Positions 1 through 64,000 of a stretch of 64,000 nucleotides of DNA are shown piece by piece. The first letter of the stretch is position 1. Each line of letters begins with the position of its first letter. The stretch is from Dacryopinax spathularia (lineage: Eukaryota; Basidiomycota; Dacrymycetes; Dacrymycetales; Dacrymycetaceae). The notes beneath the pieces were generated by a model. The model was not told the origin of the DNA. It made no database searches and saw nothing but the letters and a program-made list of their open reading frames with translations. The DNA is taken from assembly GCA_037974965.1 (NCBI GenBank), contig JBBPFI010000009.1, forward strand, positions 930,001-994,000, given 5' to 3'. The position numbers and the translations under genes were made by a program.

Positions 1-3000
1 GGGCTGCGTTGGGACCGAGCTACCAGGAGAAGCACGGGTGGCGACGGTGATGGGTTTCGCAGGCTGGGCGGCGGCAGGTGTCCGAACAGGGGTCTGAGCC
101 GCCTGAGCCTTCGCCGCGGCAGCGGCAGCTGCCCTTGTCTTCTCCTGCGCCTCCTTCTCCTTAGCTTCTCTTTCAGCCTTCTCTTTAGCCTCCTTCTCCC
201 TCCGTTCCCTTTCAGCCTTTTCGCGCTCTTCCCGTTCCTTGCGTTCCTTCTCACGCCGCGCCTCTTCTTCCTTAGCTTTGCGTTCCCTCTCCTCCCTCTC
301 TTTGCGCTCGCGCTCAAGACGTTCCTGCTTCAGCCGCTCCTCCTTCTCCTTCTTCTTACGAGCAGCCTCGGCTTCACGTTCGCGCTCTTCAGCTATCCGC
401 CTCCGACGTTCTTCCTCCTTGCGTTGTTTCTCCTCCTCGCGTGCTTTCTTCTCGGCCTCCCGCTTCAGCCGCTCCTCTTCGCGCTTCTTTCGCTGTTCCT
501 CTTCGAGCGCCTCCTGCTTGGCCTTCGCAGCAGCTTCTTCGGCAGCCTTCTCCGCTTCTCGCCGTGCTCGTTCTTCCTCCTTGGCCTGCTTCTGCTGCCT
601 GAGCCGAGTGTCAGTCAGATGTCTAGGAAAGTCAGGTAAAGAATACCCACTTCTTCTTATCTTTCTTCTTCTGGTTCTCCTTCTCCTTCTTCTCCCGCCT
701 CTCTCGCTCAAGCTTGTCCTCCTCCTCAAGCTCACGCAGAAGCTGGAGCTGCCGTTCCTGTGCCACGCGCTCACGGTATGCCTGGAGCACCCGCTGTTCA
801 AACATGCGCGCCGCGAAGATCTGGAACATGCGTCTGCCCTCCTCCATCTTCTGCTGTTCGGTGAGCTAATCCAGCTTCGTTAGTAACAAAGTAGCGGACA
901 CCAGCGCCCGCGATGACTCACCTCCTCCTCATCTTCCTCGTCGTCCTCATCCTCATCTTCCTCATCGTCTTCCTCATCATCCTCGTCCTCGTCATCCTCA
1001 TCATCGTCCTCGTCGCTCTCGTCTTCCCCAACAGCAGCAGCCGCCTCCTTCTCCCGCATCATCCGTCGCTTCGCGAGCTGCTCCATCATCTCGAGGAACT
1101 TCTGCCCGTCGTTCTTGAGCAGGTCATCGGCGACAGTGAGGATGCCTCCTGGGTCTCCACGTAAGAAAGCGCACGAAAATGACGCAAACACGCAGGATCA
1201 AGTCAGCAAACGTGGTTCAAAGAGCGAAGAGATCAAACGTGAAAGCAGCCGAGCGCGCGCGCGGCGGCGGGTCCCTCTGGATGAAAAGAGCGGACAAAGA
1301 AGGGAGTAAGGAGACAGATACACACCTTTGACAGTTAAGCTGTTCCCCAAGCCGAAGACGTCGCCATTAGCCGGCTTGGCAGGATCGGCTTTCCGTACGG
1401 CCTTTCGAGGTCGAGGCTTGTCGACAGCATCGACGTCCTCCTCCTCCGCATCGTCCTCCTCTTCTTCTTCCTCATCGTACTCATCCTCCTCATCACCTTC
1501 CTCATCATCATATTCCTCCTCATCTTCTTCCTCCTCGTCATACTCGTCCTCTTCGCCGCCCCCGGCCGGAGGTCGAGGCTGAGGTGGCGCTTTCCGCGTT
1601 GCGACGGTGACCTTCCCTAGGCCGAGAATAGGAGCGCCGTTCTTGTCGAGCTCGATGCTGCCCGGGAATGGACCTGGACCGGGAGGAGGGACGACACCGC
1701 CTGAGAGAAGGGACTCCTCTTGGCGCTTGGCGTAGACCTCCAGCTCCAGGTAGTACTGATCATACAAACTTTCAAGCTCCGACTCGATTGCATGCCTACA
1801 CGGGGAAAAGATAAGCACCACATCCACGCGAGAGGATGTAGAAGGGGAAGACGTACCGCTTACGTCCGCAAACCGCACAGGAGCAACTATGTTTCTGCTG
1901 CTCCTTCATCTTCTTCAGCACCGTCTCCTTCTCCACTTTCACCAGTGCTCTCCGCTCATGTTCCTGCAACCCAAGCCAGAACTCCTTGATCCTCTCCCGC
2001 TCCTCCTGGCTGTTCGTATTCCACAACTTGCTATTCTGCTTCCCCGGGTCGGCCTTCGCCGCCGGCGCAGCGCCATGGTTGTGATTATGATCCAGCGGGT
2101 AATGCAGCTTTGAGTTTGTGGTGCGGCGACCGCCTGTGCTCGCTGGTGGTGCTGGCGATGGCGCAGGGGGAGGGTTAGGAGGGTAAATAGCAGGTTGTTT
2201 GCCCTGTGCTCGTGTGCTCGGCTGGCGGGCAGGCGGTGCAGGGTGGACCGAGGGCGCGGGATTGGAGGGAGGAAGGGAATGCGCGACGGTGGGAGGAGGG
2301 TTTAAGTGCGGTTGGGTCGTCGGGACTGGCGGGACCGGGAATGCTGGAGGTGCGGTCGGTGCGATAGTAGGCGCGGGAGCAATTGTTTGGGGAGCGGGCT
2401 GAGTCGCCACATTGGCCTGAGGGGCAGGGGCGGGACCGTTAGCGACAACATCGTTCCCTTTCTTCTTTTTCTTTTTCTTGTTCTTCTTGCCTGACTGGGA
2501 GTCACCGTCTGCGTGGTTCGTTCCGTTTACGTGTGGATAGCCACTCCCGTCGTACGTGAGCGTGAACTGAGCACCGCGGTCGGTGATGACATCCACGTCA
2601 ACCTCGACGTCCAGATCGTCCACGTCCGCGTCCTCCCCATCATAGTCGTTCGCGTAACCCGGCACGCCCTCATCGTACGCGTTCGGGTTGTTGACAAACG
2701 TGTTAAACATGTTGATGTCGCTCGCCGAAAGATGGTCGAGCGGATGGTCGCCTATCGGGTGGTTAGGTCCAATGGGCAGACTATCCAGTGCGATGGCAGC
2801 AAAGTTCGGGTCGCTCAACATGCCTGCGTCAGAAGGGTAAGAGCCCGGAAAGGTGCCAGATGCCAGTACTGAGAAGCTCCTGCCTTGTCGACACGAGGGA
2901 CAGTCGCACGCCTGCTGAGCGGCCTGGAGCCAAGCGGTCGTCTGGAGGCGGAGCGAGTTGGAGTTCGCGTTGGAGTTGGAGTTGTTCGAGTTGGTGTGAC

Positions 3001-3307
3001 CAGAGTTCTTGTTCCCGGTCGAAAAGGGGAGGATGTTGCGGACGTAGGTCTGCAGGTGAAGCGGGAGTGATGACCAGTACGCTTCCTGTTCTGCAAAATG
3101 GTCCGTCTCGAGCCTCGCGTACAGGTCGTTCGCGGTCATAAGCAGTTCGGCGTGTGTCGGTACGTGGACGTGTGCAGGAGAAAGATGGCTATTCTGGCCT
3201 GGTTCGGGAAGGGAAAAGAGAGAAAATCGTGAGCATACACTGGTGACTTACTGGGCCACAGTGGGCAATAATAGGGACGTACGAGGATCAGAACCAAACG
3301 TGTCCAT
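1..3307 (-). CDS. NST1: NST1-like stress response protein (C-terminus beyond left edge)
   Basis: This is the large, low-complexity NST1 protein; in yeast NST1 acts in salt tolerance through the splicing factor Msl1. I place the start at 3307: a 25-nt first exon (3307-3283) encodes MDTFGSDP, and splicing to 3198 runs in frame into [16 protein letters not shown]. Further on come a Pro/Ala-rich region, a Lys-rich run, a CAVCGRKR cysteine motif followed across an intron (donor GTACGT near 1850) by [15 protein letters not shown], long Asp/Glu runs (about 1440-1560 and 925-1020), and a highly charged Arg/Lys/Glu coiled coil from about 850 to the left edge. The Cys motif, acidic block and charged coiled coil in this order are the family's signature. 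At least five introns are visible. The C-terminal end is missing from the window. Confidence 0.85.
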
Positions 3308-4216
3308 AATCCTCCCGGAGTTCGGGCCCTCGTCCTCTCTCTCTCTCTCGTCTCAACGCTCAATCACAAGGTTGCGTCCTGCTCTGCTCTCTCTTTCTCT
3401 CTCCTAATTGCCTAATCTTTCTCTTCTCTCGTATCCAGCAACCCGTTCCCGGCGACTCGGCACTGATGCGAAGACTGAGCGACAGTGACACGATGGAATC
3501 ACAGCCGCTTATGTGATCTCTCGTCGAACTTTTGACGCGGCTTGCTCAGTTATTCCCCTAGCCCTATAGCCCGAGCAAGTCAAGCAGCAGCAGGCTAATA
3601 AGTGCCAGTAACCGAAGCGATGCCGAATGTCGTGGCCTTGATTGTTGGTTTGTATGGCCTTGTGACAATTGCCCGCTGATAAACTTTGGGAAACTGTGCG
3701 GGATGAAAATGGGCGAGCAGTGGGTGAGGGGACCCGAGGGGTCGAATTGGCGTGTGAATTGATCCCGGGGGGCGAAGCACAAAGTATATGCACAGCACAA
3801 TGAGGGAAACGCCTTCCCTACAACCACTAGCACTGGTAATGGCCCTACGCTAATAGCACAAGAGCAGAAATAGCTTACAACCAAAATAATATTCACGGAT
3901 TACCAGCAAAGCGCTGTTGTATGCTAACATTGCCCCTATTGCCATTGTCGGGAAATGCGAATTCAGACTCCGCCCTCCTATTGGTGTGCCTTGCCTCCTC
4001 TCTCTTTACGGTAGACAGCGGTAGGGGTTCGGTCCGTGAGGAAATTGTCGGTGCTCACGTGCAACAAAGCGTGCGCGCTTGGAGCGGGCGTTTGCTGGTA
4101 AGAGTCTCTTCATCTGATCTCACTCAGTACGTGTTGTTCGAGCGTATCGTATATATATTCCAACGAGCAGTCAACTCCCGTTCAAGTCTAACTTTTGCGA
4201 CCTGACGCTGACGACC
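3308..4216. promoter_or_regulatory. Divergent promoter region between NST1 and the Hal2-like gene
   Basis: About 0.9 kb separates the two divergent starts. No convincing ORF lies inside. A TATATATATT stretch near 4149-4159 is about 60 bases upstream of the nucleotidase ATG and may be its TATA element. A CT-rich tract at about 3340-3420 lies upstream of NST1. Confidence 0.4.
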
Positions 4217-5385
4217 ATGGCCACCGCCGCCTTCGCGCACGAAAAAGCCGTCGCAATCAGCGCAGTCCTCCGCGCCTGCCGGCTCACATCCTCCGTCTTC
4301 CAGAAACTCGTCACTTCCGAAACCGTAACGAAGAACGACAAGTCGCCCGTAACGGTCGCGGACTACGCTGCTCAAGCGGTGATCAACTCCATTCTTTCTC
4401 GGTCTTTTCCAGGGGACCCGATTGTTGGGGAGGAGGATGCGAAGGTTCTGAGGAGTGCGGGGGATGAGAAGGCGAGGCAGTTGAGGGAACATGTGGTCCA
4501 GTTGGCTAATGACGCTTTGTCCTCCTCTCCAACGGGGGAGGAGAAAGCAGAGTGGGGCATCGGCAGCCCACGCACGGCAGACGAGCTGCTGGACGCGATC
4601 GATAGGGGAATGTACGAAGGAGGCCGAAAGGGCAGGATGTGGGCGCTCGACCCGATAGACGGCACGAAAGGTTTCCTTCGAGGAGGCCAGTACGCGGTCT
4701 GCTTGGCGTTGATTGTCGATTCTGTTGTTCAGTTGGGAGTGATGGGATGCCCGAACTTGCCGGTCGAGCCGGGCAAGCCGGAGGGGGAGAAAGGATGCTT
4801 GTTTGTTGCTGTTAGAGGGCAGGGTGCTGCTCAGGTGCGTCTGCCCTTCTTACACACCACCCTTTCATCACCCTCTTCTACTATCGGAAGGAGACCGAAG
4901 AATGCTAATACGCACTACAGCGTTCCCTAACCAACCCAACCCTCCACCCCCTTCACATCCCCCCCGTCCCCCCCTCCTCCTACCAACTGCTCGAATCCCT
5001 CGAGTCCGCCCACTCTTCCCACTCCTTCTCCGCCTCCTTCTCGCACCACCTCAACATCACCACTCCCCCAATCCGGATGGACAGCCAAGCGAAATACTGT
5101 TCCCTCGCGCGGGGCGAAGGCTCCATCTACCTGCGCATGCCTACGGGTGTCGGGTACAGGGAGAAGATCTGGGATCATGCGAGTGGGAGTCTGCTGGTCG
5201 AGGAGGCTGGTGGGGCGGTGAGTGATTCGCGGGGACTGCCGTTGGATTTCGGCCTGGGGAGGACGCTGGGCGAGAATTATGGGGTTGTGGCGGCGGGGAA
5301 GGAGGTGCATCCGAGGGTTATTGAGGCTATTAGGGCTGTTAAGGAGCAGGAGGAGAAAGAGAAAGAGAAGCAGAAGAGCGAGTGA
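4217..5385 (+). CDS. 3'(2'),5'-bisphosphate nucleotidase (Hal2/Met22 type)
   Basis: The enzyme hydrolyses 3'-phosphoadenosine 5'-phosphate to AMP. It detoxifies the by-product of sulfate assimilation and is the lithium/sodium-sensitive target behind HAL2 salt tolerance. Two exons, 4217-4834 and 4921-5385, join in phase 0 (donor GTGCGT, acceptor CTACAG, branch TGCTAAT) to give 360 residues, close to yeast Hal2 (357). The metal-binding inositol-phosphatase motifs are present: VADYAAQ near residue 50, GEED near 72, and WALDPIDGTKGF near 145 with the DPIDGT metal ligands. The second exon has WDHASGSLLVEEAGG, the usual substrate-pocket motif. The last 15 residues are a Lys/Glu tail. Confidence 0.92.
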
Positions 5386-5682
5386 GTTCAGTACATATGA
5401 GCGGGGACTTGAAAGGGATACGGTCGTGAAGGTATAGAATTGGATGGTAGTGGATGCTGTATAACCATGATTAGGGAAATCAAGAACTCAAATGTATGCG
5501 TCCCTCTTCGGCCGCGAAAGATACCGTCCATCAGCCTCTTAGAGACAAGACTGCTTCCCGTTAGCTTTCTTCGCTGCCCGAGTATCTTGTCCCTTCCCCC
5601 GCATATACATTCAAACATATCCATTGCAAGCTACCTTACTCGCATACATCCACCCTAGCATCTCCCAGACCCCCCCACCACC

Positions 5683-7085
5683 CTAGGTGAACACCAGCGT
5701 CCCATTCGTACACACAAATCCAAGCGCACTCGAATTGACCGGCGAATTATCACATATCACCGACGCGGGCGCTCCGCTCTCAGGCCGGATATGGATGTTG
5801 GAGAGTGTGAAGTTCTGGCATGCGTTCGGGTTGCAGTGGAAGATTATTGCTTGGGTTCCGGTGGAGAGGGGTTCGTTGTACCAGCAGGGGTCTGGTGCGA
5901 GTGGGTCAGCGGGTGCTGTAGAGCAGATCGAGAGGAGGATGAGAGAGGAAGGGAGAGGCGAGGACTTACCAGAAACACAGCTCCCATCCCCCTGATGATA
6001 CGTATTAACCGTCCCCCACACCCCGTCATACGTAAACTCCTGCATGACCACACTCGCATTATCCACCCTCGCCCCACCCGGCGAATTCTGGTCCACATAG
6101 CTCTGCGTGATATACAGCGGAAAGCTCACGTTCTGCATCCCGATCCGGCGGTACGTGACGTTCCTCGCCAGCCCTGTCCCTCCGACCCAGGATTTAAAAC
6201 GGGCGCCGTAGAGCGTGTTCTGGAAGAAGACGTCTTCCACTAACACGTCACTGACGTTTGCGGGCTTGGTTGGGTCCTTGCCGAGAGAACCGATCGAGGC
6301 GCCGTGCGATGCGTACCCGACGAACGCGCGCCGGAAAGTGACGTTCCGCGTCCCTACGCTTCCCTGGCCGATAGCGAGCGCGTCGTCGCCGTTCATGATG
6401 ACTGAATCCTCGATGAGCAGGTTACTGCCGGTGGCGTCGAACCCGTCTGTATTGAATGGGAAGGAACCGGACCAGGAACGGGCGTCGATGAGCGTGTTAC
6501 GGGCGTGGACGTTGTTCGCTGAGGCGAGGGAGATCGTCCAGGCTATGGGTTGGTAGAACTTGAGGTTCGTTAACCAACCATCTGTGACCGCAAAACCGAG
6601 CAGATGCGGGCGTGCTATTTGGTTGCCGGCGTCCCACCATTGCTGGCCTGTACGTGGGCAGCACGCCGTTTAGTACTGTCGCTCATCTGAGGGCTAGAGA
6701 GGGAAGAGGACATACCATGTGAATTGATCCAACCCCATTTCTCCTCCTCGCTCCCAACAAGACTCACGTTCCTCCCCGTAAAGTACAGCCAAAACCCGCT
6801 CGAGCTCGCATTCACCGCCGCTTGGACAGCAGTCACGTTCGTAGGCAGGGAAAGGTTGCCAAGGATTGATACGGTTATGTCCGAGTCGGGAACGACGAGC
6901 GGGGTGAGGAGGCTGTACGTCGTGTTGGGGGCGAAAGTTATGTTCCTAGAAGGGCAGGAGGCGAGGGTGGTATGGAAGGAGGGGGTGTCGTCGGAGTTGG
7001 GGGTGTGGGGGACGGTGCAGTTTTGTGCAAATGCGCCGGGTAAGAAGAACAACAGTACGGTCAAGAGCCAGGCAAGGCGGGCCAT
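5683..7085 (-). CDS. Secreted GH28 polygalacturonase-like glycoside hydrolase
   Basis: Predicted pectin-degrading glycosidase of family GH28. Three exons (7085-6716, 6647-5970, 5891-5683) splice in frame to 418 residues. The N-terminus is a typical signal peptide ending at about AFAQ. Four GH28 active-site motifs are readable: NTDGFD, GDD, the SHG of YASHGASIGSLGK, and RFKSW (usually RIK). Many N-x-S/T sequons fit a glycosylated extracellular enzyme. The residue after GDD is Ala rather than the Cys common in endo-polygalacturonases, and the sequence looks closer to exo-acting members, though endo or exo cannot be settled by eye. A 297-bp gap, tail to tail, separates it from the nucleotidase gene. 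Confidence 0.88.
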
Positions 7086-7915
7086 TTTGACGAGCTGAGC
7101 TGGGGTTGCTGGCTCTGACTTTCTCGACCCGTGCTCAGAGAGACGGCATATTTATACGCTCATTCGTTCTTCACCGTCCCCGGGGAGGTCCAGAACTCGA
7201 GAAGCGAGCCATCATCCTGCTTCTCCAGAGCAGAAGACCGCATGGTGCTTAGCTCCAGTTGACAGCGGCTGGTTCACGGAGAGTGAACCGAACGAGTCAC
7301 AAGAATTTCCGAACGCCTCAGCCCAAGTCAAGCAGCAACTTCTCGCAGGATCATCATAGCGAGCCTCAACTAGAACACGGAAAAACAGACAACTCTGGGG
7401 AAAAGAACGGACGAGGAGCCTCTCCTCACCATTCCTCCCTCAACCGCGCTGAAAAGCCCACGGCCCGACCGGACCGACCCTCACGTGACCCTCTTTACCC
7501 CATTCACGTGCCCCCTCCGAGCGCCCTTCCACGCGGAGATGAGGGCAGGGTACGTCATAGTCGTCTGGAGCGTTTCATCAGTCCTCACCGGGGAATGAGC
7601 GTATGAGCGTATGAGGGCGGTAGGGGTCATCCATCACCCCTAGGATAACCTTGGCCGGGTGGGGTGAAGAGGGCGTTGAACTCTGGGTAGTGGACTGAGT
7701 TGTGAGGCGCTACGTTCCTGACTGTCGACTGTACTGAGTTCGATCATCGACCAGAGCGGGTGTTATTACACGACCAAGGTACTGGGTGACACGACACGAC
7801 CACCGCGTCCCTCTCTGTGCTCAGCTGCGTCCCTACCTGCAAGCTCAACGATCACCTCAGGCAACATAGCTGGCCTCCAAGCTCTTCGCTATACCAAGTC
7901 AATCAGCCAACAACG
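7086..7915. other. Intergenic region between GH28 and GNAT genes
   Basis: A divergent upstream region of about 0.8 kb. An AT-richer ATTTATACG box (about 7150) lies some 65 bases upstream of the GH28 ATG on its strand and could be the TATA element. An in-frame stretch at 7259-7606 has no recognisable domain and is probably fortuitous. Confidence 0.35.
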
Positions 7916-8725
7916 ATGTCCACCCTCACCGCCCCCACCTCCGCCCCCGGCCCCGCCTCAACCCCCACCTCCGAAATATCCGTCCGCCCCGCCAACTCCG
8001 CCGACGTACCGGGCATGCTCCAAGTCTCCAACTCCAGCCAAGCATGGCTCATCTCCCAGGGGCTCGCGAGCGAGAAGGAGCAGCCGCCGATTACGCCGGA
8101 TCGGATGGCATGGTTTACGAGGAAGGCGGAGCAGGATACGGATTGGAGTACGAATACGGGGAGGATATTTGTTGCGGAGATCGATAGGCTGATCGTGGGG
8201 TGGTGTATGGCCACGTTGGTAAGTACACCTGCAACTGTCCCATACTTCCTACCGTCTACTGTTTCCCCTTCTCTTCCCTCTGCCTGTCCTCTTTCTCCTC
8301 CCCAATCGAACGCCAGAGAGACTGCGGATGAGTACTGATCTCCTCTCAAATATGATAGGCCTGGCCACCCCACCTACCCGACACAGACCTCTCCCAACTC
8401 TACCTCTCCGCCATCTACGTCCATCAAGACTACATGTCTCGGGGCGTCGCCCGCGCCCTAATCGGCTACCTAAAAGAAGAAGCGCTCAAGCAGCACGTCG
8501 AGCTCATCCGGGCGGAATGTAAGAAGATTGACAAGCTGGTGGAGTATCATAAGCGTTGGGTGCGTGCATTTCCGATTTCTCTCCAACGTATGAATGTTGA
8601 GGCGAACGGCGTATGCGCAGGGCTTTGAGCCGGTCGAGTACACGGGCTTTGCGCCGGACTATGAGGAGAAGATGCAGTTGTTCCATATGGACTTGCGCCC
8701 AGAAGACGAGAGGGACGACGACTAA
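7916..8725 (+). CDS. GNAT-family N-acetyltransferase
   Basis: Predicted acetyl-CoA-dependent N-acetyltransferase; the substrate is unknown. Exons 7916-8218, 8359-8559 and 8621-8725 join in phase 0 to give 202 residues. After a Pro/Ser/Thr-rich N-terminus the GNAT fold begins at ISVRPANSADVPGML. RIFVAEIDRLIVGWCMA is the central strand pair. LYLSAIYVHQDYMSRGVARAL is the acetyl-CoA-binding motif A, with an R-G-x-A variant of Q/RxxGxG/A, and the C-terminal part is YHKRWGFEPVEYTGF. I use the ATG at 7916 because the longer upstream ORF reading lacks any similarity to the fold. Confidence 0.85.
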
Positions 8726-9550
8726 AGGGTGCAGCCCTTCCAAGCCTGCAGAAGTCATCGCCTCCAAATCGATCAGACGACCCTCTCCCATCCTGGTCTA
8801 TCCATAACCAACTCCGACAACCCTCTCTCAAACCGACTTCGTCTTCTTCAGTCGTGCGTCACGCAGCACACCAGCGTGTTCTGGACCCTCCAGCTTCCAA
8901 TCTCCACATTCCCTTCCATGCAGACCGAGATGTACTGTATCCATAGCCTCTGACCCAGTCCTCATTCCAATCCCTCAGAACCTTCATAACCCTAACCAGT
9001 ACCACCAACAGTAGCAGATAAATGAATGAACCCATCCTGTTTCTTCCGATCCATAGGGCTTGGTGGGCCAGAGATAGAGATAGAGATAAAGATAGAACAG
9101 CAGGTCCAGACCGACGTTCAGGAGATCCGTTTCTCGGCATCCACCGAGCAGGAGACCATGCGGTCCCTATCATCCTCAGCATCTTCCAACCAAAGTCTCC
9201 CGCGACTCGGCCCGAACCCGACTCTTCCGACGGTCGGAGATGTGCCGATTGCATATGCAGCATCCCGTGTCCACCATACGATAATATCGCAGGCGGTGTG
9301 AGCTGTGTGGACTGTGTGGACGGTGTGCTTGGGAGCTCGTGATGTGATGCCGAGAGCGTATTGTCCTATCAGTGCGGGTTTGGGTTGGGAGCATATATCT
9401 CCGGGCTTGGGTTGAGCTGGCACGGTAGATACGTGTTACCTCCTCCTCCTCACCTCTTTCTCCATCACTCCCAAGTCAACCTCCTGCTTCTCTCTCCTAC
9501 TTCCCCACTCTACCTCCTACTTCCCACTTGACTATCAAGACACCGCAAAG
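8726..9550. other. Intergenic region between GNAT and alpha/beta-hydrolase genes
   Basis: About 0.8 kb without a supported gene. It contains a short GATAGA/GATAAA tandem (about 9070-9096) and, just before the downstream ATG, a pyrimidine-rich tract typical of fungal promoters. ORFs on either strand lack domain features. Confidence 0.3.
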
Positions 9551-10693
9551 ATGTCCTACACAGCGAAACACGGCCCCATCCACCCCCAGATCCTCCCGCT
9601 CTGCGACCCCGAATACGCCGCCTACTACGCCTCCTCTATCGAAGGGCACATCGCACTCGACTATACCGCCCCATTCGACCCGTCAATCCGGTCCGTGCCC
9701 CTGCTCTCGGGAGGGGCAAAGCCATTGGAGTGCGTGACGAGGGAGGTGAAGGTCGGCGAGTGTAACGTGCGGGTGTTTACGCCCCCGCCGGGGGAGGCGG
9801 AGATGCCGGAGGGGGGGTGGCCTGTGATGATCTATTTTCATGGGGGTGGGTGGGTGCTGGGAAGTGTGGATAGCGAAATTAGCATCGCTACGCAGCTGTG
9901 TCGTCGTACGTCCCCTCATATCTCGCAGCTCCCTTGGGCAGCTTCGGGCACAGATGCAGGCAGTTGCTGACTCCTGTGCATACAGGCGTCCCGTGCGTAG
10001 TCGTATCAGTCAACTACCGCCTCGCACCCGAGCACCCCTACCCCGCAGCAGTAGACGACGCCTGGTCCGTCCTCCTCTGGGTGCACACCCAAGGCCCCGA
10101 AGAGCTCTCCATCAACCCATCCAAGATCGCCGTCGGCGGCGCCTCAGCCGGTGGACAACTCGCAGCGGTGATATCGCACATGGCGGTATTGCACGATCCG
10201 CCGATCAAGCTCGCTTTCCAGCTCCTCACGGTGCCCTGCACTGACCTGGACCCCGAGGCGCCATATCCCAGCAGGAAGTTATTTGCAGACGCTCCGGCCT
10301 TGCCGGCAGTGCGGATGAACTGGTTTTATAAGCTGTTCAACGCCTCTCCCCAAGAGTGGAAAGCCAGTCCTATCAAGGCTCCTGCTGAGCACTGGTCGAA
10401 GTTGCCACCGGCGTTTGTCGCTGTGGGTGGACTGGACTTTTTGAGAGATGAGGGGATCGAATATGCGAAGCTTATGAATGAGCGCGGGGCAAGGGCGGAG
10501 GTGAAGGTTTATGAGGGCGTGCCGCATCATTTCCCTTCGCTTGATGGGGTGCGTGATTTTCCTTTCTGCTTTCCGGCAGCGGCTGGTTTTTGGATGATGA
10601 GGAAGCTGACTGGTGCGATAGGTGCTGAAGAAGGGCAAGGAGTATGTGGACGATGCGGTGGATAGGGTGAGGAAGGCGTTTGACGCTGTTTGA
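9551..10693 (+). CDS. Alpha/beta hydrolase fold-3 (HSL-type) esterase or lipase
   Basis: Predicted carboxylic-ester hydrolase of the hormone-sensitive-lipase group. Exons 9551-9905, 9986-10548 and 10622-10693 splice to 329 residues. The oxyanion-hole motif HGGGW (near residue 96) is followed by VVSVNYRLAPEHPYPAA. The nucleophile elbow is GGASAGG (the family's GDSAGG, with Ala for Asp). The likely acid is in GGLDFLRDEG and the catalytic His in GVPHHFPS. The last intron separates the short C-terminal helix. The substrate cannot be inferred. Confidence 0.88.
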
Positions 10694-10735
10694 TTCATTA
10701 CAGCGCTGTACGACGACATTCAGGAAGGCAGGAAG

Positions 10736-10757
10736 GAAGGAAGGAAGGAAAGGAAGA
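10736..10757. repeat. GGAA-type microsatellite
   Basis: A short run of GGAA/AGGA units follows the hydrolase stop codon. A similar run occurs near 34095-34120. Simple repeat with no inferred function. Confidence 0.7.
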
Positions 10758-10851
10758 ATCTAAAGACCAAAGAATATCACTGTGTCACTCTCCGTCCTCC
10801 ACACTCTGCGCCTTGCCCACCCATTCGGGCAGCTGGGTCCTTGTGGTTGAG

Positions 10852-11721
10852 TTAGTAAGTCGCCGTGACCCGATCCTTGATTGCCCCATCCAGAGCCTGC
10901 TCGATCGGTTTTTCCCCACCGGCGATATCCAGCGCCAACCCCGCCGCATCAGGCCTATCAACAAGCAGCGCCAGCATCTTCGCGACATCATCTCTCTACC
11001 CCAACGCCCAACCATCAGCACTGTATACCTCCCATGAGTCTACATGAGGGGAGACGCACGGAGATATCAGGTCTGAGATGCGTCCTCCCCACACTTGCCT
11101 TCCCCGTCCCGGGCGCATCAGAGTAAAACCACGGACGGATGATCGTCCACTTAAACTTCGTGCGTGACCAGAGGTTCTTGTCCGCTTCGTATTTATATTG
11201 CATATACGCCTCGAGTGCGCCCCAGAGCCCGTCGGAGGCTTTCAAGTCTTGGTCGTCCTGTAATTCCCCATCAGCCCTGCCCCACGGAGACGGAAGGGGA
11301 GGAAAAGGGGGAGGGGGGGACGAACATAATACTCCGGTGCAGGCTTGCTCCGGTCCCTCGTATCGCCCGCACTGACCAACAACACCCTCGCCGGTTTCTC
11401 CATAGCCTCAACAGCATCAAACACCTTTAGAGCGCCCTCATAGTCCACGCTTTTCAACCTCTCAGGCCCGCCCTTCCCGCCAGAACCAGCCGCAAAGACG
11501 ACCACATCCGCCTTGACCTCATCGAAGAGCTTGGTGAACTCCTCTTTCGGGGCGTCCTCGAGGGAGAGGACAACGGGCTGGGCACCGGTGGAGGAGACTT
11601 CGGCCGAGTGGGAGGGGTCGCGGATGATAGAGATGATCTTATGCGTTGGGGCGAGAAGGGAAGAGAGACGGAGGGCGATCTTGCCGTGGCCGCCGATGAT
11701 GACTACTGAGCTGGCGGACAT
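10852..11721 (-). CDS. NAD(P)-binding Rossmann-fold protein, tandem copy 1
   Basis: Member of the short, atypical SDR-like group that includes yeast YMR090W; the biochemical role is not established. Exons 11721-11326, 11257-11060 and 10995-10852 (396, 198 and 144 nt, all phase 0) give 245 residues. VVIIGGHGKIALRL is the glycine-rich dinucleotide loop. VDYEGALKVFDAVE and LLVSAGDTRDR follow, and WTIIRPWFYSDAPGTGKASVG is the substrate-side segment (listed here only in part: WTIIRPW, GTGKASVG). The third exon ends LALDIAGGEKPIEQAL. It is the left-most of three tandem paralogs on the same strand. Confidence 0.88.
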
Positions 11722-12322
11722 TCTTTATCGGTTAGATTGGAACACTCTGAGAGGGAGGATGGTTTTGGTATTGTGACAACCTGATGGTTTGGAATGGAAT
11801 TTTATACGGCGTTGGACATGCTGCGCAAGTGCTCCGTCCTTGCCCGTAAATGCTGTCGGGAGCGTGGATAGTAATGATGCACTGCGCTTTGGAGAAGACG
11901 AAATTGCTCGATGACTCGCCTCTCGGAGAAATGTTAACAACGACCCATGGCATCGAGAGACTGATGTATCAAAGAAGAGGATGAATGACTCGCAAGTGTG
12001 CTTGGCTTTGATGGTTGCACCGTAGGGTCATGCTTCTCCGTCCCAAAGAAGGCACGTGAGTCATCGATTCACACATGACTCCCGTACATGCCTCATTGAT
12101 TTCTAGCATGGGTTGCGGCGTGGACTCTCGAAAACCATCTCAACTGCGAAAAGAAGATAAATCAAGGATGTTTCATCTAACTCATACAAGTATTGTACAG
12201 TGGTAGGAAGGGGGCGAAGAAGCAAAGACGGACCAAGAGATCACCAATCTAAAGACGGATGGTCCTTCGATAGTAGTCATCCCGCTCTCTGCCATATCTT
12301 CGTCCTTCGACCGACCGACGGG

Positions 12323-13175
12323 TTAGTACTCCTCCGTAATCCGCTCCTTTATAGCCTTGTCCAGTGCTTCCTCGAGCGGTTCTTCCCCACCGACGATATC
12401 CAATGCCAGGCCAGCCGCGTCTGGCCTCTCAACAAGAAGGGCCAGCATCTGAGCCACGTCGTCTCTCTATGCATGCCATGAATGAGCACGCCTCACGTAG
12501 ACCTACTTGAGCAGAAGGAACGTACCGGAATTCCTGGCGTCAAATGCGTCCTCCCAATACTCGCTTTTCCCGTCCCGGGTGTGTCTAACAGCATCCCCGG
12601 GCGCACAATCGTCCAGTCGAACGTTTTGCGCGACCAAAGGTCCTTGTCGGCTCTGTACTTCCAGAGCATGTATGTGCCAATCGAGTCCCACATCTTGTTA
12701 GACGCTTCCCAGTCGTCACCATCCTGCGACTCAGTCAGCATGTTCTGGTACGATCGTGGGAAAAGGGAGAGAGACGTACATAGTGGTCTGGCGGGAGCTT
12801 GACCCTATCCCGCGTATCTATCGCGCTCACGAGCAGCAATCTCGCAGGCTTGCTCATCCCCTCAATAGCATCAAACACCTTCAGCGCGCCCTCATAGTCC
12901 ACCTTCTTCGTCCTCTGCGGCCCTCCCTTGCCCCCAGCACCAGACGAGAATACCACCACGTCCGCTTTCGCTTCCTCGAACGCCTTGGTGAAATCTTCCT
13001 TGGGCGCATCTTCTAGCGAGAGGAGGAGGGGCGAGGCACCAGTGTTGGAGATGTCGTCGAATTGGGAGGCCGAGCGAACGATAGATGTTACGCTGTACCG
13101 CGGGGAGAGGAGACGCGACAGGCGGAGCGCGATTTTGCCATGTCCACCGACGATTGCTACTGAGCGGACGGACAT
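12323..13175 (-). CDS. NAD(P)-binding Rossmann-fold protein, tandem copy 2
   Basis: Paralog of the gene at 10852-11721. Exons 13175-12780, 12723-12526 and 12466-12323 have exactly the same lengths (396, 198, 144 nt) and phases, giving 245 residues. The loop is VAIVGGHGKIALRL. Conserved blocks include VDYEGALKVFDAIEGM, LLVSAIDTRDR and GTGKASIGRTHLTPG. It is visibly closer to copy 1 than to copy 3. Function is unknown; the fold implies an NAD(P)-dependent oxidoreductase, epimerase or redox-sensor-like protein. Confidence 0.88.
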
Positions 13176-13619
13176 TGTGAGGTTTGGTTACGATGATTGG
13201 ACGATGTGTAGTGAATGGTTGCTTTCAATTTCTGTTGCTGGAAAACAACGCAATAGAGTCAGCTGCTTATATAGGATGATTGTGGTGTTGAGCGCACATG
13301 TCGAATGTCGAGAGACCGGGGAATGCCGGAGCTGTGCAGACAATGACGACGTTTGCTCATTAATGACTTTGGCCCGTATCGCCGACAGCCCTGTTAGGCG
13401 TTTACGTATCGCCGAAAGCCTGTCGGCTACAACGCAGGTCTAGGCAGACGTCCATAGCTGGCTGCTCACCTCAGCTTCTGCTGGATTAGCAATCATTTGG
13501 GATGTTAAGACTGCCTGAGGTTGACAGACAGAGGAAATGAAGTCTACATATTGGAGGAATGTACACATTATTGTTATGATACAGATGAACGAAAGCGGGG
13601 TATTCCGAGATGCCTCCAG

Positions 13620-14470
13620 TTAGTAGATGTTGGTAATCCGATGTCTGATCGCGTGATTCATTGCAACTGGAATGGGTGTGTCACCCCCAACAATGTCAAG
13701 TGCGAGGCCGTCCGCATCTGGCCGATCCACAAGCAAGACGATGGCATGTACGACGTCGTCCCTCTGATCTTTGGTCAGCTCATTCCCTCTTGCCCTACCA
13801 GGACCGAGGGCGGACTCACCGACACGCTTCGGGTGATGTGGGTCATTCCGATATCCGCTGTTCCCGATCCGGGTGCATCGGACAGCCAACCAGGGCGTAC
13901 AATTGTCCACCGGAAGGTATGCCGATTCCACAAATCCCGATCCGCTTCATACTTGCACGGTAGATACTCCCCCAGAATTTCGCGGTACTTCGCGGCGGCA
14001 AGGATATCATGTCGGTTCTGCGCTTACCGTCAGACGTTTCCAAGATAATGTAAAGGAGAGGAACATACATAATGTGGAGGAATTTGGTCAGCCGGGCGAG
14101 AGTCGATCGTACTTAACATTATAAGCCGAGCAGGATTCCGCATCCTCTCAATCGCGTCGAACACCTTTATCGCGCCGCCATAGTCGACCGACTTGACCTT
14201 CGTCCTCCAGTTACCCCCACTGGCACCAGCAGCAAAGATGACCACGTCCGTCTGGTACTTCTCGAATATGCGCGCAAAGTCTGCGCTCGAGTTCAGTTCC
14301 AGGTCGAGCAGCACCGGTAAGGCGCCTGTAGCTCGTACAGACGCGTAGTGCGATTCTTGCCGCACCAGCGAGTGCACTCGGTATCGCCGAGAGAGGATGC
14401 GAGCCAGACGCAGCGCGATCTCGCCATGCCCGCCGACGATCGTCACAGATGTTACGCGACCGGCCATCAT
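13620..14470 (-). CDS. NAD(P)-binding Rossmann-fold protein, tandem copy 3
   Basis: Third and most divergent paralog. Exons 14470-14069, 14017-13820 and 13763-13620 (402, 198, 144 nt) give 247 residues; exon 1 is six bases longer, mostly from a double Met start. The loop is VTIVGGHGEIALRL, with Glu replacing the Lys of copies 1 and 2. DYGGAIKVFDAIERM and LSTIDSRPADQ align with the other copies. Exon 2 carries WTIVRPGWLSDAPGSGTA. The retained exon lengths show duplication by unequal crossing-over of a whole gene and not by retroposition. Confidence 0.86.
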
Positions 14471-16513
14471 CGTTGTCTCGTCTTGTCACGGCGGGTTTTG
14501 GCGCTCTTAGTTTGTCAAGACAGAGGCGCGGACAGGATTAGGACTGGGGCATTAGTCAAGGTTCCAGAGGCGGTTTTATAGGGCTCATCGGGCGTGTTTT
14601 TCCTGAGGACGTGCTGTCCCTTACGTTCAAGGGTGCTACCTCTACTAGTAAGGGACAGCATGAGACAGCGCGTTCCAGCGAAGAGGAAGACCGTGAGAGC
14701 GCTGGTCCTCGCGGACGACGGCTGGCCTAGAACACCACCGCCCGAGAATTGTACTTCCTTCCAGGATCTGTATAGCTTGATGCGGGAATTATTGGCAGGG
14801 CTAGGATGGCAATGAGGGGAAGAGACGGTTATCAATGAGGCACAGCAGACAATGACGCGCAAGGAAATGGGTTCCGGGGCTAGGGGATCCACCGTGGGGA
14901 TTAGGTAATCAATGGATTTCTGGGCCGTTGATAGGCGCCTGTCGCGGATTGTCTGCCCTGTTCAGCTTGCACGAGCCGTTTCGGGTGTCTTCGGTTCGAT
15001 ACCAGAGAATACGGTGGGTATTCCACCGTGTTTGGCAGGGGAATTCAAAGGGTACAGGTGGAAGTGACGTATGGAGGCGGTGCTCTTCGGGCCCGTTCCG
15101 AATGTTTTGACATTCACAGCAGTGATAGGGCCTCTGGATGAGGTGTTTAAAGGCAATGTTTTGTCGCGTGTGGTATGACAGTCGGATGTGGTAAGGTATC
15201 GTATTGTCGGATCTCGGTTGATTTAGTAGAAGCAGGACGTTTTCTGGGGCAAGTTGCGCATCGCCCTGAACCTGTCCCAATGAGTAACACTGTATGGAGA
15301 GATGTAGAACGTATACAACGCAACCGAGTCCCGCTTCCCAGTCATTCCGACCATCTGGTGGCAATAATCCGACGTGTCACTTTACAGCCCCATTAGTACC
15401 CATCTTGTACGTCGTGGGTGCTCTTTCAAGACGGTAACCATCCGCGATTCGTGTCCGATGATATCGAAGGCGAAGACGGCCATCGCACATCGGCCTTAGC
15501 ACAAGAAAATTGGAGTAGACCTTCTCAGATCAATCGCATCTTGAAGTTTGATTGGGGGTAATAAAGACGCTGGTGGCCCTTCTGGCATCAGAGTGTATCC
15601 ATATGCCTCCCCTGGCCCAGAGATGCTTCCCCTAGCCCAGATCATTCCTAATCTCCGTGGCGGTTTTATACACCCATCGACGGATTCTTTGCAGGGTCAA
15701 CACGAGAATCGTAAAGCGTAGGTCTCGATCCAGGCTGTTGTCCATATTGACCCTATTTCGTCAACTTTACCCCCTGGCATTGCTTTGATAAGGAAACTCC
15801 GGTGCTCTCTGTCGATGGTGCTCCTGATTTCTTAGATCAACGGATCTTGGCTTCGAGTTTCTCAAACAAACATTCAGCCAGCACCGAGCAGCTGGAAGAC
15901 ACTCACGCCTGTTCTTGCGTGATATTCGCATGAAGCAGTTCCGATCGCGCTCCTGGCAGACGTCGCCAAGCGGAGCGAGGACCAGACCTTGAATCTCGCA
16001 CCGTGACGTGCGGATAGACGATGCGGGCGAGTTCCAATGAGCATCGTAGCGTATTCTGCACGCTTCCCGCCCTAGTAGGTACAAGCAACTTGCGAGGGCC
16101 AGTCTCGTCCTAAGAGTCGGCCAGAGCGCTCGACAGCTTGGTATTGCATATAAGGGCGCAAGGAGGTCTTACACCCACTCGTCTAGTTGTTCAGCACAGC
16201 AAGAGATCTTCTCTTTGACCAATGCCAGTCGATCAGACAAGATAATTCGAAGAAATCGGACAAGTTAAGTTATGTCAACATGACCGTTTGACCCTTACTG
16301 GCCGACCCAGCTTGCCCTGAAGAACAACGTCGATGACGCGGAAGCAATCGCCGAATCCGTCTCTTCCCGCGTCCGAACGAGCTCTTCCGTCATAGAACCC
16401 ACTGTACTATCCCTGTTCGTGGTCAAAGGGAAGACAAGCACACCTCCTCCTCAACTCCGCCCTTCGCTGCAGAGCATAGACATCCCGCCGGCGGCGAGCA
16501 AGAGAAGGCGAAA
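14471..16513. other. 2-kb region without a supported gene
   Basis: I read this stretch on both strands. ORFs of up to about 150 codons occur (for example 14909-15364 and 15767-16084, minus) but none shows a domain, signal peptide or coherent splice pattern. It probably contains the promoter of Rossmann copy 3 (left) and of QCR6 (right). A decayed gene cannot be excluded. Confidence 0.4.
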
Positions 16514-17223
16514 ATGACGTTCCTCTCGCTCCTGTCGACGTTCCTCCCCGTCACCTACAACGAGGACCAACAGGACACCGTCTCTGGTTCGACCGCCAAC
16601 CCCGATCCTCACTCCGGCGAAGGCCAGGGCGCGCAGACACACAAGGACAAGGAGGATAAGGAGGACGTTCCGAAGGGTGCTGGTGCTGCCGAGGACGCCG
16701 GTGGAGACGAAGAAGAGGACAAGGGAGAGGAGGAAGGCGGTGACGAGGAGGGAGGTGACGAGGAGGAGGAAGCCGAGGAGGAGGAGCCCGAAGATGTTCG
16801 TCCCCAAACTCTCTTGCTCTGTCCCTTAGGCTTATCGCGCTCGTGCGTAGATCATGCCTGTCATCCGTGAGGAGTGTGCAAACACCAAGAATTGTCTGCC
16901 GGCCAAGCGCGAGTTCGAGCACTGTGAGAAGAAGGTGCATTCTGGCCAGGGCAGGCCGCATGAGGACTGCGTGGAGGAACTGTGAGTATATTCTCCTCCT
17001 TGATCCTCGCGTTGTACTTATTTTCCGTCTAGGTGTATGTGCCTTATCTGTGTTTACTCGATGATAGAACTGACCGCGCCACCCGTACTTGCCGCGATGC
17101 TTCTCCACAGTCCAGTGCGTCCCCCCATTCTTATGTTCGTGATCACCGTGTTGACGGATCATCAGCTTGATGCACTGCGTCGACAACTGCTCCGCCCCGA
17201 AGCTCTTCTCCAAGCTGCGGTAA
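16514..17223 (+). CDS. QCR6: Ubiquinol-cytochrome c reductase hinge protein (complex III acidic subunit)
   Basis: Small acidic subunit of mitochondrial complex III, contacting cytochrome c1 on the intermembrane-space side. Exons: 16514-16795, 16851-16981, 17033-17034 (2 nt, GT), 17111-17114 (4 nt, TCCA) and 17166-17223; 158 residues (yeast 147). Exon 1 ends in a long Glu/Asp run. Exon 2 carries PVIREECANTKNC, EHCEKKV and EDCVEEL. The join gives EELFHLMHCVDNC, then SAPKLFSKLR at the C-terminus. The cysteine pattern matches the family's CX9C-type disulphide pairs. The two microexons are inferred: each is flanked by consensus sites (TCTAG and GTATGT; CCACAG and GTGCGT), and together they restore frame and the family's L-F-x-x-x-H segment. 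Confidence 0.85.
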
Positions 17224-17685
17224 ACTCCCCTCATATCGCCCTTAGCCCATCCCCACAGACTGGCGATGCTTGGTCTGTAAATACAGCACAAAATCGGGCT
17301 GTGGTTGCCACACCGCTAATGTCAAATATATCTCCTTTATTGGACTTCATCTTGTGCCTCCCGCGATAAGCTTCAGCTGTGATCAGCAGTTATCCATCTT
17401 GAACTGGTCACCCTGGATACAGCTGCCTCCCGACGTATCGGTGGTAGTTCATTCGCATATATGCGCGTCATTATGCATGCACGATGAGCGACTGAGCCGC
17501 GGGGTAACATTAAGACTAAACTGCACAGTACAAAAGCGAACAGCACGAATGGGAAAAGAAAGCGTGGGTTATGGATAATAGAGGGGAAAGTAGTCCATCG
17601 CGTGCCATGCAGCGCATCCAGCGGTCCAATCGTATCTGACCCATGCACATCCACAATCTAGAAACATCCTCTGCCAGTCACCAGC

Positions 17686-18379
17686 CTATAACGCCAGCCC
17701 TGCGCCGCATAGTATGCTCACACCCGCCACCGCTACGCCTGCCCACGCCGGGCTGAGACCAGCAAATGTAGCTGCCAGCATCCGCCGCGCATCGTTCGCG
17801 GCAGCGGCGAAGGTCGTGCCGAAGCCTGATGTCGGGTTCGGACTGCCTGAAATTGTTGCGGTCGGCTTGGTAGAATCTGTCGTTGGGACGGTACCGTTGC
17901 TTGGTTGAATGGAGAACCGCTGCGAGGTCGAGTATGAGATACCGTGTTGAGCATCAAGGAACATCAGGAAGTAGTCGTCTCCGTTTGGTACACCGTCAAG
18001 CTCAATGTTCAGGCCGTTGAGTTGCACGGGCACTACAAGGACAGACAGGTTAGCAGACATGGCGAAGTTGGCGATAAATGGGGTTACCATTGCGAGCCAC
18101 AAAAAGAAGGCCATCTGTCGACAGACGCGCCAGCTCAACGTCGAATATCCCGTCCGGCACTGCTTCTACCGCCGCAGTCCACTGCACCAGGTTCGTCGCG
18201 TTGTTGCTCCACACTGAGCCCTTCGTTGGTGTCGTGATGATGAAGTATGCTATGAAACGCCGTCAGCATCAAGCTCACTGCGCAATAACAACGCGGAGCT
18301 ACTCACTTGGGATGTTCTGTGCGAGCGTGAAGGGAAGGAGGGCGAGTGATAGAAGTGGGAATGATAATGACGGTCGCAT
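17686..18379 (-). CDS. GPI-anchored Kre9/Knh-like secreted cell-wall protein
   Basis: Three exons (18379-18307, 18249-18088, 18032-17686) give 193 residues. The protein has an N-terminal signal peptide (SLALLPFTLAQ), then a domain of the Ser-Thr-rich GPI-anchored family related to Kre9/Knh1: YFIITTPTKGSVWSNN, VQWTAAVEAVPDG, VELARLS and DDYFLMFLDAQHG. A Ser/Thr-rich spacer follows, and a hydrophobic C-terminal end (VAVAGVSILCGAGLAL) fits a GPI-attachment signal. The Kre9 group takes part in beta-1,6-glucan assembly, but this short protein may be only structurally related. The last intron has a clear TGCTAAC branch site. Confidence 0.82.
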
Positions 18380-19078
18380 CTTGCTGATATTTTGCTGCTG
18401 AGGAGGAGAGAGGGTAATGCGGAAAGTCGGTCGTCAAGGCGTGATGGGGACAAGTCGCGACGATCTTCAGCGACTCCCCGAATTTGACGGGATTACCGCC
18501 AGCAACAAAAGCGATATTGAAGCGCGACTCAAGCAAGAACGAGTGGTGCTGTAGGGGCAGAAGAAATGGGAGTGACTGGTACGGGAGAATTATTGTGATG
18601 AAGGCACGACAGAGGAAAGCAAACGACTGAGTAAGGAGAGTACGATGGGCAGACGACGGGGAGGGGATTGAAGGGGTCACTCTGCACCGCACGCTGGGCG
18701 CCTCACACATTGAGCCAGTCTGCTTCCGCTCGGAAGCGTTTTCTCGGCCCAGCACGCCCTGAGCCCGCCCAAGCAACCACGGCAGGCCGTAGACCGAGCC
18801 ACATCGGCGGAAACAAACATTGACGATTGTTCCCGGCTTGCTCGGCAGGGCAGCCAGCGGTCTCCGTCTAAATCGGATCGCTCCTTGTTCAAACAGTGAC
18901 TATAATTGTGCGCAAAAGCCTGGCTCGTGCGACATAATGGACAGCGGTCAGACTTGCATCCTTAAGAGATGCCAGTATGGGCACTGAAGCAAGCGAGTCT
19001 TTGAGTCAATCTGGTCGTACAAGAACTGCTCATATATCTTGTCGACATCAGATGTTCCCGGCTACAGTAGGTATCGGT
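18380..19078. other. Intergenic region upstream of the Kre9-like gene
   Basis: About 0.7 kb between the Kre9-like start and the 3' end of SPA. No ORF with support; likely promoter plus terminator sequence. Confidence 0.3.
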
Positions 19079-19885
19079 CTATTCGAAATCCAGCTCATCA
19101 ACCTCAGCGCGCAAATCGAGCATGTCGTCCTCGTCCCATTCGGCCCTCGTGTCGAGCATATCGTCTTCATCCCATCCGCGCTGCTCAACATCGATGTCTT
19201 CCAGTTCGCGGTACTCCAAGTCAAACGGCTCCATCTCCCGCTTTCGGTGCGGGATTTCTTCGCTCAGACCAGGACCCGCCCTGAATTCCGCCGTCTTTTG
19301 GGGGTCGCCCGTCTTAACGGCCATGGGTCTGTGTGGCCTCACTTTGTTCTGCGCCCAGTGTTGCGCTGTCGCAAGTTTCTCCAATCCAGCCGTCTTGATC
19401 TTCGACGTAACTTTCTTGATCTGCTTGGCCGGCCTGGTAACCTGCTTCTTGATCGCCTTCAAGATGTCGCGGGCTTCAAGCAAGAGTTCATCGTCGGCTA
19501 GAGTGGTATCAAGGCTACGAGCGTGCTGTGGGGGGCTGGGGGTACGGCTAGGCGTGATAAGCGGAACCCTTTGGCCATTCTTCACGCGACGGGCCTTCGG
19601 AAGAGCTCCCTTCTTCCGGACACGGTTCTTGACCTCCTGGACAAACGTGCCAACCGCACCGAGGACTTTGGCCTTCGCTTTGTTGGTGAATCGGGTGATG
19701 CCACCGCGTTCTTCGAGATAATCACCACTGGCAAGCAGCATCTCGTCGAAGTCTCGGAGGTAGAGGTCGTTGTCCTCGGCCTGGAGATCGCGAATCTGGT
19801 TTCCTACCGACTGGCGAACTTCCAACGGGAGAGCGATCGTCGTTGCCACCAGGGCAACAAGAATGTAAGAGAGCTTGAAGAGCAT
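19079..19885 (-). CDS. Secreted cysteine-free protein SPA (new family, member A)
   Basis: Intronless ORF of 268 residues with no match I recognise. MLFKLSYILVALVATTIA is a signal peptide, followed by LPLEVRQ. A Lys/Arg-rich middle region (about residues 65-120 and 145-190) has stretches such as VKNRVRKKG and KQVTRPAKQIKKV. A switch to an acidic C-terminus begins at MEPFDLEYRELE. The C-terminus holds a perfect-spacing repeat, WDEDDMLDTRAE then WDEDDMLDLRAE. LEAR/LEER-type motifs recur (YLEERGG, LLLEARD). There is no cysteine. It is paralogous to SPB: shared MLFK-SYIL, KAKVL, VQE-KNRVR, DDEL-LEAR and EPF-LE-RELE. HRKR at residue about 205 is a candidate Kex2 site. Predicted extracellular; function unknown. 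Confidence 0.8.
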   Translation of the reverse strand: MLFKLSYILVALVATTIALPLEVRQSVGNQIRDLQAEDNDLYLRDFDEMLLASGDYLEERGGITRFTNKAKAKVLGAVGTFVQEVKNRVRKKGALPKARRVKNGQRVPLITPSRTPSPPQHARSLDTTLADDELLLEARDILKAIKKQVTRPAKQIKKVTSKIKTAGLEKLATAQHWAQNKVRPHRPMAVKTGDPQKTAEFRAGPGLSEEIPHRKREMEPFDLEYRELEDIDVEQRGWDEDDMLDTRAEWDEDDMLDLRAEVDELDFE

Positions 19886-19929
19886 GGTCGACGAATCGGT
19901 TTAGGAATGAATGTCGATCGATGTAGGAG

Positions 19930-20022
19930 GGCCTGGCCAGCAGGGAAAGATGGTGTTGGACTGGGGGTGTGGGGGTGAGTCCGGCTCTGTGGGGATTCAA
20001 TAGTTGACGCTGACGTTTTATA
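19930..20022 (-). promoter_or_regulatory. SPA promoter and leader boxes
   Basis: On the gene strand: TATAAAA (20022-20016), then CAGAGCCGGACTCAC (19989-19975) about 33 bases after the TATA start, then CCTGCTGGCCAGGCC (19944-19930), 45-60 bases before the ATG. The same three elements, in the same order and similar spacing, precede SPB, SPC and SPD. SPA has the most diverged boxes. Confidence 0.65.
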
Positions 20023-20719
20023 CGCATGGCAGAACAGTACGACCTGGCGAGTCGGTCGGGGATGTGGCCGACGGACGTTAGCTGTGTTGAAAGTCGTTCC
20101 CACGATGCTAGCTCACTCACCTGCATGTCTTTCGTGCGCTGTTCGCTGCATCAAAGCTGTACGCTGGAGCACTCTCAGACGTGCATGGCCCTAAGACATT
20201 TCCGCCCGCGAGCAGCGCCTAAATGACTGGACCATCAGGAACGTTGGATCCCGCAACAATCATAGACCGGGAAACTCCACTATTCTTGGCGATATGCGCC
20301 AGCAAAGACGGCCACTCTCTCCTTAGAAGGCAGCCACGTTTTCATTTATCTGTGGCTCACGCACAGTTGTCAGCATCTGAGACCGATGTCGCTGATGGAG
20401 GGACCCTGGAGGTCGGCCGGTCTTCTGGTCGCCGGTGCCCTGGCAACAATAACGTCTCCGTTTCACCACAAAGCTTGCGAAATGACTCCCGGGACAAGAG
20501 GTGCGTCTAAACTGTCCACCTAGTGGCGCATCTTAGCGGTGATTGTCTCGTTTCATTGCTGATCGTCATGACGTTTCACAATTGAACAACCTTCCAGGTT
20601 GGGATTTGTGGCTGTGCTGTGAACTTCGCTGAGCATCTGATGGACATGACGGTGCTTCGCAAGTCAAGGTGGATCGAGCTGAGATTTCTATCCAGAAGCG
20701 ACTACCGCACATGATGCGA

Positions 20720-21433
20720 CTACAGCACAGAGGTGAATGTCACGTCATCACGTACGTATAGGGAGTCATCCTCATCTCGGTCTCGTTCTAGTTCACGAAA
20801 CTCCAGTTCGAAAGGCTCGACCTCCCGATGGAGTATCCCGCCCTGCGCCTTCTGCTTCGCAAGCTCCGTCTTGCTCATCGGCTTGATGATGTCGACCGAT
20901 TTGGAAGGATTGGCCTTATTCCTCGCGAGTCGGACAACAGCACGCAATTTGTCCATGGCGGAGTTCTTCTTCTGCTTGGCAATCTGCTTGGCTGTCGTCC
21001 AGGAGCCGCGAGCTTCGAGATACAGTTCATCGTCGAGGAAATCCAGGCCGCGAGAATGTCGACGAGGTGGACTAGCGTCATTGTGCGGCATCAAGCCTCC
21101 TGACGCTTGCCACGACGCACGAGACTGCTTCGTGCGAGTGGCCCTGCGGACAGACTTGGAAGGTCGCACGCGATTCTTGCTTTCTTGTACAGCGACACCG
21201 AGCATGCTGAGAACCTTCGCTTTCACTTTCTTGGCAAATCGCTTGAAATCGGCTCGAGCTTCCAGAGGGAGGCCGTCGGCGACCAGAATATCTTCCAGAT
21301 GGCGTCGCTGAAGATGGATCTCGTCCGCTTGAACATCTTTGATTTGCCTTGCAATCGGTCGCCGAGCTTCCAGCGGAACAGCGACAGCCGTAGCCACCAG
21401 GGCGAAGAGGATGTAAGAAGATTTGAAGAGCAT
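20720..21433 (-). CDS. Secreted cysteine-free protein SPB (new family, member B)
   Basis: Intronless ORF, 237 residues from the MLFK start that aligns with its paralogs; an in-frame upstream ATG would add 11 residues. The signal peptide MLFKSSYILFALVATAVAV is followed by PLEARRP. The rest alternates basic and acidic regions: FKRFAKKVKAKVL, NRVRPSKSVRRATRTK, DDELYLEARG, then EVEPFELEFRELERDRDEDD near the C-terminus. No cysteine. It aligns with SPA along most of its length but is far less similar than the promoter boxes are. LEAR occurs three times. Predicted secreted; function unknown. Confidence 0.8.
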   Translation of the reverse strand: MLFKSSYILFALVATAVAVPLEARRPIARQIKDVQADEIHLQRRHLEDILVADGLPLEARADFKRFAKKVKAKVLSMLGVAVQESKNRVRPSKSVRRATRTKQSRASWQASGGLMPHNDASPPRRHSRGLDFLDDELYLEARGSWTTAKQIAKQKKNSAMDKLRAVVRLARNKANPSKSVDIIKPMSKTELAKQKAQGGILHREVEPFELEFRELERDRDEDDSLYVRDDVTFTSVL

Positions 21434-21481
21434 GACGAGTGGATTTCGAAGAGTTGGAAGCCTCAATAAGTGAAGTGCAAG

Positions 21482-21576
21482 AGCCTGACCGGCAGGTTCT
21501 GAAGTGGAGTGTGGAAAGGAGTGAGGGGAGTGTCCGGCACTGTGTAGAAGCTCAAGAGAATCTGCATGGCTTTATA
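21482..21576 (-). promoter_or_regulatory. SPB promoter and leader boxes
   Basis: On the gene strand: TATAAAG (21576-21570), CAGTGCCGGACACTC (21542-21528), then CCTGCCGGTCAGGCT (21496-21482), with the ATG at 21433. The middle box is identical, 15 of 15, to that of SPD, which lies 11 kb away and in opposite orientation. Confidence 0.7.
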
Positions 21577-21739
21577 GGCTGGATGGCCCTCGAGCAAGTA
21601 TGGGTTGAGGGCCACAGTATCTCCGCTCTTATCGTGGGTATGACCCACGACCCTGGACATGGGTGTGAGAACCCCACTGAAGCTGAACAGGGTTATTTCC
21701 GAACTGTCCAGGGTCTCTCATCTCTCATCTCTTATTAGT

Positions 21740-21771
21740 GCCGCGGCTATGGAAGCCTCCCGCGGACAGCT
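21740..21771 (+). repeat. Left terminal inverted repeat
   Basis: Outer end of the AT-rich insertion; pairs with the complement of 23031-23060. Confidence 0.75.
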
Positions 21772-22441
21772 CGACTCCGGGGTCCATTCAGGGTCCAAAA
21801 GCCGCGGGACCCGGTGAGCAGCTGGCCAAAGAGGCAGAAGGCCCAAAGGGCTGCAATATGACATATGCCTTAGTAACGACTTAAATAACCCTTACACGGC
21901 CACTAATAAGAAACAAAAGTGAAAAATAAAAATAGCTATTTAAGTTTTGTTTCTGCACGAGTTGCTTAGGACCTAAACATGCAATTAAACTATATAATAC
22001 TTTAGCCAAGTACAAATTGACAACATAATAGCTAGATTAAACATGAATAATCATCTGGATGACTTCAAAGAGTTGCACCAATAACCACCTCTAATAAAAC
22101 ATCGTTGCGGAATATGATCATTTCTGATCACAGAAAAACTCTTGAGCTTGAGGCTGCAAAACTACTAAAGTAAATTACGAGGTGTATATTGGGAAATGTC
22201 ACTTAACGCACACAACTCTCCTTAATAAGCTAAACCTCTCAGTATTTTACCTTGAATTTAATACTATGATAGACACTACCTGTCAGGATTTGCCGCATTC
22301 ACAAGCCAATTTGACTGATTCAACCACTCCAAAGGCACTTTGGATGCACTTGTACACAATCTGGGACATTGGTGCAATTATGCAAGTCTCAAGAGACCTG
22401 CCCTGTAGGTAAGCATAACTGTACAGTTGCAATTCTGTGCT

Positions 22442-22831
22442 TCAGATAGACTTCCCACCATCCATATATGTGCTCAGCAGATTCATAGATATTGACCTTA
22501 GTGCTAATCTATTAGGATTCTTTACAATACTTGTAGAGTTGAACTGGGCATTATGATCCAAAATGCCTACAAATGTCTCCAAACTCTTGCTACTCTTAAT
22601 ATCAACAGTTTTGGCGGGAAATATTTTTTGTACTCCACTCATGTTGATATTCTCACTACTCAAACCTGTTTCAAATGCTTCATCACTCTCTTCAGCCAAT
22701 TCACAGATAGCTCTTATGTCTAGTGTTATGTGCCCTGACAGCAGCTTAGCAAAACTTAACTTTTGTTTTAAAAACAAGATTAAAGTATCTTGTGGGAAAA
22801 CAAACCTAAAAGCAAGTTTCATAAAAAGCAA
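22442..22831 (-). other. Unidentified ORF inside the AT-rich insertion
   Basis: A 129-codon open frame within the AT-rich element. It has no recognisable domain and its codon use is unlike the neighbouring genes. It may be chance in AT-rich DNA or the remnant of an element protein. Confidence 0.2.
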
Positions 22832-23030
22832 ACAAAATAAAATAAAATTACATGTTTTCCTGATGCTAAGTGGCCATGCAACAATTTCCGACTTATCTGT
22901 TATTTTAACAAGACCAAGGGTTTTAAGCCGAACCCTTGGTTACAGGGGTCCTGCACCCTAATAGTGGGGGTCGAGCCCGGTCATGTCCAGCGTTGACCGA
23001 GCTCGGTAGCCCTTTGCGGACAGCTCAGGG

Positions 23031-23060
23031 AGCTGTCCGCGGAAGGCTTCCATACGCGGC
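23031..23060 (-). repeat. Right terminal inverted repeat
   Basis: Pairs with 21740-21771. Its inner half also forms a hairpin with GCGGACAGCT just inside the element. Confidence 0.75.
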
Positions 23061-23788
23061 TGTGTTGAAACCAGCAGGGGTTCGGCTGACCGACCCCACA
23101 CGATAAGCACTGGAGCCATTAATGCTCTATGCTGGAGTTTCTACAGAAGAATATTGTCCGTCTACCCTTTCTGTCCGGCACTCGGATGAACAGCTTGATC
23201 GAACCCGTATCAGGACGAGCGTTAAACCCCCGTTTGGGCCAGCCATCACTTTAATAAAGCTTGCAACATCTGAGTATGTAATCTCATCGGCTCTCGCACA
23301 GCTCCTGGTCCGCGGTCAGCTGATATTGATCCGTTCAGAGACAAAGGCTCCTGGGCTGCAGAGCCGACGCGTGCATAGAAGGGAGAGCCACTGCTACAAA
23401 TACATTGGGCGCGACGTCGATCAATGATCATCGAACTTCGGCACCGGCTCGCAACTGCTCTGCGGACTCAGTCCGTCGGTCGCTCGTCCATGTTTCGGAT
23501 ATGCCCATATCATTGCGGGTTATATACAAGATGACCCTATAATATCGGCCAAAAATATGAACAATTGAGCGCCGTCGCGATAGAACAGAAGACTACGCCA
23601 ACAGCACCCTGCCAGTCTCGTCATCCATCATGTCACCAGCAAGAAGGTGAAGGGCTCTCATTGATCTTTCCAGCACGTATAATCAACATTAGCTACACTA
23701 ATGTCACCAAACGCCTTGCAGTCCAATCGCCTCTCAGGGGGCAGCACCTTCACCCGGGCTGGCGCACTCGCCGCACTGACAACTCCCT

Positions 23789-24643
23789 TCAGAAATCTCC
23801 CTCGAAGTTGCGCAGACTGAGCAGCTCTGCCTGAAGGCTACGACGCTTCATCCCCAGATCAAAGTCGTCATCGTCGTCGGTGAAGGCTCGTCTGTTCAGC
23901 GGCTTGCTCTTGCTGTGTAGATCGCTTTTGCTGAGTGGTGGCGGAAGATTCTGATGAGCCGCGTTCGCTGCGGGTTTCGGGCTGGGTGGCTTAGGAGCGT
24001 TGGATGTCTGCTCATCCACGTCAGTATTTACGTCTCGAGAGAGCAGTTAGAAGTACATACCGGCGGATGGGGAGAGATGTCGAAAGTGGGCGAGCTCGAT
24101 TTCTTGTCCCCGCTGCGGCCTTCTAGAACTTCGTTGTCGTATTCGTCAAGAAGAGAACGAGAGTCGAGATCAAACGCCGGATCGTCACCACCCAACGATC
24201 GCCTGTTCAGGGGCTTGCTCTTCTTGTGAAGGTCGTTTTTGCTGAGTGGGGGTGGAAGATTCTGGTGAGCTGGAGCAGCGTTCGCCGGCGGTTTCGGGCT
24301 GGGCGGCTTGGGGTTACTGGACGTCTTCTCACGAGCATCAAGATTTAGGTTCTTGGATGGTCTGAAGTTGTTCACATACCGGTGGATGAGGGGTGATGTT
24401 GAACCCGGGCGAGCCAGACTTCTTGTTCGACTCGCCAGTACGACCTTCAAGAATATAGTCGGCCCACTCGTCAAAAGCACGACCCGCTACCGCATATTCG
24501 CCAGCGTCGCCAAATGATCGGACATCCACCTCATATGCGACCTCACCAAGCGATCTTGCCTTCGTGCTTTCGATAGGAAGAGCTTGACTGAGGGCGATCA
24601 TGGCGACCAGGATAACGGGAGCATAGTGAGCCTTGAATAACAT
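23789..24643 (-). CDS. Secreted cysteine-free protein SPC with duplicated exon module
   Basis: Three exons (24643-24380, 24324-24061, 24007-23789), all joined in phase 0, give 248 residues. Exons 1 and 2 are both exactly 264 nt. The signal peptide is MLFKAHYAPVILVAMIALSQ, followed by ALPIES. Exons 1 and 2 share similar ends (ILEGRTG...PHPP and VLEGRSG...PHPP), and exons 2 and 3 share similar starts: TSS/TSN, KPPSPKP, HQNLPPPLSK, then SKPLNRR. So one exon-intron-exon unit has been duplicated in tandem. Each module ends in a dibasic RR followed by an acidic stretch, and KRR occurs again in exon 3. No cysteine. Predicted secreted and possibly proteolytically processed; function unknown. Confidence 0.82.
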
Positions 24644-24692
24644 GTTGATAGGAAAGTCTTAATGAAAGCGATAGGGAGCGAGTGGGTGTATG

Positions 24693-24809
24693 GTCCTGGC
24701 CGGCAGGAAGTGGCAGTTGCGAAAGTGGGAGAGGCGTGAAGTAGGAGGGATGCTCGAGTGTCCAGCACTACAATGGGGACTCCAAGTTCCTCTGGCATCC
24801 CATTTTATA
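24693..24809 (-). promoter_or_regulatory. SPC promoter and leader boxes
   Basis: On the gene strand: TATAAAA (24809-24803), TAGTGCTGGACACTC (24770-24756), then CCTGCCGGCCAGGAC (24707-24693), with the ATG at 24643. Same order and spacing as in the other three family members. Confidence 0.7.
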
Positions 24810-26509
24810 CCCTACGACGAGCTTCCTGTCCTGTTGAACTTGAATAAGATTAGGATAAGCTGAGAAGAGGGTGCGGTGCAAGCCGGACGCACCTATGCTT
24901 CTCGCCGTCCTCGCTCCTGACGATCGCCAGCTTTCCCACCGAAAACCCCAATTGACCTCGTGGAACAAGCGGGAGAAATGAATGCCTTCGTTCCAGACAC
25001 TGCTGCCAAACATTTTCCACTACCAGAGACCAGTCACCATCCGCTGCAGTTGGCAGAGCCTGTCCAGGAGACTGCCACACCAACAGGCATCGGGCAGCTT
25101 TTTCCGTGCGATGAAGCGAAGACTCCGGAGTAACGTCAAAGCTTATCCACAACACCGAGCAACCTCCGATGCCTCTCCTCCCGCTGCCGGTAGCTGTACC
25201 TCTGCCCGTGCCTATCAGTTCGCAAGAGAAGAAAATTAGCTTCTGAGAGAATACAGACCCTTGATTGCCAGAGGGTGAAACACGTCTTTGAGGAACTAAG
25301 GAGCCTAATTCTTCTTAGAGATTCGTGCATCGCCTTCTAAGAGAAGGGTCATTGTGGTGCTTCCCGTGTGAGAAACCTTCTCAGCTTACATAGACAGAAT
25401 CGGCTCATGTAAGGCCATCGCTGAGCGAGGATCGCGGTTGTTACATACGCTGATGGGCTTACATGAGGCGGTCAGCGCGAAGCCTCGTGTCAATACGATC
25501 AGGTAGTTAGTCTGGGAGGGCATCAGCGGAGTGGGATGCTTGCCGGTCCAGGGTGGAGCCCGCACACAATTGGGGCCTGCACGGAAGGCGAATCCGGCCA
25601 CACCCAAAGGTGAAGACTTGGTTCGGCTGCACCGTAAACCTGCCTGTGAAGCATGTGCCAGCAAGCCGTGTTCTTGGTCGAAGGGAGGGGGGAACAGTCG
25701 GATTGAGCGGATAGAACAGAGTCGCGCGGCCCGTGCGGCAGCACCGCCTAGTGACCGCGATCCTGGAAGCGCACACCGTCTGAGTCCTTTGGGAGGGTAG
25801 CGACCTCACTCTCGACGGCGAAACAAGAGCGACGAGACGACTAGCTTGCAACAGCCTGGAAAAGGGAAGAGGTCGGTCCCGTTTCCTCCTGAGCTTGAAA
25901 AGCCTGGAAGACCGGACCGGACGACACCCGAGCAGAGGTTGCACTGTACTGTACAGTAGCTCGGAGCAGATTGCACTATCTCCCGGCGTACTGCTCTTCA
26001 CGGAAAGGACGAAGATCGCTGCTTTCTGGCGCAGGGTTGCTCAGGCTTAAGCTCCAGTGAGTCAAGATGCCTTTCGAAGAAGGTGACGGTTTTCCGTAGT
26101 TTGCCAGGTCGATAACGCTGAGACTCGGCCGACACTACTAGAAAAGGGGTGAAGGTGGGTGCAGGTGCGTAGATCAATATGGCCACTGTTGGGAATTAAT
26201 TGCGGAAGCGCGAGCCTCACGTCTTCATGTCTTGACCAGGTTCACGTCGGATGCGTCCCCTTACAGTCGTCCGAGGGCAGGCCAGGCATACGTCGTACGA
26301 TCTTTGCGTTCGCCTTGCTGCAAGTGGGATCCGTACGTTCGGTGGCAGCTAATCGTCCTTCAACAGACTTTCCATCAACCAAAAGCATCTAGCTAGATAT
26401 TAACAAGTACTTTCAACCAAAGATACAGTTTCACCCCTTGACTTCACCGGTTCGTCCTCCTCCTCTTCTTCATCATCATCTTTGCGTCCCCACTCATTAA
26501 GGGGAGTCT
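24810..26509. other. 1.7-kb region without a supported gene
   Basis: Lies between SPC and the carbonic anhydrase 3' end. ORFs on both strands (longest about 164 codons, 25507-26001 minus) lack domains and splice logic. I looked for a fifth copy of the secreted family or its promoter boxes and did not see one. Confidence 0.35.
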
Positions 26510-27302
26510 CTATTCCAGCGGTCCAACACTGCACCCCATATCCCTCACCAACCCCGTGCCGACCTCATACACCCATCCATGCACCCACACCTTCCTCCCT
26601 TCCTTCCACGCGCGCTGGATGATATCCGTATGCACGACATGGCGGACTTGCTGCTTGACGCTCGCTTCGAGTAGTTTGGGGAGGGCGTCGGCTTCGGACT
26701 GCGAGGAGAGGCCGAGGGACTGGGCGAGCTGCATGAGGGGGGTGAGCCAGCGGATCAGAGGCGCGCTGGGCGAGGGGGAGGGGGTCGTGTTGGAGAGCGC
26801 GTAGGAGGCGGCGACGCCTCCGCAGGAGGTGTGCCCGCAGACGATGACTGGTGGGCATACGCGTCAGCGTTCGCAGATGTGGGCAGTATGGAACGAGGAC
26901 GTACCGTGCTCGACGCCGAGGTTCTCGACCGCATAGGTCAGCACAGACAAAGCAGAGTCATCATTCGGATGGAACTGGCTATGATAGTCTCAGCATACAG
27001 CCCTCGGAAACTCACATATACGAAGAGACTCACTTGGCAATATTCCTATGCACGAATATCTCCCCCGGCTTAGCGGCAAGCTTGACCGTCTCCGGCACCC
27101 GACTGTCCGAGCATCCAATCCAGAGGATCTTGGGCGCTTGACCTTTTGCACTGCGCTCGAAGAAGTCGGGTTCGAGGCTCTTTACGTCCGCGGCCCATTT
27201 TGCGTTCTGGGCGAAGAGTCGGGCGAGGAGGGGGAAGGAGTCGGCTTTGACTGGTCCTGTGGCTTGCGCGGGCGGGACGGCGTTGCCGTTTGTTGTTGAC
27301 AT
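26510..27302 (-). CDS. Beta-class carbonic anhydrase
   Basis: Zinc enzyme interconverting CO2 and bicarbonate (the fungal Nce103/Can group), supplying bicarbonate for carboxylations. Exons 27302-27034, 26978-26905 and 26847-26510 give 226 residues from the MSTTNG start. The zinc and active-site motifs are complete: CSDSRV (Cys, Asp, Arg), HRNIANQ, then CGHTSCGG (His and Cys). SVLTYAVENLGVEH precedes the latter. The frame stays open 93 codons upstream to an ATG at 27581, and that extension is rich in Arg, Ser and Pro without acidic residues. A mitochondrial or alternative isoform is therefore possible. I take the shorter start because its context is good and it aligns with typical family length. 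Confidence 0.92.
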
Positions 27303-27581
27303 TGTGCGGTTTTGCAGAGAGAGGGGAAGATGTATGCGTGGGGATGCGGCGACGTGGACGAGGGAGGAAGAGGGAGGAGAAAGGGGGGTGAACGAGGAGG
27401 AGAGGGAGCGAGCGATTATATGCTGATTGGGCGGAAGCGGGGACGGAGACGGAGATTGGTTTGGGTGGGGAAAGAAGCGCGGGGTCGGAGAACGAAAGCG
27501 CGACTGCGCCAACGGGCGAACAGCGATCCGAGCGAGTGGGAACGTGATGGGCAGAGCTGGGTGCGGCGATAGCGGTCCCAC

Positions 27582-28344
27582 CGAATGGGCGCTGTTATCG
27601 CGTGATAGGAGTCGTGCTGGGCGTCGTGGTGAGGTAAAAATGGGTTGATGGGTTGCCTAAGCGGCGGGGAGATACGGAAGACGGTTAGGGGGAGACGGTT
27701 GATGGGAGATAAAGGTGGGCAAGGTGATGGTGATAGGAGGATACGATGAGGAGGCGGAAGATGTATGCTGTCTGACTCGAGAGGGGGAGGGGACGGAGCA
27801 ACGGAACTACCCTGACTGACGAGGCTTTCAATGGGGAAGGGGAGGACGATGTCTCTCCTTTTGCGCGCGTCTATATCGTCTTATGCGCGCGTCGCGATCA
27901 AAGAATACCCAACAAGAAGTCTATTCTCCCCTAAACTGAATACGAATATTCCAGACCATGTCTTTTCTTTCTGTCCAATCCAAAATCTTGCTCGCGGGCG
28001 AGGTGTGGGAACGGCCTGCCCAACGAACGTTGATTCGTCCCCAACTGATTTTGGCTTGATTGACGACATCAGGAACCAACTGGACCGCGGGAAGAGAAGG
28101 ATTTCAGGGTAAGGGAAATACGTCATCGTCGTTCGGACTGTGAAAGGAAGGGCCCGGGCCGCGGCCACAAAGGGTCCTCCCACAGAAGGCAGGTTCGGAA
28201 ATGAACACGGTGCCACTCGCCAGCTTGATCACTAGCCAGTCGATAGCCCTGACCGGTGCTGCTTACCTCTTTCTGCACTAGATGACAACGAGCTAGAACT
28301 TGAAAGCTGTAGAGCCTGATCCCAAGCAGATCGGCACGGCCACG
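27582..28344. promoter_or_regulatory. Divergent promoter region between carbonic anhydrase and RecQ genes
   Basis: Purine-rich plus strand near the carbonic anhydrase side and no supported gene. A possible 5' leader for either gene. Confidence 0.3.
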
Positions 28345-31408
<3,064 letters not shown>

Positions 31409-32451
31409 CAACGAGGCGTGTTTTGTGAGTTTTCCCTGTACTGGACTTGAGTGGTTTTCTGTCTGGGACCTGAGTCTATGATAGCCCTGCGATACACCCT
31501 GCCAACTCGTGTTTACCGTAACCCCTCGCGATGCAATGTGTGTGTTTTTGCACAAAAATTGCTCGGTTCACAGTTCCGCCGGACCGCCAGACAGAGGATA
31601 ATTCCCTATCGATCACCCGTGCGGTACCGCGATCTCCCGAGAAAGACGAACCTGTGGCCATGCCCGCAAGCTCGGCTCGAAAGAAGCCAGTGTGTACGAT
31701 CCCGGCCCCAATCCCTAATTGCACGGACATAGCATGCAGTTTTCTCCGCGGAACATGATGAGCACATGTAACTTATCAGCGCTTCCGTAAGCATTGGTTT
31801 ACGGCACGTTGTCAGGCGATGATAGGGCCGGAACTGATGTACGGGCGGCTTATTTCGTGGACACGTGACTCGCCAGCTTAGGTAACGTGTGCCGGTTGTG
31901 GATCCGCTGAATTGTCGAAGACGGGTTGTCAGCCGTTGACACGGGCTGTTTCACCTTCCTTGAACAACAAGACTTCTGGCGTCCTTCGTACAAGCATTGC
32001 AAGAGCTCTCTTACGTCCGATCAGTCCGAGAGTATGTAGCAGGTCGTGGCTTGAAACATGCGAAATCGCGGCCACGCGCAGGTTGGCACGATACTGAAAA
32101 GGAGAAAACACGTCCAAAACGCCGGACTGAGCGTCCGTTTAATGGAACCCTTAAGTCACCAGAAACAATCGAGGGAAATATTGGTCAACTGAACGAAATG
32201 TTCCATGCGAGAGCGGTGCATGTAGGAGAACTGCAGGCCTTTTCCGCGAGCACTGATACAAATTTTGCAGATAACTTGCTATGCTGTGGCTAGCAACCTG
32301 AGACTGACAGTCATCGTTTTTCAATATGTCCAAAACTTGGACCTTCGCAACCGGGACAGGGCCTATCAGAATCATCTCAAGAGTATTCATTTCCACCGGC
32401 ACTCATGCACAAACGCCAAGAGACGGACGCCAACCTGGAGACATAAAAAGC
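31409..32451. other. Intergenic region between RecQ and SPD
   Basis: About 1 kb with no supported gene; small ORFs only. The SPD promoter starts at its right end. Confidence 0.35.
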
Positions 32452-32553
32452 GTGCACTCGACCACTCTCGCTCTTCACTGCAGTGCCGGACACTCAGACA
32501 CGCTCCCGTAATCTTTCCCTCCATCCACTCACATATCGCCTGCCGGCCAGAAC
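32452..32553 (+). promoter_or_regulatory. SPD promoter and leader boxes
   Basis: TATA-like CATAAAAAG (32452-32460), CAGTGCCGGACACTC (32481-32495), then CCTGCCGGCCAGAAC (32539-32553), with the ATG at 32608. The middle box is identical to SPB's, and the last shares 13 of 15 bases with SPC's. Confidence 0.7.
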
Positions 32554-32607
32554 CACTCTTTCACACGTCATCACTAGCTCACTTCTCATTGCCACTCTCC
32601 CAAGAAG

Positions 32608-33244
32608 ATGCTGTTCGAGCCGCAATACGTTCCTCTTTTGCTCGCCGCCACCGCCGCCCTCAGCAGCGCGCTCCCCATCGAAAGCCGCTCCGTTGGTGAC
32701 GAGGGCTACGACATCACTGCTCGATCCATTGGGGAGCAGGACAACTCAGCTCTCGCAGCTCGTGGCGGCAGAAGGATAGTCGCCTCCAGGCCGTTCCATC
32801 TGAACGTTGCTACCATGGGTTTCGTGCGTACCCGCTTACTGTTGCTCAATGTGTTCAACTATTGATCTAGCTTGCAACGTGCTACAAAGAAGCGGTCGAT
32901 CGACGATGACAAGGCCTACGATGTTGGGAGCCGTTCTGTACCCCATGAAGAGGACTACGACCTCGCACACCGGTCTCAACCGCCCAAGCCTCCTGTATGT
33001 CAAAGCACCTCTAGGTATACTCTAATAGCTGACTTCATCACGTTCCCAGAAGACATCAGTGGCGCAGAACATCGAGCCCCCGGTCAGCAAGGACGAGCTG
33101 ATCAAGAAGTCGAAGCCCTCGAATCGCGGTCGTTCATTGTATGAGTACGAAGGCGAGTACGACGACATGCAGCTGCGTGGCCTCGCGCCAGAGGCACAAG
33201 TCCTCCGGCTCCGTGGGCTAGGGATGGAGATGGATCATGATTAG
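32608..33244 (+). CDS. Secreted cysteine-free protein SPD (new family, member D)
   Basis: Three exons (32608-32823, 32890-32994, 33053-33244), all phase 0, give 170 residues. The signal peptide MLFEPQYVPLLLAATAALSS is followed by ALPIES, as in SPC. Exon 2 starts with the dibasic KRS and ends in KPP just before a GTATGT donor. Exon 3 starts TSVAQNIEPPVSKDELIKK then SKPSNRGRS, matching the SPC module (TS...QNLPPPLSK.DLH.KSKPLNRR) and following an intron at the same position. Acidic, Tyr-rich stretches follow (YEYEGEYDD). No cysteine. This is the only family member on the plus strand, and it is separated from SPC by carbonic anhydrase and RecQ. Function unknown. Confidence 0.8.
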
Positions 33245-34160
33245 CCCGCGACTCAGCACGTTTGCAGGTTTGCAGTTCCAAGCCGCTGGACAGGGCATGA
33301 GACAGGGCGGAAGCGGTTTTCTCAGTTTGATTTCGCTTGTCTACAGTACTGTGCTCAGAGAAAGACAATGAGAGTGCCACTTTCGGTCCGAGAGACTGCA
33401 ACGGCACCAACATGTTGCCCTATCTGAGGTCTTCATGCTGAGGAAGGCCGCGTTGGCTAACCTCGAAGGGCTATACTTCACTTCGCCAGCTCTTTGAACC
33501 AGCTCCCGCAAGTATTTGAGCAGAGCAGAGAACGGTACTTAGGGCGGAGGATGGATAATGGCGGATGGATGTACATGCATGTCCATTTTATGGCGTATAG
33601 ACAAAGAGACGTAGAGACGTGAGGAGTGTGCGTGCGGGAGTGTAAGTGTAACTGTGACTGTTCATGCATGTGATGCTGATGACTGAGGAACGAGCAGGGA
33701 ATAAAGGGTGAAAAGTGTAAAAGAGCCTCAAAGGAGAAAGGAGGCATACGCGGTTTGACCCAGAAAGAACAGCAGAAGAACAGCTTGAAGGAAGGAAAGG
33801 AGAGAGGGAGAGAGGATCCGTGTAAAGAAAGGGAAAGATGGTTCGTGGTGGAACTTGTGGGCTGAGAAGCAGAAGAGTGAGCGGAAGAGAAGAATGTGAG
33901 GAAGAGTGAGAGGAAGAGCGTGCACCGTCCGTTCCCTTATTGTTTCAGGGTTGGCGAGTCGAGCCCCGTCAGGCCATATAAGGGATGAGATACGCGGATA
34001 TACCAACACAGGCAGAGCAAACAGAAGAAAACAGGCTGCAGACCAGAGGCCTGCCTGCGCCCAAGGAAGGCAGGCGAGGCAGGCAGGCAGCAGCAAGGAA
34101 GGAAGGAAGGAAGGAAAGAGGATGACGGTGAGTGAGCGTGAGAGTGAGCCCAAGGTCAGG
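33245..34160. other. Intergenic region between SPD and the Rho2-like gene (tail to tail)
   Basis: About 0.9 kb, AG-rich on the plus strand from about 33720. It includes GGCA and GGAA simple repeats near 34070-34120. No supported gene. Confidence 0.35.
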
Positions 34161-35573
34161 TCAGGCAATAACGCAACACCCCTTCGTCTCGTCCCTCTCG
34201 AGCCTCCTGCCCATACTCGGCACCTCGCCCGACCGTCTCCTTCCCCCCGTCCCGCCCGGCCCGCCCGCGCCTTCCCGCATGAGCATCGCCGCCCTCGTCG
34301 CCGCCTCGAACACGTCGTCCACTCCTTCATTCTTGAGCGCACTGCATTCCTTATACGCGCGAGCGCCGATATCGGCCGCCATTTGCTCGCCTCGACTGCG
34401 CAGGACGTAGGGGTATGTGATCCCGGGGGTCGCGTTGGCGTTGTAGGGCGCGTCGGGCGGGCGAAGGTCGGCTTTGCACCCGACGAGGATGACGGGGACT
34501 TGCGGGCCGCAGATCGAGCGTACTTCTTCGATCCACTGGCAGCGAGCGTTAGCGAGCTGCACGAGACACTCCAAGCTCGTGACACAAGGAAGAGGCAGCG
34601 CACCTTGACAGAAACGTTCTCTAACGAATCGGGCGTATCGATCGCGAACGCAATAAGGATCACATGACTCTTGGAATACGATAACGGCCTCAACCTCTGT
34701 TCCGACTCATCAGTCTCACGACTCCCTTACTCAACAAAATGTAGAACGAACCTCATACTCTTCCTGCCCTCTACAAACAACAACATCAGTCCGATGTCCC
34801 GAAAGGGATGCCAGCAGCAGCAGCAGGGAGGAAGGGAGAAAGGGGGGAACTCACGCCGTATCCCATAATGCCAGCTGGACAGGCTTCCCATCGAGCCTTA
34901 TCTCCGCAACGTAGTTCTCGAAGATCGCTGGTAACGGGCAAAACAGATCAGCATCAGCAGAGCAATCGGGGAAGTGGTCCGATACGGGCGGAGAAAAAGC
35001 GGAAAGAATGGGGCATGGAGCGGGGAGGGGGGTTCCAGCGCATCGGGTTGGGGTTCGTTTGGGGTGGTGGGTGGCTCCGAGCAGCGTACCGCAGCTGCAC
35101 GCTGGTGCGCTGTACCGGCCTCAGCCTGGTGTGCAGCACGCAGCAGATTTGGGGTGCGAGTGCAAAGGAATTAGGGTGCCTCGTCGTCCCCCTCCGCCTC
35201 CCCTCCCTCCCTCGTGCAAGAGCCCAGCCCCGAGAGGTAGATAGAAAGAGGGTTGTGGTACGATCAGAACGACCCAGAGAAAGGTGCACGCACTCGGCTC
35301 GTATTCTTTTGGGAACTCGCCCATCGCGAACACGCAGAGAAGACTGCTCAGGCACATATCAGCCGTTTGACTCAGGAGGCAGAGGGGTATATAACCCCTC
35401 CGCGAAGGGGGAGGGGGGGACGTACCTCGTCTTGCCGCATGCGCCGTCCCCTACGATAACCAGTTTTCGTCGGATCTACAATGAGCGGCTCTTGTCAGTA
35501 CGCCGTCCGCGGGCAGATGGATGAGAGGAGGGGGAAGAGGAGGGGTGCGCACCGCTTGCTGTGACGAGGACAT
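34161..35573 (-). CDS. RHO2: Rho-family small GTPase, Rho2-like
   Basis: Membrane-attached GTPase switch of cell-wall and actin signalling. The spliced protein is about 225 residues: MSSSQQA, then [14 protein letters not shown] (P-loop), EYEPTIFENYV (effector loop), [20 protein letters not shown] (G3), VGCKADLR (G4), KECSALKN (G5) and a C-terminal CCVIA prenylation box, preceded by an unusually Gly/Arg-rich linker. [14 protein letters not shown] fits Rho2 better than Rho1 or Rho3. There are seven exons. The first has only seven codons, and the fifth is a 19-nt microexon at about 34770 encoding AGQEEYE, which contains part of the G3 motif. It is divergent from the photolyase gene across a long 2.4-kb gap. 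Confidence 0.9.
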
Positions 35574-36334
35574 GATGACGCTCAAGGAGACAGCTCTTGG
35601 AAGCTACAGCCAGATACGCTTGCTTGCTTGGTAGGAGGAAGGGAGGGGGAAGCGGGTGTATACGTATATACCGAGCGTCAGGCAGGGGGCGATAGGACGG
35701 AGGGAATGGGGAAGCAACAGTCGGGGGTGGGTTCGGTTCGGTTCGGTTCGCTTATTCGGTTGGGTGGGCGATGCGGTGCGGTGCGGTCTGGGCGATGTGT
35801 GAGGGTTCGTGTGGGCTGGGGGTTGTGGGTTGTGGTGTTTTGATGGGTTTTAGTGTGAATGCGGTGAGGGCGTGTGCGACGTTGTCGGGTTTTGTTGCGT
35901 GCGATGTGCGTTGTGGGAGGCTTGGGGGAAGTGAGGGAGAGGAGAGGAGGGAAGCAGGAGCAGGAGCTGTGTAGGGGAGCGACGACGAGCAGATAGACGG
36001 ACAGCGAGCACCACCTATCAACTATCAGTCTATCGTTATTCGCTATTCGCTATTCGCTCGATATGCGATATGTGATAGCTGATGATGATGATGATGTCGA
36101 TGCTGAGCCAACTATAGTCGGATAGCGCAACGGAGCGTTAACGCGAGTGAGCGTTGAGAGCTGGAACTGCACTCGGATAGGAAGGGGGAGAGCGGCCAAC
36201 GAAGGAGCGAAGGGTGACGGGCGAAGACGAGAGAAGCGGATGACGACGCGAGCTGTTGGGGAGAGTCGAGACCTCCCGCGCTAGCTGGTCGCTGTTTCGC
36301 CTCGAAAGGAAGTTGAGAGAGCGGCGAGAAGCTG

Positions 36335-36622
36335 TTGCTGATGCTTGCTGCTTGCTCGCTTCCCGTGAGCTTCTCGTTTGCTGGCGCTGCGCACGCTGGG
36401 ACTCCGGACGATGACGACGGTGAGGACGACGACGGTGAGGACGACGACGGTGAGGACGACGGCGATGACGGGTACAACAGCGACGACGGCGAGCTGACGG
36501 AGATATTGAGCAAAGGGCTCAGGTCACTCCTTCGTACTACTTTGGACAAGTCGATGTCGGTGCTGTCGGTGCTGACCGGGTTGACGCACTTTCACCAAAG
36601 GTGGGCTGAGAGTCGACGTTGA
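36335..36622 (+). CDS. Possible small secreted acidic protein
   Basis: A 95-codon ORF beginning with a signal-peptide-like MLMLAACSLPVSFSFAGAAHA, followed by repeated DDDGE units. The other strand is also open here (36112-36549, Ser/Pro-rich), so the repeat could be open by composition alone. No similarity recognised; low confidence. Confidence 0.25.
   Translation: MLMLAACSLPVSFSFAGAAHAGTPDDDDGEDDDGEDDDGEDDGDDGYNSDDGELTEILSKGLRSLLRTTLDKSMSVLSVLTGLTHFHQRWAESRR
36412..36463 (+). repeat. 15-bp minisatellite (GACGACGGTGAGGAC-type)
   Basis: Three to four units of GAGGACGACGACGGT in direct tandem, with a shorter degenerate unit at the right end. Confidence 0.8.
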
Positions 36623-38033
36623 ACGGTTCGACGCGGGAGGAATGCCAGAGATGGATGGATGCAGTGCCTGATCCGGCTTATGTCAACGCCACAGCAAGGG
36701 GGCTGCTTCTCTGTCTGGTTCCTTGGCTTCCCTCTCTCTTTCTCTCGGTTCGGGTCGCGTCGTTTTAGTGGGGGGCGGTGCTGTCGATCGACTTTGGTAC
36801 GGGTTTGCAGTCGGGGAAATCTCGTCTCTGGTTGATGCTGCTAGGCTCTGGAGCGGGCGCGCTTTTATGGGCGGTAAAAAGGAAGGAAGGGGACACATGA
36901 CTGGACCGGACTGGACTGGACCATAGACTCCTTGCAATCCCGACGTAGCGTACTAACGAGTCAGCCGGATTTGCGTTTTTCTGCAATCGTACTAGTAGTC
37001 CGCGTTTCATGGATTTCTCCTGCTCTGTGCTACAGTAGTAGCTGATCTCCGTAAGACTCATCCTCCGCAGTCCAATACGTCGCTCTCGAAGGACACAACA
37101 AGAACCATAATGATTCCCCTGCAGTCCAGACTGAGTATAATGCCTCTCCACCCATGTAGGACCAACCCGGGGAAACCCGACAACCCCTACTAAGCCCATA
37201 TAGGGTTGACACTCAGCTCCCGCTGCCAAACGTCAACTAACGGTCCCCTCCGATGTCCCCTCACCTGTCCCTCACCTCATGGCTCTTACTGGGCGTATTG
37301 ATCCCTTACGATGTTTCTCGCTTGAGCTTGTTTACTTTTAGATGTTGTCGTCTGCCTGTATCTGCTTGTATGGTATGCTGTCATAAGGGGGCATGATGGG
37401 GCCGGATTTGGGTTGCTGGCCGAAGAAGGTATCCTTCCCCAACAGGCAAGCGATCGCGATCGAGGTTACAACCAGTCCTCCCTCTCAAGCACAGTAATCT
37501 ACAACGAACTCGAATTGGACCGTGTATTGCGTTCGCTCTTTCTGCGCTCTTCTCGCAGAAGCAGAAATTAGCTTGTATTGTTGCTATGCCAACCCCTAAG
37601 AAGCACTAGAATTTGCTTTCCCGAGAGGGGGGATGAAACCCGATCTTGTCGGGGGCGGCGATAGCGGCGAGAAACGATGGGCTTCGGGACCGCCGATAGA
37701 GTAGCGCCGGCTTTGCCACTCTTTGGAGTGCGACTCGCGGAAGTGTAAAAGCGGCGACGTTACTTACCATGAATGCTTTATTGATTTTCTCGCTGGTACT
37801 GTACATATCCCCAATAGTTCATGAGGCAGCTTCGCGTCTGCACGAAAGACGCGTGACGTCAACACCTTTCCTAGCCCAGCTAGCCCCGATCCCTACCCTC
37901 CTCCTCCCCCGTCTCGCCTTCCAGCAGGGCACCACGATCGGCCAGCCCAACATCCCCACTCACACAGTGCCAATATTGAATCACGCCCAAGTCACTCACT
38001 CATAAAGCGTATCGTCCAAGATGGCGCATCTTC

Positions 38034-40590
38034 ATGCTTGTTTCCTCCTGCTCTCGACGTCTGCTGCTTCTTTCTGGAAATCCGACGGGGATTGTATTGA
38101 GGATGGCTAGACTTGGTCGGGCTTCTAAGGCGGAGGGGAAGATGGGAGGGAGGCAGACGACACTTGTTGGGTTTACGACTTCCCCGATCAAGGGGAGCAA
38201 ACTATCCCATCAATACCCAAACGGCGCGACAGCTCTCTCAGGAGAGATCAACCCATCCACGAGAGGATCACCCAAACCCGGCAGCTCGCACAAACGTCCC
38301 CCCTCATCCCCCTCTCAATCCCCAGAACCCCACTCCAAACGAACCCGTCTCCCCACCGCCCCACTCACCGCCGCCGAGCAGGCCGACCCCAACCACACAA
38401 CCACCTCCTCCCACGCCCATCCCTCCAACCCCGCCAACAGCATCGGGAACGTCGACACAAACCCCTCCCCCCCAGGCTCGGACGCAGCCGAAGTGAAGGG
38501 GAAGATCGCCACTTTTGAAGCTGGGCAGAGAGCGGATGCGGACCCTCCGGTGAAGAGGCTTGAACGGGCTTTGGCCGAACACGGGAAGGGATGGGCAGCG
38601 CAGGTGGAGAAGGGGTTGGGGATGGAGGGGAGGGAGGAGTGCGTGGTGTATTGGATGAGGATGCAGGATATGCGCCGTACGTCCCCTTCCAGCCTTCAAC
38701 AAGAAAACGATCAGAACTGACCGGCATGGCAGTGAAAGACAACCGAGCGCTCTCGCTCGCCTCCTCCCTCGCCCGTCAACAAAACCTCCCCATACTAACG
38801 ATCTTCCTCTTCACCCCTGGAGACTACGAAGCCCACGACCGGTCCCCCAGGCGGATAGACTTTATGCTGCGCAACCTGCGCGCTCTCCGCCTTTCCCTCT
38901 CCGCTTTGCACATCCCGCTCTACACTTGCACCATCGACGCCGACAAGAGACGGAAGGTGCCCGAGAGGGTGCTGGAGGTGTGTGAGGAATACGGCGCGAG
39001 GGCGGTGTATGCGAATATCGAGTATGAGGTGGACGAGCTGGGCCGGGATGAGCGGGCTGTTAGGTTGCTGGGGGGAAGGGGGGTGAGGTGCGAGTTTTTG
39101 CATGATAGGTGTGTTGTCCAGCCCGGGAGGGTCCTCACGAAGGAAGGGAAACCGGTACGTTTTCCTATCTATTATCCTATGGAAGTCTGGGAGAGTGGAC
39201 GTTGATTGATTGACTGATTGTGTAGTACACGGTCTACAGCCCCTGGCTGCGCAACTGGGTTGCCCAAGTCCAAAACGATCCCTCGACTCTCGCGTGCGCC
39301 TCTCCCGTCCAGGCCAACCCGGACCCTTCACTCCTCCCTCCAAAGCTCGCCGACCTACTCCATAACCCCACTCCGATCCCAGACCAGATCCCCGATTTCG
39401 AGTGCGAAGACAGGGAGAAGATGGCCCTCCTCTGGCCTGAGGGGGAAGACGTCGCTGCTGAGGTCCTGCGCCGATTCCTGCGCACTAAAGCCCGAAAAGA
39501 GCAGCTGGGCGGTGGGCTGGGCGTACTTGCTCCTGGTGCGGAGGAGGACGTGAAGCATAGCCGCGTAATGGAGTACAGCGAAAGCCGTTCTCTCGTCGAC
39601 AGGGACTCGAGTTCCCGCCTCAGCCCCTACCTCGCAAGCGGCATCATCTCAGCGCGCGAATGCCTGCGTCAAGCCCTCGCCCTCTCCGGTCGGAAGAGAC
39701 TCGAGGCGAGCGACCGATCTGAGTCATCTGACGGCGTCCAGATGTGGACCCAGGAAATCGCCTGGCGCGACTTCTACACTCACGTCCTCGCCTCCTTCCC
39801 CCGGGTCTCGATGGGCCGGCCCTTCCTCGAGAAATTCAACGACGTCAAATGGGAACTCTCCCCCCCCTCCCTCTCCGCCTTCAAAGCCGGCCTCACCGGC
39901 TACCCGATCGTAGACGCCGCCATGCGCCAGTGTAACGCCATGGGCTGGATGCCCAATCGGGTCCGGATGATCGTCGCGAGTTTTTTGGTGAAGGATTTGG
40001 GGCTGGATTGGAGGCTTGGCGAGAGGGTGTTCATGGGCGGGTTTGTGGATGGGGATTTGGCGAGTAATAATGGCGGGTGGCAGTGGGTCGCTTCGACTGG
40101 GACGGGTGGGTGCTGTTCTTCTCTCTTCTCTTCTCCTCTCCGCTTCTTTCCTCTGCGCTTCTCACCTTACCTCTCCTATACTCTCCTGCCTTTTTTCCCC
40201 TCCCCTTGCCCCTCTTTCCTCGGAGAGAGAGCGCGAAGACTGACTCCCACGACCACGACAGACCCCCAACCCTACTTCCGCATATTCCACCCAGTCACCC
40301 AAGCCGAAAAAGCCGACCCAACAGGCACCTACATCCGGCACTTCGTCCCCGAACTCCGGCACCTCAAGGGCAAAGGTGCGTCTTCCTCCTTCCCTCTCTC
40401 TCCCTCGCCTCTCCCTCGCCTGTCGCGCGGTCAGATCAGGCTGATACTTGTGCGTGTAGTGATATATGCACCGTGGGAACGTATGCCTGAGGCGGAGTTC
40501 AGGAAACTGGGGTATCCGAAGCCGATCGTTGATCATAAGTTTGCGAGGGAGAGGGCGTTGAGGAGGTACAAGAATCCCGGGTCGCTATAA
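38034..40590 (+). CDS. PHR1: Class I CPD DNA photolyase (cryptochrome/photolyase family)
   Basis: Light-dependent repair of cyclobutane pyrimidine dimers using FAD. Exons 38034-38676, 38733-39154, 39226-40105, 40262-40375 and 40460-40590 give 729 residues from the first ATG, or 706 from 38103. The antenna domain has CVVYWMRMQDMRLKDNRALS. The FAD domain contains RLSPYLASGIISARECL, MWTQEIAWRDFYTHVL, GYPIVDAAMRQCNAMGWM, NRVRMIVASFLVKDL and NNGGWQWVASTGTDPQPYF. These are the hallmarks of fungal Phr1-type CPD photolyases. The long N-terminal extension is Pro/Ser-rich and disordered, starts with a basic stretch that may target mitochondria, and contains RQTTLVGFTTSP, which resembles a PCNA-binding box. 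Confidence 0.93.
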
Positions 40591-40691
40591 CCCCGTACAG
40601 TATCAACCAGCACCGAGTCGTCTGTCTCCTCCCTCCGGAGTGCGATGGATATATTAATACAGTAATACAGTAATACAGTCGACGATGCCCT

Positions 40692-42365
40692 TCATTTCTT
40701 TTTCTTCTCCTTCTTCGGTGGAATCTTGACCTTCCTCGTCCTCGTCTTGCCCGCCTTCCGTTTCCCCCGATCTTCATCCTCGCACCGCTCACACAAGCAG
40801 TCAAAATGATACTCGCTCGCCAGGAGCGCCCGCCTCGTCGGGCGAGGGAGGTCAACAGAGATGTACGAGATCGTTATCTCCTCTCCTGGGGGTAGGACCT
40901 CTCCGTCGGGAAGAGCGAGGGAGAAGATCAGGATTCTGCCTAGGCCGATTGTGTGGACTAGGTCGAGCGGGATGGCTTCTTCTTCTTTCTTGCCGTCCTC
41001 TTTCCCAACCTTCTTCTCAACCTCCTTCCCGTCCTGCTTCCCGTCCTTGTTCCCGTCCTTGTTCCCGTCCTCTTCCGTCTCCTCCTTCTTCTCCTTCTCA
41101 TCCTCTTGTGGAAGAGCAAGAGGAAGCCTGAACACCTCCAGGGAAGTAAGAGCGTCCGCCTGGGCATTAGGCACACACGAATGATTGAAGAACGACGCTT
41201 GCGGGTATATGCCTCGTGCGAAACATGCTCCTCCTCCTCCTCCTCCTCCATTTCGTTTGCCTCTCCCTGTCCTGCCCACCACGGTTCCATTCACTTTCAC
41301 CTCTTCCTCTCCCCCTCCTCCCCCTGCTTCGCCCTTCCCTACTTCTCCATACGGCGCTCCCGAACCCGAATACGGCCCTCCTTCGCCCTTCCGCTCGGGG
41401 GAAAGCAACCCATGCAGAGCATTATCCTCCCCCTCAAACAGCCCAAAAGCATTACACTCCACCTTACTAGCCAAGTCCAATATCTGCCTTATCCCCCACC
41501 CCCGGGGCAGAAGCCCAGGCAAACAGCAAGGATGAGAGAAGAGGGAGAGTATGAAGTTTGTGTGGAGGGTCCAGTCGCGGAGGTCGGAGGGGGTCCAGGA
41601 GGGGAGGTGGGATTGGAGGGAGAGCACTTGGGCGAAGGTGGGGTTTTGGAGGGTTGCTGGGGGTGGCGGCGGTTGACCTGCAGCAGGAGAGGAGGAGCGA
41701 AGAAGAGCGGAGTAGGCTTGTTCTCTTAGCTGATCCTCTCGCATGTCTTCTTCCTCCTCCCCATCATCACCGTCATTCTCCTTATCTTCATCTTCAGAGT
41801 TGGAACAAGGAGCACCAACCCCTCCGTCCACCCTAGCTTGAGCAAGCACCTCCAACACCAACCCCACAACACCAGCAACATGTCTATCCCTCGCCCACCC
41901 CCTCAGCCTCCTCATCCCCCCGCAAACCCAGACATGCTTCGCCCTATTCCGTCTCCTACACCTCTCCGAACAATAATACACCGCCTGACACCCATTACAC
42001 GATATAGTGAAATAGGTAGGGGTGGAAAGGGAGCAGGGGAGATAGGCGCACAGACGCTTGCGGTAGGAAGGGAGGGGGGAGAGTGCGTACGGTTTGGCGT
42101 GGAGGATGGCGGTGCGGGAGGGGAGGGGATGGAGGGTGTGGGCGGAGCGGCCTTTGGTCGGGGTGGGGCGGATTCCGAAGAGGGGGCTTGGGGTTGGGGT
42201 TGGGGGGGTTTGGGTTGAGGTGGTCATTGGTGTGGATGTTGTTGGGTGGTCATTGATGCATTGGGTGAAGGGGGTGAATGCGGGGTAAAGAGGTGTGGCG
42301 CACGACCAGCACGGAATGCGGGGTAAAGAAACTGTATTCTTGTGCGCTCCCAGATCTTCGGACAA
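40692..42365 (-). CDS. SET/MYND-domain protein (SMYD/Set5-like lysine methyltransferase)
   Basis: Single-exon ORF; 557 residues if the first in-frame Met is used, or 512 from MTTSTQTPP. A MYND-type zinc finger is readable near residues 108-150 (CAYLPCS, CNGCQAVYYCSERC, HVWVCGG). The C-terminal SET half has FFNHSCVPNAQ, GEEITISYISVD and a post-SET CLCERC. Between them lie a Glu-rich segment and a KDGNKDGNKDGKQDGKE repeat. NHSC..N and the GEEITISY Tyr are the S-adenosylmethionine and catalytic elements of SMYD/Set5 proteins, so protein lysine methylation is the likely activity; the substrate is unknown. It ends only about 100 bases from the photolyase stop codon, tail to tail. Confidence 0.85.
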   Translation of the reverse strand: MSEDLGAHKNTVSLPRIPCWSCATPLYPAFTPFTQCINDHPTTSTPMTTSTQTPPTPTPSPLFGIRPTPTKGRSAHTLHPLPSRTAILHAKPYALSPLPSYRKRLCAYLPCSLSTPTYFTISCNGCQAVYYCSERCRRRNRAKHVWVCGGMRRLRGWARDRHVAGVVGLVLEVLAQARVDGGVGAPCSNSEDEDKENDGDDGEEEEDMREDQLREQAYSALLRSSSPAAGQPPPPPATLQNPTFAQVLSLQSHLPSWTPSDLRDWTLHTNFILSLFSHPCCLPGLLPRGWGIRQILDLASKVECNAFGLFEGEDNALHGLLSPERKGEGGPYSGSGAPYGEVGKGEAGGGGGEEEVKVNGTVVGRTGRGKRNGGGGGGGACFARGIYPQASFFNHSCVPNAQADALTSLEVFRLPLALPQEDEKEKKEETEEDGNKDGNKDGKQDGKEVEKKVGKEDGKKEEEAIPLDLVHTIGLGRILIFSLALPDGEVLPPGEEITISYISVDLPRPTRRALLASEYHFDCLCERCEDEDRGKRKAGKTRTRKVKIPPKKEKKKK

Positions 42366-42541
42366 CTCCTCCGGCCGCTTAAGTTCACGTAGCTATGGAT
42401 ATGGATACGATTCTCCAATAACTAAAAGCATTTGATACAAAGAAACAATGATGATTGACGATGATATTTTTGGGACTCCAGCGGTCCACTTTCATTCCCT
42501 TCCTCCAGCTCCAGGGTTTTGGCCATCCAGCAGAAATCAGA

Positions 42542-43589
42542 TCAGATCGCCTCCTGGTAGCGCCTGTTCGCCTCCTCGTAGTTGATCACGTTCCAGATCG
42601 CCTTCAAATACTATATACCATATCAGCACGAGCCCAGAAAGCAGGAAGAGCGAGGGGAGAAGCGGGAAGTAAGTGGAGGTGGGGACTCACGTCAGCCTTC
42701 ACGTTATGGTAGTCGATGTAGAATGCGTGTTCCCAGATATCGATGCCGATGATTGGGATGTGGGCTGCGCGAGGCGTCAGTCAGCTCCGTCTGCGTCGAC
42801 ACGGGGAGAGGGAACGGGAAGGGACGTACTGAGGAGCGGGTCCTGGTTGGCGGTAGTGACGATCTCGAGCCTCTTCGTGCTCGGGTTCAGGCCCTGCCCA
42901 TCCAATTCACGATCAGCGTCTGCTCAGCCACCAACGAGGCAAACGAGGCGTGCGCAAGGAGAAGAGAGAGAGAAAGAGGGACGTACGAGCCACCCCCACC
43001 CAGAACCCTGAATAGCAGCCGTCTTAGCGTTCATCTCCTTCTGCAGAGCCTCGAGCGAGCCAAAGTCCCGCTCGATCGCTTCCTTCAATGGGCCGGGGGC
43101 GAGCTTGGCACCGGGGGAGTTGGCGGGCGTGAGGTTCTTCCAGAAGAGGGAGTGGTTGATGTGTCCTGTGCTCACTCATCAGCCCACAGTTCATCAGAGC
43201 GCAAACAGCGTAGTAGAGAAGAGGGAAGGGAGCCGCAGATAGCATGCGAAAATAAGGATAGAGGGACAGAGTGTGAGAAGCGGAGGAAAGGACCCACCTC
43301 CTCCATTAAACTTCAACGCGCTCTGCAGCTTGATCTTCTCCTTCACATCGTCCGTCTTCGCATAGCTCGCCTCCGCCGCATTAAGCCCGTCCACATAGGC
43401 CTTATGATGCTTATCATGATGCAGCGTCATGATCGTCTTTGAGATATGGGGCTCGAGGGCGTCGTACGGGTAGGGCAGGTCGGGGAGGGTGTGCTGCGAC
43501 CGGATGGTGGCTGCGAGGCCGGCGGCCGTGCGGGCTGCTAGGGGGCGGGCGAGTGAGCGGGCGAGGGAGGGGCGGACGAGGGAGATCAT
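42542..43589 (-). CDS. SOD2: Mitochondrial manganese superoxide dismutase
   Basis: Converts superoxide to hydrogen peroxide in the mitochondrial matrix. Five exons (43589-43298, 43165-42987, 42893-42830, 42764-42691, 42610-42542) give 225 residues, the family length. The N-terminus ([17 protein letters not shown]) is a basic mitochondrial presequence ahead of [15 protein letters not shown]. The metal ligands are in [20 protein letters not shown] and [20 protein letters not shown] and the C-terminal [18 protein letters not shown] complete the fold. Confidence 0.95.
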
Positions 43590-44148
43590 CGTGGGCTGGT
43601 TGTTGAGTGGTCGAGGAGGACAAGAAGATGGGAGAAAGACAGACAGTCGAGAGTACACGGTGTCTATATCGTAACCTGTGGCCAGCTCGAACGTCAAGTC
43701 GCGAATCTAGAACGGGACCAATTGTGACGTCGCTCGGTCCAACCACACAAGGCCGGTACTACAAGCCGAATCACGCCGAACATACATCGCCGCGGCCTTG
43801 CCAATCAACACACCTCACCGCGGTTGGGCTGAAGCCGTCCTACTAAGCTCGTGGCCAGAACTAAAGCACCGTCGGTGCATCGGCGCTTGTTGCGCAACAT
43901 ACAGGTCAGATGGACTAACAGAGATTACCAGAACAGCCAGAAGGTTCGGACGTCCGTGGAGAAATCACAAGCCATCAGCAATTGGAGCAGTATCCCTTCA
44001 TGCTAATGCAATTGCTTTCGGCGCATACATGCATACATGCACTACGTTCCAACGTTCGTTTTGAGATAGACACGGCTCGTGCTTTCACTATCACAGGAGA
44101 CAGGAAGAAAGAGGAGGTCGGCCCGCAAGGTGGGCAAGACGAAGACGC
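43590..44148. other. Intergenic region between SOD2 start and IF1 gene 3' end
   Basis: About 0.56 kb, expected to hold the SOD2 promoter and the IF1-gene terminator. A GCATACATGCATACATGCA repeat lies at about 44021-44040. No ORF with support. Confidence 0.4.
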
Positions 44149-44728
44149 TCATTTCTTCTCCTCCGCGAGGTTCTGCGCGATCTGGTCGTGTTCCGCCTCC
44201 AGCTTGGCCTAGAATCACATATCAGCATGCATGCACGCATAACAAGCTGCGTAAAGAGCCGGTCATGGGAGGTAGGGAGGGACTTACGAGCTGCTCCCTC
44301 TGCTTGTTCAACTACCCATACCTGTCAGTTTCTTTCAAACGAGTAGAAGAGGGAGAGGGGACACACCTCCTCCCTCAACTTGGCCAGCTTGGCCTTCTCC
44401 TGCTCCCTAATAAACTGGTCTGCACCCCGCACCCAATTAGCTTACACTCTCTCCCGTCAAGCAGAGAGGCTCACCCTCCTGGGCTTTCTCGCGCTTCCTA
44501 TTAACGCACACTCGTCAGCAGGTGAGGTGAGAGGGCGGAGGAAGGAAGAGGCGAGGAGGGGATGGAAAAGGGAGATGGAGCGTACCCGAACCCCTGGCTA
44601 GTGGCGACTTTGCCTTCGCTTCGACCGTCACTGCCAATCATCCTCACGAACGCGGGGCGGGCGACAGCAGCAGCAGCAGAACGGCGCGCGAGGGCAGCGG
44701 CGGGGCGAGCAACAGCAGAGCGGAACAT
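44149..44728 (-). CDS. INH1: Mitochondrial F1F0-ATPase inhibitor (IF1 family)
   Basis: Binds F1 and prevents ATP hydrolysis when the proton gradient collapses. Five exons (44728-44586, 44497-44475, 44419-44367, 44311-44288, 44208-44149) give 100 residues. An Ala/Arg-rich mitochondrial presequence precedes SEGKVATSQGFGKREKAQED, the inhibitory segment. The rest is a coiled coil (FIREQEKAKLAKLREELNK, REQLAKLEAEHDQIAQN). Two exons are only 23 and 24 nt, so single-frame gene callers would miss most of this gene. It is divergent from the dynactin p62 gene across a promoter carrying a 180-bp duplication. Confidence 0.9.
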
Positions 44729-44842
44729 CTGGTCAATAGTCTATCGTCTCTCTGTCAGTCTGGTTGTCGTCCTTGCTGGGTGAGGGTTAGGGCAGACCTT
44801 GGTAGTTGTGAGTGGTCGTTAGTTGTTGGTTGTTGGTTTGGT

Positions 44843-45202
44843 TGGTTGGCGTTGTGGGTGGGATGACGAGCGGGATCGGCGGGACGGGAGAAGACGGGCT
44901 CAATCCGCTCTCCGTGCCTTCCGCACAGCCCCTAAGCTGGACCCTTTCCCCTCCCGCCGTCGTGCCGTCGTGCCAAAGGGCAGAGCGCGTCGCCGCGTTC
45001 CCCCCTCCCCGCCGTACACGACTGGTTGGCGTTGTGGGTGGGATGACGAGCGGGATCGGCGGGACGGGAGAAGACGGGCTCAATCCGCTCTCCGTGCCTT
45101 CCGCACAGCCCCTAAGCTGGACCCTTTCCCCTCCCGCCGTCGTGCCGTCGTGCCAAAGGGCAGAGCGCGTCGCCGCGTTCCCCCCTCCCCGCCGTACACG
45201 AC
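44843..45202. repeat. Perfect 180-bp tandem duplication in a divergent promoter
   Basis: Positions 44843-45022 and 45023-45202 are identical, with exact tandem spacing of 180 bp. The duplicated block fills most of the 514-bp gap between the IF1 start (44728) and the dynactin p62 start (45243). No substitutions were seen between the copies. Confidence 0.95.
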
Positions 45203-45242
45203 GACAAAGAAGAGTGCAAACGACGAGAAGGCAAAGTGGAGG

Positions 45243-47016
45243 ATGTCCGGCCCCCCAGTCCTGTACCACTGCCCCTGCACAACCCTCCACGCCCCACCCC
45301 CAACAACACCCAGCGCGTCCTACCAGTCCCACCCGCTCGAAACGCTCTACTTTTGCCCGGAGTGCGACGCTATCCGATGCGCGCGGTGCGTAAGCGTCGA
45401 AGTGAGCACGTATTACTGTCCGAACTGTCTGTTCGAGGTGCCGAGCGCTAGTGTCCGGGCGGAGAGGAATCGGTGCGTTTTCTTTTTTTTTTTTGCTCGT
45501 TTGGGTGGGCGGCGGGGGTAGATGCTGATGAGAGAGAAACAGATGTGCGAGGAATTGTTTTGTTTGTCCTGGGTGTGAGAATACGCTCCAGACTGTGCCT
45601 ATGGACCCTTCTAGCTCGACCGCCGCCGCTGGGGAGCAAGGGCAGGGAGAGAATAAGGAACGATATATCCTGTACTGCACTTACTGCCGCTGGGACTCAA
45701 CGGTAGTGGGGATGACATTCGACAAACCTCAAGGCTTGGCCTGTAAGTCCCTCCCTCGCCCTTTCACCCTCCCTCCTTCGCAGGAGTAAAGAGCTGACCT
45801 TCTTGCAGCCCAGCTCCAAAGGATAGAAGACGACTCCTCCTCAACCCGCGAGCTCGAGAGGCTAAGGGATCACTTCGAGCCTCTTCTCCGCCCTCGGACT
45901 TCGCTGCATCCATACACCTCGCACGCTACCTCATCCTCCGCCAACTCCGCCGCCCTCGCCGCCCTTAGGAGGGATAGGGATCGGGAATCCCACAGCCTCC
46001 GCTCTAGCCGTCTGGGCCGATCCGCCGCCGGTCGGCCTCCAGAGAAAGAAAAGGAGAAATTCGACGACGACCTCCCACCCTATCACACCTTCCCCTCCTC
46101 CTCCCCTGACACTCGGGACGAGCCCACCGACCTCTCCTTCCTCCGCCAGCTCACAGAGCTCGAAGACGTCCCCACCCTCTCCCAGCGCTCTACCGACACC
46201 TGGGACGCCCCTCCTCGTACAGAGGACCTGCTCCCGCTGAGACTGCCACTACAGAGCAAGAAATCAAAGCGCTGTCCCGCATGCCGTCATATCCTCATCC
46301 GACCCGAGCAAAAGGCGCAAAGTACGAAATATAAGGTCAAGATTGTCGCCTCTAACTATCTGCCCGCGCTGGAAGTTTCTAGGCCTGAGGAAGCGGGGTT
46401 TGCATCCCATACAAGGCGGAGGACTGCTGGCATGAGCGGGGCGGCTGGTGGAGCGGGGGCAGTGCCGGAGTTGGTGGGAGGGAGGACGTATCATTTTCTT
46501 CTGGCGCTTACGAACCCGCTGTATGATCCTATCAACCTCCGGCTGGCACTCCAACTACCCGAGGTAGAGAAGGGTGAGGGGCAGGGATCGAAGAAACCGA
46601 TGTGGACTGTGAACTTGCCGACGAACACTATTGGCGTGGCGGCGTTTACGGATGCGTGGGACTATGATGAGGACGAGGCTGCTGACGAGGATCTCACTAC
46701 CCGAGTGGGGCAAGGACATAGAGATGAGCGCGACGGTAGCCGCGGGCGGTGGAAGGTGGGCGTAGTGGAACGGAAAGCCAACACCACTAAAGTTGGCGGA
46801 GAGCTGGTGCTGGGGAAAGACGCGGTGGGAGATGTGAAGTTCAACTTGCTCGTGACGTATACGTATAAGTCCGAGGATTCGCAGGCTATGGCGGCGGGCG
46901 GGGAGGGGAAAGAAGGGAAGGGAGAGCCGGAGCTGAAGACGTTCGCTTTTTGGACTGTTGTCCATTTGGGCACTGTTAGGGCGAGGCAGGCCGAGTCTGG
47001 GGTGCTGCCGTCCTAG
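45243..47016 (+). CDS. Dynactin subunit p62 (DCTN4-like)
   Basis: Subunit of the dynactin pointed-end complex, which links dynein to cargo. Three exons (45243-45472, 45543-45742, 45809-47016) give 545 residues. The N-terminal zinc-binding region shows repeated Cys pairs (YHCPC, FCPECDAIRCARC, YYCPNC, CARNCFVCPGC, LYCTYCRW), a second pair cluster (CPACRHILIRPEQK) sits mid-protein, and the C-terminal beta-rich part includes TYHFLLALTNPLYDPI and FWTVVHLG. This Cys pattern and C-terminal segment are diagnostic of p62. Intron 1 contains a 12-T run just after its donor. Confidence 0.88.
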
Positions 47017-47191
47017 CAGTTCCTTTGTTGCTTCGATTGTTTTTGTGGGTGGGTGTGAGTGAGGTTGCGTTTCGAAGGCATGAGCATTCGTTGAAAGTAG
47101 AGTATACCATGCATGTAATACACCGGGCCCGATCAGATACCAAACAGCTATCAGCATGACCCATTTTTGTAGTTTCTCCCCCCCGGGCCGC

Positions 47192-48635
47192 TCAGACAGC
47201 CCTCCCCCCAATCGCCCGTATCACATTCTCATAAACCGTAAAAATGATCCCTCCGCTCATCTACCGCACCCCAGTCAGTTCACATCCACGTCGTAAGTGA
47301 TCGGGGAGGTGAAAGGAGGACTCACGATCAACCGCGCCAACCGGGGCGTGGTACCCTTCCAGAACCGGAGCACGCCTTCCTCGGTGAATATCCTGTAGGC
47401 GCAGTGGAACGAGTTTCGGTATTGTTGTTTGGCGGTGAGGGACTGCATGCGGGTCTTGATGACGTCGAGGGGCATCGTTACGTCTACCACACCAACGCAA
47501 TGCGCGGTCAGCTCAGATCCAGACTGCTTGGTGGGCGGGAAGAGGGAGAGGGAGAGAGGGACGTACAGACGGTCACAATGCCGGCTATTGCCCCGATGCC
47601 GAATGTTACCCAGCTTGGCAGTGCCTGCCCTGGCCGAGCGTTCCCTTGGACGAACTGCTTGAGTGTCGAGTAGGTCGAGAACCGTACGGCGGAGTTGGCG
47701 CCTTGTCGCATCATCTACCCACAACATCATCATCAGTCCCTCGGCAGTAGAGAAGGAAGCGAAGGGACAAGGAAAGAACGGAAGGGAAGGAGAAGGGAAG
47801 CGAGAGGGAGAGGGAGAGGAGAAGAGGGAGGCACGTACGACAGGAAACAGCCCGCGATATATCCCCGCAAGGCCTTCTTCCCGCACTATAGCTGCTGTGC
47901 CTGCTACCACACCCTTCGGATACTTCGGCACGGCTCGTCGAGAGTCGTCGATCAGTTTTGTCCTGCTCGCTCGGTCAGACACCGCATGGCGCATAGAGCA
48001 GGGAGAACGGGTGGGCGTACTTGATGGTTTCTGTTGGCGTGACGGCGATGATGGCCTCCATCATCCCTGCCCCCAAGCCGGCTAGTAGGCTTCGTGGTGG
48101 TGATACTTTCCCCTGGACAGTCCATCAGCAAACCATGCCCTCACCTTCGCCCCGAGGGAGGCAGAGGAAAGAACGCACCTCCTTATCCGCTAACAACCCC
48201 TTAAAATAATCATAGCACAAGAACCGCACGCCCGCTTTGGCCGCATTCCCTATCACCGGTGCTCCCACACCGGCATATAGGCCCAGGATACCTCGATCGC
48301 GGATCGTCTCCCGGACTATTGTTATAGGACCTGGTGCCTGCAAGGGTGGTCATCGTGGTCAGAGGGCCATTGGTACAAGGGGCGGAGCATATAGACGCAC
48401 TTTTTGGCCGGCGGCATAGGTGAATTGGGCTTGTGTCTACGGCTTGTTCAGAAGGTAATCGCCGGCGTATGGGCTGCAACTTGCCTTGACAAATTCAGCC
48501 GGATAAGTCAAGAAACTCTCGGTGCCGCCTGCTCCAACGTTAGCTCGCGCTCCCCAACCTCCGAGCCGTGCGCATACCCGCTATCGCCCCAGCAAACAGG
48601 GAATGGAATGGCTTCTCCTTGCGCTTCTCTGACAT
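47192..48635 (-). CDS. CTP1: Mitochondrial tricarboxylate (citrate) carrier
   Basis: Inner-membrane solute carrier exchanging citrate or isocitrate. Nine exons (48635-48578, 48528-48485, 48436-48401, 48337-48179, 48112-48021, 47962-47839, 47714-47567, 47483-47326, 47260-47192) give 295 residues. Three carrier repeats are visible: YPAEFVKTQAQF, VTPTETIKTKL, then MPLDVIKTRMQSL, each the PxE/D-x-x-K/R signature. The pairing of the last with GGIIFTVYEN matches citrate carriers. The intron after exon 2 begins GCAAGT, a GC-AG intron. The start is 171 bp from the divergent uroporphyrinogen-III synthase start. Confidence 0.92.
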
Positions 48636-48806
48636 ATTGGCGTAGGAGGAAAAGAGTGAATGCCGGAGATGAGAGCGGGGTAAATAAATGCGATCGATCT
48701 CTCCACTTTTCAGGCTGAGTCGGCGCGACGCTCTCGGCGGTGGTCAGGGTGCCAATGACGGCAGCGACGTCGACGTCGGCCACATCCACCCTGCACTCCC
48801 AAACCA
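48636..48806. promoter_or_regulatory. Compact bidirectional promoter (citrate carrier / uroporphyrinogen-III synthase)
   Basis: Only 171 bp separate the two divergent start codons, so core promoter elements must be shared or overlapping. A GATAAATAA-like ATAAATAAATG stretch lies near 48680. Confidence 0.5.
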
Positions 48807-49800
48807 ATGGGGCGGAAAGCGGTGATCCTCCTCAAGTCATCCAGCACCGACGATCCGACTTTAGATCCATACTATAAGGCTCTTGAGGAACGAGGATACT
48901 CTGCTCATTTCGTACCGGTTCTGGAGGATGGGTTCTGTAATGAGGACGACTTGGACGAGGTTCTGCTGGCTGGACCTTCGTCATTCTCAGGGGTGATTGT
49001 CACTAGTGGGCGGGCGGTCAAAGCTTGGGAATGTTCTGCTCAACGGATTAGAGATAAATCTGTGACTCTTCCGGAATATGGTAAGCCGGTTCGATCTCAT
49101 CAGTGCTAGACGTCGAGCTGATGGTAGCTTCCCAGGTTGGACGAAAACACCCTTCTATGCTGTCGGTCCAAAGACCGCAGCACAGATGCGGTCCATGAGC
49201 TCAAACCTGCATCTGCCTCCCGCCCTGTGTCCATCAGATATCCGAGGAGCTGAAATCAGCGGAACGGGCGAAAGGCTGGCTCATTTTATTGTGACCGATT
49301 TGGCCGGCGACGACGGTCGTCCTAGACCGAACGAAACGCTGTTGTTTTTGACCGGCGATAAAACCTCCCCGAGCATTCCGAATATCTTGCAAGAGGCCGG
49401 GATTGCAGTCGAGAAGCTGCAGGTGTATGAAACAAGGTCATCCTCTACGTTTGAGGAAGACTTCCGAGAGACGATCGCTTCGATCCACGGTATGTGATCG
49501 CATATACGCACAGAATGCCGGGCTAACTCGCTGCAAGACGAACACATTGCTTGGGTCGCTTTCTTCTCGCCATCCGGAGCTCGGACATCCCTGCCAACCT
49601 TACGGAGCATGTATGCTCTGGATACAATAACGACCGACGCCAGTCCACGGCCCAGGGTACGACTCGCGGCGATCGGGCCTACGACGGCCTCATACCTTCG
49701 CCATGACTGCCAATTGGTCGTGCATGGGATGGCTGAGAAACCGGATCCGACTGCTCTGGCGGCTTCTATATCGGAATACGACGAGAAGCATCCATCATAG
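48807..49800 (+). CDS. HEM4: Uroporphyrinogen-III synthase
   Basis: Cyclises hydroxymethylbilane to uroporphyrinogen III in heme synthesis, in the cytosol. Exons 48807-49080, 49136-49489 and 49538-49800 give 296 residues. HEM4 landmarks are present: VIVTSGRAVKAWE (domain 1), PFYAVGPKTAA, LLFLTGDK, LQVYETRSS and VAFFSPSGARTSL, with RLAAIGPTTASYL near the end. Sequence conservation in this family is low, but the order of these segments is characteristic. Confidence 0.9.
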
Positions 49801-50082
49801 GAGTTCATCTGGGCTCGATCAGCGGATACCCATCCTCCTGTACCCATCATATTCCATGAAATCAGGAACACATCACCAGCCCAGAAGCTCTCCAACTCGA
49901 TTCCCCCGTCGGATTCCAGTCAGTGGATTTCCGATGTCCAAATCACCTTCCTCCGTCGGCTACCGCACCCGTCACTGGATCGCACATTGTAACCGAAGAC
50001 GAAAACGGTCCATTACCGCATACCAGAGCACATGTAGCATATACAAAGTCCAACCCCCTCCTCATCTTCCCAAGCATGCATT

Positions 50083-51280
50083 CTACACCTCTGCCCGTCC
50101 CGTATACCCCTGCTGCATCCCCTGCGGTCTCGGCGTATACGGGTGCTGCGCCTGGCTCGCACCCTGCGGAGGCGGCTGGATACCCTGCGCATACATCTGC
50201 CCTTGTCCTGGCGTCGCAGGCTGGCTTTGCGTTCTCGGTTGGCCGAAGAACGACGGCTGCTGCTGTCTTGGTTGTTCTTGCTTGGCCGGAGGTGTGGGCG
50301 TTCCGTACGCAGCCTGAGCCGGATTGGGACCGTAGGTCCCCTGGGGTACGTTGTTCGACGCATACGGATCTTGCGCGTACGAGGTGTACGGCTGACCCCA
50401 CTGCGGCTGGGAATACATCGCCTGCCCTTGCTGCGCCTGCCCTTGCCCTTGCCCTCCCTGCATCGGCGGCTTAAACGGAGCATCATACGGCCTCATCTGC
50501 TCCATCCCATAGTCCTGCGTCCCCACGCTCACGTATCTCCCCCCGGTCGTTGCCGCCGGCGTAGCAAGATCCGTCCTACCGCTCACCATTGTGTACCGAG
50601 CTGGATGATCGAACCAGATCCTGCGGTTTCCGCGCTGCTGGACGATTATGGCGAATGCGAGTTCCCAGATGAACAGGGTTAGGAGGAGGAGGAAGTTGAC
50701 CCAGCTTAGACCTTCGATCGCTTCCCCCGAAGAGCAGATCGTGGCGCTCTGGCCGTAGTAGTCGGCGCAGTTGCCCAGGTCGAGCGGGGCGAGCAGGGTT
50801 GTTGTCCATCCGGCGCTGCCTGTGCGATGCATTTCCCCAGTGAGACGGCGTGCACACAACCGCGAGCTACAGAAGAGTGGTACTCACCGATCCAGAGGAC
50901 CCAAAGTACACCAAGCCAGCCGAGCTCAACCGCCGTTCGGGAGAGCCAAGAATCCCGCAATGTCCAGTCCAGCAACCGCACAACAGCAATGACAAGAACA
51001 GTAATGACGCTACATGCCAGCGCTTATTCCCGTCACCCTATATCAGCACTCCTACATACGGAACGACAAGGCTTGACATACCGAAGAGCTCGAATCCGGC
51101 GGTATCCGAGTCGACAGGATCGAATTGCGCGATCAGGGAGACGATGTAGCCCGAGAGACCCGCAACGACGCCGGAGAAGAGAGAGACGAGGGCTTCGGCG
51201 ACAGTTTAGCGCCGACATTTTCTGAAGGGACGAGACGACATACCGAATATAACGATACGACCGATGCCGAGAGGCGTCAT
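50083..51280 (-). CDS. MARVEL-like four-helix membrane protein with Gln/Pro-rich tail
   Basis: Four exons (51280-51244, 51192-51082, 51022-50888, 50819-50083) give 339 residues. Four hydrophobic segments are apparent: IGRIVIFALVSLFSGVVAG, CSVITVLVIAVVRLLD, LGWLGVLWVLWI and WVNFLLLLTLFIWELAFAII. A small Cys-containing loop (NCADYYGQSATICSSGEA) precedes the fourth. The C-terminal 200 residues are cytoplasmic and Gln/Gly/Pro/Tyr-rich. The layout matches fungal MARVEL-domain proteins of plasma-membrane domains; the role is not predictable. Confidence 0.8.
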
Positions 51281-51904
51281 GCTCGATAGAAATACCGGGT
51301 GAGATTGTTGAGAGAACAGGCTAGACTTAGGCGCCGAGGATTGCTGATGCAGGGAGAAAGTATGGGGCAACCACAGGAGCAGTAAGGCCCTTTATAAAGG
51401 TTGCGGACCGCCGTCAACCTTCTCACCGCAATACACTCAGCCCCACGGTTCCTGAGCGCCCAGTCATATCTGGATCCCCGTCAAGGCATCAGACATTCCC
51501 ATCTCCCGAGTTCACCAGCAACCCAAATGCATGAAGGAGGATGTGCCCCTTTCGACGCCGCTGATTGGCTCCCGGAATTTGACCCTGACAAGCGCCCCAC
51601 AGCGTCAGGCGCCTCAACATCAGAAAGTTCCTCAGGCACGTGATTAAGGTACAGCTAGTCCTGCACTGCCCCTGTTGATGAAGGCGGATGAAAGGCAATG
51701 CGTCTGTCTCCACAACCGGTGTAGTTATCTTGCCAGGACAAGGTGATATCGAATTACGATGCGGTGATATGTCGGAATTACATGGATGTACAGGAAAATA
51801 TCAGAGACAAGACAGCGACCGGGAGTAGAGGACAACAGTTCACGGCAAAAGGGGCGCAGCGGACATCTACCATAATCAGCCGTGGTTGTACAGATTTCGC
51901 AGAA
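51281..51904. other. Intergenic region between MARVEL start and SNF2-ATPase 3' end
   Basis: About 0.62 kb; TTTATAAAGG near 51390 is a possible TATA element for the MARVEL gene. No supported ORF. Confidence 0.35.
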
Positions 51905-54900
51905 TCAATCCTCGGTCAAATCAATGACCTCCATCTCACCCAGCTCCGACACAGGGGTTCTAAGAGCTGACGATCCCCTCTTTGGGAAAAGAAGCTTGCC
52001 GGCGCCATGGCTTGAAGATAGACGACTGAACTTGGAAGAAGGCAAGAGAGCCGGTTCGGAAGGTCCACCTCCGGGACTGGGAAGCTGAAGGGGCTCTTGC
52101 TTGACCCCAGCGAACCCATTCTTCGTTGTGAGGAGAGTCGGCGCCGTCTTTGACCGTTTCAGGGAGGGTTGGTCGTCAGTCAGCGGTTTCCACTCTTCCT
52201 CTTGTTTCATCTTTTTCACCTTGCGATTGAGTTTGTCAGCCTTGGGTTTGATATCTTCTTCTTCCCAGTATTTGTTTTCGTAATCGTCGTATCGAATGAC
52301 GGGATCAATCTGGCAATCATTGCAGCGGATATAGAATGCGAGGTTTTTGTTGACATATCCGAGGGCCGTGCTGAGCGGATGTTCAGCAGATTCTTTCCCT
52401 CCGCGTCAAAAGTACTCACAATTGGGGGATGCTATCCCCAATGGCATCCAGTTCACCCTCTGGCAAGCAGTCTTCGCAAAAGGCGTTGCAGCACGTAGCG
52501 CATCTGAACAACATCCCACCAGCATCCGTCGTACTCCTTCGGCATTCCCGACACTTGTGCTGTGGGCATTGCAGAGTGGGGGCCCGTCTTGCTTCAGCAT
52601 CACTGATGTTGTAGCACGCCGAATGGAACACCCTTGGACAGGTGTTGCACATGTAAAGCTCGCCTCCATCCTGGCAGTACAGACACCATTCCTCGTGCTC
52701 AAACTGCGAACCGCGTTTCACCTTGGGCGGCGGAGCGGTGATGGGCTGATGCTGTGACGCGAATTTAGTCCCACATAAAAATGCATCGGGAGTCAACAAT
52801 ACTCACCCATTGTATGAGGGACTCGATACCATTCACTTTCACAAGCCGGTTCGTACGCGCACGTTTTCCACCGACCGGCGAGGTCTCAGTCGATCTTGAA
52901 ATCTGCGGGCCTACGACTTGCCCCTCGAAGAGGCGGCTTCGAACCGCTGCCACACCGCTGAGCAACCGTGTCTCCTCTTCAGCCACATCTGCTTGGGTGA
53001 GAGCGTCCATGGTATCACCCTCGAGCTCTTGCTTCATCTTCGCATCTCGAATATCTTGCTTTCGTCGACTTTGCGCAAGGATCTCCTCTATAGATGCGGA
53101 CTCGAACTTCTTGAAGTCCATCGCTGCGGTCTGGGTATCCAGTGCACTACTGCCATTTCGTAGGATGGATAGCAATTCGCCCATTTTGACGCCGCTGGCA
53201 TCTTCACCGTTGGTCGACCCGGAGGTTTGCATGATCTTTAGCGAGAGGAAGAGCTTTCGGCGGATCCGGTCCAGCATTTGGTCCTCAACCGATCCTCGAC
53301 AGATCAATTTGTAAACCTTGACAGTCTTCGTCTGGCCGATACGATGAGCGCGCGCAATGGCTTGGGCATCCATTTGAGGGTTCCAGTCGCAGTCTACCAT
53401 AATGACGTGCGCCGCCTTCGTAAGGTTGATGCCCAATCCGCCGGCCCGTGTAGAAATCAGGAATACGTCATACGGTGAGTTCTCCTGCTGGAACAAGCGT
53501 ATATCGAGGGCTCGGCGAGGTCTTGGTGTACCCCCGTCGAGTCTTGCGTATCGATACTTTCGCAGGTTCATGACATCTTCGAGCAAGTCAAGGACGCTGA
53601 TGAATTGCGAGAAGATGAGGACGCGTTCGCCTTTCGGTATGAGATCCTTGAGTAGCTTGTCGATGACGATCATCTTGGAAGATGCCTCAACGACATGCTC
53701 CCCCAGTTCATACGGCTCAGGCTCTGCCCCAGGCAGGGTGTAAGGACTGCTGGGGGGTCAGCTCCAATGCTTGTCCCCTGAACCTTTGAACATACTGGTC
53801 GCAGCACAGCCTTAGGTGCATCAAGAGATTGAGCAATCTCTGGTACTCTGTACTTGTGTAAGAACGTGCCTGCCTATCAGTCTGAGTACTTACGGTTGGT
53901 GCCCCCGGCCCGTCGCTTCCCCTCGTTTTCATCGGTAAATGACGTATTGAAGACCTCGCGAAGGTCCGAGGCCGACAAGCGCGTCAAGACCTTATACGTC
54001 CAATAACGCTGAGCCTCTGATAGAGCGTTAGCAAGAGACTTGGTCTACGGAACGTATGCTTACCCGTGAAGGGAATGAAAACGGTAAGCTCCTCCTTTGG
54101 CGGCACAGACAGCTCGACCACGTTCTTAGTCCTTCGAATCATGATGACCTCCATGAGCTTCTGGGCACTTTCAATAAACTTGACATCGTATCTTCCTTGC
54201 GTAAGATCGAACGATTCATGGAACATTGTTTCGGTCGCGCGCGTGAAAATGGTTGGATACAACCTATTTCAAATTGTTCAGGTCCTGTGCTCTTCAGACT
54301 TTTGCCACCGACATACCAGTGAAGGAGTGACCACAGCTCGACGAGATTGTTGTGAACCGGGGTACCGGTCAGAATCAATCGGAAAGCGGATCCCAGGCCC
54401 TGAAGACTTTGTGCAAGCATGGATTCGGCGCTCTTGATACGGTGACCTTCGTCCAGTATGCAGTAACTACGCATAAACTCGTCAGACATGTTACGAGGAA
54501 TGAAGGATCGGGCTTACTTCCAACGCCTACTTTTGAACCACCTATGTTCTGCCTTATAGGACTCGTACGTGGTGATGACGAGATCAAAGTCCATACCATC
54601 CTTGATGTTGTTCTTGAGCCGGTCTCGCTCCGCTTCGGGACCGTGGAATCGAAGCGCTCTGAGAGATGGCACCCATCGAGCCGCCTCTGAAACCCATGAA
54701 GTAATCACAGACATTGGACAAATAACTGGCCAAACACATTAGTGATTTGAGAGGGAAAGGTAGGAGCAGCCTACCGAGATGCGGGTCGCCTCTCTCGTCC
54801 TGCTCTTTGATATATGCTAGGAGAGATAACGCTGCATAACGCTTGTTAGCCAAGCTTAATCGACAGCGGAGCACCCGTACTTTGAAGCGTCTTCCCCAGA

Positions 54901-55584
54901 CCCATCTCGTCGCCCAAGATGGCGTTCATACCATTCCGGTACATCCAAACGAGGAAAGAAAGGCCGGCAAGCTGTACAACACCCTGGTGAGAACGATTAT
55001 CAGGAACGGCGGCCTGAATGACGCACCTGGTAATCCTTCATCTCACCCCCTGTGACAAGGTCGGGCTGCTTCTCAAACTCCTCCCGCTCAATAGAATCTT
55101 CTTTGGAGGGCATTTTCTTGATCTCCTGCTTCACATACTCCATGAAATGATTGTGATGAGGGAGGAGGGCGGCAAAGAGATGACGATGCTTCCAGATCCA
55201 GCGAATACTAGCACTCTCGAAATCCGCTTTCTTGGCGCGCCGAGCGACAGTTTTCTGGCATTCATCAGCACAAAGACTAATGCTTCCAATCAGTGGACAT
55301 ACGTCTTTGCCGACCTGCAGTTTGGATGGTTTCACATCGCGAGGCTTCACATCGCGAGCCTCCACTTCCAGTATCTCCACCTCGTCATCACTAGCCTTCA
55401 CCCTCTTCGGTTTCCACTCGTCCTCCTCCCATGATGTCTTCCTTTTCATTGGAGCGGGCGACGGCAGGTTCTCAGGGCGAGACTGAAGCGCGCGGCTTGT
55501 GGTGGACCGATTCAGTCTGCTGGGAACGTATTCGGCGTCTTCATCGACTCGGCTGGGAAGGCTCGACCGTGCCTTCAGCTTCAT
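51905..55584 (-). CDS. SNF2-family chromatin remodelling ATPase with C-terminal PHD/zinc fingers
   Basis: A multi-exon gene of more than 1,000 codons. The N-terminus is basic, with several DVKP repeats. The helicase part includes [11 protein letters not shown] (motif I), ILDEGHRIK (motif II), [19 protein letters not shown] (motif III), IRRTKN, then the C-terminal lobe [31 protein letters not shown] and [11 protein letters not shown]. After it come clustered cysteines ([44 protein letters not shown]), a PHD plus extended zinc domain. The protein ends EVIDLTED, a classic SUMO-interaction motif. A SNF2 core followed by PHD fingers is an uncommon order; the subfamily is not assigned. Exons after 53,700 on the 5' side are small and I did not fix every boundary. 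Confidence 0.88.
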
Positions 55585-56002
55585 GGCGATAGTCAGTGAT
55601 TCTTATGGTTTACGAGCCGACGATTGTGGCGACACCGGAGAGTAAGCTGGGTACAAGAATATGGCCGGTGGTAAAGACGGAACGCGAAAGGTACTGGCGA
55701 TGGCGACGGCGCGTGCGGCCCACTTTCGGACGTGAGCACCGCGACGCGTATCCGCTTCCGGTACATTACCGCGTCGCGCGTCGAGAGCCTTTTTTGGCTT
55801 GGAAGCAAACCCTTCTGTTTCAGTAGCTGCTTTCGAAAAATCATCACTAATGTCCGTCTTTTTCGCTGCAAGCCGTCTCTGTACGACTATTCGATACTGT
55901 TACAAGTGGGATATATGAGGTCGTTTATTACAGGTTCATGCAAGCCTTCTCGTGACGAGGCGCCTATTCTCTCCACCGCGCTGAGTAGCCATTCCTCCGT
56001 TC
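55585..56002. other. Intergenic region upstream of the SNF2-ATPase gene
   Basis: About 0.4 kb between the SNF2 start codon and the 3' end of a small membrane-protein gene; no supported gene inside. Confidence 0.35.
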
Positions 56003-56301
56003 TTAACGCTCTTCAATGAACCAGTGCGCACAGAAGAGTAGCCATATTGCCGAAGCTAGATGCGTTCCATGAATAAGGATTGGAAATCAGATGATGAGAG
56101 ATCATACCGAAGACGCCAGCAAACAGCGCCAGAGAGCCGGGCACGCCGTAGTCAATGTACAATAGACGCGCGATCGCCCAGAGCACTCCCAGAGGAAGGA
56201 GCACAAATAGTGCTGTTGATCGTGTTAGTGACTTTTCTCCTAAGAGGTTATGACGTACTGCATAGTCTGGGACACTCTTGAACAACCCGGTCAAGGGGCA
56301 T
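56003..56301 (-). CDS. Small two-helix membrane protein (66 residues)
   Basis: A short spliced gene missed by ORF length cut-offs. Exons 56301-56259, 56212-56108 and 56055-56003 (43, 105 and 53 nt) join in frame with good signals (donors GTACGT and GTATGA; acceptors AACAG and TCTAG). The product starts MPLDRVVQECPRL and has two hydrophobic segments: LFVLLPLGVLWAIARLL, then LALFAGVFASAIWLLFCAHW, ending FIEER. The ends being charged and the loop short (YIDYGVPGS) suggest a hairpin ER or mitochondrial membrane subunit, but I do not recognise the family. Confidence 0.6.
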
Positions 56302-58020
56302 TGGGATTCAGGCTGGTGGGACGTTCAGTGGGGTGTGCGGAAGTGAAGCGTCTGTTATTATGCATGCGCAAATCCGGGCCCGCATTCTCCATCACGCGGG
56401 ACCATTGAGAAGAATCAAGGCGGAGTGGTTGACGACACGCGTAGATCTGGGATCAAGATGGAGAAGAAGAATGAGAAGTGTCCCGAAACAATCGGGCGCA
56501 GCGGAGATACGTACTGCACAGCATTTCCGCAGGCGATTCGACTAAGGGATCATCACTAACGACGACAACAACTGAATAGGAAACTGATGACTCGCGCAGC
56601 GCGGCCCCGGCAGGGTGCCCCTTGATCTCACCCCACGTCTTGGGCACCTGCACAACTTCTGCCCATGATGACCATCAGGGGTGCACGGCAGGCTTCTTTG
56701 CCGTTGTCTTCGTCTTTGGTACTAACTATACCACATTGTATGCAACAGCATACGAAGTTATCAATGCGTTACGATCTCTAACCTCCACATCACGTCCGCA
56801 CATAGAGAGATGAATTGTGCGGCCGCAGCAGTTGCGCAAGAATGTGTCGATCACTGCAAGGATCGTTACACAGTGAACATGGCCTGACGACCAAACGCTA
56901 TATCCAGTCGAGGTGTTCGACCCGCCATCGTGAGAAGATGTCGGCGTGACTGGTAAAAGAGAAGTTCGGCCTGCCGCGACTTAGCCGTAGGTGATTTGTC
57001 AGCCATCACGGGCAAACTTTATGACCCATAGGAAACAAATGAATGGGACGAGAGCTTTCCAGCCTTTCCACCTTCTGCGTGGATAACTTTCTAGCCCGCT
57101 GGGTGATGAAAACCTGGGAGACCAGCTCGGCAATCTCCAATCGCACTGAAAGCGTGGACCTGGCATGATGGCCTCTGAGAAGCCGTATGACCACCTGAAA
57201 CCTTGCTTGGCTTCTTCAACGAAGCTGACCGGCTTATTGTACTAACCATACTTTTTCTGCTCTTTTCCAGGTCACACTTCGCAGGTGTGCTTGCTCCCCG
57301 GAACAGAGTCTTGGCGAAACTCGCACTGGGTTAGTTGCTTACCAGCAGCTTGCCATCCGTGTGGAGGGCTGAAAAGACTTGGACACCATGTGCACCATAC
57401 TCTCGGACAGCTATTCCGCCGAGGTAGCCACCGGATTTGCGCAGTTTGCTGCTGCGTTACGCAGTCTACATCATCTCGATCCTCCATCTTCAAGGTCCTA
57501 CTAGTATTGAACCAGTTTGAGGCTATCATCGTTGCAGCTATTACCTGGTCTCACTCCGAGTCCCCCCTTTTGGAGCTCACGGATGAGACTTGTGCGACTT
57601 GCCTTCTGGTCGGGAAACGAGACCAATTATAGCATCATGTTGCCCGACCGTCACTTTAAGCGAAAACTGCACGACGATGAAGAGCGGAGAACTAGACATG
57701 ACGATCCTCAAACTGGTCGCGGTGTCAAGCGCCACCCGATGAATAGACACCTGCTCCGAATCCGATAGTCGACGCTTCCTCGAAGAGGAGCCACAAGGCG
57801 CCGGTGCACGACACAGGGTACGTGGTACCTTGACGTTTACGCCGGTCGGCTTCCATGACTACGGGTTGCTGACCACGGAGCAAAACGGGCCACCGTGATC
57901 ACATCGCTGAGAACGTAGTTGTGATTCCATTCCATTTCTTTGCCCGAGAGCTACCATAGCAAGATGAGTCCAGTACCCTCATTAACCAACCCTGGAGAAA
58001 AGGCCGCCTCCTCACGCAGC
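56302..58020. other. 1.7-kb region without a supported gene
   Basis: ORFs up to 115 codons on the plus strand lack features. It contains the likely promoter of the 66-residue protein on its left and the 3' region of guanine deaminase on its right. Confidence 0.35.
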
Positions 58021-59672
58021 TCACTTGAGTTCCCTCAGCATCCTGCCACCTACCTTCCTCCCCTGTACCCATACCTCCCTCACATTCCTCTCATCACCAT
58101 TCGTCATAAACCGCTCAAACATGCTCTCCAGCGACTCGCCCTCATCATACCAAATATGCATATTATCCGTTTCCGGCAAGATGCTCACCCGCACCGCATC
58201 GAACTGTTTGCCGGGCTCGAGACTACCGATTGTATCCTGAAGACAGCACACTTCCGCTCCGCCCATCGTCGCGAGCCAGAAAAGGGTTGGGATGGGGAGC
58301 TGGTACTTCGCGAACTGGGTCTTGCTGAATCGGCCGGAGATGCTCGCGTCGTCGCCTTTGGTGTAGAAGGAGACGACCTTGCTGCATACGCTAGCGAGCT
58401 GCATGGCCGTGATCATGGATGCTGTCCAGCCTCCCGAGCAATCCGTGCCGAGTCCGCACTATCAGGAACCGGTGAGTCACGGCCTTGCCTCCAAGACAAT
58501 AGAGTTGACTGACCTTGAGGCCATTATCTAGCCACTCGCCGACGTGTGCCGATCCGCTTCTCAGGTTGAAGTTGCTCGTCGGACAGTGACTCAACCCCGC
58601 TCCTCTCGCCTTAATTAGGTCCAGCTCGCTCTTCTCCAGATGTACCCCATGCGCAAGGATCGTATTCTTCCTGAGCAAGCCGTAGTGGTCGTAGACTTCC
58701 GCATATGTGCTGCAATGCGGGAAGAGTTCTTTGGTGTAAGCGATTTCTGCGCTGTTCTCGCTAATGTGGGTCTGTATCGGAATGTCCGGATGAGATTTGG
58801 CGAGCTTGCCCAGCCCTTCGAGGAGTTCGGACGTGCAGGAGATGGCAAATCGAGGTGTGATAATCGGGCGGACGAGGGCGGAGGAATGATTGCTAGGACG
58901 GGGGAGGGATTCGACGTAGGAAATGAAAGAACGGGTGTCTTCTAGCGAGGCTTGGGCAGAAGGCTCTTGGTAGGTTGGTGCGGATTCTCGGTCCATATTG
59001 CATTTCCCGACATACGCCCTCTGGCCAAGCTCGTTGGCAATGTCTGCAAGCACCTTCGTACCCTCCAGATGTATCGTGCCGTACCAACAACACATGGTAG
59101 TCTTCGAAAGCATATCAGCCTTGCCCCTCCATGAAAGTGGCAGATCCACGCACCCCCAGATCCAGCGTTGTCCGCACCACCCTCCTATACATCTTCTTTG
59201 CATACTCCACATCCGCATACTTCTCTTCCTCCGGGAACGTGATATGCTCCAGCCAATCTAGCAGTTCATACTGAGACCCCGACCCATTATTCTGGAACTG
59301 CGGCGCGTGCTGTCCTTCCAGTCAGGAAACGTTGGGACTGGTACCACTGGCTCGGGCTCACAGTGTGCGTATCAACAAATCCGGGCATGATCCATTCCCC
59401 CCACTTAAGCTCTATGAACTCGACGTCTGGCTCCTCTATGGATCGACCATGCTTGGCCAGGACATCCTGTAACGCCGATGGGTCGACCTCATGCTCGACC
59501 CATTCTATCACACCATCGCAGGAGACGGCAAGAAGGGAACTGTCGGAATAGAGAGTTTCCCGTTTCGTGCGTGGCGAGATTAGGGGGCCGTAGATTATCA
59601 GAGGATGTGCTGTCTAGTCCACAGTCAGCGCTGAACTACGTGATGAAGGGTGATACGTACGGTGGGAGGCAT
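58021..59672 (-). CDS. Guanine deaminase (amidohydrolase superfamily)
   Basis: Converts guanine to xanthine in purine salvage and nitrogen use. The first exon is only four codons (MPPT; donor GTACGT at about 59660). The next starts TAHPLIIYGPLISPRTKRET, the usual N-terminus of eukaryotic guanine deaminases. Metal and active-site features: GFVDTHT...QHAPQFQNNG (guanine-deaminase-specific), QTHISENSAEI, ILAHGVHL, HCPTSNFNLRSG and LGTDCSGGW. The C-terminal part is a composite beta-sandwich (GSLEPGKQFDAV). Several introns interrupt the middle; I did not place each one. Confidence 0.9.
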
Positions 59673-60119
59673 GGTGTGCGTCGAGCTGGCCGCGCTCCCA
59701 GACGCTTTGAGAGGAGAGGAAAGGAAAAGGATAGTGGAAAAGCAGAGTATCAGCCGCCCCTATATATACATCATATCTTGGAATACGTTGGCGTTCGGTG
59801 GCGAGCTAGTTAGCGTTGTGCGGTGTGGACAGAAAGGGACGCGATAAGGGATGTTCGACATCATCTAAGCGCCCGTTCCTGACTAGCGCGCATTTCAGCC
59901 TTCGCGCCTATCGCAGAACACGCCTCTCCCTGTGAGCTGTTCTACTGCTCAAAACATGGGATGCTCAACCCGGTGTGCGAGTCAATACCATGTGTCAGCA
60001 TCAACTTGTAATGATGTTCTATTGCACATTCTGTTTAGTTGCTACAGTTTGCCCAATTGTCCGTTCGCCGCATAATATAGCCTTCGAATCATCGTGGAGC
60101 CGCGATATCTCGACATCGA
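59673..60119. other. Intergenic region upstream of guanine deaminase
   Basis: About 0.45 kb; a TATATATA stretch near 59761-59769 lies some 90 bases upstream of the deaminase ATG and may be its TATA box. Confidence 0.4.
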
Positions 60120-61589
60120 TTACCGTAAGGACGACCGGCTGTAGGTGCTCGACGTCGTCGGCATCCTCCTGGGCCCGAGTCCAGCTCTCTGGGATCGAGG
60201 CACCCTACTATCACTCAGCGGGCTTCCAAACCGTTCCATATCATCCTCGAACGGGTTGGGCGTGCTTATATGCGGGCTTGGCAGCCCCGCCGAGAACTTT
60301 TCTTGGCTTCTTGTGCCCTGCTCGGCTCTCCGCAGCATCTCACGGTCCAGTGAGATTACACGAGCCATTTGGGCTCGGTCTGCCGCACGCGCTCGGCGGA
60401 TCGAGCCTTCGGAGGAAGTGGTGAGCACTGATTGGGAGCGCTGGATACCGCGGGTGAAGGAGTCGGGCATGTGGACTTGTGATGGTCGGGAGAACTGGGA
60501 TGAGAAGTTGGAAATGGCGGAGGAGACGGTGGCTTTGAAGGTGTTCCAGCTGTCTGCGGCTGATTCAGGCGCGGCCGCTGGCATCGAAGCTACCGATGTA
60601 GCAGTGGGGCTGGAGATGATAACTGCTGGACTGCGGAAGCCGTCCACGCTACCGCACCACGGCGAACGTGGGGTCTTCTTGAACAGCTCGGCTGGATGGT
60701 AGGGAGTGTATGGCGTGCCATGTTCGGAAGGTAGAGGAATGCTTGCAGGGCTAACATCGGGCGGTGTCATGTTCGCGATAGTGAGCTTGTTGGACACCGT
60801 GGGCTGGGGGAACGGGTCGTCCGTGGCCAAGCCAGCTGGTAGCTGTAGCGTAGTCGGATACGGTCCGTCGGCGAGCCTCTTTGGCAGCGGTGTTGCCGCA
60901 AGCTTCTCTGAGAGTTCTCTCGAGAGCGTTCGCGCCTGTTCGGGCTCTTCAAGTCGGTATCCGTCCTCCTCGCCCTTTTCAGGCCGTCCGGGCTTCAAGC
61001 TCGGTGTGCTTGGAGTGCCTGGCCTACTCCATCCACCCCTAAAGAAGCCAAACTCTGAACCGAACGGATAGTACGCCTCTCCCTCCTCGAGCTCGTGAGC
61101 GCGACGGCGGCGCCGCGCACGGCAGAGTCGTGTGAGGAGCCAGATGACGGCGGCAAGAGCGGCGCATACACCCAGTATGACTAAAGTGATGATAGCGCCT
61201 TTGGGGATGATAGCCGCGGAGGACAAGGCCGAGCTTGTTTCTGCCGAAGGTGTCGAGGAAGGTAATGGAGATGTTGTGCTTGGTGTTGAAAATGTCTGGC
61301 TCGTGAGAGTGGCGGACGTGCTGGTCGCCAAAGGAGAAGATGTAGCTGCATACACCTATCAGGATCGCCCATGCGACGTAAACTTCATACACGTACGCGT
61401 AGCAATCGGTACACTCTCTGTGCTTGCTTGGGTCGCGTCCTCAGCATCATCGTCCTCCCCAACCATCGGGAGCATCATCATCCCTCCATCGGTCCCGAAC
61501 CATAGAGTCCACCCATCCCCAACACTCGAAGAGTCACCGACAACGTCCTGTCTCTCCTGGAGCGACCCCGCGCCGTTTATGGTTGCCAT
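60120..61589 (-). CDS. Single-pass membrane protein with Ser/Thr-rich ectodomain
   Basis: Two visible exons join near 61390 and 61338 (donor GTACGT, acceptor ATGCAG), giving SVPIATPTSSPLATS across the junction. The protein has an N-terminal ectodomain of about 110 residues rich in Ser/Thr, one transmembrane helix (GAIITLVILGVCAALAAVIW) followed by LCRARRRRRAHELEEGE, and a long Ser/Pro-rich cytoplasmic tail. The layout resembles fungal Wsc/Mid2-like sensors or related receptors, without a WSC cysteine domain. The start (ATG 61589) lacks a clear signal peptide, so a further upstream exon is possible. Function unknown. Confidence 0.65.
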
Positions 61590-62021
61590 CAAGGCTAGTG
61601 TAGATGTGGATAGCGTGAGAAAAGATGGGCCACCAGGGCGAGCAGATCAAGAAGGCGCCGGCGCGGGATGGGTTGGAGGAGGGGACGAAGCAACCTGGGC
61701 TGCAGTGACTGAGCCATACCAGCTAGATATATGCTGCCAGTAGCGAGACATGATGATCGAATGAGTGCTTGACTCTGGTATGTAGTATTGTCGCTTATGT
61801 CGCGGTGCAAAGCGCGAGACATCGTTCGAGCGCGTCCCGCACCATACTCGGAGTCGCGGAAGCGAGTGACGAGGGAGGCATGTCTTGGAACGAAGAATGC
61901 AAAGATTGGATATTCTCAGTAGTACCGGTTCGTTACAACATGTCAAGGTATTTACGCGTTAATCCCCTCATAAACTTGGTTTTGCCATATACTGGATTTT
62001 GCTCGTTATTGTCAAGCGCTT
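61590..62021. other. Intergenic region between membrane protein and sugar transporter
   Basis: About 0.43 kb; may include an unplaced 5' exon of the gene at 60120-61589. An AT-rich stretch at 61960-62000 precedes the transporter stop codon and may be its 3' end. Confidence 0.3.
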
Positions 62022-64000
62022 TCAGAGCGCTACGGCCCGTTTTCCCGCTACGGCTTTCTGATATCCTTCCTCCGGATCTTCGTACAATGTACTCAGCCGA
62101 TGTCCCATGCCCGTGCTTGGGCTGCCTGGACTACTCAACCGACTGTCGAAGAGATGTTGCCCACCGTCCGGGCCAGACAGAGCGCCGTGCTGCAGGTTTG
62201 TCGCTACGCGCAGGACGTCCCGCTGCCTTCGTTCGTGCGAGACATAGCCGAAGATGACGTCCATCTCCTCAAGTGAGACACCTCGTGTTTCGGGCAGGAA
62301 GAAGCAGAAGACGGCGGTGAGGAGGTTGATGCTGCCGAATAGGAAGAAGAGGGTGCCGTTGGGGAGGTTCTGCTCCATCGTCGGTGTGATCTTGGTGACG
62401 ATAAAGCTGAACAGGCGACGTCAGACTAACGATAACACGAAATGTATGCGCTACATACTTGAAGAGCCATTGTGTCGCCGCAGCCCACGCCACGCCGTAG
62501 TGCCGAATAGAGTTTCCGAAGATCTCAGAGCAATACACCCTGCACGATGCTTAGCCTGGCCACCGGGAGAGAAAGGTAGAATGCACGTACCAGGGAATGG
62601 GTCCAATGGAGAACGAATACGGCAGAACATAGATATACAAGCAGACTGCCATTCCAATTGACCAGCTGGAGACCTCATTCGCCGTACCCGGCGGATGAGT
62701 ATGAAGCAACGCGCCAATGATGAAGAACATGATCCCCATCCAAATGACGCCGTAGACGAGTGATTTCCGTCGACCCACTTGTTCGATTCCGATCAGGAGG
62801 TAGATGGTCGTTGCGCAGAGCTTGACCACGCCGTACACTCCGGAGGCGAGGAGAGCGCTGGTGGTGGATGGCATGCCCAAGGATCCGAATACCTCGGGAG
62901 CGTAATATGCCACTGCATGTGCGTAAGTGACAGTACCAGCGAGCCGGAGAAGAAGAGATACCAGAGTTCTGTCCCGAAAACTGTTGCAGCGCGAAGATAA
63001 TGAACGCGATAACGAATCGAATCCTATTTCCCCTCTCAAAGCACTCCCTAAAGTTGCCCCGTCCTTCTCGCTCATGCTTGACGGAAGCCAAGATGCTCGC
63101 GAACTCATCCTGCAGGTCCATGTTCGTAAGCGAGGTGTTCCTGAGCCATGCTAGATTCAGAAGTGACTGTTCGACCCGTCCTTTTCGTGCCAGCCATCGA
63201 GGTGACTCTTTGCAGAAAGGTAGGAAGATGAGCATCAGCCCGACGGGCACGAATTGGAATGCTATCGGGATTCGCCATTGGGCCGAAGAGATGGGAATGT
63301 TTAGGTTTACGCCATATCTGCGCTGGTGATCAGGGGTGGCTTTCCTTAAACGAGATCGTGTACGCACGTGATCCAGTATGCGATCTAAGCAGGAATCAGT
63401 ATTGTGATGATTACTGAAGCCGTGTGGACACGCACCGCTACCCCAAGCACCACCACAACCTGAAACATACCCGTAATCCGGCCTCGCACTTTTGTCGGTG
63501 CACATTCCGCCACATAAGTCGGTGCGAGCATAGACATCGCACCCACTCCAAGACCAGCAATCGCTCTCCCCACATAGATCCAGACGATATCATGCGTCGC
63601 AGCTGTTTGCACTGCCGCGCCTACGGCAAAGATCGCTGATGCTGAGAGGAGCGAGTTTCTCCGTCCTAGGTACTCGGAGACGGGAGCAGCACTCAGTGCA
63701 CCGATGAATGCTCCGGCTTGAAGCAGGGAGACGACAAGGGATAGGACATCTGCTGATGCTGGTTGCCCGTTCGTAAAGTCGTTTTCGAATCCAGGCAAAG
63801 CGCATACACCTGCGTATATCCGTCAACTCCCTTCCGAATGACGGTGGTTGCACCACATACTTCCTGCGATGGAGACGTCGAATCCGAAGACGAATATTCC
63901 AGAGTACGCGATCAGTGCCAACAAGTATACTCTACGGGCGTATCAGGATCTGAGGTCTTCCTGGCTCGTGACAAAGGACATACCTCCAGTTAACGAATGC
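62022..64000 (-). CDS. MFS sugar transporter (5' end beyond right edge)
   Basis: Plasma-membrane sugar/proton symporter-like protein of the major facilitator superfamily. Coding exons continue past the right edge (last visible exon ends AFVNWR before a GTATGT donor). Readable landmarks: FVFGFDVSIAG (TM1), LGRRNSLLSASAIFAVGAAVQT, VGRAIAGLGVGAMSMLAPTYVAE (sugar-porter signature; written here as GRAIAGLGVGAM), ESPRWLARKGR, FALQQFSGQNS, GRRKSLVYG, then the C-terminal PETRGVSLEEMD. The PESPR-, GRR- and PETRG-type motifs place it among sugar porters; the substrate could be a hexose, disaccharide or quinate. Confidence 0.88.

Follow-up and report, generated by a model that had tools for sequence, protein, structure and literature searches.

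Clustered cysteine-free proteins of Dacryopinax spathularia as candidate kexin-processed peptide precursors with a two-part leader element

Four genes lying in one 14-kb region of the Dacryopinax spathularia genome, SPA, SPB, SPC and SPD, may encode co-regulated, kexin-processed secreted peptide precursors that arose by local duplication of a single ancestral gene, a candidate low-repeat variant of the KEPs; we hold this reading at about an even chance. The analysis covered a window of 64,000 nucleotides from a genome of 29.2 Mb, and the four proteins were found, with small corrections, where a sequence-only reading of the window had placed them (Table 1). The splice sites of SPC and SPD were our choice among listed candidates; SPC intron 1 (52 nt) and both introns of SPD (intron 1, 66 nt; intron 2, 55 nt) have alternative 3' ends by which a few residues would be gained or lost, the first intron of SPD being the most doubtful.

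Table 1. Genes, basic stretches and leader elements of the SPA-SPD cluster (positions in the window)
Feature	Position	Strand	Remarks
SPA coding sequence	19079..19885	-	single exon, 268 aa; open frame, 45% identical to SPB
SPA basic stretch 1	19586..19705	-	residues 61-100, net +11, LEER60 to RR100
SPA basic stretch 2	19238..19468	-	residues 140-216, net +13, LEAR139 to KR216
SPA E2 CCTGCTGGCCAGG	19932..19944	-	
SPA E1 AGAGCCGGACTCA	19976..19988	-	
SPA TATAAA	20017..20022	-	
SPB coding sequence	20720..21433	-	single exon, 237 aa
SPB basic stretch 1	21143..21253	-	residues 61-97, net +10, LEAR60 to RR97
SPB basic stretch 2	20825..21007	-	residues 143-203, net +12, LEAR142 to HR203; right border not dibasic
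SPB E2 CCTGCCGGTCAGG	21484..21496	-	
SPB E1 AGTGCCGGACACT	21529..21541	-	
SPB TATAAA	21571..21576	-	
SPC gene	23789..24643	-	249 aa; exons 24380-24643, 24061-24327, 23789-24007
SPC proline-rich basic stretch, copy 1	24199..24439	-	residues 69-131, net +9, LEGR68 to RR131; split by intron 1
SPC proline-rich basic stretch, copy 2	23888..24114	-	residues 160-217, net +6, LEGR159 to RR217; split by intron 2
SPC E2 CCTGCCGGCCAGG	24695..24707	-	
SPC E1 AGTGCTGGACACT	24757..24769	-	
SPC TATAAA	24804..24809	-	
SPD gene	32608..33244	+	171 aa; exons 32608-32823, 32890-32994, 33050-33244
SPD short basic stretch	32764..32895	+	residues 53-74, net +5, LAAR52 to KR74; split by uncertain intron 1
SPD basic, proline-containing stretch	32974..33133	+	residues 101-135, net +5, LAHR100 to RGR135; split by intron 2
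SPD CATAAAA (TATA-like)	32442..32448	+	
SPD E1 AGTGCCGGACACT	32482..32494	+	
SPD E2 CCTGCCGGCCAGA	32539..32551	+	

The kinship proposed from the sequence, SPA with SPB and SPC with SPD, was recovered in both pairs. SPA and SPB match along 45% identical residues (E 1.9e-34), with a dN/dS of 0.26 and synonymous sites near saturation, and SPC matches SPD over exon 1 (E 8e-6) and exon 3 (E 0.015). An intron follows the residues HPP in each of the two internal repeats of SPC, and the introns of the SPC repeats and of SPD lie at like places. No Pfam or NCBIfam model matched any of the four proteins at E 10, and comparison of SPA, SPB and SPC to PDB sequences brought no meaningful match; therefore, "no named family" stands within these libraries. 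The wider claim that no described family has this make-up held only in part, since the recurring LExR agrees with the expanded motif published for Kex2 cleavage and thus suggests molecules of a kind already described, namely processed precursors. Genome searches with SPA and SPC as queries found no credible further relative outside the cluster, and this, together with a leader pattern common to all four genes, supports the local duplication that had been suggested. The make-up of the proteins is not itself confined to the 14-kb cluster, as a precursor of similar style, L036, lies 0.64 Mb away.

The composition of the proteins was largely as first described. SPA, SPB and SPC begin with MLFK and SPD with MLFE, and by eye all four carry a candidate signal peptide, a hydrophobic stretch with small-x-Ala before [LV]P. 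After this stretch, LPLE (SPA) or LPIE (SPC and SPD) was found as reported, but SPB reads VPLE. The spliced proteins have no cysteine after the signal peptide in 4/4 cases, and the cysteines in the unspliced SPC and SPD frames fall within introns; freedom from cysteine is uncommon but not unique, being shared by 2 of the 45 open frames (not whole genes) of 220 aa or more that served as background. Charged residues make up 28-37% of each protein. The alternation of basic and acidic blocks exceeded that of shuffled sequences in SPA (0/2000 reach it) and SPB (6/2000), but not in SPC (158/2000) or SPD (360/2000). LE[AEGV]R recurs in SPA, SPB and SPC (3, 3 and 2 times; 8 in the four proteins compared to 0.14 in shuffles), but is absent from SPD, which has LAAR and LAHR instead. 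Structure prediction, carried out for SPA as a two-sequence AlphaFold model, gave no confident fold (pLDDT 43.7, pTM 0.18).

The motif LxxR, with Leu or another aliphatic residue at P4 and Arg at P1, corresponds to the expanded Kex2 motif as set out in the available part of Outram 2021 (PMC8528282). In the four proteins [LIV]xxR occurs 32 times compared to 13.7 ± 3.2 in composition shuffles, and [LIV][DE]xR 16 times compared to 2.3; because the four proteins are partly homologous, these counts are not independent. The ratio of observed to expected [LIV]xxR over the 45 background frames of the same genome was 0.90, and SPA (z 2.9), SPC (z 5.3) and SPD (z 3.5) each stood above 45/45 of them; SPB alone was not enriched (z 1.0; 7/45 frames equal or better). 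For L[DE]xR it was SPA, SPB and SPC that exceeded all 45 frames, and no such site was found in SPD. Dibasic sites (KR and RR counted, KK left out) were as frequent as expected by chance, both in the four proteins together (13 vs 12.6 in shuffles) and singly in SPA (z -1.2), SPB (0.0) and SPD (0.0), with a z of 1.9 in SPC. First-half sites include LEVR24 (SPA), LEAR24 (SPB), VDVR42 (SPC) and IESR27 (SPD), and many sites lie inside acidic stretches: for the 29 without a preceding Lys or Arg, the next 10 residues have a mean net charge of -1.3. At SPA's 10 LxxR sites, SPB keeps the P1 Arg in 8, P4 in 7, P3 in 5, and P2 and P1' in 2 each, compared to 5/13 for SPA Arg outside LxxR and an overall identity of 36% with gaps counted as differences. 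P4 is Leu at 22/32 [LIV]xxR sites. P2 is Lys or Arg at only 3/32 and one of the five best-ranked Kex2 alternatives (Arg, Thr, Pro, Glu, Ile; PMC8528282) at only 5/32, and Asp, reported to be unfavourable at P3, occupies P3 at four sites (two in SPA, two in SPC). Because of these P2 and P3 residues, we slightly lowered the weight given to the kexin-precursor reading. The genome has one kexin gene, with a single P_proprotein place (E 3e-22), and when KEPs of Coprinopsis cinerea were expressed in Pichia, some of the products were apparently cut after single arginines, according to the available part of that study (PMC9769878).

With segment borders that were set by us after viewing the sequence, the net charge of the 8 basic stretches is +5 to +13, that of the 11 acidic spacers and C-termini is -1 to -21, and two linkers have 0 and +1. 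Each basic stretch begins after an LxxR, and the right border is dibasic in 6/8. SPA stretch 1 is 51% identical to its SPB counterpart and is predicted, at pLDDT 75, to form a single helix. Among four basic stretches tested, helical amphipathicity was above shuffles in SPA stretch 2 (4/2000 reach it) and not in the other three (240-633 of 2000). The SPC repeat copies, including part of the spacer, are identical at 53 of 71 aligned residues and have a dN/dS of 0.17 over the 71 codons, i.e. more silent than replacement change; no near-identical internal repeats were seen in SPA, SPB or SPD. We infer secretion, cleavage and co-regulation, with the basic stretches, not the spacers, as the products. 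In the proposed sequence of events, the signal peptide would be removed first, and a kexin-type protease of the secretory pathway would then cut at the repeated monobasic [LIV]-x-x-R sites (often L-E-x-R) that end acidic stretches and also at RR/KR, which mostly end basic stretches, parting acidic spacers from basic products. SPA and SPB would each yield one product of 37-40 residues with a helix tendency plus a second, longer basic stretch, SPC two proline-rich near-copies, and SPD one short product that is also proline-rich. As a poorly supported guess, the basic peptides might have an extracellular role, acting on surfaces or on organisms nearby; synthetic C. cinerea KEP peptides had no antibacterial activity in the available part of the study concerned (PMC9769878).

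Two other accounts of the proteins were weighed against processing into several peptides. A single N-terminal pro-segment might be cut by kexin after LPLExR or LPIESR and the rest left intact as a charged protein, perhaps disordered, that is extracellular or associated with the wall, a possibility that we consider real but unlikely; the other LxxR sites would then be a by-product of the acidic/basic block make-up. In its favor, [LV]P[LI]E is soon followed by Arg after the hydrophobic stretch in 4/4 proteins (in SPC as PIESTKAR, not an LxxR), the SPA model lacks a confident fold, effectors with one pro-domain have been described (PMC8528282, available part), and internal sites mostly lack the preferred P2 residues. 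However, internal LxxR sites exceed shuffles overall and all background frames in three of the proteins, P4 and P1 are better kept than P2 and P1' between SPA and SPB, and the two near-copies of the SPC basic stretch each have LEGR before and RR after them. It is hardly credible that the four are low-complexity charged open frames alike by composition: each has a high share of charged residues and none hits a known domain, but the SPA/SPB identity and dN/dS, the dN/dS of the SPC repeats, the like-placed introns of the SPC repeats and SPD, and a leader pattern found at these four genes alone argue strongly against chance.

As candidate multi-peptide precursors, SPA-SPD can be compared to several known systems. 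Candidalysin is helical and basic, and Kex2 cuts Candida Ece1 at dibasic sites, unlike the LxxR sites of SPA-SPD. By description, Ece1 is alike in being a precursor of several unlike peptides, one of them active (PMC7329392). The comparisons that follow likewise draw on parts of the cited sources. KEPs (Le Marquer 2019, PMC6339444; Umemura 2020, PMC7329392) resemble the four proteins in the signal-peptide-like start, as judged by eye, in the lack of a known domain and, for SPC, in internal repeats that end in RR (RR131 and RR217), although dibasic sites in all four are no commoner than in shuffles. Many KEP types are restricted to few taxa. Unlike the 2019 pipeline, which called for at least three repeats and KR/KK/RR sites (PMC6339444), SPC has two repeats and SPA, SPB and SPD no near-identical ones, whereas L036 has five; moreover, the enriched site in SPA-SPD is monobasic LxxR, not dibasic. 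K2PP effectors (Outram 2021, PMC8528282) have an LxxR cleavage motif after an N-terminal segment, but in SPA-SPD LxxR occurs throughout, and the one model of a whole protein, that of SPA, shows no folded mature domain. Ustilago maydis Rep1-type precursors (PMC8528282) resemble by description what is proposed for SPA-SPD, one secreted precursor being cut into several peptides, but the basic stretches of SPA and SPB are, by eye, not repeats of each other.

Two elements, E1 and E2, precede the start codon in 4/4 genes, and a scan of the 29.2-Mb genome for the gapped pattern that they form gave four hits, one at each gene (reversed control, 1); since the pattern is found only at these four genes, they share ancestry or regulation. 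Both are probably transcribed, as E1 starts 34-40 nt past a TATA-like box and E2 is placed 3' of E1. Tentatively, a dimeric regulator of a precursor-gene regulon could bind E1 and E2 as palindrome-like sites in the DNA, a reading that concerns control only and is compatible with or without processing of the proteins. The core [GC][AT]GCYGG[ACT]C[AT][CG] appears twice, 44-62 nt apart, before all four genes, with no other same-strand pair 30-80 nt apart within the window, and E2 is also found at -113 of the unlinked repeat-precursor gene L036, the one strict E2 among 23 other loci of the genome totalling 183,314 bases, compared to 0.083 expected. Against this reading, E1 alone is not over-represented, either genome-wide when up to 2 mismatches are allowed (604 vs 596 in the reversed control) or in the window (4 vs 3.9 in shuffles), one of its 4 exact copies sits at no related gene, chance alone would give about 13 strict E2 sites over the whole genome, activator sites do not usually lie 3' of a TATA-like box, and only one unlinked gene, without a strict E1, was found. 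That gene, L036, which lies in one of 15 further genome stretches, encodes a cysteine-free five-repeat precursor that is not enriched in [LIV]xxR (7 vs 4.9, z 1.0) but is enriched in [LIVFM]xxR (z 3.0) and dibasic sites (z 2.7). It is a possible, still doubtful, proposal that the 13-base element CCTGCYGGYCAGR marks a regulon of otherwise unrelated secreted precursors of one style that are switched together. The style common to this proposed set is an acidic spacer, a single-arginine cut and a longer product.

We think it very improbable that E1 and E2 instead fold in the RNA as CNGGN-loop hairpins to which a SAM protein of the Vts1/Smaug type binds, so that the set would be under post-transcriptional control. 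In agreement with hairpins, 8/8 elements have C-Y-G-G-N between pairable arms, 92.9% of 28 cells pair, the covariation score is 0.571 vs 0.143 (0/500 shuffles reach it), 3/4 pairs change on both sides (52/500 shuffles reach that), and the position 3' of the TATA-like box suits a transcribed element. On the other hand, a palindromic DNA site accounts for the same covariation, whole leaders showed no better folding than shuffled ones (z -0.19, 0.98, 1.15 and 1.08), and the local-folding probability, 0.00-0.02 for E1 in 4/4, is substantial in only 2/8 elements, E2 of SPB (0.67) and SPC (0.78), and at most 0.06 in the other 6. Tandem CNGGN hairpins also occur elsewhere, with 2 further pairs in the window and 2 in 83 kb of background. 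Finally, an exon-by-exon search, which an intron-split domain could escape, found no Vts1-like SAM domain in the genome: SAM_2 and SAM_1 each hit the same 3 places, none Vts1-like, which by eye we take to be Ste11-, Boi- and Ste50-like. Yeast Vts1 had no match in the genome at E 10, and a SAM consensus found the Ste11-like place alone (E 0.33). The Vts1 element itself is given as a CNGGN(0-1) hairpin in the available parts of the published work (PMC9893680, PMC2573929, PMC4053848); the loop taken here as the mark of a Smaug/Vts1 recognition element was CNGGN(0-4).

Overall, the locus suggests a low-repeat kind of precursor with monobasic LxxR sites that would be missed by a survey such as the published one, based on three or more repeats parted by dibasic sites, and it offers two handles for finding more, the site grammar and the leader element. 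Should the leader element prove to be a regulon signal, when and why the peptides are made becomes directly testable, and if the CCTGCYGGYCAGR regulon is true, the element could reveal peptide precursors that repeat-based surveys overlook.

The four clustered, secreted-looking proteins SPA, SPB, SPC and SPD are encoded in a 29.2-Mb genome of 24 contigs, whose size, short introns and gene content suggest a fungus, and, as spliced, are 268, 237, 249 and 171 residues long; all four contain 0 cysteines, as the sequence-only reading had stated. SPA and SPB are without introns, while SPC and SPD each require two, whose 3' ends were our choice among the listed options; one intron follows HPP in each of the two internal repeats of SPC, and one follows PPKPP in SPD. 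The proposed grouping into two pairs was recovered by single-sequence searches of the same genome, performed exon by exon with SPA and SPC as the only queries, a design that distant relatives could escape. SPA recovered itself and SPB only at E 0.001 (45% identity, E 1.9e-34), and SPC recovered SPD (E 8e-6 and 0.015) along with two further weak places (E 0.04 and 2.1). These two places, C1:1688784 and C2:2176798, were rejected as relatives, since on inspection they resemble chance frames. The SPA/SPB pair had a dN/dS of 0.26 with synonymous sites close to saturation, and the A/B and C/D proteins hardly align with each other (24-26% to SPA). No Pfam or NCBIfam model matched SPA-SPD at E 10, which agrees with the earlier claim that no named family covers them. 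Comparison of SPA, SPB and SPC with PDB sequences gave nothing meaningful, and no relative was found in the prokaryote genomes scanned with SPA. No description of this family was recognised in the literature covered, mostly titles and the beginnings of abstracts, and we do not claim that it is unpublished.

Open frames in the neighbourhood match ordinary families, namely inositol phosphatase, GH28, alpha/beta hydrolase, carbonic anhydrase, helicase and RecQ zinc-binding domains, Ras-family GTPase, photolyase and dynactin p62. An A-T-rich element of 1.3 kb with 25-nt inverted terminal repeats (96%) has 32 genome matches, itself included, spread over nine contigs, so that a dispersed transposable element has probably inserted itself here, within the cluster. 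Another short protein that looks secreted has a hydrophobic tail and a region rich in Ser/Thr; it had no Pfam match at E 0.01 and, when read by eye, is possibly GPI-anchored.

Locations of the individual features (C9 is contig JBBPFI010000009.1; the window is C9:930001-994000)
Feature	Location	Strand	Description
A-T-rich element	window 21748-23054		between SPB and SPC
Tandem duplication	window 44843-45202		180-bp unit, perfect copies
Short secreted-looking protein	window 17686-18138	-	
L036 precursor gene	C9:300001-310000, 5259-7058	+	599 residues, unlinked to the SP cluster
CTGCCGGCCAG core	G000:C1:1694000-1698500 (L017), ~1700	-	within a helicase-like open frame (by eye), outside any leader

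Alignment of the DNA upstream of the four start codons revealed two conserved blocks, E1 (AGTGCYGGACACT; AGAGCCGGACTCA in SPA) and E2 (CCTGCYGGYCAGR), with the rest of the DNA diverged. Counted from the start codons, the positions are -137 to -166 for a TATA-like box, -103 to -126 for E1 and -59 to -69 for E2, with 44-62 nt between E1 and E2. The gapped pattern GGACWCNCN{22,52}CTGCYGGYCAG, built from the four leaders themselves, gave exactly 4 whole-genome matches, one upstream of each SP gene, compared to 1 for its reversed control. Taken singly, E1 with up to two mismatches was found 604 times in the genome versus 596 for the reversed control, and with two mismatches 4 times in the window versus 3.9, the chance level. 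E2 with one mismatch gave 4 matches in the window versus 1.2, a count reached in 5 of 100 shuffles, and about 13 strict copies are expected by chance across the 29.2-Mb genome. It is the pair of E1 and E2, not the single elements, that links A/B with C/D. The E1 14-mer has four exact copies in the genome, and the one at C3:205181 was rejected as a further member, no related gene being visible there.

E1 and E2 have a palindrome-like core in common, which is preserved in the E1 of SPA through changes in both arms. This covariation of the arms, together with a loop sequence that reads CNGGN, would suit RNA hairpins of the Vts1/Smaug kind; however, the SP leaders fold no better than shuffles, 6 of the 8 hairpins are predicted hardly to form, and a Vts1 gene was not found in the genome searches. 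Because of the weak folding and the Vts1 result, we regard the hairpin as a low-probability rival, and a site for a dimeric DNA regulator is at least as likely.

Within the four mature proteins, [LIV]xxR (P4 aliphatic, P1 Arg) occurred 32 times versus 13.7 ± 3.2 in shuffles and [LIV][DE]xR 16 times versus 2.3, while KR/RR showed no enrichment (13 versus 12.6). The first motif matches the expanded Kex2 motif in the accessible text of Outram et al. (PMC8528282). A background of 45 frames, the longest non-overlapping open ones of at least 220 aa, came from nine other loci and from those parts of the window that lie outside the cluster, and included the L036 precursor; in it [LIV]xxR stood at 0.90 of expectation, and SPA, SPC and SPD exceeded all 45 frames, but SPB was equalled by 7. 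At the ten SPA sites compared with SPB, P1 was kept 8 times, P4 7 times, P3 5 times, and P2 and P1' twice each.

Segment borders, picked by us after inspection, separate basic stretches (+5 to +13) from spacers and C-termini that are acidic (-1 to -21), with a neutral linker in each of SPA and SPB (0, +1). All eight basic stretches begin after LxxR, and six terminate in RR or KR. The alternation of charge blocks, proposed earlier for all four proteins, rose above shuffles in SPA and SPB and not in SPC and SPD. Two basic stretches of SPC are near copies (53 of 71 aligned residues identical, part of the spacer being counted; dN/dS 0.17). AlphaFold gave no confident fold for SPA (pLDDT 43.7) and predicted its first basic stretch as a lone helix (pLDDT 75), as is expected of many peptides of such kind. 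An amphipathic antimicrobial-peptide reading was dropped and is not claimed, since the helical moment exceeded shuffles in one of four basic stretches.

The inner positions of the sites count against kexin cleavage: of the 32 sites, 3 have Lys/Arg at P2 and 5 have there one of the five alternatives ranked best (ranks as found in the available part of PMC8528282), while 4 carry the unfavoured Asp at P3, LDxR occurring in SPA and SPC only. Because of the unfavourable P2 counts, we hold the precursor reading less firmly and its rival, a single pro-segment, more so, although the latter still seems to us rather unlikely. According to the accessible part of PMC9769878, some products of mushroom KEPs (KEX2-processed repeat proteins) were apparently cut after single arginines. 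A kexin P domain is present in at least one place in the genome.

Fifteen ten-kilobase stretches were examined (ten haphazard, two adjacent to the stretch L036, two adjacent to the window and one in the window's vicinity). L036, among the first five, stood out through the density of R[SA][LIVF] in it at a stage when the leader had yet to be read, and holds a repeat-precursor gene; motif scans of the other 14 gave no further credible precursor, a few low-scoring frames being discarded by eye. The L036 precursor has a signal-like start, lacks cysteine and repeats a unit of about 101-104 residues five times in near-identical form; in each unit, acidic spacers (SLDDSDDVDFEAR, SLDDDVEDGLWAR) carrying RS[LF] and xxAR sites lead into a longer Ala/Gln-rich stretch ending in KKQR or RKQR. 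Its leader contains a strict E2 (CCTGCCGGTCAGG, position -113) and a TATATA (position -215), and no strict E1 is present; in 183,314 bases sampled from 23 loci elsewhere in the genome, some of them not random, this was the only strict E2, where 0.083 was expected. Against kinship, the precursor shows no excess of [LIV]xxR (z 1.0), and the net charge of each repeat unit is close to zero (-2 to +3); three other classes of site are over-represented in it, [LIVFM]xxR with z 3.0, dibasic sites with z 2.7 and R[SA][LIVF] with z 8.7. Common ancestry of the SPC/SPD acidic spacers with one L036 spacer was rejected, the score being reached by 41-1471 of 3000 shuffles in six comparisons, and therefore only a likeness of style is claimed. 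The Pfam matches of L036 all fell under the curated cut-offs (best E 2e-4) and look compositional in origin.

SPA-SPD resemble KEPs in working, not in membership, since SPC has two repeats whereas the published pipeline, in the part of PMC6339444 available, required three, none were seen by us in SPA, SPB or SPD, and dibasic sites are not enriched. Processed fungal peptides described in the accessible portions of PMC6339444, PMC7329392 and PMC8528282 range in role from surface repellents to signals and effectors, and the mushroom KEP peptides tested had no antibacterial effect in the text available of PMC9769878. Overall, their sequences suggest, with the case for and against about evenly balanced in our judgement, that SPA-SPD may be locally duplicated, probably co-regulated, putative kexin-processed peptide precursors.
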